A stretch of DNA of 47,737 nucleotides from Crocinitomicaceae bacterium (lineage in GTDB: Bacteria; Bacteroidota; Bacteroidia; Flavobacteriales_D; Sanyastnellaceae): the NCBI GenBank assembly GCA_002720375.1, contig PBIE01000034.1:1-47737 (forward strand), written 5' to 3'. The notes beneath the pieces were generated by a model. That model was not told where the DNA came from. It did not search any database and was given only the letters and a program-made list of their open reading frames with translations. Numbering within the stretch: position 1 is the first letter of the stretch; every line of letters starts with the position of its first letter. The position numbers and the translations under genes are program-made. Of the stretch, positions 1-47,737 are shown in pieces.

Positions 1-63
1 AAAACCTCCCTTCTCAGTGTGCGTACCGCCTGGTGGTAGCTCGATATGAATTGATTCAGTAGG

Positions 64-1755
64 TCACTCATTGAAAGGAATTTCGCTTCCGGCGGGGATC
101 TGGTACACTGGGTACCTTCCCGCTGTGCCTTCGTGGTGCGGTGAGCGCTGATAAATGAAATCGAGCTGCGCTCGGGATGTCATGGGCCCCGCATCTTTTG
201 CGGAATCGAGTTCCCACTGAAGGCGACTCGACCCTTGGAGCAGTCGTTCTGCAGTTTCCTCAAAGACATATGAAGAGAAGTGTTCCTTTTGTTGAAGGAC
301 GCTGTCAAAGAAATTCCAGCGAAAGAAGGAGTCAACCCCTTGCGGGCTCAGGGTTTCGAGCAGGTATCGGGCGCCCCGCTGGTCCGAGTGGATTACCAAG
401 TCTCCGACAAACAGCTGGACGCGTTCAGTTCGACTGGTGATGGTCGTTGCAGTCCGCAGGTGGTGGCCTTCGTATGGTTGCGCCGACGCGGTATGCTCCA
501 CAATTCGGGTCACCAAAACCTCCATTGTGGTGTCTGCGGGAACCGTTCTCCAGGTTACTCCATTGGCCTGTAGACGTTCAATTACGTGTCGCCACGCTTG
601 GGGCACTATGAAGGCGGCGGGAAGTGATGCTTTTTGAGTCGGTTTGAACGTGTGGAAGTGGGCAATGTTCCGTTCCCATGGTGAGTTGTGGTCGTATTTC
701 AATCGCTTTGACTCGGTGATGTTGCTCCATTCATACCGGGCTTCATATCCCTTAAACATCACAGAATCCACCGAATTTGTGTCTAGGGTCCAGTTTACGG
801 GGTGCTCTATTTTTTCTCGATAGGCGATGTCTTGGGCATTGCGGAGCAGATTTAGCCGTTTTGCATGGCGAGTGCTCGATTCCAGCAGCACGTTAAGGAA
901 GTGAAGGGTGGCCTCTACCCTGTCTTCAAAGGGTTTGAGCATGTGGGCCTCCGTTGTAAACCCGATTGTGTGATGCAGTGTTGCATAACCGGTAGAAAAT
1001 CTGGGCGTTTCCAAGAAGTCTTGGATTCCTCCGTCGGGCGTGGAGCCGACGCTGTAGACATAGGGGCACATCTCGGTGCCAAGGGTTCCCATTCCTTCGT
1101 ACAGTTCTGGAAGGAGCGTGTCTTCGAGCCAAGCTCCCAATGGACCACCTAATTTGTTGTGTTGCGTGGGAATGAGCGTCATGGTGGCCTGATAATCCGC
1201 ACCATTGGTGGTGTGCGTATCGACGAAAATGTCAGGGTCGAATGAAGTAAACATGGTGTTGAACCCCAGTGCATTACGGCTGTCGCATTTAATGAAGTCC
1301 CGATTGAGGTCCAGGTTGCGCGCATTCCCTCGGAAACCATATTGCTCTGGGCCATTTTGGTTTGCCCTTGTGCAGCAATTGCGCCGAAGACCTCCTCCAA
1401 TGTTGTACATCGGCACAATTGCGATGGAGACCCCTTCTGGCAACTCGGGTGCTTCCAGAAGCTGATTCGCCCATTGGAGGCAGGCGTTGACGCCACAGGG
1501 TTCGCCAGGGTGGATGGCGTTGTTTACGAGGATTTTGAGCGGTGCGTCCTGTGGCCCCATGACGAATAGGTGCAATGGGCGACCCACATCGGAATACCCA
1601 AACGTTTTAAGTCGGGTGCGGTCCGGATGCGCCTTTTGCAGCTCCTCGAATGAGGCAATGGCTTCTGCCCAAGTTGGGGTCTCACCAATCGGTTCTGATT
1701 GCGCTAGTCCATGCCCTGTGAAAGACATCGTAAGAATGCAAAGCCATGCCTTCAT
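64..1755 (-). CDS. M14 family zinc carboxypeptidase, secreted
   Basis: A 563-residue protein predicted to be an exported metallo-carboxypeptidase that removes C-terminal residues from peptides. The ATG at 1755 is chosen because it opens a clear signal peptide (MKAWLCILTMSFTGHGLAQ); an in-frame TTG further upstream only adds implausible polar residues. The M14 zinc site is intact: HPGE supplies ligands H82 and E85, H181 in DTHTTNG is the third ligand, RNLDLNRDF near 146-154 supplies the substrate-binding Asn/Arg, and E269 in TEAHML fits the catalytic Glu. About 250 residues after the catalytic domain carry no motif I recognise. It is divergent from the yqgE homologue, with 86 bases between the starts. 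The family call is strong; the substrate is unknown. Confidence 0.88.
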   Translation of the reverse strand: MKAWLCILTMSFTGHGLAQSEPIGETPTWAEAIASFEELQKAHPDRTRLKTFGYSDVGRPLHLFVMGPQDAPLKILVNNAIHPGEPCGVNACLQWANQLLEAPELPEGVSIAIVPMYNIGGGLRRNCCTRANQNGPEQYGFRGNARNLDLNRDFIKCDSRNALGFNTMFTSFDPDIFVDTHTTNGADYQATMTLIPTQHNKLGGPLGAWLEDTLLPELYEGMGTLGTEMCPYVYSVGSTPDGGIQDFLETPRFSTGYATLHHTIGFTTEAHMLKPFEDRVEATLHFLNVLLESSTRHAKRLNLLRNAQDIAYREKIEHPVNWTLDTNSVDSVMFKGYEARYEWSNITESKRLKYDHNSPWERNIAHFHTFKPTQKASLPAAFIVPQAWRHVIERLQANGVTWRTVPADTTMEVLVTRIVEHTASAQPYEGHHLRTATTITSRTERVQLFVGDLVIHSDQRGARYLLETLSPQGVDSFFRWNFFDSVLQQKEHFSSYVFEETAERLLQGSSRLQWELDSAKDAGPMTSRAQLDFIYQRSPHHEGTAGRYPVYQIPAGSEIPFNE

Positions 1756-1841
1756 CCGTCTGGGGGTTAGCTCGTGGACATGGCCCATCAGGAAATTGGC
1801 AAACTGTGTGGTCATCGGGTTCAAAATTGAGAAATTGTATC

Positions 1842-2432
1842 ATGGATTTTATGCCGCCAGCTGATGTTCGCCCCAAATCGGGGCAATTCCTGCTGTCGGA
1901 ACCTTTCTTGAATGACCCGTGGTTTGGAAGAAAGGTCGTGTTTTTATGTGATCACGATGAAAAGGGATCGTTGGGTTTTGTGTTGAACAATGGCATGGGC
2001 CGAAACCTCAACTCCCTCCTCTCCGATGCGGAACAGTGGTCGATTGACCATGAGGTCCATCGGGGCGGGCCTATTCATGAAGACAGTCTGTTTTTCCTTC
2101 ATCGCCTTGGCGAAATTGTCAAGGGGTCCACTCCTGTGCTTCCCGGACTTTGGTTGGGAGGCGAGTACGAAGACCTTGTTTTGGCCTTGAAGAACGGTGG
2201 TGCACGACAAGGGGATGTTCGATTTTTTGCCGGTTACTCCGGTTGGGGCGCCGGTCAATTGGATGGTGAGATGAGCCAGCGCAGCTGGTACGTCCATGAT
2301 GTGGCCCTTCCGGAGAAGTTGGAGACAGTGATGAATCCAATGCCCGAGAACCTGTGGGTCTCGATGTTAATGTCTAAAGGCGGAGGTTATGAGCGGGTCA
2401 CCTCCTGGCCAACGGACCCTTCGTTGAATTGA
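1842..2432 (+). CDS. yqgE: YqgE/AlgH family protein
   Basis: A 196-residue protein of the YqgE/AlgH family (formerly DUF179), widespread in bacteria and of poorly defined function. Family hallmarks are visible: an N-terminal GQFLLSEPFLNDPWFGR segment, VFLCDHDEKGSLGFVLNN, a VHRGGPI-type segment and PGLWLGGEYEDL. The frame is open further upstream, but that part runs into the divergent peptidase gene, so the ATG at 1842 is preferred; the ATG at 1851 is an equally possible start. It ends 3 bases from the convergent DUF2797 gene. No signal peptide or membrane segment is seen, so it is expected to be cytoplasmic. Confidence 0.9.
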   Translation: MDFMPPADVRPKSGQFLLSEPFLNDPWFGRKVVFLCDHDEKGSLGFVLNNGMGRNLNSLLSDAEQWSIDHEVHRGGPIHEDSLFFLHRLGEIVKGSTPVLPGLWLGGEYEDLVLALKNGGARQGDVRFFAGYSGWGAGQLDGEMSQRSWYVHDVALPEKLETVMNPMPENLWVSMLMSKGGGYERVTSWPTDPSLN

Positions 2433-2435
2433 ACT

Positions 2436-3272
2436 TCAGGAAATCGACCATCGCACCCGATGGCCCGAGTGTCGTCGAACATTGAATACTGCGCCGCCAC
2501 TGAATATGAGGTATTGGCCCTTGATGGCCTTGAGTTCTTCATGAACGATTGGGGTTTTGGTCAAGGACAGGGAGGCCACTTTTTTTGAGAAGGCGATGCT
2601 TGGATAGTTCAGGTGGGTTACTTCCTCCCCTTCGTCAAGGAAGGGCTCAAATTCTGGTGGGCAACATTCATAAGCGGCGTCTTTTGCGTCGAGAAGGGCT
2701 GTGGCTACGGCTTCCCTTGTGGGATTGCCGGAAGTCAGCATTTTTCTCCATTGGGTCTTGTCTGCGAAGTGGTCTTTTAGTGCCACTTCGATGAGGCCGG
2801 CAAGCTGTCTGTAGGGTGTTCTGGCCAGAATGGTTGCGCCTGATGCGCCTTGGTCGATCCACCGGAAGGGAACATTTGTGTCCCGGGTGACGCCCACCTT
2901 AATGCCGCTCGTATAGCTGAAGTAGACGACGTGCGGTTGGTTGTGATGCTTCTCTTCCCAGTCTTTGTCTCGGAGTGCAATTCCTTCATGAATTCGGCTG
3001 AGTTCAGGGTGAATGATGCTTTCTACTGCGAGCGGGGAATTTTGAAATGCGTCAAACGACATGCCGTCGCCATAGGTTTTTCGAATGCGTTTTCCCGTAA
3101 CGGTGCAATGGATGGCTCCGGTTGCTTCCAAACGCAATTTCTTTCCGATCCAGGAGGCCATGTCAACAAGCGGTAGCGGATCTAAAATGTTGGATTGCTG
3201 CCACTGGTAAGTAACCTGTTCATTACTAGTTAGTTGACCTTTCAACTTTCGGATGTTGCCTTCTCCTTCCAT
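2436..3272 (-). CDS. DUF2797 family protein
   Basis: A 278-residue protein matching DUF2797 by its conserved blocks: CTVTGKRIRKTYGDGMSF, SPLAVESIIHPELSRIHEG and YFSYTSGIKVGVTR, followed by a WIDQGASGATILA segment and the pattern ALKDHF...WRKML. No function is established that I can name. The YFSYTSGIKVGVTR stretch followed by a helix and a Glu-containing LAGLIEVALKDHF helix is reminiscent of the GIY-YIG nuclease fold, but this is inference from pattern only. The start ATG at 3272 gives a plausible MEGEGNIRKLKGQL N-terminus. No signal peptide is visible. It lies tail-to-tail with yqgE and head-to-head with a T9SS cargo gene. Confidence 0.8.
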   Translation of the reverse strand: MEGEGNIRKLKGQLTSNEQVTYQWQQSNILDPLPLVDMASWIGKKLRLEATGAIHCTVTGKRIRKTYGDGMSFDAFQNSPLAVESIIHPELSRIHEGIALRDKDWEEKHHNQPHVVYFSYTSGIKVGVTRDTNVPFRWIDQGASGATILARTPYRQLAGLIEVALKDHFADKTQWRKMLTSGNPTREAVATALLDAKDAAYECCPPEFEPFLDEGEEVTHLNYPSIAFSKKVASLSLTKTPIVHEELKAIKGQYLIFSGGAVFNVRRHSGHRVRWSIS

Positions 3273-3326
3273 GCGAATTGGGTGGTGTTTTCGGGTCCTG
3301 TATTTTTCCGCAAATCAAAACAAGAC

Positions 3327-4226
3327 ATGAAGAAACTTCTACTCTTTGCTGCCTGCTTTGCAGCTACAGGGGCCTTTGCTCAGTATGAGGAAGGCTTTGA
3401 AGATTACACCGCTGGTGATTTTATCTGCGTGGAAAGCGAACTTTTTGATGTGTGGCCAGGCGGTGCGGAAGGCAGCGAATGGGATTCCCAGGTCAATGAC
3501 TCCATTGCCCACGAGGGAATCAATTCATTGAAAATTGAGGCTGCTAATTTGGCTGGGGGTCCCATGGACATCTTGCTCAATGTGGGAAAGACTGAGGGCA
3601 ACTGGAGTCTTGATTGGGAGATGTTCATTCCAACGGGATACTCCGCATATTTCAATGTGCAAGGCACCGATGTTGCCGGAGCAGGAACGGACAGCTGGCA
3701 GTGCAACTTCTTTGCTAACACCGATGGCTCTGCTTTAGCAGATGGCCCTTGGGGAATGGCGGAGCCCACTGCAGTGCCCCACAGCGAATGGTTCAATGTG
3801 CGTTTTGTGGTCGATTTGGATCAGGGCCTGTTTAAAATGTGGATTGATGGCGATGAGGTGTTTCAAGCTGCGTACAATGGAAACTTCAGCAGTATCAACT
3901 TTTATGCCTTGGGCGACAACCAGACGCTGGGCCTGTACTATATCGACTCAATCACTTTGGCGGAAAGCGACGTCATTTTGGTGGATGTGGATGAGGCCCA
4001 GGCGAAGCCGTTTCAATTTCACCCCAACCCAACCAATGGTGCGCTTCGACTGAGCGGTGTGCAATCTCAGACCACGCTTGTGGTTCTCGATTTGATGGGC
4101 CGGGAGGTGTTGAGTGAAACCCTCGATGCTGGACAGCAGAACTTTGACTTGGAGCTTCCCGATGGTGTTTATCTGTTAGGCACCGAAAAAAACCAGAACC
4201 TTAGAAAGCTGGTGATTCGCCGTTAA
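3327..4226 (+). CDS. T9SS type A sorted secreted protein with concanavalin-like domain
   Basis: A 299-residue exported protein. It starts at the ATG at 3327, which gives a textbook signal peptide (MKKLLLFAACFAATGAFA, cleavage before QYEEGFEDY). The middle (about 25-215) is beta-rich with patterns such as WSLDWEMFIPTGYSAYFNVQG and FNVRFVVDLDQGLFKMWIDG, which resemble a LamG/concanavalin-like jelly roll; this assignment is tentative. The last about 75 residues form a type A T9SS sorting domain: FHPNPTNG, LVVLDLMGREVLSE, and a terminal PDGVYLLGT...KLVIRR. It is therefore expected to cross the outer membrane by the type IX system. A TATTTTTC element about 20 bases upstream could be the -7 box. 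Confidence 0.85.
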   Translation: MKKLLLFAACFAATGAFAQYEEGFEDYTAGDFICVESELFDVWPGGAEGSEWDSQVNDSIAHEGINSLKIEAANLAGGPMDILLNVGKTEGNWSLDWEMFIPTGYSAYFNVQGTDVAGAGTDSWQCNFFANTDGSALADGPWGMAEPTAVPHSEWFNVRFVVDLDQGLFKMWIDGDEVFQAAYNGNFSSINFYALGDNQTLGLYYIDSITLAESDVILVDVDEAQAKPFQFHPNPTNGALRLSGVQSQTTLVVLDLMGREVLSETLDAGQQNFDLELPDGVYLLGTEKNQNLRKLVIRR

Positions 4227-4233
4227 CAACGGC
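4219..4233. terminator. Short hairpin at convergent gene ends
   Basis: A perfect 6-bp inverted repeat, GCCGTT-AAC-AACGGC, contains the TAA stop codon of the upstream T9SS cargo gene. It lies 5 bases before the end of the convergent alpha/beta hydrolase gene. There is no T-tract on either strand, so it may be a weak bidirectional terminator or an mRNA 3'-end protecting structure. Confidence 0.3.
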
Positions 4234-4238
4234 AATAC

Positions 4239-5132
4239 TTAATGTCGAGCGGCCCTGCCTTCCGATAGGAAGCGCAGGGTTGCTTGCGTCAGTGCCTCCA
4301 GGGGTTGTGGCAAACCAGCTTGGGTCCACGGTTCTGACGATCCGAAGGTGTGCCCCGAGTCCTGCATGAGGAACAGTTCTGATTGTACTGCCCAGCTCTT
4401 GAGTTGGAGCGCATGATTCACGGATACAGCATCATCATCCTTGCCATGGGCGATGAGCATCTGGCCCTTGAAGTTCTTTACGGCCGTCTCAATTAAGAGC
4501 CGATCACGATGGGTGATGAAGTCTTCATAGAAGGACCAGTTGTGGTGAAGTCTTTGGCGTGTTCTGTGATTGATGATTTCTCGTTTCCCAGATGCCTTCC
4601 AGACCTCCAACTCCGTCTCTTTGGGGAATCGTGATTCGAGATCTGCCACAGCGGCCCAGGTGACAAGGTGATCCACACCAGACAGGTCTTGACTCTTGAG
4701 TAATCGGTCTGCTTCTGCAGCGGCCAAACAGGCGATTCCCCCGCCTCGGCTGTGCCCGATAACGGTCAATGGAAGGTTGGTCGCCCGTTTTGACTCTTCA
4801 GTACAGCCCGCTGAGCGCAGTGCTCTGAGGACGTCCACAGCTTCGTCGAGTTCTTTTGAATACGTATTGGCTGCGAATGCATCGAGGTCAGCAAATTTCG
4901 AGGGTTGTTCAGGGGTGGTCCCGTTGTGTGTGAAGTTGATACGCAGAAACCTCCACCCTCTCGCCGCAAACTGATCGCCAACTCGCCGCCAGGCTCCCCA
5001 GTCCATGTAGCCCTTGTATCCGTGAAGGAACAGGACTGTACCACACGCATCGGATTCAGGTACGTGCCATGCACCGTGAATGTCTCTGCCAGTTGAACGC
5101 TGCAATAAGAAGGGATGGTGAATGACAGTCAT
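4239..5132 (-). CDS. Alpha/beta hydrolase
   Basis: A 297-residue alpha/beta-fold hydrolase, probably a cytoplasmic esterase or acyl hydrolase. The oxyanion-hole region LFLHGYKGYMDW, the nucleophile elbow GHSRGG (S128), the acid in HGKDDDAVS and the catalytic His in DSGHTFG are all present, so the triad is complete. The substrate cannot be read from the sequence; dienelactone-hydrolase-like and prolyl-oligopeptidase-like families are the closest in style. Its ATG overlaps the stop of the upstream Rossmann-fold gene in an ATGA junction (5129-5132), so the two are probably co-translated. Confidence 0.85.
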   Translation of the reverse strand: MTVIHHPFLLQRSTGRDIHGAWHVPESDACGTVLFLHGYKGYMDWGAWRRVGDQFAARGWRFLRINFTHNGTTPEQPSKFADLDAFAANTYSKELDEAVDVLRALRSAGCTEESKRATNLPLTVIGHSRGGGIACLAAAEADRLLKSQDLSGVDHLVTWAAVADLESRFPKETELEVWKASGKREIINHRTRQRLHHNWSFYEDFITHRDRLLIETAVKNFKGQMLIAHGKDDDAVSVNHALQLKSWAVQSELFLMQDSGHTFGSSEPWTQAGLPQPLEALTQATLRFLSEGRAARH

Positions 5133-5920
5133 GGATTGAACTTGGCCATTTCGGAGGCAGCTCGCGCGGCATTGGGATAGAGGAACCGATAACCGTGCTT
5201 TATGATTCGATCGGACAGGACTCTCCTCCCCTGTGCTCTGGTGTTACTTTGCTTTGGGAGGGATATAGCACCTGCAGCACTATAAAATTCTAAGCGAGAA
5301 ATCAATTCTGGTGCAACGAGGTTGAATGCGCCTGGCAGCATGTTGTGACTGGTGTATTCAATTGCGCCAAGCACATCGTCAAGGTGAACGACATTGACTG
5401 GGTCTATTGGCTTTGACAACGGGCGATTTCCGAGAAAGCCACCTGGATGTCGCCCGGGCCCAAACAGACCCCCTGCTCTGAGAATGGTTGTGTTCTGTGA
5501 GTCAAAGAGGGTTTCCAAGTCCAGAATACATGCGCCAGAATGAGGGCTGATTCTTCGCACAGCATCTCCTTCATTGTATAGGCCGTCTTCCTCAGGATAT
5601 ACGCTGGAACTGCTGATAAGTACCGTCCATTTTGACGCTTTCGACATTTCTGCAGCCAACTTGAATGCGTCCGTTCCAGCGGAGGGAGGCAAAGCCACAA
5701 GTAGGCGTCGACAAGGTGGCCATGCCAAGGGCAATTGCCCTTTAGAGTCAAAGGCAATGGGGTTGATTCCAACCGCCTTGAGGTCTGCCAATGCCTCGGG
5801 TCGTCTAGCGGATCCCCAGGCTGTTTTTGCACTCTTTTGGCAGTGATTGCCCCAGGCTGAGCCCAGCCATCCGCATCCAAGGATTCCCCAATCGTAAATT
5901 TTATTCACATCGTGAGCCAT
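5129..5920 (-). CDS. NAD(P)-binding Rossmann protein, YeeZ/epimerase-like
   Basis: A 263-residue protein with an N-terminal dinucleotide-binding signature (WGILGCGWLG, residues 11-20) and an extended-SDR/epimerase layout: LISSSSVYPEEDG after strand 5, TILRAGGLFGPGRHPGGFL, then VNVVHLDDVLGAIEYTS. This matches the YeeZ-like NAD-dependent epimerase/dehydratase group. The usual SDR YxxxK catalytic pair is not obvious, so it may bind a nucleotide cofactor without the classical chemistry. The start is the ATG at 5920. It is the first gene of a two-gene unit with the alpha/beta hydrolase (4-base overlap) and is divergent from the thioredoxin-like gene. Confidence 0.78.
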   Translation of the reverse strand: MAHDVNKIYDWGILGCGWLGSAWGNHCQKSAKTAWGSARRPEALADLKAVGINPIAFDSKGQLPLAWPPCRRLLVALPPSAGTDAFKLAAEMSKASKWTVLISSSSVYPEEDGLYNEGDAVRRISPHSGACILDLETLFDSQNTTILRAGGLFGPGRHPGGFLGNRPLSKPIDPVNVVHLDDVLGAIEYTSHNMLPGAFNLVAPELISRLEFYSAAGAISLPKQSNTRAQGRRVLSDRIIKHGYRFLYPNAARAASEMAKFNP

Positions 5921-5959
5921 GGCCGGGGGCTAAATTAGCAGTCACTATTGCTCTAGTTG

Positions 5960-7453
5960 ATGATTGATTTATGCATCCGCCATCAGTTTGTTAAGGCTTT
6001 GCTGCCTGTGCTTTTGATTTCCCCATTTGCACAAGTTGTCAATGCCCAAGAGGATCCACTTCTCTCCTTTGAGATTGAGGGTCTCACGGAAGGTGATACT
6101 GTCTACCTCGCCAATTATTATGGCAACAAAATGTACTATGCGGACACCACAATTGCAGACAAAAAGGGTGAGTTTGTCTTTGTTTCGCCTAGTGCAGAGA
6201 AAGGAGGGAAATACGGGCTTGTCCTTCCTGAAAACGCGTTTGTGGAATTCATTGTGACTGGTGACGCTGTTTCTCTTGCGGCGGACCTGGCTGATCTGCC
6301 GGGAAGTGTCAAGGTCAAAAAGGGTCTAGACACCCAGCTTTTTTATGAATACCTCGGTTTCATTCAAGACATGCGGGACAAGCGTTTGCCTATTGACACC
6401 AAGGCCCAAGATTCCACCCTCAGCGAGGCGTCCAGAGCGCAACTTGTTCAGGACCTTAATGTGTTAAATCTTCAGGTAGAAGCCGAGCAGTTGCGAATTG
6501 AAGAGGAGCACGGTGAAACTTTGTTTGCGAAAATGATTCGCATGGTTCGCGAGCCCGATGTCCCCGAAGCCCCAGTGGATGTGGCCAATCCGCAATTATG
6601 GCGATACTATCGCTTCCGAACATTGTTTTGGGACCGCGTGGATTTCCAAGATGGCCGCCTTGTTCGAGATCCAGCGCTGCATGCGCTTCTGGAGCAGTAT
6701 TGGGGCAGCATTATGCCTCAGGTGCCAGATACAGCGGTTATCGAAATGAACAAGCTTATTGCAAGGGCTGAGGGGCAACCGGATATGTTTAAATATTTGG
6801 TTCACTTCTTCACGTTCTCTGCAGAAAAGAGCCAGGTGATGTGCATGGACAAGGCTTTTGTCAATCTCGTGGACAATTATTATGCCACTGGTAAGGCCGA
6901 CTGGCTTGGTGAAGAACAGCTTAAAAAGGTGATTGACCGCGCTGAGGACCTCCGGTACAGCCAATGTGGAGAGCGAATTCCCAACATCATTCTTCCTGAC
7001 ACCACTCAGAAGAATTGGGTGAGTTTGTACGATATCGACTCAAAGTACACGTTGGTTTCTATTTGGGAATCTACCTGCGGCCATTGCAAGAAGGAGATGC
7101 CCAAGCTCGAAGCCCTCTATGAAGAGTGGCATGACAAGGGGCTTGAAATCTATGCCATAGGCAATGACTTTGAGCCTGAGCCTTGGTTGGAGTTTGTGCG
7201 GGAGAAAAATCTGAACGATTGGATTCACGTGTCGGACAATCCGGAGATTAATGCGGCAGACAGCGCTACAATTTTGATTTATTCAGGAATTACCACGTTG
7301 CAGAGTCTCAACTTCCGAACCACGTTTGATGTCTATGCGACCCCTAAGATGTTCTTGTTGGATCGCGATAAGCGAATCATCGCCAAACAGGTGGGTGCTG
7401 AACAAATCGGCGAAATCCTGGCTCGAGAGGAAGCCGCGTCGGTCAAGCAATAG
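5960..7453 (+). CDS. TlpA-like thioredoxin-fold protein (DUF4369/DUF5106-type)
   Basis: A 497-residue exported protein with a C-terminal thioredoxin domain. The N-terminus carries a signal peptide ending in LISPFAQVVNAQ. Residues about 30-130 (LSFEIEGLTEGDTVYLANYYGNKMYYAD) resemble the DUF4369 domain common in Bacteroidota TlpA-like proteins, and the middle helical part resembles DUF5106. The thioredoxin active site is CGHC (C373/C376) in WESTCGHCKKEMP, and the cis-Pro loop is in TPKMFLLD. Periplasmic thiol-disulfide exchange is the expected role. I use the ATG at 5960; a TTG lies immediately before it. Transcription ends at the strong hairpin at 7593-7626. Confidence 0.87.
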   Translation: MIDLCIRHQFVKALLPVLLISPFAQVVNAQEDPLLSFEIEGLTEGDTVYLANYYGNKMYYADTTIADKKGEFVFVSPSAEKGGKYGLVLPENAFVEFIVTGDAVSLAADLADLPGSVKVKKGLDTQLFYEYLGFIQDMRDKRLPIDTKAQDSTLSEASRAQLVQDLNVLNLQVEAEQLRIEEEHGETLFAKMIRMVREPDVPEAPVDVANPQLWRYYRFRTLFWDRVDFQDGRLVRDPALHALLEQYWGSIMPQVPDTAVIEMNKLIARAEGQPDMFKYLVHFFTFSAEKSQVMCMDKAFVNLVDNYYATGKADWLGEEQLKKVIDRAEDLRYSQCGERIPNIILPDTTQKNWVSLYDIDSKYTLVSIWESTCGHCKKEMPKLEALYEEWHDKGLEIYAIGNDFEPEPWLEFVREKNLNDWIHVSDNPEINAADSATILIYSGITTLQSLNFRTTFDVYATPKMFLLDRDKRIIAKQVGAEQIGEILAREEAASVKQ

Positions 7454-7592
7454 GGGCCATTTTTGCGAGTGACTGTGCACGAAGTCGGTTCCGAGCGTGC
7501 TCCGTCTCCTTTGCTCCGCAGCTCCACTTCGTCCGTTCTCTAAGCAAACGGAGCCCTAAATCAATTGGGTCTTCCACTTGATCCGCTTCAAA

Positions 7593-7626
7593 AAGAAAGC
7601 CGCACTTCGATGGGTGCGGCTTTCTT
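7593..7626. terminator. Bidirectional intrinsic terminator
   Basis: A perfect 13-bp inverted repeat: AAGAAAGCCGCAC at 7593-7605 pairs with 7614-7626 across an 8-base loop. It is A-rich on the left and T-rich on the right, so it can act on either strand. It sits between the ends of two convergent genes, the TlpA-like gene ending at 7453 and the giant repeat protein ending at 7651. Confidence 0.9.
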
Positions 7627-7650
7627 GACGGGGTTTGGTTCTTGGGGTAA

Positions 7651-10600
7651 TCACTCGCAAATGGATTCCCAATACTGTAGGAAAATGAGGAGGTCGGGTG
7701 TATTCACGATGCCGTCGCTTGACAGATCGAAAAGGCAGGGTCCAACTTCATTAAGGATGCCAACGAAGACACAGCTTCCATCATCCACGTCGGCCGCGCC
7801 GCTGTAGTTCAGGGCTTGCGGATAGGTGCAACCCGCGAATGAGCTGGACCCGTCGATGCTGGTTCCATCGCAATTGAACCCGCTTTCGGCATAGGTGCAC
7901 GTGCCATTGTCTGCGGTGGCACTTGGGTCATAATTGCAAGCGTCTTGGTAGGTGCATCCAAAGATGTCGAGGTTGTCGCAGATGCCGTTTCCATTGTAGT
8001 CAGGGCATTCGTTTTCGTTTTCGTCGCAGATGCCATCCCCGTCACTGTCGTTTATGCAGTCTCCGTTGCAGTTTAGAATCGGGCCCGCATATGAGCAAGT
8101 GCCGTCATCATCTGTAGCAGTTGGGTCAAAGTTGCAGGCTGATTGGTCTGTACAGCCGATGATTTCATCTGAATCACAGGTTCCATCTTCGTCGGCATCA
8201 GCCGTGCAGTCTCCACCGCAGACGCCGAGGGCATCAAGCTGGTTTCCATCGCAGTCGCAGTCCCCTTCTGGTATGTCGGCGCATCCGCACTCGTATATGG
8301 CGCCCGGTCCGTTGCAGACCCCGCAGGCGTCGAGTTCCCCGACACAGTCATCGACATCGTCGCAGGTTCCATCTCCGTCTGTGTCAGCCGTGCAGTCTCC
8401 ACCGCAGACGCCGAGGGCGTCATTCGTCAAACACGACCCATCTTCCTCTGTAGCAGAGGGGTTGAAATTGCATGCTGTGTTGCTTGTGCAACCAAAAATT
8501 TCATCGTCGTCGCAGACACCGTCATCGTCGCTGTCATTGTCGATGACAGTTCCAGTCCCGTCTGTTTGACCAGAGCATGTGTCGCAACCTGTAGCATAGG
8601 TGCAGCTTCCGTTTGAATCTGTTGCAGACGCATTGTAGTTGCAAGCATTGATGTCCTCACAGCCAGGAATTTCATTGGCGTCGCATACGCCATCGTTATC
8701 CGTGTCATTGTCTATGACGACACCATCCGCACAGGTCTCGCAAATGCCATCTGTATACGTGCAAAGTGAGTTGTCTGTATCCGTGGTGGGGTCATCGTCA
8801 TAATTGCAAGCTGCAGGGTCTGTGCAACCGAGGGTTTCGTTGCCATTGCAAACACCGTCGTCATCTGTGTCGTTGTCCACAACGCTTCCTGTGCCATCGG
8901 TTTGGCCAGTGCAGTAATCGCAACCTGATGCAAATACGCAGGTTCCATCATCAGTGTTGGCACCAGAATCGTAGTTACAGGCTGCTGGGTCCGTGCAGCC
9001 CTGAAACGAACATGTTCCGTCGTCATATTCTGCCGAGGCATCAAAGTTGTTTGCTGTAGCGTCGGTGCATCCACCAAGTCCCACGGTGATTGTTGCCACC
9101 ATACCCAAACTGGCGTGTGCCCCAATTGAGCAATCGTATTGATAGACGCCGGGCACTGAGAATGTTACACTTCCCATGCAGGTGCCGGCCGCATTTCCTA
9201 TGTTGGTTGGGAGTCCAAACGATACGGGATTTCCAAACGAGAGGCCAGTCAACGTGGAGATGTCGCCGTTGACATTGTGAAATGATGACGATTCATTTTG
9301 CCAGACGACGGTTCCGCCTGTTGGGATGACCAGATTGTTTGGGGTGTATGCAAAATTCGTGGCGACCACCAACTCTCCTTCTGTGCCGCAGGCGTTGGCC
9401 TGACATGTTCCATCATCGATGTTGGCAGAAGGGTCATAGTTCCAAGCAAGTGGGTCGATGCAGCCCGGGTATTCACAATTTCCATCGTCCACATTGGCTA
9501 CCGGATCATAGTTCTGTGCAGAGGTGTCTGTACAACCGAGGTATTCACAACTGCCGTTGTCTTGTGTCGCGGAGGCGTCAAAGTTATCCGCAACGGGGTC
9601 GAGGCACCCCAAGATTTCATTGTCATCACACGTTCCATTGCCGTCAAGATCGGCTATGCAACTTCCTCCGCACACACCCAAAGCGTCGGTTTGGTTTCCA
9701 TCGCAGTCGCAGTTCTCTGCTGGAATGCCACTTCCTCCGCAAACGCCGCACTCGTCTAATGTTTCGCATGTGCCATTCGAGGGGTCGTCAAAATTGCAAG
9801 CGCTTACATCTGTGCAATTGTCTGCATCGTCGCAGAGGTAATCGCCATCCACATTCTCGCAGGTACAGATGTCTGGAAGGATGTCAACGTAATCTCCTAA
9901 GCCTTCCGTGGTGAAGCTCAATGGCAATCGATAATCTTCTCCCTCATCACCGTCAAATGGAATGATTTGAAGCCCCAAGGTGCCTGTGATCGTCCCCGAC
10001 GTTGTGAATTGACCAATGAGAATCCGAAGGTCTTCATCGGGAAAGACATTGGCGGATGTCGGAGGGTTGACGATCCATGCAAGTCCCGTTACTGTGTTGG
10101 CTATGAGCGCGTTTCCGGATTCAAAGTCTGCGAACCAGTTAAAGGCGGGGTCCTCAATGGTGGTGATGGTTTCGTATCCTGGAGGAAGGAAATTGGGGGA
10201 CCGGTCAATTCCAATGGTGACCCAGGTGTCGAATTCCAGGTCAGCATAGGCTGGTATATCAAACAGAATCGAAGAGATGTTGGACGGTGTGGCAGCACCG
10301 AAAAAGGACTGGTAAAAGGAGGTTGTTGATGCGATGTTGAGTTGTTCCGTGGCATTTCCATAACCAGACAGAACCTGGGTGTTGGGGTTGTCCACCTTAG
10401 CATAGAGCCGGTAGGTTTTCATTCCCGCAAGGGGATTTGGGGTCCCGAAAATATTGGTGGTGATGCCGGTGGTGTCGTGGTCCGCGATGAGTTCTACCTC
10501 CAAAGCGTATTCAGGCACACTGTCGCTGGGGAAAGAAGCCGACAGGATTTGCAGGGAATCGGGGCAACTGCAGAAGTCACATGTGCCATTGTCTATGATG

Positions 10601-11373
10601 GCTGTGGGGGCATAATTGCAAGCGTTGTCGTCCATGCAGCCGTGGGATTGAAAGCTGAGGTACGGACGGATGCAGTTTTCAGATGTCGATTCGCCATCTC
10701 GGAAAACTTGCATGGCCAAATCACCTGAAATCTCACCTTGCGTGGTGAGTTGAGCGATTAGCACTTTCTGGTTTGGCCCTGCGTTTCCGTTGGTGTAGAG
10801 GTCGACATTGTCGATATACCATGCGCCGCCATTTGCGGTGTTGATGTCGATGTTGCCTCCTGCAGCGAATGTGGAGGAGAACGGTGCGATTTGGTCCTCG
10901 ACAAGTGAGATTGTCGTCTCGTTTTCTAGGCTGTTGGGTGCTTCGTCGATGCCAATGGTCAACCAACTGTCGTGGATGATGTCGGGAAATGAGGAGAACA
11001 GCATGGGGCTGTTGGCGTTCACGAGCACGTTGGAAACGCCAGGAAAAAGGGGGCTTTGGTTGAAGGGTTGGGTTGATGCGATACTGAGTGGGCGGTTATC
11101 GTCGCCGTATACGGCACTCAGTTTGTCCAATGGCCCTTCCGTATTGAGGTAGACTCTGTAAGTGTTGTATCCGCTCAGATCCGTGGTGTTTCCATTAAAA
11201 TCGACAACGGGACCAATGTTCTCTGCGACCAGATCCACACTCAGAGTGAAGTCCCCATTGGATTCATCTCCACTGCATGGCACACCTTGAGCATGGGAAA
11301 GAAATGGGGTGCTCAGGCAGAGCATGAAGCACATTCGGATGAATGTAGAAGTGAAAGCCTGGGGGTAAGGCAT
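7651..11373 (-). CDS. Giant secreted Cys/Asp-rich repeat protein with cupredoxin domain
   Basis: A 1240-residue exported protein. The ATG at 11373 precedes a signal peptide ending [11 protein letters not shown]; the TTG 12 bases upstream is less likely. Two homologous domains occupy about 42-240 and 290-488; both contain TYR.Y, an L.IAST..F.QS block, W.TIGID..PN and a Q.TT.G.I.G.L..Q block. A cupredoxin (665-765) has candidate copper ligands H699, C748, H753 and M758. Around it run 13 copies of a roughly 20-residue unit of the form GCTDP.ACNYD..A..DDGTC, interleaved with TSP3/MopE-like DTDDDGVCD calcium-type motifs and three ALGVCGGDC units. The C-terminus is a dockerin-like [21 protein letters not shown], with no T9SS domain. 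It is probably a surface or matrix protein; its function is unknown. Confidence 0.85.
7780..9880 (-). repeat. Array of Cys/Asp-rich GCTDP..CNYDP repeats
   Basis: This is the protein-level repeat array within the giant gene. Twelve of the 13 copies of the pattern GC.D..A.NYDP.A..DDG.C lie here (the other is between the duplicated domains), mixed with DxDxDGxCD calcium-type motifs. Copies vary in sequence, and two are irregular, with a short or extended tail. A cupredoxin domain (about 9079-9381) interrupts the array. Confidence 0.8.
8198..8418. repeat. 35-bp exact direct repeat within the repeat array
   Basis: An identical 35-base segment occurs at 8198-8232 and 8384-8418, spaced 186 bases apart, which is 62 codons and in frame. 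On the minus strand both encode part of the [12 protein letters not shown] unit. This is the longest exact repeat I noticed and suggests recent unit duplication or conversion. Confidence 0.8.
9910..11250 (-). repeat. Tandem duplicated about-200-residue domain in the giant secreted protein
   Basis: Copy A is encoded at about 11250-10654 and copy B at about 10506-9910. The copies share ordered blocks: a TYR.Y strand, LSxxYG, IAST..F.QS, D.W.TIGID..PN, ED....F....G, NT..G.AW and a Q.TT.G.I.G.L..Q end. They are separated by one Cys/Asp-rich repeat ([10 protein letters not shown] type). The blocks are visible by eye at protein level; DNA identity is low, so the duplication is old. Confidence 0.75.
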
Positions 11374-11428
11374 TGTGACAAGCAAGTATGGCCATTTAAA
11401 TATGCATCAAAATCGCTTCATTTGTATA

Positions 11429-11450
11429 TAATTTGTCTTCTAATTTGTCT
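11429..11450. repeat. Two 10-bp direct repeats with 12-bp period upstream of giant gene
   Basis: TAATTTGTCT occurs at 11429-11438 and again at 11441-11450. Degenerate neighbours (ATTTGTAT at 11420-11427) continue the same period in an AT-rich 170-base leader upstream of the giant repeat protein. This could be a regulator binding site, or simple AT-rich drift in promoter DNA. Confidence 0.4.
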
Positions 11451-11548
11451 ATGTAATCGTCTTATGTGACATTATTATAGCCTTGGTCTTTATCTGCTTC
11501 TTGGTTATCCGGGTTGATTTGGTACTTCTTATAAATCCTTGTGGCATG

Positions 11549-11574
11549 AAAAACCCGGACTGGTCCGGGTGTTT
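11549..11574 (-). terminator. Intrinsic terminator of the tRNA-Met gene
   Basis: The stem ACCCGGA (11553-11559) pairs with TCCGGGT (11564-11570) around a CTGG loop. Read on the minus strand, it is followed by a run of four to five T. It lies 7 bases downstream of the tRNA 3' end on the same strand. Confidence 0.85.
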
Positions 11575-11580
11575 TCTGTG

Positions 11581-11654
11581 TAGCGAGAGAGAGACTTGAA
11601 CTCTCGACCTCAGGATTATGAATCCTGCGCTCTAACCAGCTGAGCTACCTCGCC
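11581..11654 (-). tRNA. tRNA-Met(CAT), elongator type
   Basis: A 74-nt cloverleaf on the minus strand. The acceptor GGCGAGG pairs with TCTCGCT (including two G-U pairs), the D arm is GCTC/GAGC, the anticodon stem CAGGA/TCCTG holds the loop TTCATAA with anticodon CAT, and the T stem GAGAG/CTCTC holds TTCAAGT. The discriminator is A. CCA is not encoded, so the tRNA needs the CCA-adding enzyme (a candidate is at 22128-23642). A paired position 1-72 argues against initiator tRNA. Ile2 (lysidine) also reads as CAT, but this sequence looks like elongator Met. Confidence 0.93.
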
Positions 11655-11682
11655 AAAGGAAGGTCGTCTCGTAGACGGGCGG

Positions 11683-11690
11683 CAAAATTA
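11683..11690 (-). promoter_or_regulatory. -7 element of the tRNA-Met promoter
   Basis: TAATTTTG on the minus strand is an exact match to the Bacteroidota -7 consensus TAnnTTTG. It lies about 29 bases before the tRNA 5' end, predicting a short 5' leader that would be removed by RNase P. No clear -33 TTTG is seen. Confidence 0.6.
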
Positions 11691-11792
11691 GGTAAAGTGA
11701 AGTTGGTTGGCCCCCCTCTTTTGGGAATGTTTGGAGTACTGGCAATGTCTGAGGCCCTGAGTCATTGTATATTCCGCCACGATTTCCGTGAT

Positions 11793-12179
11793 ATGGAGCG
11801 AGTTGAATTTCAAGTAGAGGTGCCGATTCAGGCGAGTAAGGGGTCGATTTTTACCCGTTTGAATAACCCCAGTGGATTGTCCGAGTGGTTTGCCGATGAT
11901 GTGAACATCAAGAAGGATGTCTTCACATTCTTCTGGGATGGCTCTGAGGAGTCAGCGCGCCTGGTGACCCAAAAACGGGAAGAGTTTGTGAAGTTTCGTT
12001 GGATGGAGCACGAAGAAGAGGGCGCCAAGACATTCTTTGAAATGCGCATCAAAATTGATCCTTTGACAGGAGATACGGCACTTCTGGTGACGGACTATGC
12101 GGAAGAGGATGAGGTGGAAGAGGCTACTTTGTTGTGGGAGAAGCAGCTGCGTGATTTGAAGCGCGTGCTCGGGGGCTGA
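11793..12179 (+). CDS. START-like / SRPBCC domain protein
   Basis: A 128-residue protein beginning MERVEFQVEVPIQAS and resembling the AHSA1/SRPBCC START-like domain proteins of Bacteroidota: IFTRLNNPSGLSEWFADDV, then alternating strands (FTFFWDG, VKFRWM, FEMRIKIDPLTGDTALLVTDY) and a C-terminal helix with LWEKQLRDLKRVLGG. Such folds bind hydrophobic ligands or protein partners; the actual ligand is unknown. The frame stays open upstream to 11697, but the family normally begins at this ATG. It is convergent with the TrmN6 gene, 11 bases away. Confidence 0.82.
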   Translation: MERVEFQVEVPIQASKGSIFTRLNNPSGLSEWFADDVNIKKDVFTFFWDGSEESARLVTQKREEFVKFRWMEHEEEGAKTFFEMRIKIDPLTGDTALLVTDYAEEDEVEEATLLWEKQLRDLKRVLGG

Positions 12180-12190
12180 TTCTCCCCTTC

Positions 12191-12931
12191 TTAGGTCCCC
12201 CTTAAATAGGGTTGAACTAGACTTAAGTATTGCTCGGTAAAGTCCAATGTGGCCTCGCCTTCTAAGGTGAGCGTCTCTTCGAGAACCTGTATTTCTTCTT
12301 GCGGTCTGTAAATCCATTCGGACAAGAACCGCTTCGGTAACAAATGGCGCATCGTTTTGACATGGACCAATCGTGAAGGGCGGAATTGATATCCCGATGA
12401 CCACGTGTGCCATTCTTCTAAACGATCATGCGGCCAAATGGTACACAGGCGTCCTTCTGGCTTTAAGAGTGAGGAGGCAGCTTTGACCAGGTCGCCCATG
12501 GTGAGTGTGTCGTCGTGACGTGCAAGGTTTCTTGCTTCAATGGGTGATTTTGGTTTGTTTCTGAAAAACGGGGGATTGGCGACCATCAGGTCAATTTTGC
12601 CTGCAATGTCTGGCATTGCTTGGTGGGCCTCTTGAATTGCCCCTTGCCACGCCTTTGCGGTCAACCCACCGAAGGGTTGTGATGCATAGTTTTTTTTGGC
12701 TTGCTCAGCCGCCTGCGGCTCCAGTTCACAACCGATGACCTTGCCTCCGGGGGCCATTCTTTGCATGAGCATGATGCCAACATATCCATTGCCCGCTCCC
12801 ACATCTATGACGTGGTGCGCTCCTTTTACATTGGTCCAGCAGCCGAGCACGATTCCGTCGGTTCCAACTTTCATGGCAGCACCGTCCTGTTCAACCGTGA
12901 ATGACTTGAAGTGGAAGGGACCGCGAGCCAT
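12191..12931 (-). CDS. trmN6: tRNA1(Val) (adenine(37)-N6)-methyltransferase
   Basis: A 246-residue class I SAM-dependent methyltransferase of the TrmN6/YfiC type. It shows the N-terminal FHFKSFTVEQDGAAMKVGTDGIVLGCW typical of the family (only part quoted in order), SAM-binding motif I VIDVGAGNGY (41-50), and the N6-adenine catalytic motif NPPF (119-122). The expected reaction is N6-methylation of A37 in tRNA-Val. It is the last gene of the eight-gene minus-strand operon, starting 3 bases after the carbonic anhydrase stop codon. Confidence 0.88.
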   Translation of the reverse strand: MARGPFHFKSFTVEQDGAAMKVGTDGIVLGCWTNVKGAHHVIDVGAGNGYVGIMLMQRMAPGGKVIGCELEPQAAEQAKKNYASQPFGGLTAKAWQGAIQEAHQAMPDIAGKIDLMVANPPFFRNKPKSPIEARNLARHDDTLTMGDLVKAASSLLKPEGRLCTIWPHDRLEEWHTWSSGYQFRPSRLVHVKTMRHLLPKRFLSEWIYRPQEEIQVLEETLTLEGEATLDFTEQYLSLVQPYLRGT

Positions 12932-12934
12932 GGC

Positions 12935-13534
12935 TTACGTGTTGTCCCTGCGGCGTTGCCAGGTTTCAAATTTTGGAAAAGACGCTGGCCGTTCCTCCGG
13001 CTCGGATTCTAGTGGCGTGCAGTCGCACAAATGGGTTTTGCAGTCTTCCGGTAATTGTTGGTAGAGGGAGGTGCCTTCGATTTTGTGGGCGAGCATCGCG
13101 TCGGACACTTCTCCTATGACTTTAGCGGGGTTCCCTGCTATAATGGATCTGGGGGCCCAAATACTTTGGGCTTTTAGGAACGCGAGTGCACCGACAATGC
13201 ACCCCTCTCCCACTTGAACATCGTCCATGACGACCGCGTTCATTCCAATCATGCATTGCGTACCAAGGGCAGCGCCGTGTATGATGGCGCCATGTCCGAC
13301 ATGCGCGCCTTCGGCAAGGTGGACGGTGGTTCCAGGAAACATATGGACCACGCAGTTTTCTTGGACATTGCAGCCGGCTTTCAAAATGATGCGTCCCCAA
13401 TCTCCACGCAGTACAGCACCAGGGCCGATATAGCAATCGGGGCCGATGGTCACGTGACCGATGACGGATGCCTGAGGGTGGACATAGGCTGATGGGTGTA
13501 AGACCGGAATCATCCCTTTGAACGACTGGATCAT
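12935..13534 (-). CDS. Gamma-class carbonic anhydrase family protein (YrdA/PaaY-like)
   Basis: A 199-residue left-handed beta-helix protein with hexapeptide repeats (HPQASVIGHVTIGPDCYIGPG and onward) and the three gamma-carbonic-anhydrase zinc histidines H64, H81 and H86 in VVHMF and VGHGAIIHG. A C-terminal helix caps the trimer. It may be a carbonic anhydrase or a thioesterase-like PaaY homologue; the neighbouring thiolase makes the latter worth considering. The ATG at 13534 is chosen because it forms an ATGA overlap with the thiolase stop; the ATG at 13513 is the alternative. The extended tail with LCDCTPLESEPEER is not typical of short family members. Confidence 0.87.
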   Translation of the reverse strand: MIQSFKGMIPVLHPSAYVHPQASVIGHVTIGPDCYIGPGAVLRGDWGRIILKAGCNVQENCVVHMFPGTTVHLAEGAHVGHGAIIHGAALGTQCMIGMNAVVMDDVQVGEGCIVGALAFLKAQSIWAPRSIIAGNPAKVIGEVSDAMLAHKIEGTSLYQQLPEDCKTHLCDCTPLESEPEERPASFPKFETWQRRRDNT

Positions 13535-14745
13535 GTTGTTTCTGGATTGCGCAGGATGGTGGCATAACCCTGCCCTACCCCAATGCAAAGCGAGACTAAA
13601 GCGTAACGGCCTTTGTTCCGTTTCAATTGACGGGCTGCTGTGAGAAGGATGCGGGCGCCCGTCATGCCAAGGGGGTGTCCCAGGGCAATCGCTCCACCCT
13701 GTGGATTGATCCGTGGGTCGTCATCTGAAAGGCCCATGGATCGTGTGCACGCCAAGCTTTGTGCAGCAAAGGCTTCGTTCAATTCGATGTGGTCCATGTC
13801 TTGCAAGGCAAGTCCAGCCTTGGATAAGGCTTTTTCCGAAGCTTCAACGGGACCAATCCCCATAATTCTCGGCTCTACCCCAACCACGGCGTTGGAGATT
13901 ATTTCAGCAATTGGGGACAGCCCATGCTGATCAATTCCTCGCTGGTTGGCCAAGAGCAATGCGCAAGCGCCGTCATTTAATCCGCTGCTGTTGCCCGCTG
14001 TTACACTGCCTCCATCTTTTCGGAAAGCGGGGCGAAGGCGAGAAAGGATTTCAATTGTCGATGTGGGCTTTATGAATTCGTCTTCGGCAAACAGAAGGTC
14101 ATCTTGCTTTCGCCTTGGGATAGACACAGGGACGATTTCCTCAGCGAAGGCTCCTGTACTTCTGGCTTGAGCTGCTTTGGATTGAGACCATGCTGCAAAT
14201 CGATCTTGGTCTTCCCTGCTGATGTTGTGCAGGTCGACGAGGTTTTCTGCAGTGACGCCCATTCCATCTGTTCCATAGAGCTCATGAAGCTTGGGATTGA
14301 CGAATCGCCAGCCAAAACTGCTGTCATGCATTTGTGCATCCCGGCCAAACGGCTTGCTCGCTTTGCTGATGACCCATGGGCCGCGGGTCATGTGTTCTAC
14401 GCCCCCCGAAATCACAACATCGGCATCGCCTATTTGGAGCGCCCTTGCGGCATGTATGGTGGCCGCCATTCCCGATGCGCAAAGCCGGTTGACAGTTTCC
14501 CCGGGAACTGTATGAGGGAGCCCTGCCAGCAGCAAGGCCATCCGCGCAATGTTTCGGTTGTCCTCCCCTGCCTGATTTGCGCATCCCATGAGGACATCGC
14601 CAATGGCAGCGGGGTCTATGTTTGGATTTCGCTCGAGAAGCGAGCGCAGGACATGGGCAGCGAGGTCGTCTGTTCGGACCGGGGCGAGTGTGCCTCCAAA
14701 GTTGCCAATGGGCGTTCGGATGCCGTCAATCAGGAATGCATTCAT
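13531..14745 (-). CDS. Acetyl-CoA acyltransferase (thiolase)
   Basis: A 404-residue thiolase catalysing CoA-dependent cleavage or condensation of 3-ketoacyl-CoA. The catalytic residues are visible: C89 in NRLCASGM, H357 in GGAIALGHPLG and C387 in VSLCIGVGQG, plus the NEAF motif (323-326). The segment GGVEHMTRGPWVISK and FGWRFVNPKL resemble 3-oxoadipyl-CoA thiolases (PcaF/PaaJ), but no other aromatic-degradation gene is nearby, so a general beta-oxidation role is equally likely. It overlaps both neighbours by ATGA junctions, placing it inside the gldF-gldG operon. Confidence 0.9.
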   Translation of the reverse strand: MNAFLIDGIRTPIGNFGGTLAPVRTDDLAAHVLRSLLERNPNIDPAAIGDVLMGCANQAGEDNRNIARMALLLAGLPHTVPGETVNRLCASGMAATIHAARALQIGDADVVISGGVEHMTRGPWVISKASKPFGRDAQMHDSSFGWRFVNPKLHELYGTDGMGVTAENLVDLHNISREDQDRFAAWSQSKAAQARSTGAFAEEIVPVSIPRRKQDDLLFAEDEFIKPTSTIEILSRLRPAFRKDGGSVTAGNSSGLNDGACALLLANQRGIDQHGLSPIAEIISNAVVGVEPRIMGIGPVEASEKALSKAGLALQDMDHIELNEAFAAQSLACTRSMGLSDDDPRINPQGGAIALGHPLGMTGARILLTAARQLKRNKGRYALVSLCIGVGQGYATILRNPETT

Positions 14746-15776
14746 GATGCCGAGGGGGATTCAAGGTTGCGCCAGAAGTCGAGTATGGGATTGAAGACGA
14801 AGGTTTGGACAAGTGCCACCTCGCCATTGACCAGTGCATACATGCGACTTCCGTCGTGGGACATCCGTTCACCGTTGAGGTCGTATTCCTCCATGATTGG
14901 CGCTTTCCAATACAGGGTCATGGGAATGTGACGTCCGTCTTTGTAGTGAACCTCGAGTGTCCAAGCTGGCTGTGTTTCAATCAGACTGTCTTCTTGTGCT
15001 GGGGACAGATGGCTGTCCCATGTTTCGATGTGGACCTTGCACATTCGGAGCCATTGGTCCCTCATGGCCGTTTGTGAAATATCGATGGGGTGCGGCCCAC
15101 TTGTCGCATTAAGTGCCTCTCCATCGGCGGCCCATTCAATTGAGGCTTCTGTGCCAATGTCATCAATCGGTTTTGCATTTATGGATTGAATTTGACCGGG
15201 CTGGGATTCGTAGATGCCCGTGTACCGCCATTCGTCTTCAGAGGTGAAAAATCGGGTGGATAAGAATCCGGTAAAACCTTCCATATGAGTTATGTACGGC
15301 GTTTTTGATCGTCCGTCCCCTGGGAGTTCTAGGAGCATGTGAGTGCCAGTGTGACTCTGTGTGGGCGTTCCGATGAACCATGTCTTGTGAGGTTCGGGTG
15401 CCCCGTCTAAATAAATGTCGACGCGCTTGCCTGATGAGGCCATCATGCGCAGCACGCCTTCTTTTGCGGATTGTTGGACGGGTTGGCGCACGGTGACGCG
15501 CTTGAAGGTTTTGAGCAACAAGTCAGTGGCGTCTTTTCTAGCCAATAGACGGCTATTCAGAGTCCACAATCCCAGCTGGTGTTTACTTCGTTCGAGTAGT
15601 GCAACCTTGCCCTGTGCGTCGGCGATTCGAATGGTGGTCACACGGGAGGTGTCGTCAATGGAAAAATGCGTTTCGCGATCGGCATCCAATTGACCAGAAT
15701 CTGGTTGCAAGGCCATGATGATGCCAATAACACAAAGGGCTGCGATGGCAAGAAGAGTTAAAGGAGAACGTTTCAT
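14742..15776 (-). CDS. DUF4340-like protein following gldG
   Basis: A 344-residue protein with one N-terminal membrane anchor or signal (MKRSPLTLLAIAALCVIGIIMAL), then a beta-rich body with FSIDDTSRVTTIRIADAQGKVALLER, GLWTLNSRLLARKDATDLLLKTFKRV and a domain ending IPMTLYWKAPIM. Its content and position right after gldG match DUF4340-type partners of GldG-family ABC transporters; I infer that it is an accessory subunit on the periplasmic side. The start at 15776 lies 11 bases after gldG; an ATG at 15803 overlapping gldG is possible. It overlaps the thiolase gene by ATGA. Confidence 0.68.
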   Translation of the reverse strand: MKRSPLTLLAIAALCVIGIIMALQPDSGQLDADRETHFSIDDTSRVTTIRIADAQGKVALLERSKHQLGLWTLNSRLLARKDATDLLLKTFKRVTVRQPVQQSAKEGVLRMMASSGKRVDIYLDGAPEPHKTWFIGTPTQSHTGTHMLLELPGDGRSKTPYITHMEGFTGFLSTRFFTSEDEWRYTGIYESQPGQIQSINAKPIDDIGTEASIEWAADGEALNATSGPHPIDISQTAMRDQWLRMCKVHIETWDSHLSPAQEDSLIETQPAWTLEVHYKDGRHIPMTLYWKAPIMEEYDLNGERMSHDGSRMYALVNGEVALVQTFVFNPILDFWRNLESPSAS

Positions 15777-15787
15777 GTTACTCGCTG

Positions 15788-17542
15788 TCAATTTTGGGTC
15801 CATCGCCTTTTGCGCAGCGCTGCCAGAAGAAGGCCCATGCTGAGGACCAGAACCACAGGAATCCCTACGGCAGACAGCGTCCACTTTGACTGCTTGCCTC
15901 GAATTCTTGTGTCATTTAGCGGGCGGAAGGCAATGCTTCTGGAGCGAAGGCTGATTTGAGCGACGTCATCCAAGAGATAGCTGATTGCATTTAGAAGCCA
16001 CTCTTTGTTGTCGTATATCACGCGTTGGCTGGCACGGTCCCATCCTAGAGGCAAGGGGGCAATTCCGCCCTCTACAGCTCGGGTGTCGTTGCGAATGAAA
16101 TCGGCGTCGGCCACTACAATCATGCATCCAGATTCTGTGCTTTCTCTGAATGCAAAGTCGGGGTCATCCCGGAGCTGTGCATTAAGTCGGGCCGCATAGA
16201 AGCTTTCGAAACGGCCTTCGAGAAGCACGGCGAGTGGATGTCCTTGACTCCGGTTGGTTTCGAAATGTTCCGGTGGGAGATTGACAACGCCGGAAGCCAC
16301 TCTAACTGGTGCGTTGTAAAGAACAGATTGCGCTGAGCTTTCCAAAAGCACCTGGCTTTTCTTTCCCTCTATTTCGTTTACGGGGTCAATGCTGCTGACA
16401 AAGTCGAAATGGACGGGGTCTAGGTTGGCGCAGATGGGATGGGCTTCTGGGCCGGCGAGCACGACAGGAGCGAAATACCAGCTGAACATCTGCATGTTTC
16501 GCTGATTGCCCATTGGCCCAGCGTTCAATACAATGGGTGCGCATTGGGCATCGAGTACCAAGTTGCGATTGAGCCTAGCCCCGTGATGGAACAGCAAATC
16601 GAAAAGTCCTGTTTCTCTGGTGATGGCCAACGTCTGTTGTGCATTGCGCAGGCTGTCGAGGTCGGTCGCCAATGGGTCGATGAGCCAGAGAAGGTTGCCG
16701 CCGTTCATGAGGTATTGATCGAGTAGCAGCTTGTCCTTGTCGCTAAAGGTCGAGTCAGGTCCTGCGACGACAAGCACTTCGTATTTGGGTTGGCGCCATA
16801 CCCGCCCTTCAATCGATTCGCAAAGTGCGTCGACTGAACCATCCAGTTCGACGTCCACCACGTCTGCCGTTTCCGACAAGGTGTTGGTGAAGTCGGCTGT
16901 TTCTGCGGGTAGCCAGCATCCGTGGCCCTGCAAGATGCCCACAACTGGTCTCCGGTCTCGCAAGCCCAGGCGGATGGCTTGACCAAGATTGAACTCAACT
17001 TGGTTGATGGCATTTTGGACCATCACCTCGTCCGGGTCCATGTTTTCAGAGCGCAGGAATTGAACCGGATAGTCGACGCCTTTCACAGTGACGATGGCAC
17101 AGGGCCAGACATTTTGAAATGCAGTGATGCCATTTTCACGTGTGGCAATCCGGGTAAATCGCAGCCCCTGTTCATAGAGGGCGCTTTCGGTTTCTCCGAT
17201 TGTCTTGTCGTCTCCGGAGGCTGTTACATCGATGAATTGCCACCTCACGTTGTGGTCACTCTTTCTCGCAAAAGTTCTGAGCTTGGAACGGATTTCACCC
17301 GCTAGCCGCTGGTATCGGGCAGGAAACTCTCCTTTGAGGTAGCAGCGCACGAGAACCTCGTCTTCAGCTTGTTCGATGGCATCGAGCATCGATTCTGTTG
17401 CTTCGGACAGGCTATGTCTTCTGTCTTCGGTGACATCTATTCGCAAAGGCCACTGCGCCAGAATGCCCAAAACTGCAGTTGTGAGGAGCGCAATCCTCCA
17501 CCCTTTACCTTCAGGCCTTTGAATGTAGTTCAACAGGCTCAT
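15788..17542 (-). CDS. gldG: GldG, gliding-associated ABC transporter substrate-binding component
   Basis: A 584-residue GldG homologue. It starts at MSLLNYIQRPEGKGWRIALL with an N-terminal membrane helix (about 17-35), followed by RIDVTEDRRHSLSEATESML, the usual GldG opening. A large extracytoplasmic region follows (VRCYLKGEFPARYQRL, VGILQGHG, LVVAGPDSTFSDKDKLLLDQYLMNGG; pieces listed in order). A C-terminal helix (VGIPVVLVLSMGLLLAAL) and a basic tail end it. The frame is open further upstream, but that part is the gldF coding region; the ATGA overlap with gldF (17539-17542) fixes the start. With GldF it should form an inner-membrane ABC complex needed for gliding in flavobacteria; the ATPase GldA is not in this window. 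Confidence 0.92.
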   Translation of the reverse strand: MSLLNYIQRPEGKGWRIALLTTAVLGILAQWPLRIDVTEDRRHSLSEATESMLDAIEQAEDEVLVRCYLKGEFPARYQRLAGEIRSKLRTFARKSDHNVRWQFIDVTASGDDKTIGETESALYEQGLRFTRIATRENGITAFQNVWPCAIVTVKGVDYPVQFLRSENMDPDEVMVQNAINQVEFNLGQAIRLGLRDRRPVVGILQGHGCWLPAETADFTNTLSETADVVDVELDGSVDALCESIEGRVWRQPKYEVLVVAGPDSTFSDKDKLLLDQYLMNGGNLLWLIDPLATDLDSLRNAQQTLAITRETGLFDLLFHHGARLNRNLVLDAQCAPIVLNAGPMGNQRNMQMFSWYFAPVVLAGPEAHPICANLDPVHFDFVSSIDPVNEIEGKKSQVLLESSAQSVLYNAPVRVASGVVNLPPEHFETNRSQGHPLAVLLEGRFESFYAARLNAQLRDDPDFAFRESTESGCMIVVADADFIRNDTRAVEGGIAPLPLGWDRASQRVIYDNKEWLLNAISYLLDDVAQISLRSRSIAFRPLNDTRIRGKQSKWTLSAVGIPVVLVLSMGLLLAALRKRRWTQN

Positions 17543-18270
17543 GCGCGTCCGGGTTGAATGTTCCGTTGTGCCAGGGCTAGTGCAATCGTGATATACGCTG
17601 CAAACCAAGCCGCATCTGACACGACGATGATGCCTGTACCAATGGAGCGGAAATGCGTTTCCATGGCAAACCATTGGACTGCGATATCCGCACTTCCAAA
17701 CAGTGCATAGGAACCAAGGGCAGACGGCCCGTAGTACACGATCATACAAACGAGGGCAGAAGACAAAAAGGCCACGACTTGGCTATCGGTTCTGGAGGAC
17801 GTCAGAAGGCCAGTGGCCACGAATGCTGCTCCAAGTAGAATAAGGCCAAAGTATCCCGCAATTACAGAGCCCCCATCTATGTTACCAGGAGGATTGCCGA
17901 GTATATGCAGTACGCCGTAGCCAAACAAGGTGGGGAGTAACGCCAGTGCGACCAAGGTTGTGCCAGCGAGGAACTTGGACCAGACAATTCGGTATGCGTT
18001 CAACGGATGGGTCAGTAGAAGTTCAAGGGTTCCGTTTTTTCTTTCCTCCGCGATGGACCGCATGGTGATGGCGGGAATAAGAAAGAGAAAAATCCAGGGT
18101 GTGAACAGAAAAAATCCGCTCATTTCTGCTACACCGGCATTCAGTAGATTCCATTGCCCTGGAAAGACCCAGTGAAAAAGTCCGCTTACCATAAGGAAGA
18201 CGGCAAGGACCACCGTTCCAATAATGGACGAGAGAAAAGCACGTAGTTCCTTTTTGTAGAGGGCTTTCAT
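17539..18270 (-). CDS. gldF: GldF, gliding-associated ABC transporter permease
   Basis: A 243-residue polytopic membrane protein beginning MKALYKKELRAFLSS, typical of ABC-2 type permeases of the GldF group. It has about six hydrophobic segments (for example IIGTVVLAVFLMVSGLFHWV, FFLFTPWIFLFLIPAITM, VVAFLSSALVCMIVYYGPSAL) and the signature SIAEERKNGTLELLLTHP between helices 2 and 3. Its stop codon overlaps the gldG start. A TAATTTCG sequence 10 bases upstream of the ATG resembles a -7 box, so an internal promoter is possible in addition to read-through from upstream. Confidence 0.92.
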   Translation of the reverse strand: MKALYKKELRAFLSSIIGTVVLAVFLMVSGLFHWVFPGQWNLLNAGVAEMSGFFLFTPWIFLFLIPAITMRSIAEERKNGTLELLLTHPLNAYRIVWSKFLAGTTLVALALLPTLFGYGVLHILGNPPGNIDGGSVIAGYFGLILLGAAFVATGLLTSSRTDSQVVAFLSSALVCMIVYYGPSALGSYALFGSADIAVQWFAMETHFRSIGTGIIVVSDAAWFAAYITIALALAQRNIQPGRA

Positions 18271-18285
18271 GAATCGACTTCGAAA

Positions 18286-18579
18286 TTATGACCGCCAGAG
18301 CAGCCGATGGCTTTCTGCATGAGGTCGGGATGCAAACAGTGCTTTTGTAGCGGGCCAAACAGCACCAAACAGTTCGCTAGTGCGGTAGGCGTCGAGGTCG
18401 TTTTGGGTCTCCCAGAGGCTAACTGTTCCCATGCGCTCCGGGTGTTCGGGAGACTGGATGAGGTGCACCCATTGGCAACCGGGTTGTCCGGCAATGGCTT
18501 CCCTGTGAATTTCAAAGAGCTGTAGAAATTCCGAAACTGCATCAGGCCGGAAGTGCATTTGAACGGTACGCAGGATCAT
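18286..18579 (-). CDS. Antibiotic biosynthesis monooxygenase (ABM) domain protein
   Basis: A 97-residue ferredoxin-like alpha+beta barrel protein with the ABM pattern: MILRTVQMHFRPDAVSEFLQ, a long helix, PGCQWVHLIQSPEHP, GTVSLWETQNDLDAYRTSE and a final helix. The family includes cofactor-less monooxygenases and heme-degrading enzymes as well as proteins of unknown role; no catalytic residue can be assigned here. It lies 3 bases downstream of the SAM hydrolase and 15 bases upstream of gldF, so it is likely part of the same transcript. Confidence 0.8.
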   Translation of the reverse strand: MILRTVQMHFRPDAVSEFLQLFEIHREAIAGQPGCQWVHLIQSPEHPERMGTVSLWETQNDLDAYRTSELFGAVWPATKALFASRPHAESHRLLWRS

Positions 18580-18582
18580 CGG

Positions 18583-19431
18583 TCAGAGAAGGTTTCCTGC
18601 CGTGGGACCGGGTTCGAACTCGATGCGTATGGTGTCTCCGACGCCAAACCCAAACAGTTGGCTTGCACCTCCTCCGTGACCGTCGGCGCCATGTCGAATG
18701 GCGATTTCGAGTAGCCCCATGTGATTGAATAGGGCCAAACGTTCGCCGCTGGGCACACCAGAGTAATGGGTGTGAATCCGGGTCAGGTCCATTCTTGCTG
18801 ACCTCAGTGGGATTTTGAAAGGTCGGTCCTTTCCCACTTCCTTAAACGTCCGTTGGTCGATGTTGGTGATGAGGTTGCCAAAGCGGTCGACATGCAGGAT
18901 GGCGCCCTGAACATAGTCCTGCCCAAGAAGCGGCCGCTGCCATTGGCTTTCTACCCATTTTTCGACTTGTCTTCCAATTACGGCAGGCACTCCGCCTTGG
19001 ACCAAGTGACAGGCTACCTGAACGAATACGTGTCGCTCTGGGAAAGTTTGGATGTCACTTTCCGAATTGATGGTGATGTTGTAGATGGCATCGGGTTCTC
19101 TTTCGGCAATCAACGCAAAAATGCCGTCGTCAAGTCCGACGAAGAATTGACCGCCCAATTCCATGACCCTGTGGACATATTGGTCTGTGGTGTTCGAATT
19201 GATGGCAATGAGGTGCACTGTTCCCTTTGGAAAGTGGGGAATGGATGCGCGGAGGGCAAATGCGGCTTGATTGGTGTCGTATGGTCTGATGCCGTGTGTG
19301 ATGTCCACGATGCGGATGCTGGGGTCACGCTGGATGATGGCGCCTTTGATGGCGGCTGCATACAAATTGTCCGTTCCGTAGTCGGAGGTCAATGTGATGA
19401 TGCGGGGCGTGACGATTTCCTCTGAGTTCAT
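18583..19431 (-). CDS. SAM hydroxide adenosyltransferase (DUF62; SAM hydrolase)
   Basis: A 282-residue member of the chlorinase/fluorinase superfamily that in most bacteria hydrolyses S-adenosylmethionine to adenosine and methionine. Visible signatures are ITLTSDYGTDNLYAAAIKG at the N-terminus, IVDITHGIRPYDTNQAAF, FVGLDDGIFALI and HVDRFGNLITNI, which holds part of the Asp-Arg-His water-activating set. The C-terminal domain ends RIEFEPGPTAGNLL. There is no halide-enzyme loop that I can identify. It is the first gene of the eight-gene minus-strand operon and is divergent from phoH across 77 bases; a GACTTTTG box 7 bases before its ATG may be the -7 element. Confidence 0.88.
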   Translation of the reverse strand: MNSEEIVTPRIITLTSDYGTDNLYAAAIKGAIIQRDPSIRIVDITHGIRPYDTNQAAFALRASIPHFPKGTVHLIAINSNTTDQYVHRVMELGGQFFVGLDDGIFALIAEREPDAIYNITINSESDIQTFPERHVFVQVACHLVQGGVPAVIGRQVEKWVESQWQRPLLGQDYVQGAILHVDRFGNLITNIDQRTFKEVGKDRPFKIPLRSARMDLTRIHTHYSGVPSGERLALFNHMGLLEIAIRHGADGHGGGASQLFGFGVGDTIRIEFEPGPTAGNLL

Positions 19432-19508
19432 CGAAGTTCAAAAGTCCGCAAGGCTGAGCGGAGTAGCTTTGCATAAGACAGACATTTTCCCCATATCTCC
19501 CCACATTG

Positions 19509-20591
19509 ATGAAGTCCATGGGTTCTGAACGCCGCTTTGCCCTGCCAGACGTGCCTCCTCTCGAGTTTTTCGGGGTTGGACACCGAAAGTTTTCGATACT
19601 GAGATCTCATTTTCCCAAGTTGAAACTCGTGGGTCGTGGGAATGAGGTCAAGGCCTTGGGCTCCGAAAACGACTTGGATCAGTTTGCGGCGAAGTGGGAT
19701 TTGATCGTGTGGCATTTGGAACGTTACGGCAAGATTGAAGAGGATGATTTTGAGCGGCTTGTTCGGGAGGATGGCACTGACTTGAAGCGAGCAGCATCTG
19801 AGGATGACACGCTGGTGTACGGGCCTGGCGGCCTCAGGGTCACGGCGAGAACCCCGAACCAGCGCAAGCTTGTCGATGCGGTTGGTCAGAACGACATGGT
19901 CTTTGCCATTGGCCCTGCTGGATCGGGAAAGACCTATACTGCTGTTGCTCTCGCTGTACAGGCACTTAAGGAGAAGCGAGTTCGTCGAATCATCATGACC
20001 CGTCCGGCTGTTGAGGCCGGTGAGAATCTGGGATTTTTACCCGGAGACCTCAAGGAGAAATTGGATCCTTACATGCAGCCTCTGTATGACGCTTTGACCG
20101 ACATGTTGCCTTACGATCGCGTGGCCGACCATTTGGAGAAGGGCGTGATAGAGATTGCACCACTGGCCTTTATGCGTGGACGAACCCTAGACAAGGCCTT
20201 TGTTATTCTCGACGAGGCCCAAAACACCACTGTTGCCCAGATGAAGATGTTTTTGACTCGGATGGGGCGTTCAGCCACCTTCATCGTTACAGGAGATGCG
20301 TCTCAGGTGGACCTGCCGCGCAAACAGGAAAGTGGCCTGAGATTTGCGCGCAGGGTACTTCGTGGGGTAGAAGGCTTGGCCTTCGTTGAGTTGACCGGAG
20401 ACGACGTCGTCCGCCATGCGCTTGTCAAGCGGGTCATTCAGGCGTTTGAACGGGAAGAGTCCCAGGGAAATGGCGGTGGGATGGGGCCGCCTTTGGGTGC
20501 GGTTCCTGCCAAGAAATGGCACAGAAATCAAGCGGAGCAGGAGGGCGGAGATACCGATGCAGACTCCGATATTGCACCGTCAGAATCATGA
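19509..20591 (+). CDS. phoH: PhoH family ATPase
   Basis: A 360-residue PhoH-like protein. After an N-terminal KH-like region it carries the P-loop GPAGSGKT (135-142), the MTRPAVEAGENLGFLPGD block, the PhoH signature RGRTLDKAFVILDEAQNTT (DEAQN 235-239) and a VTGDASQVDLP sensor. Family members are cytoplasmic nucleotide-binding proteins linked to RNA metabolism. The ATG at 19509 is preferred over the adjacent TTG. The C-terminal 40 residues are low-complexity (GNGGGMGPP, EQEGGDTDADS). Its stop codon overlaps the purC start in an ATGA junction. Confidence 0.92.
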   Translation: MKSMGSERRFALPDVPPLEFFGVGHRKFSILRSHFPKLKLVGRGNEVKALGSENDLDQFAAKWDLIVWHLERYGKIEEDDFERLVREDGTDLKRAASEDDTLVYGPGGLRVTARTPNQRKLVDAVGQNDMVFAIGPAGSGKTYTAVALAVQALKEKRVRRIIMTRPAVEAGENLGFLPGDLKEKLDPYMQPLYDALTDMLPYDRVADHLEKGVIEIAPLAFMRGRTLDKAFVILDEAQNTTVAQMKMFLTRMGRSATFIVTGDASQVDLPRKQESGLRFARRVLRGVEGLAFVELTGDDVVRHALVKRVIQAFEREESQGNGGGMGPPLGAVPAKKWHRNQAEQEGGDTDADSDIAPSES

Positions 20592-21550
20592 GCACCTCTC
20601 TCCTCCCTACTCCGCTATATGATCAGCAGTTGCATTTCGAAGGTGAAACCGAATTCTACCGCGGCAAGGTTCGAGACGTGCACAAAATGGATGATGGACG
20701 CCTGTTGATGGTGGCCAGTGATCGCATATCTGCTTTTGATGTGGTCTTGCCCCGTCCCATTCCCTTCAAGGGGCAGGTCCTGAATCAGTTGGCAGCCCAT
20801 ATGTTAGAAGCGGTCAGTGACCTCGTCCCCATTTGGTTGGAGAATACCCCTGATCCCAACGTGGCCGTGGGTAAACGCTGCGATCCCATCCGGTTGGAAA
20901 TGGTCATTCGTGCCCATTTGACGGGCCATGCTTGGAGAACATACCGGAATGGAGATCGGGTCCTGTGCGGTGTGTCTATGCCGGATGGAATGCGCGAGCA
21001 CGACGCATTTCCCGAGCCGATTATTACGCCGGCTACCAAGGCGGAAGAAGGGCATGATGAGGACATCAGTGAGGCAGATATCCTTTCCCAAGGGATCGTG
21101 TCAGAGGCTCTCTATCGGGAGATGGAGCGCGTCACTCGGGCTCTGTTTTCCCGCGGCCAGCAGTTGGCTTCGGACAGGGGGTTGATTCTCGTCGACACCA
21201 AATATGAATTTGGCCTCTACGAAGGTGAGTTGATGTTGATGGATGAGGTGCATACCCCGGACAGCAGCCGATACTTTTATGCCGATGGCTTCATGTCTCG
21301 CCAGGAGCAAGGCCTTCCTCAAGCACAATTAAGTAAGGAGTTCGTGAGGGAGTGGCTGATTGATGGGGGTTTTATGGGTCAAGAGGGACAATCCATACCC
21401 GAAATGACCGATGCGTTCGTCAATTTGGTGAGCGACAGGTATATCGCTTTATATGAGCAGGTCACAGGGAGGTCGTTTGTCCGTTCGCAAGATCCCGATA
21501 CGGTAGGTCGAATTCAATCTAACGTTGCATCGTGGCGTCAAGGGCTATGA
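20588..21550 (+). CDS. purC: Phosphoribosylaminoimidazole-succinocarboxamide synthase
   Basis: A 320-residue SAICAR synthase, which joins CAIR and aspartate with ATP in de novo purine synthesis. The family blocks are clear: YRGKVRDVHKMDDGRLLMVASDRISAFDVVL at the N-terminus (split here for reading), PNVAVGKRCDPIRLEMVIRAHLTGH, PEPIITPATKAEEGHDEDIS, and ILVDTKYEFG followed by DEVHTPDSSRYF. Its length matches the longer bacterial/fungal form rather than the short 240-residue form. The start is the ATG overlapping the phoH stop, and it overlaps tsaC in the same way. Confidence 0.96.
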   Translation: MSTSLLPTPLYDQQLHFEGETEFYRGKVRDVHKMDDGRLLMVASDRISAFDVVLPRPIPFKGQVLNQLAAHMLEAVSDLVPIWLENTPDPNVAVGKRCDPIRLEMVIRAHLTGHAWRTYRNGDRVLCGVSMPDGMREHDAFPEPIITPATKAEEGHDEDISEADILSQGIVSEALYREMERVTRALFSRGQQLASDRGLILVDTKYEFGLYEGELMLMDEVHTPDSSRYFYADGFMSRQEQGLPQAQLSKEFVREWLIDGGFMGQEGQSIPEMTDAFVNLVSDRYIALYEQVTGRSFVRSQDPDTVGRIQSNVASWRQGL

Positions 21551-22131
21551 AGAATGCGCCATGGCGTGAGGATGCTATTGCTGCAGTGCGTGCATTGAAA
21601 GCAGGCGGTGTGATTTTGTATCCAACTGACACTGTGTGGGGCTTGGGATGCCGGGCAGACGATTCGGATGCCTTGGATGCCTTGTATAGACTTAAGGGGC
21701 GCGATACTGGGATGCCGTCTTTGGTTCTCGTGGATGCGGAAGGGCTGTTGGAAGAGTATGCGCATCCCGTTCCGGATATCGCTTGGGATTTGCTCAGAGA
21801 AACTGGATCTGGAACACGGCCAATGACCTTGGTCCTTCCTGGTGGACGGGACGTGGCCCCTGCCCTGCTTGCTGATGACGGAAGCTTGGCATTGCGGGTT
21901 GTCAATGATCCGTTTTTGCAGTTCATGATTCGGGGTATAGATGTGCCGCTGGTCAGCACATCAGCCAACCTATCTGGTCAGCCAACACCAGGCCATTTTG
22001 ATGAGATTCCAAAGGCCATTCGAAATGGTGTAGCGCATGCTTGTGTTACGGGGCGAGGGCGCAAAGGTGGTCAGCCTTCGAGCATGGTTAAGCTGGATGC
22101 TGCAGGTCGCATTACGATTCTCAGGTCATGA
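21547..22131 (+). CDS. tsaC: L-threonylcarbamoyladenylate synthase (Sua5/YrdC/YciO family)
   Basis: A 194-residue YrdC-domain protein that makes threonylcarbamoyl-AMP for the t6A37 modification of ANN-decoding tRNAs. Diagnostic pieces are GGVILYPTDTVWGLGCRA near residues 20-40, YRLKGRDTGMPSLVLV, SGTRPMTLVLPG, LALRVVNDPF and PLVSTSANLSGQP. The ATG at 21547 overlaps the purC stop (ATGA) and is preferred to the GTG at 21532. The product of this pathway is the substrate of MtaB, also encoded in the window (39930). Confidence 0.92.
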   Translation: MKNAPWREDAIAAVRALKAGGVILYPTDTVWGLGCRADDSDALDALYRLKGRDTGMPSLVLVDAEGLLEEYAHPVPDIAWDLLRETGSGTRPMTLVLPGGRDVAPALLADDGSLALRVVNDPFLQFMIRGIDVPLVSTSANLSGQPTPGHFDEIPKAIRNGVAHACVTGRGRKGGQPSSMVKLDAAGRITILRS

Positions 22132-23642
22132 ATTTTTCGGATCAGTTGACACATCCCGTGTTTCGGGCGGTAGGCGAGGAGGCGGATCGCAATGGGCAAA
22201 AGGCTTTTGCAATTGGTGGGTTTGTCCGGGACCTTCTTTTGAATCGCCCGTGCAAGGATATTGATATCGTGGTCGAAGGAAGTGGAATTGAACTAGCGCG
22301 ATCCACGGCTCAAACTTTGGGGGCGGGAAAGGTGTCTGTGTTCAAGAACTTCGGGACAGCCATGTTCAAGACGGGCGATATCGAGATTGAATTTGTCGGT
22401 GCGCGCAAGGAGTCCTACCAACGCGGCAGTCGCAAGCCTATTGTTGAGGACGGTACCATTGCTGATGATCAGAATCGGCGTGACTTTAGCATCAATGCAA
22501 TGGCATTGCGTCTTAATTCGGAAGGATTTGGGGACTTGGTCGACCCTTTCGGAGGCCTTAAGGACTTGGAAGGGAAGATGATTCGCACACCGCTTGATCC
22601 AGATGTCACCTACAGCGATGATCCCTTGCGCATGCTTCGCGCGGTGCGGTTTGCTGCTCAATTGGGTTTCCGAATTGAGGAAGAAAGCTTGGCTGCGATA
22701 GAGCGAAATGCAGAGCGATTGGACATTATATCGGCAGAACGCATTCATGTTGAGCTTAACAAAATGATGCTCAGCAGTCGGCCCAGCGTGGGGTTCAAGT
22801 TGATGATGAGGACCCGATTGCTTCATCAGTTTTTTCCAGAAATGGTGGCCCTAAAAGGGGTTGAAAGGCGCAATGGAATTGGCCATAAAGACAATTTTTA
22901 CCACACGCTTGAAGTGTTGGACAACGTGGCTGAGGTCAGCAAGAACCTCTGGCTTCGTTGGGCTGCCCTGCTTCACGATATCGCAAAACCGCCAACGAAG
23001 CGGTTTCACCCAGACCATGGCTGGACCTTTCACGGTCATGAGGACCGCGGCGCCCGAATGGTCTCCAAGATTTTCAAACGTCTGAAGTTGCCTTTGGACC
23101 ACCAGATGAAATATGTGCAGAAGCTGGTTTTGCTTCATCTGCGTCCCATTGCCTTAACCAAGGAGGAGGTCACGGATTCAGCTGTTCGTCGGTTACTTTT
23201 TGAAGCGGGTGACGACGTCGATGACTTGATGATTTTGGCTAGAGCGGACATTACGTCTAAGAATGAAGCCAAGGTCGAACGCTATCTGCGGAACTATGAT
23301 TTGGTGGTTCGGAAATTGGTTGAGGTCGAGGAGAAAGACCGTATCCGAAACTTTGAGCCACCGATTAGTGGGGAGGACATCATGTCTCATTTTGGAATCC
23401 CACCCTGCCGTCCAATAGGGGCCATCAAAAACCTTATCAAGGATGCGATTTTGGATGGTCACATCGAAAATGACGTCGAAGAAGCCCGGGCATTGATGAC
23501 GAGAATTGGCCCTCCCATCCTCGACCATTGGAAAGGAGTTCAGGATCGATTGGCTGAAGGCGATTTTAATGAGAAAGCAGCCCGAGACGCATTTGACGAT
23601 TGGCTAGGTACTTTGGAAGTCAGCCTTTCCAGCCGTCCTTGA
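22128..23642 (+). CDS. cca: CCA tRNA nucleotidyltransferase with HD domain
   Basis: A 504-residue class II nucleotidyltransferase that adds CCA to tRNA 3' ends. It has the GGFVRDLLLNR motif (30-40) with catalytic Asp pair DID (44-46), RRDFSINAMA (118-126), the DDPLRMLRAVRFAAQLGF template-binding region and an HD phosphohydrolase domain (LLHDIAKPPT, H283/D284). It could formally be a poly(A) polymerase or A-adding enzyme, but the only tRNA seen here lacks encoded CCA, consistent with this role. It is the last gene of the phoH operon, joined by ATGA to tsaC; its last 23 bases overlap the end of glnS on the opposite strand. Confidence 0.92.
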   Translation: MNFSDQLTHPVFRAVGEEADRNGQKAFAIGGFVRDLLLNRPCKDIDIVVEGSGIELARSTAQTLGAGKVSVFKNFGTAMFKTGDIEIEFVGARKESYQRGSRKPIVEDGTIADDQNRRDFSINAMALRLNSEGFGDLVDPFGGLKDLEGKMIRTPLDPDVTYSDDPLRMLRAVRFAAQLGFRIEEESLAAIERNAERLDIISAERIHVELNKMMLSSRPSVGFKLMMRTRLLHQFFPEMVALKGVERRNGIGHKDNFYHTLEVLDNVAEVSKNLWLRWAALLHDIAKPPTKRFHPDHGWTFHGHEDRGARMVSKIFKRLKLPLDHQMKYVQKLVLLHLRPIALTKEEVTDSAVRRLLFEAGDDVDDLMILARADITSKNEAKVERYLRNYDLVVRKLVEVEEKDRIRNFEPPISGEDIMSHFGIPPCRPIGAIKNLIKDAILDGHIENDVEEARALMTRIGPPILDHWKGVQDRLAEGDFNEKAARDAFDDWLGTLEVSLSSRP

Positions 23643-25317
23643 GTGTCACCGAGCGGTTCCAAACCGGGTGGCCCGCTTCTGCGGACTGCTCGCCATCGAG
23701 TGAGAAGTAACCGAGCCGTGTGAACTGATAGGGGACGCCACCTTCCGCATTTGATAGAGAAGGCTCGAGTTTACAGTTCCATTTGGTTTCGAGGCTGTTG
23801 GGGTTCAGGAATTCGATAAAGTCAAGTCCTTCATGTCCGTCTGGTGTAGGGTCAGAAAACAGGCGATCATACAGCCGAACCTCTGCATCAATGGCGGTAG
23901 CGGTATTGACCCAATGCAGGGTGCCTTTGGCTTTTATTCCGCTCGTGTCTGATCCACTTCTGCTGTCTGGGAAATATTCTACGTGAACCTCGTTAACTCG
24001 CCCATCTGGTCCTGTGATATGGTCAACATATCGCACGATGAAGGCAGATTTGAGTCGAACGGTTTTTCCGGGTGCGAGGCGGAACCACTTCTTGTTGGCT
24101 TCTTCTTTGAAGTCTTCCCGTTCCATCCACAGTTCCCTGCTGAAGGGCATTATGCGGCTGCCTGCTGACGGGTCTTCTGGATTGTTTTCTGACGTGAGGT
24201 CCTCTGTCTTGCCTTCTGGGTAATTGATGATGACAAGTTTGATTGGGTCAAGTACGGCCATGGCACGGTTGGCCGCTTTGTTCAGGTGGTCGCGCAGTGC
24301 CCATTCTAAAAGGCTGAAGTCAATTACATTCTCCCTTTTTGCAATGCCCACTCGTTCACAAAAAGTCCTGATACTCTCAGGTGTGAATCCCCTGCGACGG
24401 AGTCCGCTAATGGTCGGCATACGGGGGTCATCCCAGCCATCTACAACGCCATCTTCAACCAAGCGGAGCAGTTTGCGCTTTGACATTACCGTGTGATCTA
24501 GGTTGAGCCTTGCGAATTCAATCTGCCTGCTGGGATAGATGTTGAGTTCTTTGATGAACCACTCGTAAAGAGGGCGGTGGACTTCAAATTCTAAAGTGCA
24601 TAGCGAATGGGTGATGTTCTCGATGGAATCACTCTGGCCATGGGCAAAATCGTACATCGGGTAGATGCACCAATCGTCTCCTGTTCTGTGGTGATGTGCG
24701 CGTTTGATGCGATAGATGATTGGATCCCTCATGTGCATGTTGGAATGCGACATGTCAATTCGGGCGCGTAACACACAGTGCCCGTCTGGGTAGAGGCCTG
24801 CTCGCATGTCTCGAAACAGTTGGAGGTTCTCTTCTATGGGGCGGTTGCGATGTGGACTGTTGGTTCCAGGCGAAGTCGGTGTTCCTTTTTGCTGGGCCAT
24901 TTCAGCTGGAACTTGGTGGTCAACGTAGGCCTTTCCTTTTTGAATCAGGGATACAGCAAATTCGAAGAGCGTTTCGAAATAATCACTGGTGTAGAACTCA
25001 CCTCCGTTCCATGTGTAGCCTAACCAAATAATGTCCCGTTTGATGGCGTCTACATATTCTTGGTTTTCTTTCTCTGGATTGGTGTCGTCAAAGCGTAAGT
25101 TGACAAAACCATTGTGTTTTTCCGCTAAGCCAAATGACAAGCAAATGGCTTTCGCGTGTCCGATGTGCAGGTGGCCATTGGGTTCTGGCGGAAATCGAGT
25201 GTGGATGCGCTCGTGTTTCCCTGATTTGAGATCGTCGACAATGATCTGTTCGATGAAGTGAAGGGGACTGCCCTCCTCTGCTTTGTTTAAATCTGTTTGT
25301 TTCCTCGCGTCGGCCAT
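23620..25317 (-). CDS. glnS: Glutaminyl-tRNA synthetase
   Basis: A 565-residue class I aminoacyl-tRNA synthetase that charges tRNA-Gln. Motifs: PEPNGHLHIGHAK (44-56) containing HIGH, RFDDTNPEKE, and VMSKRKL (277-283) as the KMSKS equivalent; the GlnRS-type anticodon-binding beta barrels follow (DPIKLVIINYP onward). Using GlnRS directly means this lineage need not rely only on Glu-tRNA-Gln amidation. The ATG at 25317 is preceded by TAAATTTG exactly 4 bases upstream, predicting a leaderless or nearly leaderless mRNA. The C-terminal coding end overlaps that of cca by 23 bases. Confidence 0.96.
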   Translation of the reverse strand: MADARKQTDLNKAEEGSPLHFIEQIIVDDLKSGKHERIHTRFPPEPNGHLHIGHAKAICLSFGLAEKHNGFVNLRFDDTNPEKENQEYVDAIKRDIIWLGYTWNGGEFYTSDYFETLFEFAVSLIQKGKAYVDHQVPAEMAQQKGTPTSPGTNSPHRNRPIEENLQLFRDMRAGLYPDGHCVLRARIDMSHSNMHMRDPIIYRIKRAHHHRTGDDWCIYPMYDFAHGQSDSIENITHSLCTLEFEVHRPLYEWFIKELNIYPSRQIEFARLNLDHTVMSKRKLLRLVEDGVVDGWDDPRMPTISGLRRRGFTPESIRTFCERVGIAKRENVIDFSLLEWALRDHLNKAANRAMAVLDPIKLVIINYPEGKTEDLTSENNPEDPSAGSRIMPFSRELWMEREDFKEEANKKWFRLAPGKTVRLKSAFIVRYVDHITGPDGRVNEVHVEYFPDSRSGSDTSGIKAKGTLHWVNTATAIDAEVRLYDRLFSDPTPDGHEGLDFIEFLNPNSLETKWNCKLEPSLSNAEGGVPYQFTRLGYFSLDGEQSAEAGHPVWNRSVTLKDGWKG

Positions 25318-25321
25318 CTTG

Positions 25322-25329
25322 CAAATTTA
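25322..25329 (-). promoter_or_regulatory. -7 element of glnS promoter (leaderless spacing)
   Basis: TAAATTTG on the minus strand matches TAnnTTTG exactly and is separated from the glnS ATG by four bases (CAAG). With the usual spacing of this element, the transcript would start at or next to the A of the ATG. No convincing -33 box is seen. Confidence 0.6.
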
Positions 25330-25414
25330 TCCTGTCTGTAACGCCTTTGACCCCTTGTTGTGGCACTTCGTGCTGATTGCAGAACCATTTCCGGGGTTAC
25401 AGGGTTGATTGGGC

Positions 25415-25807
25415 GTGAAAAAGCACTCCCTTACACCGGTTGCCGAAGTGATTCGCTATCGCCTTCGTCGAGGGGACCGTGTGGTAGGTTGGATGAGGCA
25501 GGAGGCAAATGGCTCCTGTTATTATAGTCGTGAAGGGCTTTGGTGGACAGGGAGGCCGATTAAATGGGCACATCGAGATCGATGCTGTGGTTTGCGCGAC
25601 GTTGATGACCGTTGGCTCCACGAAGGGGACTTGCTTCTGGATATTGACGGTCCGTGGTGGCAAAAAAACCGTCCTTGGCTCGTACTGTGTGACGAAGTCC
25701 AAGGATGGATTTTTGTACGAAAGGGCTTCGTCCAAAAACTTCTTTCCATTGAGGGGAAAGAAATTGAGAACAGGCGCTGGCGCTGGGCTGGTGTAGGATG
25801 GCGTTAA
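25415..25807 (+). CDS. Trp-rich orphan protein, function unknown
   Basis: A predicted 130-residue protein that I do not recognise. It holds 12 Trp (about 9%), notably in LWWTG, PWWQKNRPWLV and RRWRWAGVGW, and many Arg. The segment CGLRDVDDRWLHEGDLLLDI weakly recalls the GL.D.NG..IYEGDI block of YopX-like proteins; this is only pattern resemblance. The likely start is the GTG at 25415 (VKKHSLTPVAEVIRYRLRRG), with a TTG at 25409 as alternative; the first ATG is far downstream. No signal peptide or membrane segment is seen. Its stop codon is embedded in a hairpin shared with the convergent LytTR gene, which supports a real gene end. Two other frames are open over part of it, so coding is probable, not certain. 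Confidence 0.6.
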   Translation: MKKHSLTPVAEVIRYRLRRGDRVVGWMRQEANGSCYYSREGLWWTGRPIKWAHRDRCCGLRDVDDRWLHEGDLLLDIDGPWWQKNRPWLVLCDEVQGWIFVRKGFVQKLLSIEGKEIENRRWRWAGVGWR

Positions 25808-25824
25808 TTGCTTTTATAGCAATT
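25806..25824. terminator. Hairpin spanning two convergent stop codons
   Basis: A perfect 7-bp inverted repeat, AATTGCT-TTTAT-AGCAATT, covers the last two bases of the Trp-rich gene's TAA and, in its loop, the TAA of the LytTR gene on the other strand. It is a candidate bidirectional terminator or 3'-end structure without a long T-tract. Confidence 0.45.
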
Positions 25825-26464
25825 GGATGCGCTTCATCAGTTCATCCTTGTATGTCCGTGAAATCGGAATTTCGTCTTGGTCAATTTTGATCACAAACTG
25901 GAAGGTATCAATATGGGTAACGCGATCGATATTGATGACAAAATTTCGACTCACCCGCACAAAATCTTCATGGGGCAGCTTGAGCAATAAGTCTTTCAAG
26001 CTTGCTTTGACATTGTACTTTCGCTCGCCGACATGAATCGCACTGTACTTCCCCTCCACCTCTATAAACCGGACATCTTGTAAGTGAATTCTGCGCAACT
26101 TGTTGCCCACTTTCGTAAAAAAGTGTTTGGCACGAGTGCGCTTGGAAGCCATCTCTTCTAAAGCGGATGTTACCGCATCCTCCAATCCTTGTGCATCAGG
26201 TTCAACTTCGCCTGTAGCCAATGCCATTTCGTAGTCGAGCACCTGAATTTTGTTCTGCGTCTTTAGTTGAGATACAAAATCTTCTATACCCTGCGACTTG
26301 GTTGTCACGAGAATCAAGTCTGGCGGTGCAAACAGGCAAAGCCCCGCTGCTTCAGTCGCTTTTGTGGCCGTTCGAATATCGCACCCCAATTCTTCGAGTT
26401 GGGATGCAGGGCCTTGGATCGAAGAATTCGTTCCTAGTATTAAAATGCTGGGTTTTCTTACCAT
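25814..26464 (-). CDS. LytTR-domain transcription regulator with degenerate receiver
   Basis: A 216-residue regulator. The C-terminal half (about 112-216) is a LytTR DNA-binding domain: KHFFTKVGNKLRRIHLQDVRFIEVEGKYSAIH is its start, then SLKDLLLKLPHEDFVRVSRNFVINIDRV, and ISRTYKDELM at the end (pieces given in order). The N-terminal part (about 6-80) follows receiver topology, but the acidic pair of strand 1 is replaced (ILILGTNSS) and the phospho-acceptor position after PDLILV is Thr (T54), not Asp. Classical phosphorylation is therefore unlikely. No histidine kinase gene is adjacent. The start is the ATG at 26464. Confidence 0.85.
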   Translation of the reverse strand: MVRKPSILILGTNSSIQGPASQLEELGCDIRTATKATEAAGLCLFAPPDLILVTTKSQGIEDFVSQLKTQNKIQVLDYEMALATGEVEPDAQGLEDAVTSALEEMASKRTRAKHFFTKVGNKLRRIHLQDVRFIEVEGKYSAIHVGERKYNVKASLKDLLLKLPHEDFVRVSRNFVINIDRVTHIDTFQFVIKIDQDEIPISRTYKDELMKRIQLL

Positions 26465-26584
26465 GTCTCTTTAACAACACAGGTGATCCTGGTTTGTTTT
26501 GTTTTCATGTTTTTTTGGTGTAGAGTGCCTATCTAGGGCTATGACTGTCGTGCTCTGGGCATGATGTACATCGTCTGTGGTTCC

Positions 26585-26592
26585 TAATTTTG
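26585..26592 (+). promoter_or_regulatory. -7 element of clpS promoter (leaderless spacing)
   Basis: TAATTTTG matches the TAnnTTTG consensus exactly and lies four bases (TTAC) before the clpS ATG at 26597, the same spacing as at glnS and mtaB. No clear -33 element is seen. Confidence 0.6.
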
Positions 26593-26596
26593 TTAC

Positions 26597-26902
26597 ATGT
26601 TGTGGAACTGTATCCTAGAAGGTGATGAGGACATTTTGGTTGAGGAGGAAGTCGCCTTGGACGAGGCGGTAGCCGAAGGTTGGCACATTGTTTTATACAA
26701 TGACGACCACAACACATTTGACCATGTCATCGATTGTCTCATGGCTTATTGTGGTCATGAAGTTTTACAGGCAGAGCAGTGCGCCATCATCGTGCACACG
26801 AGGGGAAAGTGCTCCATAAAAAACGGCGATTATGATGAGCTCGAGCCGATATGTACTGCATTGCAAGAGAGAGATTTAACGGTCGAAATTGAGCCGTCTT
26901 AG
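26597..26902 (+). CDS. clpS: ClpS adaptor protein
   Basis: A 101-residue ClpS homologue, the adaptor that delivers N-degron substrates to ClpAP/ClpCP. The core is clear: WHIVLYNDDHNTFDHVIDCL contains the conserved NDD substrate-pocket loop and Thr-Phe, followed by CGHEVLQAEQCAIIVHTRGKCSI with the conserved Gln-Ala, His and Gly-Lys, and a C-terminal LQERDLTVEIEP strand. An acidic N-terminal tail (DEDILVEEEVALDEA) precedes the fold. It is a single-gene unit with a promoter element 4 bases from the ATG. No clpA or clpC lies in the window. Confidence 0.92.
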   Translation: MLWNCILEGDEDILVEEEVALDEAVAEGWHIVLYNDDHNTFDHVIDCLMAYCGHEVLQAEQCAIIVHTRGKCSIKNGDYDELEPICTALQERDLTVEIEPS

Positions 26903-26956
26903 GGTGAATTAGACGGGCTTTGCCTATTTTGAGCTACACCGCCCTTTCTTGTTGCC

Positions 26957-29539
26957 TTGCGTTTTTCATTGTTCATAGGAACTTGTTGTGTGTTGTGTCT
27001 CCCGAGCGATGGGATGGCCCAACAGTGGATAGACGTAAGTCAGGATTACGCTTTGCAGGCCACGACTCAAGCAAGTTGGCTTGGTTGCGGCATGAGCCTT
27101 GCTGATTTCAATCTAGATGGTTTAGACGACCTCACCTTTGCAAACAGTGATGGTAGCGTGGTCGCATATGCGCAATTACTGGGTGGGGGATTTGAGGTGG
27201 CCCACACCATTTCAGGCACTGAGCAGGCCCAAGGTGTGGTGTGGTTTGATGCAGATGGCGATGACGATCTGGACTTGTTTTTGACACGGCGGTTTGCCCC
27301 TATGGAATTGCACATTCGATCTGGTGATGTGCTTGTCAATGAGGCAGATAATCGAGGCTTGCCAGTGGATTCGTTGTTTCAGGGGCGCGGGATTTGTCTT
27401 GCCGACTACGATTTGGATGGCGATTTGGATGCATACGTGTGCATGTACCACGATGGGACGGGATCAATGGACCAGAATTTCCTGTTCAAGAATGACGGTT
27501 TGGGCTTCTTCGAAGACATCACGCAAATTGCTGGAGTCGGCAATGGATTAAAGCACAGTTTTCAAGGCATTTGGTTCGACTATGATCGCGATGGTGATGA
27601 AGACTTGTGGGTCGTGAACGACCGGACTGTTTTCCCCAATGCTCTCTACGAAAATTTGGGTGGGGACACCTTCGTTGATGTCGGACCGACCGTTGGCGCT
27701 GCTCAATCAATCGATGGCATGACCGCCACTGTGGGGGATTATGACAATGATGGTGATATGGAGCTCTTTTGCACCAACATTGAAGACAACCCTAACATTG
27801 CATTGGATTGGAACGGTTCTGCCTATCAGGAAGTTGGTCCTGAGGTTGGACTCGATGGCGGCCGTTACAGTTGGGGAGGGTGTTTTGTGGATGCAGATGG
27901 CGATATGTGGAGCGACTTAATGGTGGCGACCTATCGGTTTCCGGTTTCCATTCCGTACGACAACTATTTCTATTCAAATAGTGAACAGGGAAGCGCGTTT
28001 CTGGACATTACCTCATTGGAATTCCCTCATGCACACACCCAGCTATACTGCATCGGTGTTTGCGATATTGACAATGACCTCGCACCTGATGTTGTCGGTT
28101 TCGGTAACATGCCCATAGCCCAGATTCTGCGAAATGGCACAGCGGATTTGGAGTCTCCTCCCAATCGGCTTGCCGTTCATCTATGTGGAACGGAGACCAA
28201 CCGCTGGGCCATTGGTGCAGAAATTGAGGTACATGCGGGCGGTGTGATACAAGAACAATTCGTCAGCAGTGGATCTGATTTCATGACCCAACAGGCCTTC
28301 ACACGTTACTTCGGTTTGGGTAATTCTACCACGGTGGACTCTGTGGTTGTTCGGTGGCGAGGAGGCAATAGAGAAGTTTGGTATGAATTGGACTCTAATT
28401 CAGCGGTTTTTTTGATTGAAGGAAGTTCAACGTCGCAAATTGCCATTGAGGGCACCACTTGTTTTGGTGATACGGCCTGGGCGATTGCGCCATTTGATGC
28501 ACCTGTGATTCGATGGAATGGCAATGTGGTGGACTCCCCCGCTATTGCATTGACGGAATCGGGAACATACGTGGTGGAATGCGAATGGCTTGGGGGATTG
28601 TTCAGCTGGACCGATTCTATTGAATGGGAAGTTTCAGCGCCCCATATGTTGGATGTGGATTGGATAGAACCTCTGTGTCACGGAGATGAAGGAACCTTGA
28701 ACTGGGTGGCTCAGGAGGGGCTCGTTGTAGAATTTGAAGGGCTGAGTTGGGATGCATATGAGTCGGGTGTTTTGCATCAAGGAGGTCAAGTTTCTTTCGA
28801 CACGTTTGACCAAGTGACAGGATGCACCGAGTCGCATCCAATGCTGCTTTCTCAACCTTTGGAATTGGGTCTGGTGTTGAATTACGTTCCCGCTCTTTGT
28901 CATCATGATTTAGGCCAAGTAGAGGGTGTTGGTTTTGGAGGAGCGCCAGGGTATTTATTCGATTGGGGTGGCGTTGATCCCAACGCCTTGACTGCGGGAC
29001 AATTTGATTTCACCATGACCGATGCCAACGGCTGTGTGATGGATTCAACGTTGGAGGTTGTCATTCCTGACCCTGTTGTTGTAGAAGTTGACGTGGTCCA
29101 GGAAGATGGGGGCAATGACGGAAGTTTGACCTTGAACATTTCTGGGGGAAGTTCACCCTATTCGATTCTGTGGAGTACCGGAGTGCAAGGAGATACTGCC
29201 CTTTTTGGCCTGGCACAGGGAGCTTACAGTTGGGTTGTTGAAGACGCCAATGGATGTCTTCTTCTCGGTCTTCAAGAAATTGTCAACCTCGATGTTCTTT
29301 CCAATGGAGAGGGGGTGTTGCCCTGGAGCTTGCAGGCAGGTGAAGGTGGTTGGCGATTGGTAGGCACCCCTTCAGAGGGTGATTGTTTGGAGGTCTATTC
29401 CCTATCGGGAAAGCGTATTTTGTTCCGCCCGCTCCCGTCTGGTTTCCCTTTTGAATTTGATGGGGCTTCCCTACCGGCACACGGGGTGCTTCGGGTTCTC
29501 GGAGTAGATGGAACGCTGCGATTTAGTCGGGTCTACTGA
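26957..29539 (+). CDS. Secreted FG-GAP/VCBS repeat protein with UnbV and SprB-like domains
   Basis: An 860-residue exported protein. No in-frame ATG lies before the signal peptide, so TTG at 26957 is the likely start (LRFSLFIGTCCVLCLPSDGMA, cleavage before QQWID). Residues about 40-400 are FG-GAP/VCBS repeats with DFNLDGLDDL-type calcium loops; 414-490 is an ASPIC/UnbV domain (IGAEIEVHAGG, RYFGLGNSTTVDSVVVRWRGG), so the first half is CRTAC1-like. Two SprB-like repeats (about 650-710 and 711-778) end TDANGCVMD and EDANGCLLL. The last about 75 residues look like a degenerate sorting domain (LEVYSLSGKRILF, ...LRFSRVY) lacking the usual PNP motif. It overlaps the end of convergent rpe by 7 bases. 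Confidence 0.82.
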   Translation: MRFSLFIGTCCVLCLPSDGMAQQWIDVSQDYALQATTQASWLGCGMSLADFNLDGLDDLTFANSDGSVVAYAQLLGGGFEVAHTISGTEQAQGVVWFDADGDDDLDLFLTRRFAPMELHIRSGDVLVNEADNRGLPVDSLFQGRGICLADYDLDGDLDAYVCMYHDGTGSMDQNFLFKNDGLGFFEDITQIAGVGNGLKHSFQGIWFDYDRDGDEDLWVVNDRTVFPNALYENLGGDTFVDVGPTVGAAQSIDGMTATVGDYDNDGDMELFCTNIEDNPNIALDWNGSAYQEVGPEVGLDGGRYSWGGCFVDADGDMWSDLMVATYRFPVSIPYDNYFYSNSEQGSAFLDITSLEFPHAHTQLYCIGVCDIDNDLAPDVVGFGNMPIAQILRNGTADLESPPNRLAVHLCGTETNRWAIGAEIEVHAGGVIQEQFVSSGSDFMTQQAFTRYFGLGNSTTVDSVVVRWRGGNREVWYELDSNSAVFLIEGSSTSQIAIEGTTCFGDTAWAIAPFDAPVIRWNGNVVDSPAIALTESGTYVVECEWLGGLFSWTDSIEWEVSAPHMLDVDWIEPLCHGDEGTLNWVAQEGLVVEFEGLSWDAYESGVLHQGGQVSFDTFDQVTGCTESHPMLLSQPLELGLVLNYVPALCHHDLGQVEGVGFGGAPGYLFDWGGVDPNALTAGQFDFTMTDANGCVMDSTLEVVIPDPVVVEVDVVQEDGGNDGSLTLNISGGSSPYSILWSTGVQGDTALFGLAQGAYSWVVEDANGCLLLGLQEIVNLDVLSNGEGVLPWSLQAGEGGWRLVGTPSEGDCLEVYSLSGKRILFRPLPSGFPFEFDGASLPAHGVLRVLGVDGTLRFSRVY

Positions 29540-30201
29540 GCGAGAACAGTCCCTGCACCTTTTAGAAAGGCCACTTCTGACTCTGGGTTTTCCGCTTTGA
29601 AAACTGAGGAGCCTGCGACCAGAACATCAGCACCTGCGGATACGAGGGCTGAAGCATTTGACCGGCCTACCCCTCCATCTACCTCAATCATAAAAGGGTG
29701 TCCGGATGCCTGACGCATGGCATCTAACCGCTTCACCTTGTCAATGGTTGTTGGAATGAATTTTTGTCCACCAAATCCTGGATTGACGCTCATGATGCAG
29801 ACCAAGTCAAGGTTGTCCAGAACTTCTTCGATTGCATTGAGTGGGGTGTGTGGATTCAGTGCCACCCCGGCCTTCATTCCGGCTTCTCTGATTGCTGACA
29901 GAACCCTGTGGAGGTGAACACATGCTTCAACGTGTACGGTCAGAATGGATGCGTTGAGGTCAGAAAATGTCTGAATGTAGCGGCTGGGCTGTTCAATCAT
30001 TAAGTGAACATCTAGCGGCTTTGTCGCATGGCGTCCAATGGCGGCGATGACAGGCATGCCATAACTGATGTTGGGCACAAAGGTCCCATCCATCACGTCT
30101 ATGTGGTGCCAGTCTGCTTCGCTTTGCTCCACCATTTTGACATCCCGTGCAAGGTGGGCGAAGTCTGCTGCAAGCAAAGAGGGGGCAATGAGATGGGCCA
30201 T
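29533..30201 (-). CDS. rpe: Ribulose-phosphate 3-epimerase
   Basis: A 222-residue TIM-barrel enzyme interconverting ribulose-5-phosphate and xylulose-5-phosphate. It shows IAPSLLAADFAHL at the N-terminus, HIDVMDGTFVPN (metal and catalytic Asp), DVHLMIEQP, MSVNPGFGGQKFIP (phosphate loop), EVDGGVG with the second catalytic Asp, and VLVAGSSVF. The frame is open much further upstream, but that part lies in the divergent coaE gene, so the ATG at 30201 is used. CAAATTTG ends four bases before this ATG, resembling the leaderless promoter arrangement of other genes here. Confidence 0.95.
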   Translation of the reverse strand: MAHLIAPSLLAADFAHLARDVKMVEQSEADWHHIDVMDGTFVPNISYGMPVIAAIGRHATKPLDVHLMIEQPSRYIQTFSDLNASILTVHVEACVHLHRVLSAIREAGMKAGVALNPHTPLNAIEEVLDNLDLVCIMSVNPGFGGQKFIPTTIDKVKRLDAMRQASGHPFMIEVDGGVGRSNASALVSAGADVLVAGSSVFKAENPESEVAFLKGAGTVLAQ

Positions 30202-30205
30202 GGTG

Positions 30206-30213
30206 CAAATTTG
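30206..30213 (-). promoter_or_regulatory. Possible -7 element of rpe promoter
   Basis: CAAATTTG on the minus strand matches TAnnTTTG at all fixed positions but the first, and lies exactly four bases (CACC) before the rpe ATG. It is weaker than the glnS, clpS and mtaB elements. Confidence 0.4.
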
Positions 30214-30247
30214 CTTCCGTTCTCTTGAAGGAAGCGAATATTGCAAT

Positions 30248-30901
30248 ATGGCTTTATCGACAGTTCGTGAAGCAGGTGTGAACAGCGAAGGTGATTTCCA
30301 AGTCATCGGTTTGACTGGTGGAATGGGGGCTGGGAAATCTGTTGTCGCTCGTATCCTCAATGGTTTGGGCCATTTCGTTTATGATGCGGATGCAGCTGCC
30401 AAACGCTTGTACAATTCAGATGCCGGCCTGTTGGAGGCTGTTGTTGGGCGATTTGGTCAAGCTGTTTTGGATGGGTCTGGTATGTTGAATCGTGGCCATC
30501 TTGCTCAAATGGTGTTTTCCGATGCGAATGCCTTGGCTGCGCTGAATGCCATGGTTCACCCCGTTGTTGCCAGGGATTTTGCACTGTGGAGGAATGGACA
30601 TCGTCGTGACGGTGTCCCGTTTGTTTTTCGAGAGGCTGCTATTTTGTTTGAGTCCGGATCATATAAGGACTGCGATTTGGTTTGGGGTGTTCAGTCCCCG
30701 GTTGCTCTGAGGTTGCATCGCGTGCGAAGCAGAACAGGTTGGTCCGAAGATGAAATTTTTCAGCGGATGTCTCGACAATGGCCAGAGGAAAGGGTGCTTG
30801 AACGTTGTGATGCCGTTGTCTTGAACGACGGTAGCGCCCCCCTTGTTCCTCAGGTTTTGGGGCTGCTTTCTGCATTGAATGCTAACCTGCATTCCAGTTG
30901 A
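30248..30901 (+). CDS. coaE: Dephospho-CoA kinase
   Basis: A 217-residue P-loop kinase for the last step of coenzyme A synthesis. It has IGLTGGMGAGKSVVARIL (P-loop 24-31), the YDADAAAKRLY segment equivalent to the DAD.IAR block, HPVVARDF, FREAAILFESG and the RSRTGWSEDEIFQRMSRQW lid. The ATG at 30248 gives a 20-residue N-terminal lead before the fold, slightly longer than usual. It is divergent from rpe with only 46 bases between the starts. Confidence 0.93.
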   Translation: MALSTVREAGVNSEGDFQVIGLTGGMGAGKSVVARILNGLGHFVYDADAAAKRLYNSDAGLLEAVVGRFGQAVLDGSGMLNRGHLAQMVFSDANALAALNAMVHPVVARDFALWRNGHRRDGVPFVFREAAILFESGSYKDCDLVWGVQSPVALRLHRVRSRTGWSEDEIFQRMSRQWPEERVLERCDAVVLNDGSAPLVPQVLGLLSALNANLHSS

Positions 30902-30997
30902 AGGGACATCGGCTTTTCCTGTTCTTCCGACCAACATCCTTGGGCACGGTAGGTTGCTGTTATTATGCAGCAGGTTTGGTCCGCTGCGCTGAGGCGG

Positions 30998-32026
30998 TCA
31001 AGGTTGAATTTTTTCGTTCGCAAATAAGGCGGTGACAGGTTTTCCTCCTGCAATGAGGGCCCCCCGGAACATCCCAAGGGTGTTCATGGAAAAGACCGGA
31101 TTGCCCCAATGGTCGATGGCAACAACTCCGCCATCTCCGCCAAGGGCGGCCATTTCTTGATGAATGGTTGCGCTTGCAGCTTCTTCGAGGGAAGTTCCAG
31201 CGTGCAGCATCCGCGCATGGATGTCGTGGGCAACGCTGGAGCGAATGAAGAACTCGCCCCACCCAGTGGCAGAAACTGCACAGGTTCGATCATCAGCCCA
31301 TGTCCCTGCGCCGATGATTGGGCTGTCTCCTATTCGGCCATGTCGCTTGAAGGTCATCCCTCCGGTGGAGGTTCCTGCAGCCAAGTGTCCCTCTGAGTCG
31401 AGTGCGACGCAGCCCACCGTTCCAAATTTCTCTTGGGTGGTGTCCCGCTCGAGTGCACGCTCGAAACGGGCTTTTGCTTTTTGGGTGTGAAACCATGCTG
31501 GTTCAGCTGTTTCAGCGCCCGTAGAATGAGCGAATTCGCCTGCGCCGTGGCCGCTGAAGAAGACGTGTTGAGATTCTTCCATTACCGACATCGCGACTTG
31601 AATTGGGTGCCGGAATCCTTGAAGCCCGGTCACTGCCCCGCAATTACGGTCAGAGCCGCGCATGATGCTCGCATCTAATTCGTGCGCACCTGATGCAGTG
31701 TAGACGGCGCCCCTTCCCGCGTTGAAGAGGCTATCGTCCTCCATCAGCGCAATTGCCGCGACTACAGCATCTGTTGCATTACCTCCTTTGTCTAGAACGT
31801 ATCCTCCCGCCTCCAAAGCTTTCGTTAAGGAAAGCCGATAGGCATTCTGTTGCTCGATACTGAGGTTTTCTGTCCCGAAATGACCGGCTCCCCCGTGAAT
31901 GGCAATGGACCAGCGTGCCTGAACACCATTGGAACTGCGTGTTTGTTGTTCATTTTGGGGGTCGCTGGGATTGGAATTGCAGGCAATTAGAAGGGCACTA
32001 AACCCGATAAAGAGACATTGTCGCAT
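30998..32026 (-). CDS. Isoaspartyl peptidase / L-asparaginase, lipoprotein
   Basis: A 342-residue N-terminal-nucleophile hydrolase (plant-type asparaginase family). The precursor should self-cleave before Thr203 in GTVGCVALD to give alpha and beta chains. Family blocks include IAIHGGAGHFG, GGNATDAVVAAIALMEDD, FNAGRGAVYT, LDASIM, STGGMTFKRHGRIGDSPIIGAG (beta-chain; quoted in parts) and ATGWGEFFIR. The N-terminus is a lipoprotein signal with lipobox LIAC (Cys16) followed by SNPSDPQ, so it is predicted to be anchored and periplasmic or surface-exposed. TAAATTTC lies 3 bases before the ATG, one mismatch from the -7 consensus. Confidence 0.92.
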   Translation of the reverse strand: MRQCLFIGFSALLIACNSNPSDPQNEQQTRSSNGVQARWSIAIHGGAGHFGTENLSIEQQNAYRLSLTKALEAGGYVLDKGGNATDAVVAAIALMEDDSLFNAGRGAVYTASGAHELDASIMRGSDRNCGAVTGLQGFRHPIQVAMSVMEESQHVFFSGHGAGEFAHSTGAETAEPAWFHTQKAKARFERALERDTTQEKFGTVGCVALDSEGHLAAGTSTGGMTFKRHGRIGDSPIIGAGTWADDRTCAVSATGWGEFFIRSSVAHDIHARMLHAGTSLEEAASATIHQEMAALGGDGGVVAIDHWGNPVFSMNTLGMFRGALIAGGKPVTALFANEKIQP

Positions 32027-32078
32027 GTTGAAATTTACTCATGGTGACTGAGTAGTATTCGCGACCTATTTTGCCCCT

Positions 32079-32567
32079 ATGATGGAGCATTGGCACTTGT
32101 GGACGTTGGTTGTGCTTGTTTTGTTGATTGGCGAAGCGTTTGTTCCCGGCTTGGTGCTTGGCTCTCTTGCAATCGGTGCGCTTGCTGGTGGCCTGACCAG
32201 TTTAATCACGGAGTGGTGGGAATACCAGTTCGTTGCTGCTTCTGCAGGTGCCTTGTTGTCCTTGGTTTTTCTGCGTCCCATTGCAATGAGGGCTTGGTTC
32301 AGTGGGGACTCGGTGGCCACTGGAGTGGATGCACTCCCGGGTCGAAGAGTCCGTGTGACCGAGGCGTTCAACCCGATGTCGGGCCGCGGTCGCGGTCGCG
32401 TGGATGGGGATGATTGGCTTCTGGAGTTTTCCAAGGACTGGTCCGGTCATCGCAATGAAGGTGAAGTCGGCTTGAACGATCCAGCCAATATCGCAGTGGG
32501 CGACCTCCTCGAGGTGGTCCGTGTTGAGTCCAATGTGCTCATCGTTACCCAACCTACAACCCCTTAA
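32079..32567 (+). CDS. NfeD family membrane protein
   Basis: A 162-residue short-form NfeD protein: two to three N-terminal membrane helices (WTLVVLVLLIGEAFVPGLVL, LGSLAIGALAGGL, FVAASAGALLSLVFL) and a C-terminal OB-fold (ALPGRRVRVTEAF, GRGRVDGDDWLLE, VGDLLEVVRVESNVLIVT). NfeD proteins work with SPFH proteins in membrane microdomains, and the SPFH gene follows 5 bases later, matching the classical pair. Two consecutive ATG codons (32079 and 32082) are possible starts. TATTTTG ends 5 bases before the first of them and may be the -7 element. Confidence 0.9.
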   Translation: MMEHWHLWTLVVLVLLIGEAFVPGLVLGSLAIGALAGGLTSLITEWWEYQFVAASAGALLSLVFLRPIAMRAWFSGDSVATGVDALPGRRVRVTEAFNPMSGRGRGRVDGDDWLLEFSKDWSGHRNEGEVGLNDPANIAVGDLLEVVRVESNVLIVTQPTTP

Positions 32568-32572
32568 TTTTT

Positions 32573-33559
32573 ATGGAAGGTTTTTCTTTTATTTCCGTCA
32601 CGCTGCTGATTCTGGCCACCGTTGTTGTGATCAGAGGGCTTCGCATTGTCAAGCAGAGTGAAGCCATGGTCATTGAACGGCTTGGTCGCTACCGCACGAC
32701 CCTCACGGCAGGCATCAACATCATCATTCCATTCATTGACCGGCCCCGTGCCAGTGTCTGGCGTTATGTCAAGGAAGACAGTTTTGGAGAGCGTGTGATT
32801 GCTTACCGGATGATGGAGCGCATTGATTTGAGAGAGACGGTTTTTGACTTCCCACGGCAGAGTGTCATTACGCGGGACAATGTGGTGACCGAGATCAACG
32901 CTTTGATATACTTCCAAGTGGTGGATGCTGTGAAAAGCGTCTACGAGATCAATAATCTGCCCAATGCAATCGAGAAGCTGACCCAAACAACGCTGCGTAA
33001 CGTCTTAGGAGAGTTGGATTTGGATGAATGTTTATCAAGCCGCGATACCATTAACACCAAGCTTCGCGCTATTCTGGACGAGGCGACCAACAAGTGGGGC
33101 GTCAAGGTGAACCGGGTAGAATTGCAGGACATCAACCCTCCTCAGGATATCAAGGAGGCGATGGAAAAGCAGATGCGGGCTGAGCGCAGCCGCCGTGCGC
33201 AAATCATTGAAGCGGAAGGAACCAAGACAGCCGCTATCTTGGAAGCTGAGGGCCGCAAGGGTGCCGACATCAATCAAGCCGAAGGCGAGCGTCAAGCCAT
33301 GATTCTCGAGGCAGAGGGTCAGGCAGAGGCGCGCTTGAAGGTGGCCATTGCTGAAGCTGAAGCCATCAAGAAGGTTGCCGAAGCTGTATCTCAGACCAAG
33401 GCCGACCCAACCCAATACCTGATTGCGATTCGATACGTTGAGGCGCTGGAAAAGATGTTGGATACCTCAAACGACAAGGCTCGGGTGGTCTTCATGCCAT
33501 ATGAGGCCAGCGGTATGCTAGGCAGTGTGGGCAGCATAAAGGAATTATTGAAGGATTGA
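32573..33559 (+). CDS. SPFH/Band 7 protein, stomatin-like (QmcA type)
   Basis: A 328-residue membrane-anchored SPFH protein. It has an N-terminal hydrophobic anchor (FISVTLLILATVVVIRGL), then VKQSEAMVIERLGRYRTTL and the stomatin core with DFPRQSVITRDNVV and LDECLSSRDTINTKLRAILDEAT. A long charged coiled coil (about 190-280) is built on repeated EAEG units (IIEAEGTKTAAILEAEGRKG and on). Such proteins oligomerise into rings organising membrane domains. It follows nfeD directly, and its TGA overlaps the TTG start of the aldehyde dehydrogenase. Confidence 0.94.
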   Translation: MEGFSFISVTLLILATVVVIRGLRIVKQSEAMVIERLGRYRTTLTAGINIIIPFIDRPRASVWRYVKEDSFGERVIAYRMMERIDLRETVFDFPRQSVITRDNVVTEINALIYFQVVDAVKSVYEINNLPNAIEKLTQTTLRNVLGELDLDECLSSRDTINTKLRAILDEATNKWGVKVNRVELQDINPPQDIKEAMEKQMRAERSRRAQIIEAEGTKTAAILEAEGRKGADINQAEGERQAMILEAEGQAEARLKVAIAEAEAIKKVAEAVSQTKADPTQYLIAIRYVEALEKMLDTSNDKARVVFMPYEASGMLGSVGSIKELLKD

Positions 33560-34962
33560 ACGGTGCGGCACTCACTGAGGTATTCGAGTCGCTTCGTGCA
33601 GCGCATCGGGCTCAGCCTGTCTCATCGTTGCGCGAGCGCAGGTCGCTTCTTGCTGCCATGCAGCGTGGTCTTCGCGCGCATGAGCAGGCCTTGCTAGATG
33701 CTTTGCATCAGGATTTGGGAAAGCCAGAGGCTGAGGCGCGTCTGACTGAGTTTTTTCCCATCAGAAAAGAGATTGCCTTCATTCGTCGTCACCTTGGAGA
33801 GTGGATGCGGCCCGATCGGCGCCCCACCCCTTTACAGTTGATTGGAACGGTTTCGGAGGTCGTGAATCAACCTAAGGGGGTTGTCTTGGTCATTGCGCCT
33901 TGGAACTTCCCTTTGCTCCTGACGATGAAGCCCGTGATTGCTGCTTTGGCAGCGGGGAATCGGGTGTTGGTAAAGCCTCCTGAGCAAGCGCCAGCCACAT
34001 CCAGAGTGATGGCGGATTGGATGGCCAAATCCTTACCAACGGACCGTGTACGTATGGTTCTTGGTGGACCAGAAGAGGCAGCGCACTTAACAACCCTGCC
34101 CTTCGACCACATCTTTTTTACAGGTGGGACGGTGACGGGCAGAAAAGTGATCCGGTCTGCTGCCGAGAACTTGACGCCGCTAACATTGGAATTGGGGGGC
34201 AAGAGTCCTGCAATCGTGGATGGGTCGATGAACCCTGATTTGGTCGCGGGCAGAATCTGTTGGGGCAAAGCTCTGAATTCAGGTCAAGTGTGCATTGCAC
34301 CTGATTATTTGCTGGTGAGGGACACGGCCATGACGGATACACTGTCGGCTTTGGCACGCACTTGGGACCGTTGGTTTGTTGATGGAGCGGCTGCATCAGA
34401 TTCCTACGGACGGATTGTCAATGTTCAGGAGTTTGATCGCCTTGTGGAGACCTTGGATGATGCGGTTTCGAAAGGGGCCATCATCAGATATGGCGGAAAT
34501 CACGACAGAGCCCGCCTTTTCATTGAGCCCACCATTTTGATAGGTGTGAATTCGGGCATGCGCGTGATGCAAGAGGAGGTTTTTGGCCCCTTGCTGCCTG
34601 TGATAAGCTGGTCCGATGCCACAGAAGTTGCGGGCATGGTGTCGGAGATAAAAGATCATCCATTGGCGATGTACATATTCTCAAAGCACCGTCGGTCGAT
34701 TAGAATGTGGCTAGGCGGAATTCGTTCTGGGTCGGTTGGCATTCGAGAAACCGTGGTCCAGATCTCCAATCCTAATCTTCCCTTCGGCGGTGTTCAGGCC
34801 AGTGGTTCAGGTCGGTCCAACGGTAGGGCGTCTTTCGATGAGTTTTCCAATCAGCGGAGTTTGCTTAAGAAATGGCTTCCATTCACCTTGGTCCCCCTCT
34901 CCTTTCCTCCATTTGGTCTGGTAAAAGAGACCTTGGCCAAGTGGATTTCAAGGAGCCTCTGA
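33556..34962 (+). CDS. Aldehyde dehydrogenase (ALDH3-like)
   Basis: A 468-residue NAD(P)-dependent aldehyde dehydrogenase. It has PWNFPLLLTMKPVIAALAAGN, the FFTGG nucleotide loop, LELGGKSP with general base E212, NSGQVCIAPDY with nucleophile C246, and EEVFGPLLPVI. Its length, early N-terminus and hydrophobic C-terminal tail (FTLVPLSFPPFGLVKETL) resemble class 3 fatty aldehyde dehydrogenases, suggesting membrane association and lipid aldehyde substrates. The start is TTG at 33556, overlapping the SPFH stop as TTGA; the first ATG would delete 34 residues. Linkage to nfeD and SPFH suggests a membrane-lipid role. Confidence 0.9.
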   Translation: MNGAALTEVFESLRAAHRAQPVSSLRERRSLLAAMQRGLRAHEQALLDALHQDLGKPEAEARLTEFFPIRKEIAFIRRHLGEWMRPDRRPTPLQLIGTVSEVVNQPKGVVLVIAPWNFPLLLTMKPVIAALAAGNRVLVKPPEQAPATSRVMADWMAKSLPTDRVRMVLGGPEEAAHLTTLPFDHIFFTGGTVTGRKVIRSAAENLTPLTLELGGKSPAIVDGSMNPDLVAGRICWGKALNSGQVCIAPDYLLVRDTAMTDTLSALARTWDRWFVDGAAASDSYGRIVNVQEFDRLVETLDDAVSKGAIIRYGGNHDRARLFIEPTILIGVNSGMRVMQEEVFGPLLPVISWSDATEVAGMVSEIKDHPLAMYIFSKHRRSIRMWLGGIRSGSVGIRETVVQISNPNLPFGGVQASGSGRSNGRASFDEFSNQRSLLKKWLPFTLVPLSFPPFGLVKETLAKWISRSL

Positions 34963-34989
34963 CCGCGCCCTGACGTATCTTGCGCTGGC

Positions 34990-36063
34990 ATGCTCGTGCA
35001 AACGCATTTTCCGAGGAAGTTGGCGCCACAGCGCTACGACCAGTATCTGGCTTCTGGATGGTTTCGGGGGAGTGTTATGCTCTACAAAGTGGACCTGCTG
35101 TGCATTGAGTCTGGCATTTTCGGCGTGGTCAATGTCCGGATGAATTTGGACCGCTTTGAGCTGAAGAAGAGCCAGCGGAAAAGAATCGCCCGTTGTGACC
35201 GGCGATTTTCCTTCAGCATAGGCAGGGCCAAGCCCGATGCCGAGAAGGAGGCGTTGTACGCTCTGCACAAGAAGCGTTTTAAGGGATTCATTCACCCCAC
35301 CTTAAACGAATACCTTACCAGCGGATTTCACAGAACGGTATTTGACACGCGCGAGGTTTGCGTGTACGATGGAGACCGTTTGGTTGCCGTTAGCTACTTC
35401 GACATGGGAGAGCGGTCTATGGCCAGCCTTATTGGCCTCCAGCATCCAGACTACCGGAAGTTTGGTTTGGGGATTTACACCATGCTTAAGGAGATTGAGT
35501 TTGGGTGCTCTGCGGGCTTCAAATGGTACTACCCGGGTTATGTTCTCGACCTCCCTTCTGATTTTGACTACAAGCTTACTCTAGGAGAATTTGAATACTA
35601 CACCCCAACGAAACGCTGGGGGTCTTTCCGGAATTTTGACCCTTCGGGCACCACAGGGTTTCAGGTGCGGAAGTCGATGCAGGAATTGACATCTGGCCTT
35701 GAAGCCTGCGGTATTCCAGCTAAGGAGCGGTATTACCCCTATTTCTCTCTCGGCTTTATGGCGCCTTGGCAACTAGAGTTCTTGACGATGCCCCATTTCT
35801 GTGAGTTGGCGGAGGTGGATGGTCGCAGGCTCATCGTGGGTTATGAGCCGCTTCTCAAAGAGTTTAGACTACTCGATGTCGGGCATACGGATCAGTTCAG
35901 TCACTTGGTTCGCATGGACCACAGTGTGGGTTTGAGCAACGAGGGACTTCACCTCATGGAGATGTTGCAGGTCCGTCGCGTGGTGATGGCGTCTGAGGAC
36001 ATGGGTGCCCTTCTGGGCCATTTGGTAGCAAAAGGGTGGGGCCGCCCCCCTGGGATGGCTTGA
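34990..36063 (+). CDS. Arginine-tRNA-protein transferase-like (Ate1 C-domain, GNAT fold)
   Basis: A 357-residue protein resembling the Ate1-like family of Bacteroidota. It begins LAPQRYDQYLASGWFRGS and has a GNAT-type core: EKEALYALHKKRFKGF, VCVYDGDRLVAVSYFDMGERSMASLIG, DYRKFGLGIYTMLKEIEF and KWYYPGYVLDLPSDFDYKL. Ate1 and Bpt enzymes transfer Arg or Leu from tRNA to N-terminal acidic residues. The N-terminal CGYC-type Cys motif of canonical Ate1 is absent, so activity is uncertain. About 130 C-terminal residues carry no motif that I can identify. It precedes the exonuclease gene by 29 bases. Confidence 0.75.
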   Translation: MLVQTHFPRKLAPQRYDQYLASGWFRGSVMLYKVDLLCIESGIFGVVNVRMNLDRFELKKSQRKRIARCDRRFSFSIGRAKPDAEKEALYALHKKRFKGFIHPTLNEYLTSGFHRTVFDTREVCVYDGDRLVAVSYFDMGERSMASLIGLQHPDYRKFGLGIYTMLKEIEFGCSAGFKWYYPGYVLDLPSDFDYKLTLGEFEYYTPTKRWGSFRNFDPSGTTGFQVRKSMQELTSGLEACGIPAKERYYPYFSLGFMAPWQLEFLTMPHFCELAEVDGRRLIVGYEPLLKEFRLLDVGHTDQFSHLVRMDHSVGLSNEGLHLMEMLQVRRVVMASEDMGALLGHLVAKGWGRPPGMA

Positions 36064-36092
36064 TTACGCCGTCCGTTGACGAGATTGCAGCC

Positions 36093-36860
36093 ATGAAATT
36101 GGGATCGTGGAATGTGAATGGCGTTCGCGCTGTTGTCAAGAAAGACTTTGGAGGTTGGCTTGCTGAGAGTGGCGTTGATGTGTTGGGTTTGCAAGAGACC
36201 AAGGCACAGGATGATCAAGTGAGGGAGGCCCTTTTCGATCTGGGTGAGGATTGGCATTTATATAGTTCAAGTGCTTTCAAAAAAGGCTACAGTGGTACGG
36301 CGATTTTATCGCGCACAGAACCTGAGGCTGTGACGCATGGAATCGGCGTCGAGGGTTTTGACGAGGAGGGCCGGGTCACGGCCGCCGATTTCGGTGGTTT
36401 TCACTTTGTCACGGTCTACACTCCCAATAGCTCTTCAGGATTAAAGCGCCTCCCTTTTCGGATGGAATGGGACGTTGCCTTTAAGTCCTATCTCCAGCGT
36501 CTTGCTGAAGAGAAACCGGTGGTGTGCTGTGGTGATCTCAATGTGGCTCACCGTCCGATTGATCTGGCGCGTCCCGATGCGAACTACAACAAGACACCGG
36601 GCTACACACAAGATGAAATCGATGGTCTTACGTCCTTGTTAGATGGAGGTTTTGCGGATGTGTGGCGAATGCAAAATCCCGATCGTGTTCAGTATTCTTG
36701 GTGGAGTTACCGCGGAGGAGCCAGAGAAAAGAATGTGGGTTGGCGTTTGGATTATTTCTTGGCATCCGAGTCTGCCCTCCCCCATTGCGGGCCGGTCGAG
36801 ATTTTGGCTTCTGTACATGGGTCCGATCACTGCCCCGTGGTCATGGATTACACTCGTTGA
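36093..36860 (+). CDS. xth: Exodeoxyribonuclease III
   Basis: A 255-residue endonuclease/exonuclease/phosphatase-fold DNA repair enzyme (AP endonuclease family 1). Catalytic blocks: SWNVNGVRA (N7), LQETKAQ (E35), FVTVYTPNSS, CCGDLNVAH (Asp-Asn pair), WWSYRGGAREKNVGWRLDYF and GSDHCPVV with the catalytic Asp-His. The ATG at 36093 is chosen since MKLGSWNVNG is the canonical N-terminus; the open frame upstream overlaps the preceding gene. It is convergent with a large secreted protein gene across a terminator. Confidence 0.94.
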   Translation: MKLGSWNVNGVRAVVKKDFGGWLAESGVDVLGLQETKAQDDQVREALFDLGEDWHLYSSSAFKKGYSGTAILSRTEPEAVTHGIGVEGFDEEGRVTAADFGGFHFVTVYTPNSSSGLKRLPFRMEWDVAFKSYLQRLAEEKPVVCCGDLNVAHRPIDLARPDANYNKTPGYTQDEIDGLTSLLDGGFADVWRMQNPDRVQYSWWSYRGGAREKNVGWRLDYFLASESALPHCGPVEILASVHGSDHCPVVMDYTR

Positions 36861-36924
36861 TTGTCTGCGTATGAAGTGATTGTGGTTTTCGATAGCGACG
36901 AACCGGAACATGATGCAATGAATG

Positions 36925-36954
36925 AAAAACCCCGCTCCGTTGCCGGGCGGGGTT
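36925..36954 (-). terminator. Intrinsic terminator after FG-GAP T9SS gene
   Basis: The 8-bp stem AACCCCGC (36928-36935) pairs with GCGGGGTT (36947-36954). Read on the minus strand it runs into TTTTT. It lies 21 bases beyond the stop of the minus-strand gene; on the plus strand, which carries xth, the tail is weaker. Confidence 0.82.
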
Positions 36955-36975
36955 CTCACTAATCAGTGAACAAAT

Positions 36976-39825
36976 TCAGCGAAGTACGATACGCGCAGTA
37001 GCGATTCTGCTGCCTTGACTCAATTTGAGAATGTGAACGCCTTTGGGTAATCCCGAGAAATCAAGGGTGCCCAAAAGGCTTGGTCCAGCTGCTTCTTTTT
37101 GGAACAGTACGCGGCCAGCGGCATCAATTACCTCACAACGGGCCGTACCTGAGGTCACTTCCCATTCTAGTTGGACTTGTCCATCGGATGGGTTTGGGAA
37201 GACCGACAGACCACCCTGTAGTGCCGTAAAGTCAGCGATCCCTGATGTTGAGATTGTTACGGTCACAGGAACGCGGTCAGACGCGCAAGAAATCCCTTGG
37301 GTACTCACCGTCCAATCGTAGAAAAAGTAATAATAACTGGTGGCGTTGTTCGGGTTATTGACACTGCTGGAGGTGATGCTGGCGAGGTTTCCGATTTCAT
37401 ATGGGAAATTGAGGTCGCTGCCTTGGCCATCCCTCCATAGTTGTGGGTTGTCATCAAAGCTGCGGAGGCCGTGCCCAGTGCCGGCTGGAACCATCAGTCC
37501 CAGTTCGACAATGCTCTCTCCATCGGGGACGTTGACAGTGACCTGGTCCAAAACGTTACCTGCCCCATCGATGACTGCAATGGTGCGGTCCTCTTCCCCA
37601 TCGGCAAACACCTTAACACTTTCGATAATGATGTCTTGATAAGCATCAAAACGCAACCAATAGTTGCTGTTGGTGTGGTATTGGCCATCACTTTGGGCAG
37701 AGGATCCACCCAACGCAGTTTCCAGTCCGTGGTTCAAGACGTCCTCTACCCAAAAGGTTGTGGTTTCTTCTAAAACCTCGGTTGCAAAGCTGTTGCCGAT
37801 GTGCAACGGCATGTCTGCAGTCTCACTGTCGTACCAATGGAGCTCAGTGCCGTTGAACTCGAGTATTGTGCTCTCCGATTCGAAAATGGTGGCGTCTTCT
37901 ACGATTGGTGCTGCGGGAACTTCGAACACTTCTACTGTGATGGCTTCGGACGCAGTCGGCTCTGCACAGGCGCCATTGACGGCCACGCTGTATGTTCCCG
38001 CCTCAGTGATGAGAACGCTTTGGTCCGTGGCTCCTGTGGTCCAAATGTATCCAGGTGCTGAACTGCAGATGAGCGTAACGCTTTCTCCATCGCACAATTT
38101 TAAATCACCATCCACAGTGATTGTGGGAATTTCGGGCTCATAAACCTCGATGGAGATGGGGTTTGAAATGCCTGCGCATCCGTTTTCATCGTAAACCATG
38201 ACGGTATAGTTTCCGGTCTCACCTACTGTGACTCCAATGGCTTGTTCCCCATTGCTCCACTCGTAGCTCGAATACCCTGCTGGTGCATTAAGCGTTGCTG
38301 TTTCTCCAGGGCAGATGACATTGGATCCTGTCAAGGTGAGGTCAAATGCACCAATTTGACATGGAGCCTCGATGACATTGTGGTAAGTGTCAATTGCAGG
38401 GTCCACAAGTGTTGCGGTAAAGCCGCTTGGGAAATGGACGATGGCACTGTCAATGTGATCTGCTTCGCCAAGGCCGAAGTGCGGGTGCGTCGTGCAGGTG
38501 ATGCCATAGCTCTCTCCTGATCGCACATCGCGGAGTTGGACTCCCCAAGGGCCGTAGATGGCGACTTGAGCGCCAACAGCGTCAGCGTTGGATTCGATGC
38601 CTTGGAGGTCGAAGCAGACCCAGTGGTGGTCGCTGCCATCATTGATGTACAGTTGGTCCGGATTGTTATTGTCTGGACTGACGTATACGCCTCCATGGCT
38701 GGCAATCAAGTCCATCTGTCCGTCGCGGCCGAAGTCGCCTGTGGCGAAGCTGAGCATTGCGTCTCCATAGCTAAATGGCCAGCTGAGTTCTTCAAATGTG
38801 CCGTCTCCATTGCCTTTGAAGTAAAAGTTGGAGCTGTTGTCGCCAGAGGTGATGAAGTCGATGAAGCCGTCGTTGTCGAAGTCTTCAAACTTGCTCTGGA
38901 GGAAGAATCCGCTCACATCCATTCCGCAGCCGGCGGTGATGTCCGTGAAGTGCCCTGTCCCATCGTTTTCCAACAGGAAGATGCTGTTGCTGTGATTGGT
39001 TACGGCGAGATCCATATCGCCATCGTTATCGATGTCACCGAAGTCAGCTGTCCAGCTCTGTTCGTAGAGTACGAGTCCACGGTCCATGGCCTCTTCAGTC
39101 CATCCCCCTTGTCCATCGTTGACCCAAAGCTGATTCACACGGCGTGGGTCGTAAGGGTCGTTGTTTACCCATTGCCGACACTTCGAGATATACAGGTCGA
39201 CATCTCCGTCGCTGTCAAAATCGCTGAATACAGTCCCATAGTTTCCACTGTGGTCCGTGTTGGGGTAGTCGCTATAGTCGTAGCTCATCAGTGGCATCAG
39301 GTCTTGGTCATTTGTTGGGACTCCTGATTCTGAGCCTTTCCACATGCGGCTCAGGGCGTCATCGTGACACCCAAAAGCGTCTAGGATGCCGTCGTTGTCC
39401 AAATCAGCCATGTTGCAGGCTTGCATGAACATGGACCCGTTGTCCAAATCGTCGAGCTCAAAGTTGCCGCCTGGGCCGATGCGCATCAAGTGCACACCAT
39501 CGTAGCTGCCTCCCGCAAAAATGTCCTTGAAGCCATCATTGTCCATGTCACCAATGCAGGCACCCCACTGGTTTGCGGTGCTGATTTGGCCGTAGTGGAC
39601 CTTGTTGAAACCGGATGCAGTTTGGTACAAGATGTTGACATCGTCTCCTTGGTCAAAAAGGACAAGGTCGTCCAATCCATCATTGTCGATGTCGATGAAG
39701 CCGATTGGTCCGCCGCTATTGAAAGCGTCACCAAGCAAGTCGGTAGACAGGGTAAATGATTGCGAGTGTGCGATACTGTATGTCAGCATCAGTGCCGTGA
39801 AGGCGAAAAGGCGGGATTGGTTCAT
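36976..39825 (-). CDS. T9SS-secreted FG-GAP/VCBS repeat protein with UnbV domain
   Basis: A 949-residue exported protein starting at MNQSRLFAFTALMLTYSIAHS (signal peptide). Residues about 30-410 contain FG-GAP/VCBS repeats with DIDNDGLDDL-type loops (at least eight D.DNDG or DFD.DG segments). An ASPIC/UnbV domain (about 416-485) with VGAQVAIYGPWGVQLRDV and THPHFGLGEADHID follows. Then come two Ig-like/PKD-like repeats with CPGETATLNAPAGYSSYEWS and ICSSAPGYIWTTGATDQS, and a beta-rich region. A canonical type A T9SS sorting domain closes it (about 871-949): VFPNPSDGQ, CEVIDAAGRVL and SGLPKGVHILKLSQG. Same core family as the gene at 26957. The terminator lies at 36925-36954. Confidence 0.88.
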   Translation of the reverse strand: MNQSRLFAFTALMLTYSIAHSQSFTLSTDLLGDAFNSGGPIGFIDIDNDGLDDLVLFDQGDDVNILYQTASGFNKVHYGQISTANQWGACIGDMDNDGFKDIFAGGSYDGVHLMRIGPGGNFELDDLDNGSMFMQACNMADLDNDGILDAFGCHDDALSRMWKGSESGVPTNDQDLMPLMSYDYSDYPNTDHSGNYGTVFSDFDSDGDVDLYISKCRQWVNNDPYDPRRVNQLWVNDGQGGWTEEAMDRGLVLYEQSWTADFGDIDNDGDMDLAVTNHSNSIFLLENDGTGHFTDITAGCGMDVSGFFLQSKFEDFDNDGFIDFITSGDNSSNFYFKGNGDGTFEELSWPFSYGDAMLSFATGDFGRDGQMDLIASHGGVYVSPDNNNPDQLYINDGSDHHWVCFDLQGIESNADAVGAQVAIYGPWGVQLRDVRSGESYGITCTTHPHFGLGEADHIDSAIVHFPSGFTATLVDPAIDTYHNVIEAPCQIGAFDLTLTGSNVICPGETATLNAPAGYSSYEWSNGEQAIGVTVGETGNYTVMVYDENGCAGISNPISIEVYEPEIPTITVDGDLKLCDGESVTLICSSAPGYIWTTGATDQSVLITEAGTYSVAVNGACAEPTASEAITVEVFEVPAAPIVEDATIFESESTILEFNGTELHWYDSETADMPLHIGNSFATEVLEETTTFWVEDVLNHGLETALGGSSAQSDGQYHTNSNYWLRFDAYQDIIIESVKVFADGEEDRTIAVIDGAGNVLDQVTVNVPDGESIVELGLMVPAGTGHGLRSFDDNPQLWRDGQGSDLNFPYEIGNLASITSSSVNNPNNATSYYYFFYDWTVSTQGISCASDRVPVTVTISTSGIADFTALQGGLSVFPNPSDGQVQLEWEVTSGTARCEVIDAAGRVLFQKEAAGPSLLGTLDFSGLPKGVHILKLSQGSRIATARIVLR

Positions 39826-39917
39826 CCTTTGAAGTTTTGCAGGCCGACAAGATACACACTTGCTGAGGCTCATGGCGGACTTGAGAGTAACAACGAACAA
39901 CCCAGAAGGTTGCCTTG

Positions 39918-39925
39918 TAGTTTTG
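39918..39925 (+). promoter_or_regulatory. -7 element of mtaB promoter (leaderless spacing)
   Basis: TAGTTTTG matches TAnnTTTG exactly and is separated by four bases (GGTC) from the mtaB ATG at 39930, again predicting transcription start at the initiation codon. No clear -33 box is seen. Confidence 0.6.
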
Positions 39926-39929
39926 GGTC

Positions 39930-41261
39930 ATGGCTAATCACGGTCGCGTCGCATTTGAAACTTTAGGTTGTAAGCTGAACTTTTCTGAGTCCAGTGCCTT
40001 ATTGCGCGGCTTGTCAGAAGCGGGATATGCCAAGGTGGCCATGGACGACCGTCCCGATGTTGTGGTGGTTAATACGTGCAGTGTAACTGACCATGCCGAT
40101 GCCAAGTGTCGAAACATTGTTCGTCGGGCGAAGGCTGCAAATCCAGATTCTTTTGTGGCCGTTATTGGATGTTATGCGCAACTCAAGCCAAAAGAAATTG
40201 CGCGGATTGAGGGGGTGGACCTTGTTCTGGGCGCTCAGGAGAAATTCAATTTGGCAGGGCACTTGGAGTCTCAGCGAATCCGGAAGTCAGGAGGATGTAT
40301 TGAGACTGTTGTGGAGCGGGGTGAAATCCGGGAGGTGCGGGCTTTTCATCCTGCCGTAAGCAGCGGAGATCGCACGAGAAGTTTTCTGAAGGTCCAGGAT
40401 GGGTGCGATTATTTCTGTGCATTCTGTACCATACCATTGGCCCGCGGCCGGTCTAGAAGTGCGGATATTTCCACCACGTTGGTGGAGGCCCGGAAGGCAG
40501 CTGAAGCCGGCGCGCGTGAAATGGTGTTGACCGGTGTCAACATCGGGGATTTTGGAAAGGGCCGTGGCCAAACCTTTCTAGAGCTTTGCCGAGCCCTTGA
40601 GGAAGACGAAAGGTTGGCGTCCGTAGAGCGTTATAGAATAAGTTCGATTGAGCCGAACCTGCTCGATGGTCCGTTGATTGATTTTGTGGCGGATTCGCAG
40701 AAGTTTCAGCCACATTTTCACATTCCGCTTCAGAGTGGAAGCGATGTGGTTTTAAGTGCAATGAGGCGTCGGTATCGAACGGATTTGTACCGAGATCGGT
40801 TGGCGCACATCACGGAGCGAATGCCTGAGGCCGGCATTGGCATTGATGTTATCGTTGGCTTTCCGGCAGAAACAGAAGCTGAGTTTTCCCGAACGCGTGA
40901 GTTCTTATTGGAATCCCCCGCTTCCTACTTGCATGTGTTTACCTACAGTGAAAGGCCCAATACGACGGCGTTGAGGATACAGGGTAAAGTGCCCATGCCC
41001 GAGCGGAAGTTGAGAAACAAGATTCTGACCCAAATCAGTATCAAGAAGCAATGGGCACATGCGGAGCGTTTTGAAGGGGCGGTCCGCCCGGTTCTTCTCG
41101 AGTCCGATGTGGATGATGCAGGGCGTCGCTCGGGTTATACTCCTGAATATGTAAGAGTTGCGGTAGATGGTTCTGCCAAATTTGCCCCTGGAACCGTCGT
41201 GCAGACTGTGTTGGGAGGATTCAGTGGAGGCCGGGTTCAAGGGACATTGTGCACCGATTAA
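39930..41261 (+). CDS. mtaB: tRNA t6A37 methylthiotransferase MtaB
   Basis: A 443-residue radical-SAM methylthiotransferase converting t6A37 to ms2t6A37 in tRNA. The N-terminal MTTase domain has cluster cysteines C14 (TLGCKLN), C50 (NTCSVTD) and C81 (IGCYAQ); the radical SAM cluster is CDYFCAFC (C159, C163, C166). IPLARGRSRS and ERYRISSIEPNLL follow the MtaB rather than the MiaB or RimO pattern, and a TRAM-like C-terminal barrel ends it. It depends on t6A formation, for which TsaC is encoded at 21547. It starts the mtaB-lgt-suhB unit. Confidence 0.93.
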   Translation: MANHGRVAFETLGCKLNFSESSALLRGLSEAGYAKVAMDDRPDVVVVNTCSVTDHADAKCRNIVRRAKAANPDSFVAVIGCYAQLKPKEIARIEGVDLVLGAQEKFNLAGHLESQRIRKSGGCIETVVERGEIREVRAFHPAVSSGDRTRSFLKVQDGCDYFCAFCTIPLARGRSRSADISTTLVEARKAAEAGAREMVLTGVNIGDFGKGRGQTFLELCRALEEDERLASVERYRISSIEPNLLDGPLIDFVADSQKFQPHFHIPLQSGSDVVLSAMRRRYRTDLYRDRLAHITERMPEAGIGIDVIVGFPAETEAEFSRTREFLLESPASYLHVFTYSERPNTTALRIQGKVPMPERKLRNKILTQISIKKQWAHAERFEGAVRPVLLESDVDDAGRRSGYTPEYVRVAVDGSAKFAPGTVVQTVLGGFSGGRVQGTLCTD

Positions 41262-41262
41262 C

Positions 41263-42495
41263 TTGGCGGCAGATTCACACACCGTGTACCCCAACCTGTA
41301 TTTTCTTTTTCAAGACCTGTTCGGCGTTGAGATTGCTGCGCTGAAGCTGGTGAATTCATTTGGTCTCATGGTGGCGCTTGCGTTTGTCGCGGCAAGTGGT
41401 TTATTGCGCCGTGAGCTCGAGCGAAAGGAGGATGAAGGGTTGTTGAAGCCAACGTCCAAAGAGGTTTGGGTCGGAAAGGCAGAAGGGCCAATGGCCTGGG
41501 CCTCCAGCGCGGTGTTGGGATTTCTCCTCGGTTGGAAGGTGTTGTGGTTGCTGCTCAATGCATCAGACTTATTCCGTAAAGCTGGTCCGCCACAACAGCA
41601 TCTTTTCAGTGGTGATGGGTATCCCCTTCTGGGTCTGTTGGGTGCCGTATTCATGGCGTGGATGCGCTGGCGCGAAGACGTCAAACAGAGGCTGGAGAAG
41701 CCAGAGCGGAAAACTGTCGTTGTTCATCCTTGGGAGCGAACTGGAACCATCACTCTCGCTGCTGCGATTGGCGGTGTGGCAGGGGCCAAGTTGTTTCACC
41801 TGTTGGAATACCCTGAGGAGTTGGTTGCGTTTTTCCGAGCGCCCTCGCTTCAGAACTTCCTTGGTGGATTGACGATTTATGGCGGTTTGATTGTGGGCGG
41901 ATTGGCCGTCGCTTGGTGTGCTCGTCGGGCGCAAATCGCTTTTTTGCCTCTCGCAGATGCGGCTGCACCTGGGTTGATTTTGGCCTATGGAATTGGTCGG
42001 ATGGGGTGTCAAATCAGCGGAGATGGAGACTGGGGCATCCCCAACCCTAATCCCAAGCCGGATTGGCTTTTTTGGGCTCCAGATTGGACTTGGTGCTACG
42101 CGTTTCCAAACAACGTAAATGCGGTCTATGGCCCCCGTCCCGCTGGGTATACAGGACGGCTCATCACCGAGCAGGATCCATGGCCCATCTTCGAAGGATT
42201 TGGCACCTATTTAGACCCAGGCGTATTTCCTACTTCGTTCTACGAAACCTTGATGGCCACCGCCATTTTCGCTTTTCTCTGGGGGATGCGAAAACGATGG
42301 GAGACTCCAGGCCTTCTTTTCGGTGTCTACCTGATGTTCAATGGCTTTGAGCGGTTTTTGATCGAGAAGATTCGCGTCAATGCGGAGATAGATTGGTTTG
42401 GGTTCACGTTTACCCAAGCTGAGCTGATTTCAACACTCACATTCATCGGGGGATTGGCGCTGACCCTGCTCGTCTTGCGGCGGAAACAGAGTTGA
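41263..42495 (+). CDS. lgt: Prolipoprotein diacylglyceryl transferase, extended form
   Basis: A 410-residue multi-pass membrane enzyme that transfers diacylglycerol to the lipobox Cys of prolipoproteins. The Lgt signature GRMGCQISGDGDWG (about 245-258), FLGGLTIYGGLIVGG, the PTSFYETLM block and FNGFERFLIE are present. It is over 100 residues longer than the usual form: an extra hydrophobic and charged segment sits between the first helix (FGLMVALAFVAASG) and the conserved core. No suitable ATG exists; TTG at 41263, one base after the mtaB stop, is my choice, with GTG at 41284 as alternative. It is needed for lipoproteins such as the asparaginase here. Confidence 0.88.
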   Translation: MAADSHTVYPNLYFLFQDLFGVEIAALKLVNSFGLMVALAFVAASGLLRRELERKEDEGLLKPTSKEVWVGKAEGPMAWASSAVLGFLLGWKVLWLLLNASDLFRKAGPPQQHLFSGDGYPLLGLLGAVFMAWMRWREDVKQRLEKPERKTVVVHPWERTGTITLAAAIGGVAGAKLFHLLEYPEELVAFFRAPSLQNFLGGLTIYGGLIVGGLAVAWCARRAQIAFLPLADAAAPGLILAYGIGRMGCQISGDGDWGIPNPNPKPDWLFWAPDWTWCYAFPNNVNAVYGPRPAGYTGRLITEQDPWPIFEGFGTYLDPGVFPTSFYETLMATAIFAFLWGMRKRWETPGLLFGVYLMFNGFERFLIEKIRVNAEIDWFGFTFTQAELISTLTFIGGLALTLLVLRRKQS

Positions 42496-42504
42496 ACAAA
42501 AAGC

Positions 42505-43326
42505 ATGGTGAAGCCTCCTTCCTTCCCATTTGATCTGGCAGTGCTGACCCAGGACGCCGTTCAGGTCATTCGCCCTGTCGGGGCTTACTTGGTAGAGCAG
42601 CGCGTCGCTGAATCTGATATTGAGGTCAAGGGGTTAAACTCCTTGGTCAGTCATGTAGACAAAACGGCTGAGGCCCGTTTGGTAGACGGTTTGCGGGCCC
42701 TGTTGCCTGAAGCTGGTTTTCTCGCTGAGGAGGGCACTGCTGGTGCTGCTCAAAACGTTCGGTTTCGTTGGGTCATAGACCCTCTTGATGGGACGACGAA
42801 TTTGATTCATGGCTTGCCTGTTTTCTGTGTCTCGGTTGCTTTGGTGGATGGATACGAGCCTGTGCTGGCCATTGTGTATGATCCCAATCGGGATGAGTGT
42901 TTCACGGCTTGGAAGCATGGTGGAGCCCATTTGAATGGGCGTCCTATTGGGTGTGCATCTCGGACTCAACTTTCGGACGCATTAATCGCGACGGGGTTCC
43001 CCCACTGGGACTTTGACCGGATGTCGGATTACCTCAATGCCTTGACTGCTTTTGCGCAGGGTTCTCGGGGCATTCGTCGCATGGGTTCTGCAGCCATTGA
43101 TCTCGCGTATGTTGCCTGCGGGCGATTTGACCTCTTTTTCGAGTATAGTCTGCAGCCTTGGGATATTGCAGCAGGCCTCCTGCTCGTGCAAGAAGCGGGA
43201 GGCATCACGTGTGATTTCTCTGGCGGACAGGATGCCAATACTTTGCTTTCTGGCAACGAAACGTTTGCCTCTGCTCCAGGGGTCAAGGATGAAGGCCTAA
43301 GTGTCATCGTCAACGCTTTTGGTTAA
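42505..43326 (+). CDS. suhB: Inositol monophosphatase family protein
   Basis: A 273-residue Mg-dependent phosphatase of the IMPase/SuhB family. Metal-binding motifs are intact: FLAEEGT (E75/E76), WVIDPLDGTTNLIHG (D92, D95) and the late SLQPWDIAAGLLLVQEAGG. Substrates could be inositol phosphate, nucleotide 3'-phosphates (CysQ-like) or others; the general layout favours the IMPase group. The ATG at 42505 lies 9 bases after lgt, so it is probably the last gene of the mtaB-lgt-suhB unit. The following 150 bases hold no clear gene or terminator. Confidence 0.9.
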   Translation: MVKPPSFPFDLAVLTQDAVQVIRPVGAYLVEQRVAESDIEVKGLNSLVSHVDKTAEARLVDGLRALLPEAGFLAEEGTAGAAQNVRFRWVIDPLDGTTNLIHGLPVFCVSVALVDGYEPVLAIVYDPNRDECFTAWKHGGAHLNGRPIGCASRTQLSDALIATGFPHWDFDRMSDYLNALTAFAQGSRGIRRMGSAAIDLAYVACGRFDLFFEYSLQPWDIAAGLLLVQEAGGITCDFSGGQDANTLLSGNETFASAPGVKDEGLSVIVNAFG

Positions 43327-43476
43327 ACGCATGGCCACCCAGCGCGTTCCTCTGAAGAACGTGCAAGACGGCTCCTCCTCGACACCCCCTGATTTCGCTG
43401 CTTGGATGCGGGCGCATGAGCGCATGGCCTTTCGCAGAGGCTGCGCATGTAGGTGGTGATGGCTTTCAGCGTTGAC

Positions 43477-43866
43477 TTATGACGCTGGGCGGAAGTTCAG
43501 ACAGATGCCATTCACGCAGTGGCGGGTTCCGGTTTTGGTTGGTCCGTCTGGGAACACGTGTCCCAGATGAGAGTCGCATTCTGCGCAGCGGATTTCTACC
43601 CGATTCATGCCGTGGGATGTGTCCTGAATACGGGTGACCCTCTTTTCTTCGATTTCTTGATCGAAACTTGGCCATCCGCAACCTGATTCGAATTTGGCGG
43701 TGTGTGCAAACAGGGCAGTATCGCAGACCTTGCAATGGTAGTTTCCTTTGCGCGTTTCGCCGTTGAGGTGACTTGAGAACGGACGTTCCGTCCCGTTCCT
43801 GCGCAACACGTGGAAAGCTTCGGGACTCAGTCGGCCGACGAGGTCGGTGTCGTCGTAATCAGACAT
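43477..43866 (-). CDS. msrB: Peptide-methionine (R)-S-oxide reductase
   Basis: A 129-residue MsrB that reduces methionine-R-sulfoxide in proteins. The zinc site is complete (C45/C48 in CKVC and C94/C97 in CAEC), SGCGWPSF supplies a likely resolving C63, and the catalytic Cys is C117 in GTRHCVNG. The usual RYC.N sequence is RHCVNGICLNF here, adding an extra Cys at 122. No signal peptide is seen, so it is cytoplasmic. It starts 2 bases after the rhlE stop and is almost surely co-transcribed with it. Confidence 0.95.
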   Translation of the reverse strand: MSDYDDTDLVGRLSPEAFHVLRRNGTERPFSSHLNGETRKGNYHCKVCDTALFAHTAKFESGCGWPSFDQEIEEKRVTRIQDTSHGMNRVEIRCAECDSHLGHVFPDGPTKTGTRHCVNGICLNFRPAS

Positions 43867-43868
43867 GT

Positions 43869-45467
43869 TTAGTTCTGAGGTTGGCCTCCACCATGCTGGC
43901 TACCTTGATGACCACCCCCGTTGCTGCGTCGCTTGCCATTCCGGTTGTTTCGGCGCTTTTTCTTACCGCCCTCTCCATTGCCGCCTTGACCACTTTGGTT
44001 TTGGCCTTGTGGCCGGTTTCCACCGCCGCCGTGGCCTCGTCGACGGTCTCCGCTACGTCCACGGCTTCGACCACCGCCGCTTCTGTCGCGACGGTCACCA
44101 CCACGACCGCGCCCACCGCCGCCACCGCGTCCGCCACGTCCGCCTCGGTCAGAGGGTGCATTGGGATCATAAACGGGGCCTTCACCAAGTTCCTGAGGCA
44201 AGGGCTCCTTTCGGACCTCCATGTCGATTAGCTTCTCGATTTTGGAGAAATTCCGCATTTCTCCCGGGGTAATCAAGGTGATGCCAATGCCGCCTTTTCC
44301 CGCTCGGGCTGTTCGGCCGATGCGGTGCACGTAGTCTTCTTCGTTTGGGGGAACATCGTAATTGATGACCATCTCGATGTTGTCGATATCGATGCCGCGA
44401 CTGACGACGTCTGTAGCAACGAGCACATGAATCTTGCGGTTTCTGAAGCGGCGCATCACATCTTCACGGTCCTTTTGATCGAGATCGGAACTGATGGAAC
44501 CAACGTTCAAGCCCGCTTTGGAGAGGGAGCGGGCGATGATGCTGATGGAACGCTTTCGACTGGAAAAGACAATCACGGATTCCAGTCCGCGGTCCTTGAG
44601 CAAGCTGACAAGGAGCTTTGGTTTTTGGTCGTCGTGCACTGGATAAGCAGCTTGCATGACCTTCTCCGCTGGACGGGACAAGGCAATTTGCACCGTCACA
44701 GGGTCGTTGAGCATGGACTTTGCCAACTTTCCGATGCGGTCCGGCATGGTGGCGCTGAAGAGGAGCGTTTGTCGATTGGGGTTGCAGTGTTCTGCTATGC
44801 GATTAATGTCCCCGAGAAAGCCCATGTCCAGCATGCGGTCTGCTTCGTCGAGTATAAGGACATCTAACTTGCTCAAATCGACATAGCCGAGGTTCATGTG
44901 GCTGAGCATCCGACCGGGGGTCACGATCGCTATGTCGACGCCTGTGGTCAGGGCGTTTTTCTCTCGATCAAAATCGCTGCCAGTTCCACCGCCATAGATG
45001 GCTGCGCTGGATGTGCCAGAGAAATAACCGAATCCTTCACAGGCCTGGTCGATTTGTAACGCGAGTTCTCTGGTTGGGGTAATGATCAAACATTTAATGT
45101 GATTGCCTCCGCCTGCTTCATGGATGTTGTGCATTGTGGGCAGTAGGAATGCGGCAGTCTTCCCGGTTCCGGTCTGTGCGATGCCAATCAGGTCTCGCTT
45201 TTCGGTGATTGGCGGGATGGCCATAGCCTGAATGGGCGTTGCCACTTCAAAGCCCATGGCGTCCAGTCCATCTTGGACGGCGTCACAGAGGGGCAGTTCC
45301 CTAAATGGAAGTTTCTTGGGTTCTTCAGGGGGCGTTTCTGCCTCTTGAGATTCAATTTGGGCGTCCCTGTTCGGCGCTTCCTGCGCCTTGGCTTCTGTTT
45401 GGCCCACATTGGGCTGGGACGCATCTGGGGTAGCCGACTGTTGATCGGCCTCGTGCGTATCAATCAT
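43869..45467 (-). CDS. rhlE: DEAD-box RNA helicase, RhlE-like, with RGG tail
   Basis: A 532-residue DEAD-box ATPase that remodels RNA. After a low-complexity acidic N-terminus (1-50) come the Q-motif region (FEVATPIQ), AQTGTGKT (97-104), PTRELA, DEAD (207-210), SAT (238-240), ATDVVSRGIDI and HRIGRTARAG (381-390). The C-terminal 90 residues (441-532) are a Gly/Arg-rich RGG-type tail that would bind RNA nonspecifically and favour condensate formation. It is the first gene of an rhlE-msrB unit. An inverted repeat at 45491-45505 lies 24 bases upstream of the ATG. Confidence 0.93.
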   Translation of the reverse strand: MIDTHEADQQSATPDASQPNVGQTEAKAQEAPNRDAQIESQEAETPPEEPKKLPFRELPLCDAVQDGLDAMGFEVATPIQAMAIPPITEKRDLIGIAQTGTGKTAAFLLPTMHNIHEAGGGNHIKCLIITPTRELALQIDQACEGFGYFSGTSSAAIYGGGTGSDFDREKNALTTGVDIAIVTPGRMLSHMNLGYVDLSKLDVLILDEADRMLDMGFLGDINRIAEHCNPNRQTLLFSATMPDRIGKLAKSMLNDPVTVQIALSRPAEKVMQAAYPVHDDQKPKLLVSLLKDRGLESVIVFSSRKRSISIIARSLSKAGLNVGSISSDLDQKDREDVMRRFRNRKIHVLVATDVVSRGIDIDNIEMVINYDVPPNEEDYVHRIGRTARAGKGGIGITLITPGEMRNFSKIEKLIDMEVRKEPLPQELGEGPVYDPNAPSDRGGRGGRGGGGGRGRGGDRRDRSGGGRSRGRSGDRRRGHGGGGNRPQGQNQSGQGGNGEGGKKKRRNNRNGKRRSNGGGHQGSQHGGGQPQN

Positions 45468-45490
45468 AAAATGGGGTCCGCTCTTTTGCA

Positions 45491-45505
45491 GACCTTATAA
45501 AGGTC
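45491..45505. promoter_or_regulatory. Inverted repeat in rhlE leader region
   Basis: GACCTT-ATA-AAGGTC forms a perfect 6-bp inverted repeat in the divergent region between rhlE and the PKD-repeat gene. Its position, 24 bases before the rhlE ATG, suits an operator or a 5' RNA structure; nothing more can be said from sequence. Confidence 0.35.
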
Positions 45506-45577
45506 GGTTAATTCGAGCCGTCCCCGACATGTCAACGCAACTTTGTGGTCAAACGCAACCTCAGGCCGTCAGAACGG

Positions 45578-45585
45578 TTACTTTG
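45578..45585 (+). promoter_or_regulatory. Possible -7 element of PKD-protein gene
   Basis: TTACTTTG differs from TAnnTTTG at one fixed position and lies 13 bases before the ATG at 45599. It is a weak candidate. Confidence 0.3.
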
Positions 45586-45598
45586 CAGTATTCCCTCC

Positions 45599-47737
45599 AT
45601 GAACTGCAGATTTTCCGTTCTGAAGTGCTTTTTTTGGCTTTTCCTGATGATGATCGGGCTGAATGCTGGTGCCACGCACATCGTGGGTGGAGAGATTAGC
45701 TACGAGGACTTGGGTGATGGGATTTATCGTGTTAGACTCATTGTTTATCGGGATTGTGGACCGACCAACCAGAACGGAACTGGCTTTGACGATGCAGCTT
45801 CTGTGGGCATCTTCAATTCGGCAGGCCAATTGGTCAACAGCATCAGTATTCCCCTTTCTTTCCAAAATGTCGATGAGGTTCCCGTTTCGTTAGAAAATCC
45901 CTGTGGAACCCCGCCGCCATCTGTTTGCGTGGAGTCTGCCATTTATGAGCAGGTGGTCAACATTGGTCAGTCTCCCAATGGATTTTCATTGAGCTATCAA
46001 CGTTGTTGTCGCAATCCTTCGATCATCAATCTCAACAATCCCGAGGACGCCGGTGCGACGTTCACCACGGAAATCCCGGGGACGAATCAGACGCTTGAGC
46101 CGAACAGCAGTCCGGTGTTTAATAGCCTTCCTCCTGTGGCCTTGTGCGCTGGATTTGATTTCTTTTTCGACCACAGTGCTACGGACCTCGACGGCGATAG
46201 CCTTGCATATGCCTTTTGCTCGCCGATGTTTGGCGGCACCCCCAATCAGCCGGCCCCCAACCCGCCTGTTGGACCACCTTACGTGGATGTGAATTGGGCC
46301 CCTGGATATTCGGCTACGTACCCCATTGACTCCAGCCCGGCTTTGGGAATTGATCCGGTGACGGGCTTCATTACAGGTCAACCGACTACGGCGGGTCAAT
46401 ATGTAATCGGCATATGCGTGGAAGAATGGCGTGATGGAGTCTTGCTCGGCACATCGAATCGGGACTTTCAATTCAATGTCACTGTATGTGATCCAAATAT
46501 CACCTCTCAAGTGGCAATTCAGGATGGGACGCAGTTGTGTATCGGAGAGACCATCGAGTTTCAACAGTTCTCTATCAATGCTACTTTTTTTCACTGGGAT
46601 TTTGGTGTGCCTGGAACTGATTCAGACACGTCTAACGTTCCCTATCCGAGCTTTACATTTCCTGAACCTGGAACATACACTGTGCAGTTGATTGCCAATC
46701 CAGGTTGGCCTTGTGCGGACACGAGCTCGTCAGTTTACGATGTCTACGCTCCTGTAGAGCCTGAATTGGAGGTCACGGGATTTGACTGTTCCTCAGGAAC
46801 GCCAGTTTTAGATTTTGGTACTGTTGACATGTATCCAAATGCGGATTTCAATTGGAATTTTGGTTCCTCTGCTTCGAGCAGTGCCAGTACCCTTTCTGCC
46901 CCTGATGGAATCGGATTCTCACAAATTGGCGATGTAGCAGCTGAGCTGACCGTTGTTCAGAATGGTTGTGTGGGCAGTGGGGTTCTCGACTGGACTCCTC
47001 CACCCCCACCCACAGCAGCCATAGCGCCTCAAGAGGACTTCTGCACGGGTTTTGCCTTGACGTTTGATAACAACAGCACAGGTGGGTCCAGTTATGTTTG
47101 GGATTTTGGTGAGCCGGGGGCGGACGATGTCAGTAATGACGCCTTTCCCACGTGGGTTTATGGCGGACCGGGCACTTACGTTGTGGAGTTGGTGGCGCTG
47201 GCCGACTTTCAGTGTCCTGATACCGCAACTGAGGTTTTTGAAGTGTCATGGCTGCTTGAGCCATTTTTTGAGACGCCTGCACCTGAGTGCTTTCAGGAGC
47301 ACAGTTTCAGCTTTGAAGCTTTGGGCATCACCGACCCCAATGCGACCTTCGAATGGAACTTCACTCCGGGGACAGCGGTAATAGAGTCAGGTGCGGTCTT
47401 GCAGGGATTGACCTTCCCAGAACCCGGTGTTTTCACAGTTGAAGTGGTCGTAACATCGGATGGCTGTGAGCGAGATTTTGAATCCGAGGTGGAGGTCCTT
47501 TTTGACCCTACCATAGGGTTTGATGGCGGACCAATATCAGGATGTCCCCCTCTTCCAGTCAGCTTTGAGAATTTCTCTGTGACCGAAACAGCTGCCGGTT
47601 ACACATGGTATTTTGGGGACGGGACCACCTCCTCTTCCCCAAGTCCAGCCCATGTCTATGAAGTTCCCGGATTATATACAGTCACCTTGGAGATGAGCAC
47701 CAGTGGTTTCTGTGTTCAGGACTTGGCGGAAACGAAA
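45599..47737 (+). CDS. Large secreted PKD-repeat protein (partial, runs off right edge)
   Basis: The first 713 codons of a gene that stays open to the window end. MNCRFSVLKCFFWLFLMMIGLNAGA is a signal peptide (quoted in part: cleavage is probably before THIVGGE). Residues 26-285 form the N-terminal domain common in large Bacteroidota surface proteins: THIVGGEISYEDLGDGIYRV, RLIVYRDCGP, SYQRCCRNPSI and DLDGDSLAYAFCSP. At least five PKD-like units follow, marked by FHWDFG (~331), FNWNFG (~418), YVWDFG (~499), FEWNFT (~584) and YTWYFGDG (~668). By family precedent the missing C-terminus is expected to carry more PKD units and a type B (CHU_C) sorting domain. It is probably a T9SS-exported adhesin or gliding-associated protein. 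Confidence 0.85.
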   Translation, partial: MNCRFSVLKCFFWLFLMMIGLNAGATHIVGGEISYEDLGDGIYRVRLIVYRDCGPTNQNGTGFDDAASVGIFNSAGQLVNSISIPLSFQNVDEVPVSLENPCGTPPPSVCVESAIYEQVVNIGQSPNGFSLSYQRCCRNPSIINLNNPEDAGATFTTEIPGTNQTLEPNSSPVFNSLPPVALCAGFDFFFDHSATDLDGDSLAYAFCSPMFGGTPNQPAPNPPVGPPYVDVNWAPGYSATYPIDSSPALGIDPVTGFITGQPTTAGQYVIGICVEEWRDGVLLGTSNRDFQFNVTVCDPNITSQVAIQDGTQLCIGETIEFQQFSINATFFHWDFGVPGTDSDTSNVPYPSFTFPEPGTYTVQLIANPGWPCADTSSSVYDVYAPVEPELEVTGFDCSSGTPVLDFGTVDMYPNADFNWNFGSSASSSASTLSAPDGIGFSQIGDVAAELTVVQNGCVGSGVLDWTPPPPPTAAIAPQEDFCTGFALTFDNNSTGGSSYVWDFGEPGADDVSNDAFPTWVYGGPGTYVVELVALADFQCPDTATEVFEVSWLLEPFFETPAPECFQEHSFSFEALGITDPNATFEWNFTPGTAVIESGAVLQGLTFPEPGVFTVEVVVTSDGCERDFESEVEVLFDPTIGFDGGPISGCPPLPVSFENFSVTETAAGYTWYFGDGTTSSSPSPAHVYEVPGLYTVTLEMSTSGFCVQDLAETK

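Follow-up and report, generated by a model that had tools for sequence, protein, structure and literature searches.

Most of what is known of blue-copper proteins concerns electron carriers that are photosynthetic, periplasmic or tethered to a membrane. A domain that resembles them, set between cysteine- and aspartate-rich repeats of a large protein with a readable signal peptide, is encoded by an uncultured marine Crocinitomicaceae bacterium (assembly GCA_002720375.1, contig PBIE01000034.1), raising the question of whether this domain holds a genuine copper site and, if it does, what such a site would do at the cell surface. The stretch of DNA analysed here, referred to as the window, comprises positions 1 to 47,737 of that contig, and the features of the gene are collected in Table 1. 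An earlier note, made from the letters of the window, had proposed a secreted Cys/Asp-rich protein with a cupredoxin domain placed between repeats, and this arrangement holds: repeats adjoin the domain directly on both sides.

Table 1. Features of the cupredoxin-bearing gene and its product (window coordinates; residues numbered from the TTG start)
Feature	Position	Strand	Remarks
Gene for the repeat/cupredoxin surface protein	7651..11385	minus	1244 aa from TTG; 1240 aa from ATG at 11373
Probable signal peptide (MPYPQAF...LSHA, then Q)	11290..11373	minus	predicted, read by eye
N-terminal region, two copies of an unnamed ~200-aa domain	9886..11286	minus	approximate borders
Upstream Cys/Asp repeats (three of 24 residues, adjoining the cupredoxin), aa 593-661	9403..9609	minus	confidently modelled
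Cys666, predicted disulfide partner of Cys736	9388..9390	minus	conserved pair
Cupredoxin domain (PF00127)	9079..9381	minus	Pfam score, AlphaFold2 model, structure and profile matches
His703 (earlier note: H699), first copper ligand, codon CAC	9277..9279	minus	aligns with plastocyanin His
Cys736, second Cys of the predicted disulfide	9178..9180	minus	conserved pair
Cys752 (earlier note: C748), copper ligand, codon TGC	9130..9132	minus	alignment to plastocyanins
His757 (earlier note: H753), copper ligand, codon CAC	9115..9117	minus	alignment to plastocyanins
Met762 (earlier note: M758), axial ligand	9100..9102	minus	alignment to plastocyanins
Two Cys/Asp repeats directly downstream of the cupredoxin, aa 772-816	8938..9072	minus	modelled
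DxDxDG-motif region, aa 839-1118, possible Ca2+ sites	8032..8871	minus	motif
Dockerin-like C-terminal tail, 49 aa	7654..7800	minus	common to other proteins of the genome

The host protein and its export

The coding strand is the minus strand, and a plus-strand reading of 9079-9381 was rejected, with stops present in frame 1. The composition of the 1244-residue product is strongly skewed, with 83 cysteines, 156 aspartates and 208 acidic residues in all against only 13 basic ones (Lys+Arg). The glutamine that follows the predicted cleavage site of the signal peptide fits the Q-rule of the Bacteroidetes (PMC5837995). The N-terminal region carries two copies of a domain of about 200 residues (about aa 34-247 and 286-500), each giving separate local matches to proteins of the same genome and neither matching any Pfam family; beyond these two copies, the domain recurs frequently elsewhere among the proteins of this genome.

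The repeats that flank the cupredoxin follow a consensus of about 24 residues, GCxDxxAxNYxxxAxxDDGxC, of the general form GC-x-D-x2-A-x-N(Y/F)...DDGxC. Their earlier description as 'calcium-type' is not supported, as the flanking repeats have no Pfam match at E<=1 and DxDxDG motifs occur only downstream, from aa 839; in the window protein as a whole, neither thrombospondin type 3 nor EF-hand Pfam families are found at E<=1. A second AlphaFold2 model (A4, from 28 loci), covering 260 residues that span the three upstream repeats, the cupredoxin, the two downstream repeats and the first part of the segment that follows, has a mean pLDDT of 93.1 and a pTM of 0.75, with 218 residues at or above 90. 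This level of confidence argues that the repeats would form small ordered units, and not floppy linkers. A DxDxDG-rich array is also present in an orthologue (L055:2172-11072), where a 2967-aa open frame contains a tandem array of ~57-residue units with 37 such motifs and ends in what reads as a frame break inside the array.

The C-terminal tail is possibly an anchoring or sorting signal. It recurs in the genome, at nine places at E<1e-3 (including itself) and at 21 places at 0.1, and scores 16.8 bits against the GC-type dockerin model NF041540, below the cut-off of 29. The protein is comparable to the type IX surface proteins of Bacteroidota in that SprA, of the type IX translocon, is present in 15 of the 17 genomes of the genus, and in that type IX tails terminate many of the sister proteins bearing the same module. 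The two genomes with no SprA match are the window's own (65% complete) and G008, both about two thirds complete. The window protein differs from these sisters in its dockerin-like end; the type IX C-terminal sorting domain (PF18962/TIGR04183) finds no match in it at E<=1. The protein would be exported by the Sec pathway through its signal peptide, and we infer that it probably reaches the cell surface beyond the outer membrane. The type IX system might carry it there by way of the dockerin-like tail, although the lack of a type IX tail, the missing SprA match in the window's genome and the sub-threshold dockerin score count against this.

The cupredoxin domain and its copper ligands

The assignment of a cupredoxin domain to positions 9079-9381 is borne out by family score, predicted fold and structural neighbours. 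PF00127 scores 31.8 bits on the whole protein and 38.7 bits on the domain alone, both above the gathering score of 21.2. Structure prediction, which the earlier note had suggested as a check, was run on a 66-row alignment (A2) of the window and its named-contig relatives (65 of the 80 kept loci), rows with unread bases or partial matches being left out of both folding alignments, A2 and A4. The resulting model of the domain has a mean pLDDT of 97.8 and a pTM of 0.89, with 105 of 105 residues at or above 90, and contains nine strand elements of at least three residues, in agreement with the eight-stranded beta-sandwich that characterises PF00127. When this model is compared with known structures, Foldseek returns 322 PDB matches at E<=0.001, with auracyanin 6kol first and a ba3 oxidase subunit and plastocyanins also near the top. 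VIA-align ranks plastocyanins and amicyanins highest (Z up to 12.9), plastocyanin 2plt superposing on 87 residues at an rmsd of 1.5 A. When PDB sequences are searched with a profile, plastocyanins are matched at E down to 1.5e-07, and the His, Cys, His and Met of the window domain align with theirs.

The ligand set named in the earlier note (H699, C748, H753 and M758) is correct when counted from the in-frame ATG at residue 5, and its numbers are four lower than those used here because of that choice of start. The pattern H-x30..70-C-x4-H-x4-M is found a single time in the window protein, and shuffling its sequence 2000 times never produced it. Could the pattern nonetheless be a coincidence, marking no functional copper site? 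The existence of natural ligand-less paralogues, described below, is the one point in favour of such a reading, and against it stand the Pfam score, the AlphaFold2 model, the VIA-align and profile alignments, the shuffling result and the conservation of the ligands throughout the window clade, leaving coincidence barely credible. On the evidence of sequence and model, the domain very probably has a genuine type 1 (blue) copper site.

Rusticyanin, sulfocyanin and auracyanin are membrane-tethered or periplasmic proteins that serve as respiratory or photosynthetic carriers. Their spacing, C-x4-H-x4 to the axial ligand, is listed in a table of PMC517927 in which azurin appears as C-x4-H-x3-M; thus, the window loop is of the rusticyanin/sulfocyanin/auracyanin type, and the earlier comparison with 'azurin or auracyanin' is right for auracyanin and wrong for azurin. 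The same table gives the axial ligand of auracyanin 1QHQ as Gln (PMC517927). In the case of rusticyanin, the agreement is confined to loop spacing, as the rusticyanin model TIGR03095 scores 16.3 bits against a cut-off of 146.7. For auracyanin, 6kol is ranked first by Foldseek but with a TM-score of only 0.59, and is absent among the 50 VIA-align matches listed. Plastocyanins have their fold in common with the window domain, and their four ligands align with its own, but the window domain is not a plastocyanin proper, scoring 32.2 bits against the equivalog cut-off of 87.85 for TIGR02656. It differs further in its loop, where C-x4-H is two residues longer than the C-x2-H of plastocyanin (C-x2-H-x4-M), in an extra Cys pair, and in its position within a multidomain secreted protein.

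Recurrence of the module and the fate of its ligands

With the domain as query, matches at E<=1e-5 are obtained in 49 of 100 related genomes (32 of the 72 of good quality), including all 17 genomes of the genus, the window's own among them. PF00127 is likewise found in 17/17 genus genomes, with 1 to 5 matches per genome at the default threshold, and every matched place is this module; thus, within the genus, PF00127 is detected only as modules of large secreted proteins. The window's own genome has two copies, one with intact ligands and one, in a fasciclin protein, with the ligand positions reading HSQM. Among named public genomes, relatives are present in 261 stretches, and the best 80 of these 261, which were taken for analysis, are nearly all uncultured and mostly marine Flavobacteriales assemblies by title. 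The domain sample was drawn from 120 stretches and the window, yielding 125 domain matches, or 121 after four fragments were dropped (two of L088, one of L160 and one of L169); 13 weaker genome matches (11 outside the window's family and two inside it, G021 and G022) lie outside the sample, and one row of G099 is cut by the end of its stretch. Three stretches (L178, L222 and L243) carry the module under the names Rhodopirellula, Chryseobacterium gleum and Euryarchaeota, and are probably mislabelled or mixed assemblies. At L088:11633-11972, the halves of one small cupredoxin lie in two overlapping frames, as after a frameshift.

The module is carried by proteins of several architectures. In addition to window-like repeat arrays, the sampled domains occur in LTD (lamin-tail) proteins (25), CBM48-like arrays (11), fasciclin proteins (28), short proteins with a type IX tail, and giant repeat proteins (9) of up to 4421 aa; home-made 'PKD' and 'NTD' profiles matched unrelated parts and were excluded from these assignments. 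The largest giant, L076:1481-14743, has 84 Cys repeats in its 4421 residues, and its relatives are L073-L075, L077-L080 and L168. Cys repeats lie directly on both sides of the domain in 25 of the 121 sampled cases (19 with ligands intact, 6 with ligands lost), so the combination that had been considered unusual is not peculiar to the window protein. Carriage of the module by phages, viruses or plasmids was rejected as an explanation of its spread, a phage collection, viral contigs and a plasmid collection all giving no match. With good confidence, the domain is an exported, lineage-specific module of marine Flavobacteriales surface proteins. The fold and the site are already known. For the exchangeable, exported setting (Cys-repeat, lamin-tail, fasciclin and CBM48-type proteins), together with its copper-less sisters, a search of the open-access literature found no earlier account, and none of a cupredoxin module in surface proteins of the type IX or repeat-array kind.

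Scarcity of basic residues accompanies the module, in the window protein and at loci L053-L172. The cupredoxin core has no Lys or Arg in 116 of the 121 sampled domains and a single one in the other five, and the ORFs that bear it average 0.5-1.9% Lys+Arg by class. The median for 495 other long ORFs is 9.2%, with a second mode at 1-2%, and the scarcity is a property of the secreted proteins of the lineage at large. A shift of marine secreted proteins to acidic pI, with a difference in Arg and Lys, is described in PMC11928666; the scarcity seen here looks extreme, beyond that general marine trend. Within the window, the ORFs at 26957-29539, 36976-39900 and 45545-47737 contain only 2-4% Lys+Arg and probably encode further large secreted proteins. 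Trypsin-based proteomics would miss Lys/Arg-poor secreted proteins of this kind.

A second feature of the module is the pair formed by Cys666, about eight residues before the first strand, and Cys736, in the strand that precedes the copper loop. Both cysteines are present in 113 of the 121 domains and both are absent in six, the other two being counted as having the upstream Cys only because of a cysteine in the signal-peptide stretch. This pattern of co-occurrence suggests a Cys666-Cys736 disulfide.

The four ligands are intact in 90 of the 121 sampled domains, 89 of which read HCHM at the ligand positions, the remaining one being L172, with a shorter loop. In the other 31, ligands are lost in a restricted set of forms (HSQM in 25, HDNM in 4, HCNM in 1 and HSDM in 1) in all of which the Met and the first His persist. 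The Cys tends to share the fate of the second His, as both are present in 89 domains, neither in 30 and Cys alone in two, one of these two being L172, an alignment effect of its shorter loop; among the ligand-lost domains, joint loss accounts for 30 of the 31. Loss is also unevenly distributed over architectures. All nine giant repeat proteins are HSQM, and the 28 fasciclin proteins comprise 8 intact, 16 HSQM, 3 HDNM and 1 HCNM, whereas the LTD proteins are intact in 24 of 25 cases (the other being HSDM) and the CBM48-type proteins in 11/11. A quick tree needs at least four changes of ligand state, two of them forced by starred branches. However, constraining the lost copies to one clade is not rejected for the 25 HSQM rows (p 0.559) and for all 31 lost rows (p 0.153), and therefore no particular number of independent losses is claimed.

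Loss of ligands in orthologues, which the earlier note had named as evidence against its proposal, is not seen in the window clade (starred at 97 in a tree built without the ligand-loop columns), where all six members have intact ligands. Codons at the ligand positions of the 89 intact HCHM domains vary silently (first His CAC 72/CAT 17; Cys TGC 60/TGT 29; second His CAC 48/CAT 41). The sequence supports an exported type 1 copper site that would be maintained by selection in the window clade.

Since 31 of 121 copies are without at least one ligand, the module can serve without copper, and an explanation that is structural or adhesive has to be weighed. Here, the beta-sandwich would be a binding or spacer domain in which copper merely stabilises the fold, and the ligand-free copies would reveal its main use. 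The absence of at least one ligand from 9/9 giants and 20/28 fasciclin proteins agrees with such a role, as does the retention of the other core residues and of the extra Cys pair in ligand-lost copies, and the plant ENODLs (PMC4499708) provide a precedent. The retention of all four ligands in 90/121 copies in spite of silent codon changes, including the whole window clade and every CBM48-type protein, runs counter to it, as stability alone leaves the strict conservation of the loop in intact clades unexplained. That structure or adhesion is the module's main use is the chief rival explanation, but clearly of second rank and on the unlikely side.

A likely function at the cell surface

Type 1 sites bind copper tightly, and the surface cupredoxins could in principle act as copper traps, binding or buffering copper ions for acquisition or detoxification. 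Tight binding and the presence of several copies per genome (the 1 to 5 PF00127 matches noted above) would suit this role, but a protein of 1244 aa is a high price for trapping a single copper, and the surroundings of the gene do not have the look of copper homeostasis. Ten nearby window ORFs were scanned, corresponding to a peptidase M14, a DUF2797 protein, a hydrolase, a redoxin-like protein, a methyltransferase, a hexapeptide transferase, a thiolase, one protein with a type IX tail and two with no match, and no copper theme or copper-homeostasis gene is found among them. Copper trapping is accordingly considered improbable.

The earlier note had suggested extracellular electron transfer or oxidative crosslinking of a matrix. 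In its respiratory form, the first would make the protein a link to minerals or partner cells, and a predicted redox-competent site on a secreted protein is what such a link would need. No positive evidence for it was obtained: MtrB/PioB porins, the conduit family searched for, appear in 0/17 genus genomes, a count to be read beside 14 control genomes that gave no strong positive for that family. Moreover, each protein of the window clade has a single cupredoxin, so that no one molecule offers a series of centres close enough for tunnelling. A respiratory link is very unlikely. Type 1 copper passes electrons one at a time and cannot reduce oxygen unaided. As a lone site of this type lacks the cluster at which oxygen is reduced, oxidative crosslinking is unlikely for this domain on its own, and a multicopper oxidase was rejected as a universal partner, the family being present in only 7/17 genus genomes and not found in G001, which is 98% complete. 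Thus, neither an MtrB-type conduit nor a constant oxidase partner is found. In four of the seven oxidase-bearing genomes, a multicopper-oxidase-like gene pair lies on the contig of the copper-less fasciclin protein; multicopper-oxidase-like loci include L126:13709-15780 and L144:11404-13493.

The explanation preferred here is that of an exported, exchangeable blue-copper module performing one-electron chemistry at the cell surface, for which, as a whole, we would give a probability of roughly 0.55. The disulfide-rich repeats would form an acidic arm on which the cupredoxin sits like a bead, with the predicted Cys666-Cys736 disulfide probably pinning its N-terminus. From the computed fold, ligand set, conservation, recurrence and pattern of ligand loss we infer that the domain is loaded with copper, which at His703-Cys752-His757-Met762 would cycle between Cu(I) and Cu(II). 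If so, the domain would give or take single electrons, its partners at the surface being small molecules, radicals or redox proteins close by. Such a one-electron redox role is the likeliest single function, although, taken by itself, its chances are judged to be slightly under even. In paralogues that have lost Cys and His, the fold may be retained for some task that needs no copper, for instance adhesion or binding.

The role envisaged would be akin to that of plant phytocyanins in cell walls, rather than that of a respiratory conduit. Pfam includes a phytocyanin family, and for the window domain this family gives no match at E<=1, where only PF00127, PF23509 and PF07731 are reported. The likeness to phytocyanins is that both are exported cupredoxins which carry an additional Cys pair, are linked to structural sequence outside the cell and have copper-less sisters, the plant ENODLs being proteins that 'cannot bind copper' (PMC4499708). 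The window domain differs in being bacterial, and in that its Cys pair would join the N-terminus to the strand before the copper loop. The phytocyanin parallel is an analogy and not membership. That copper-loaded and copper-dead beads on different surface proteins form a bacterial counterpart of the phytocyanin/ENODL system is a tentative extension of this analogy, and a rather doubtful one.

If this extension holds, one-electron chemistry would be the business of the loaded forms, in the cell's outer matrix or close to algal partners, and the dead forms would put the shared fold to use in binding. The copper-less sister copies found in nature offer a ready control, which makes it testable what a copper redox centre does on the exterior of a heterotrophic marine bacterium and how much of that function depends on the metal.
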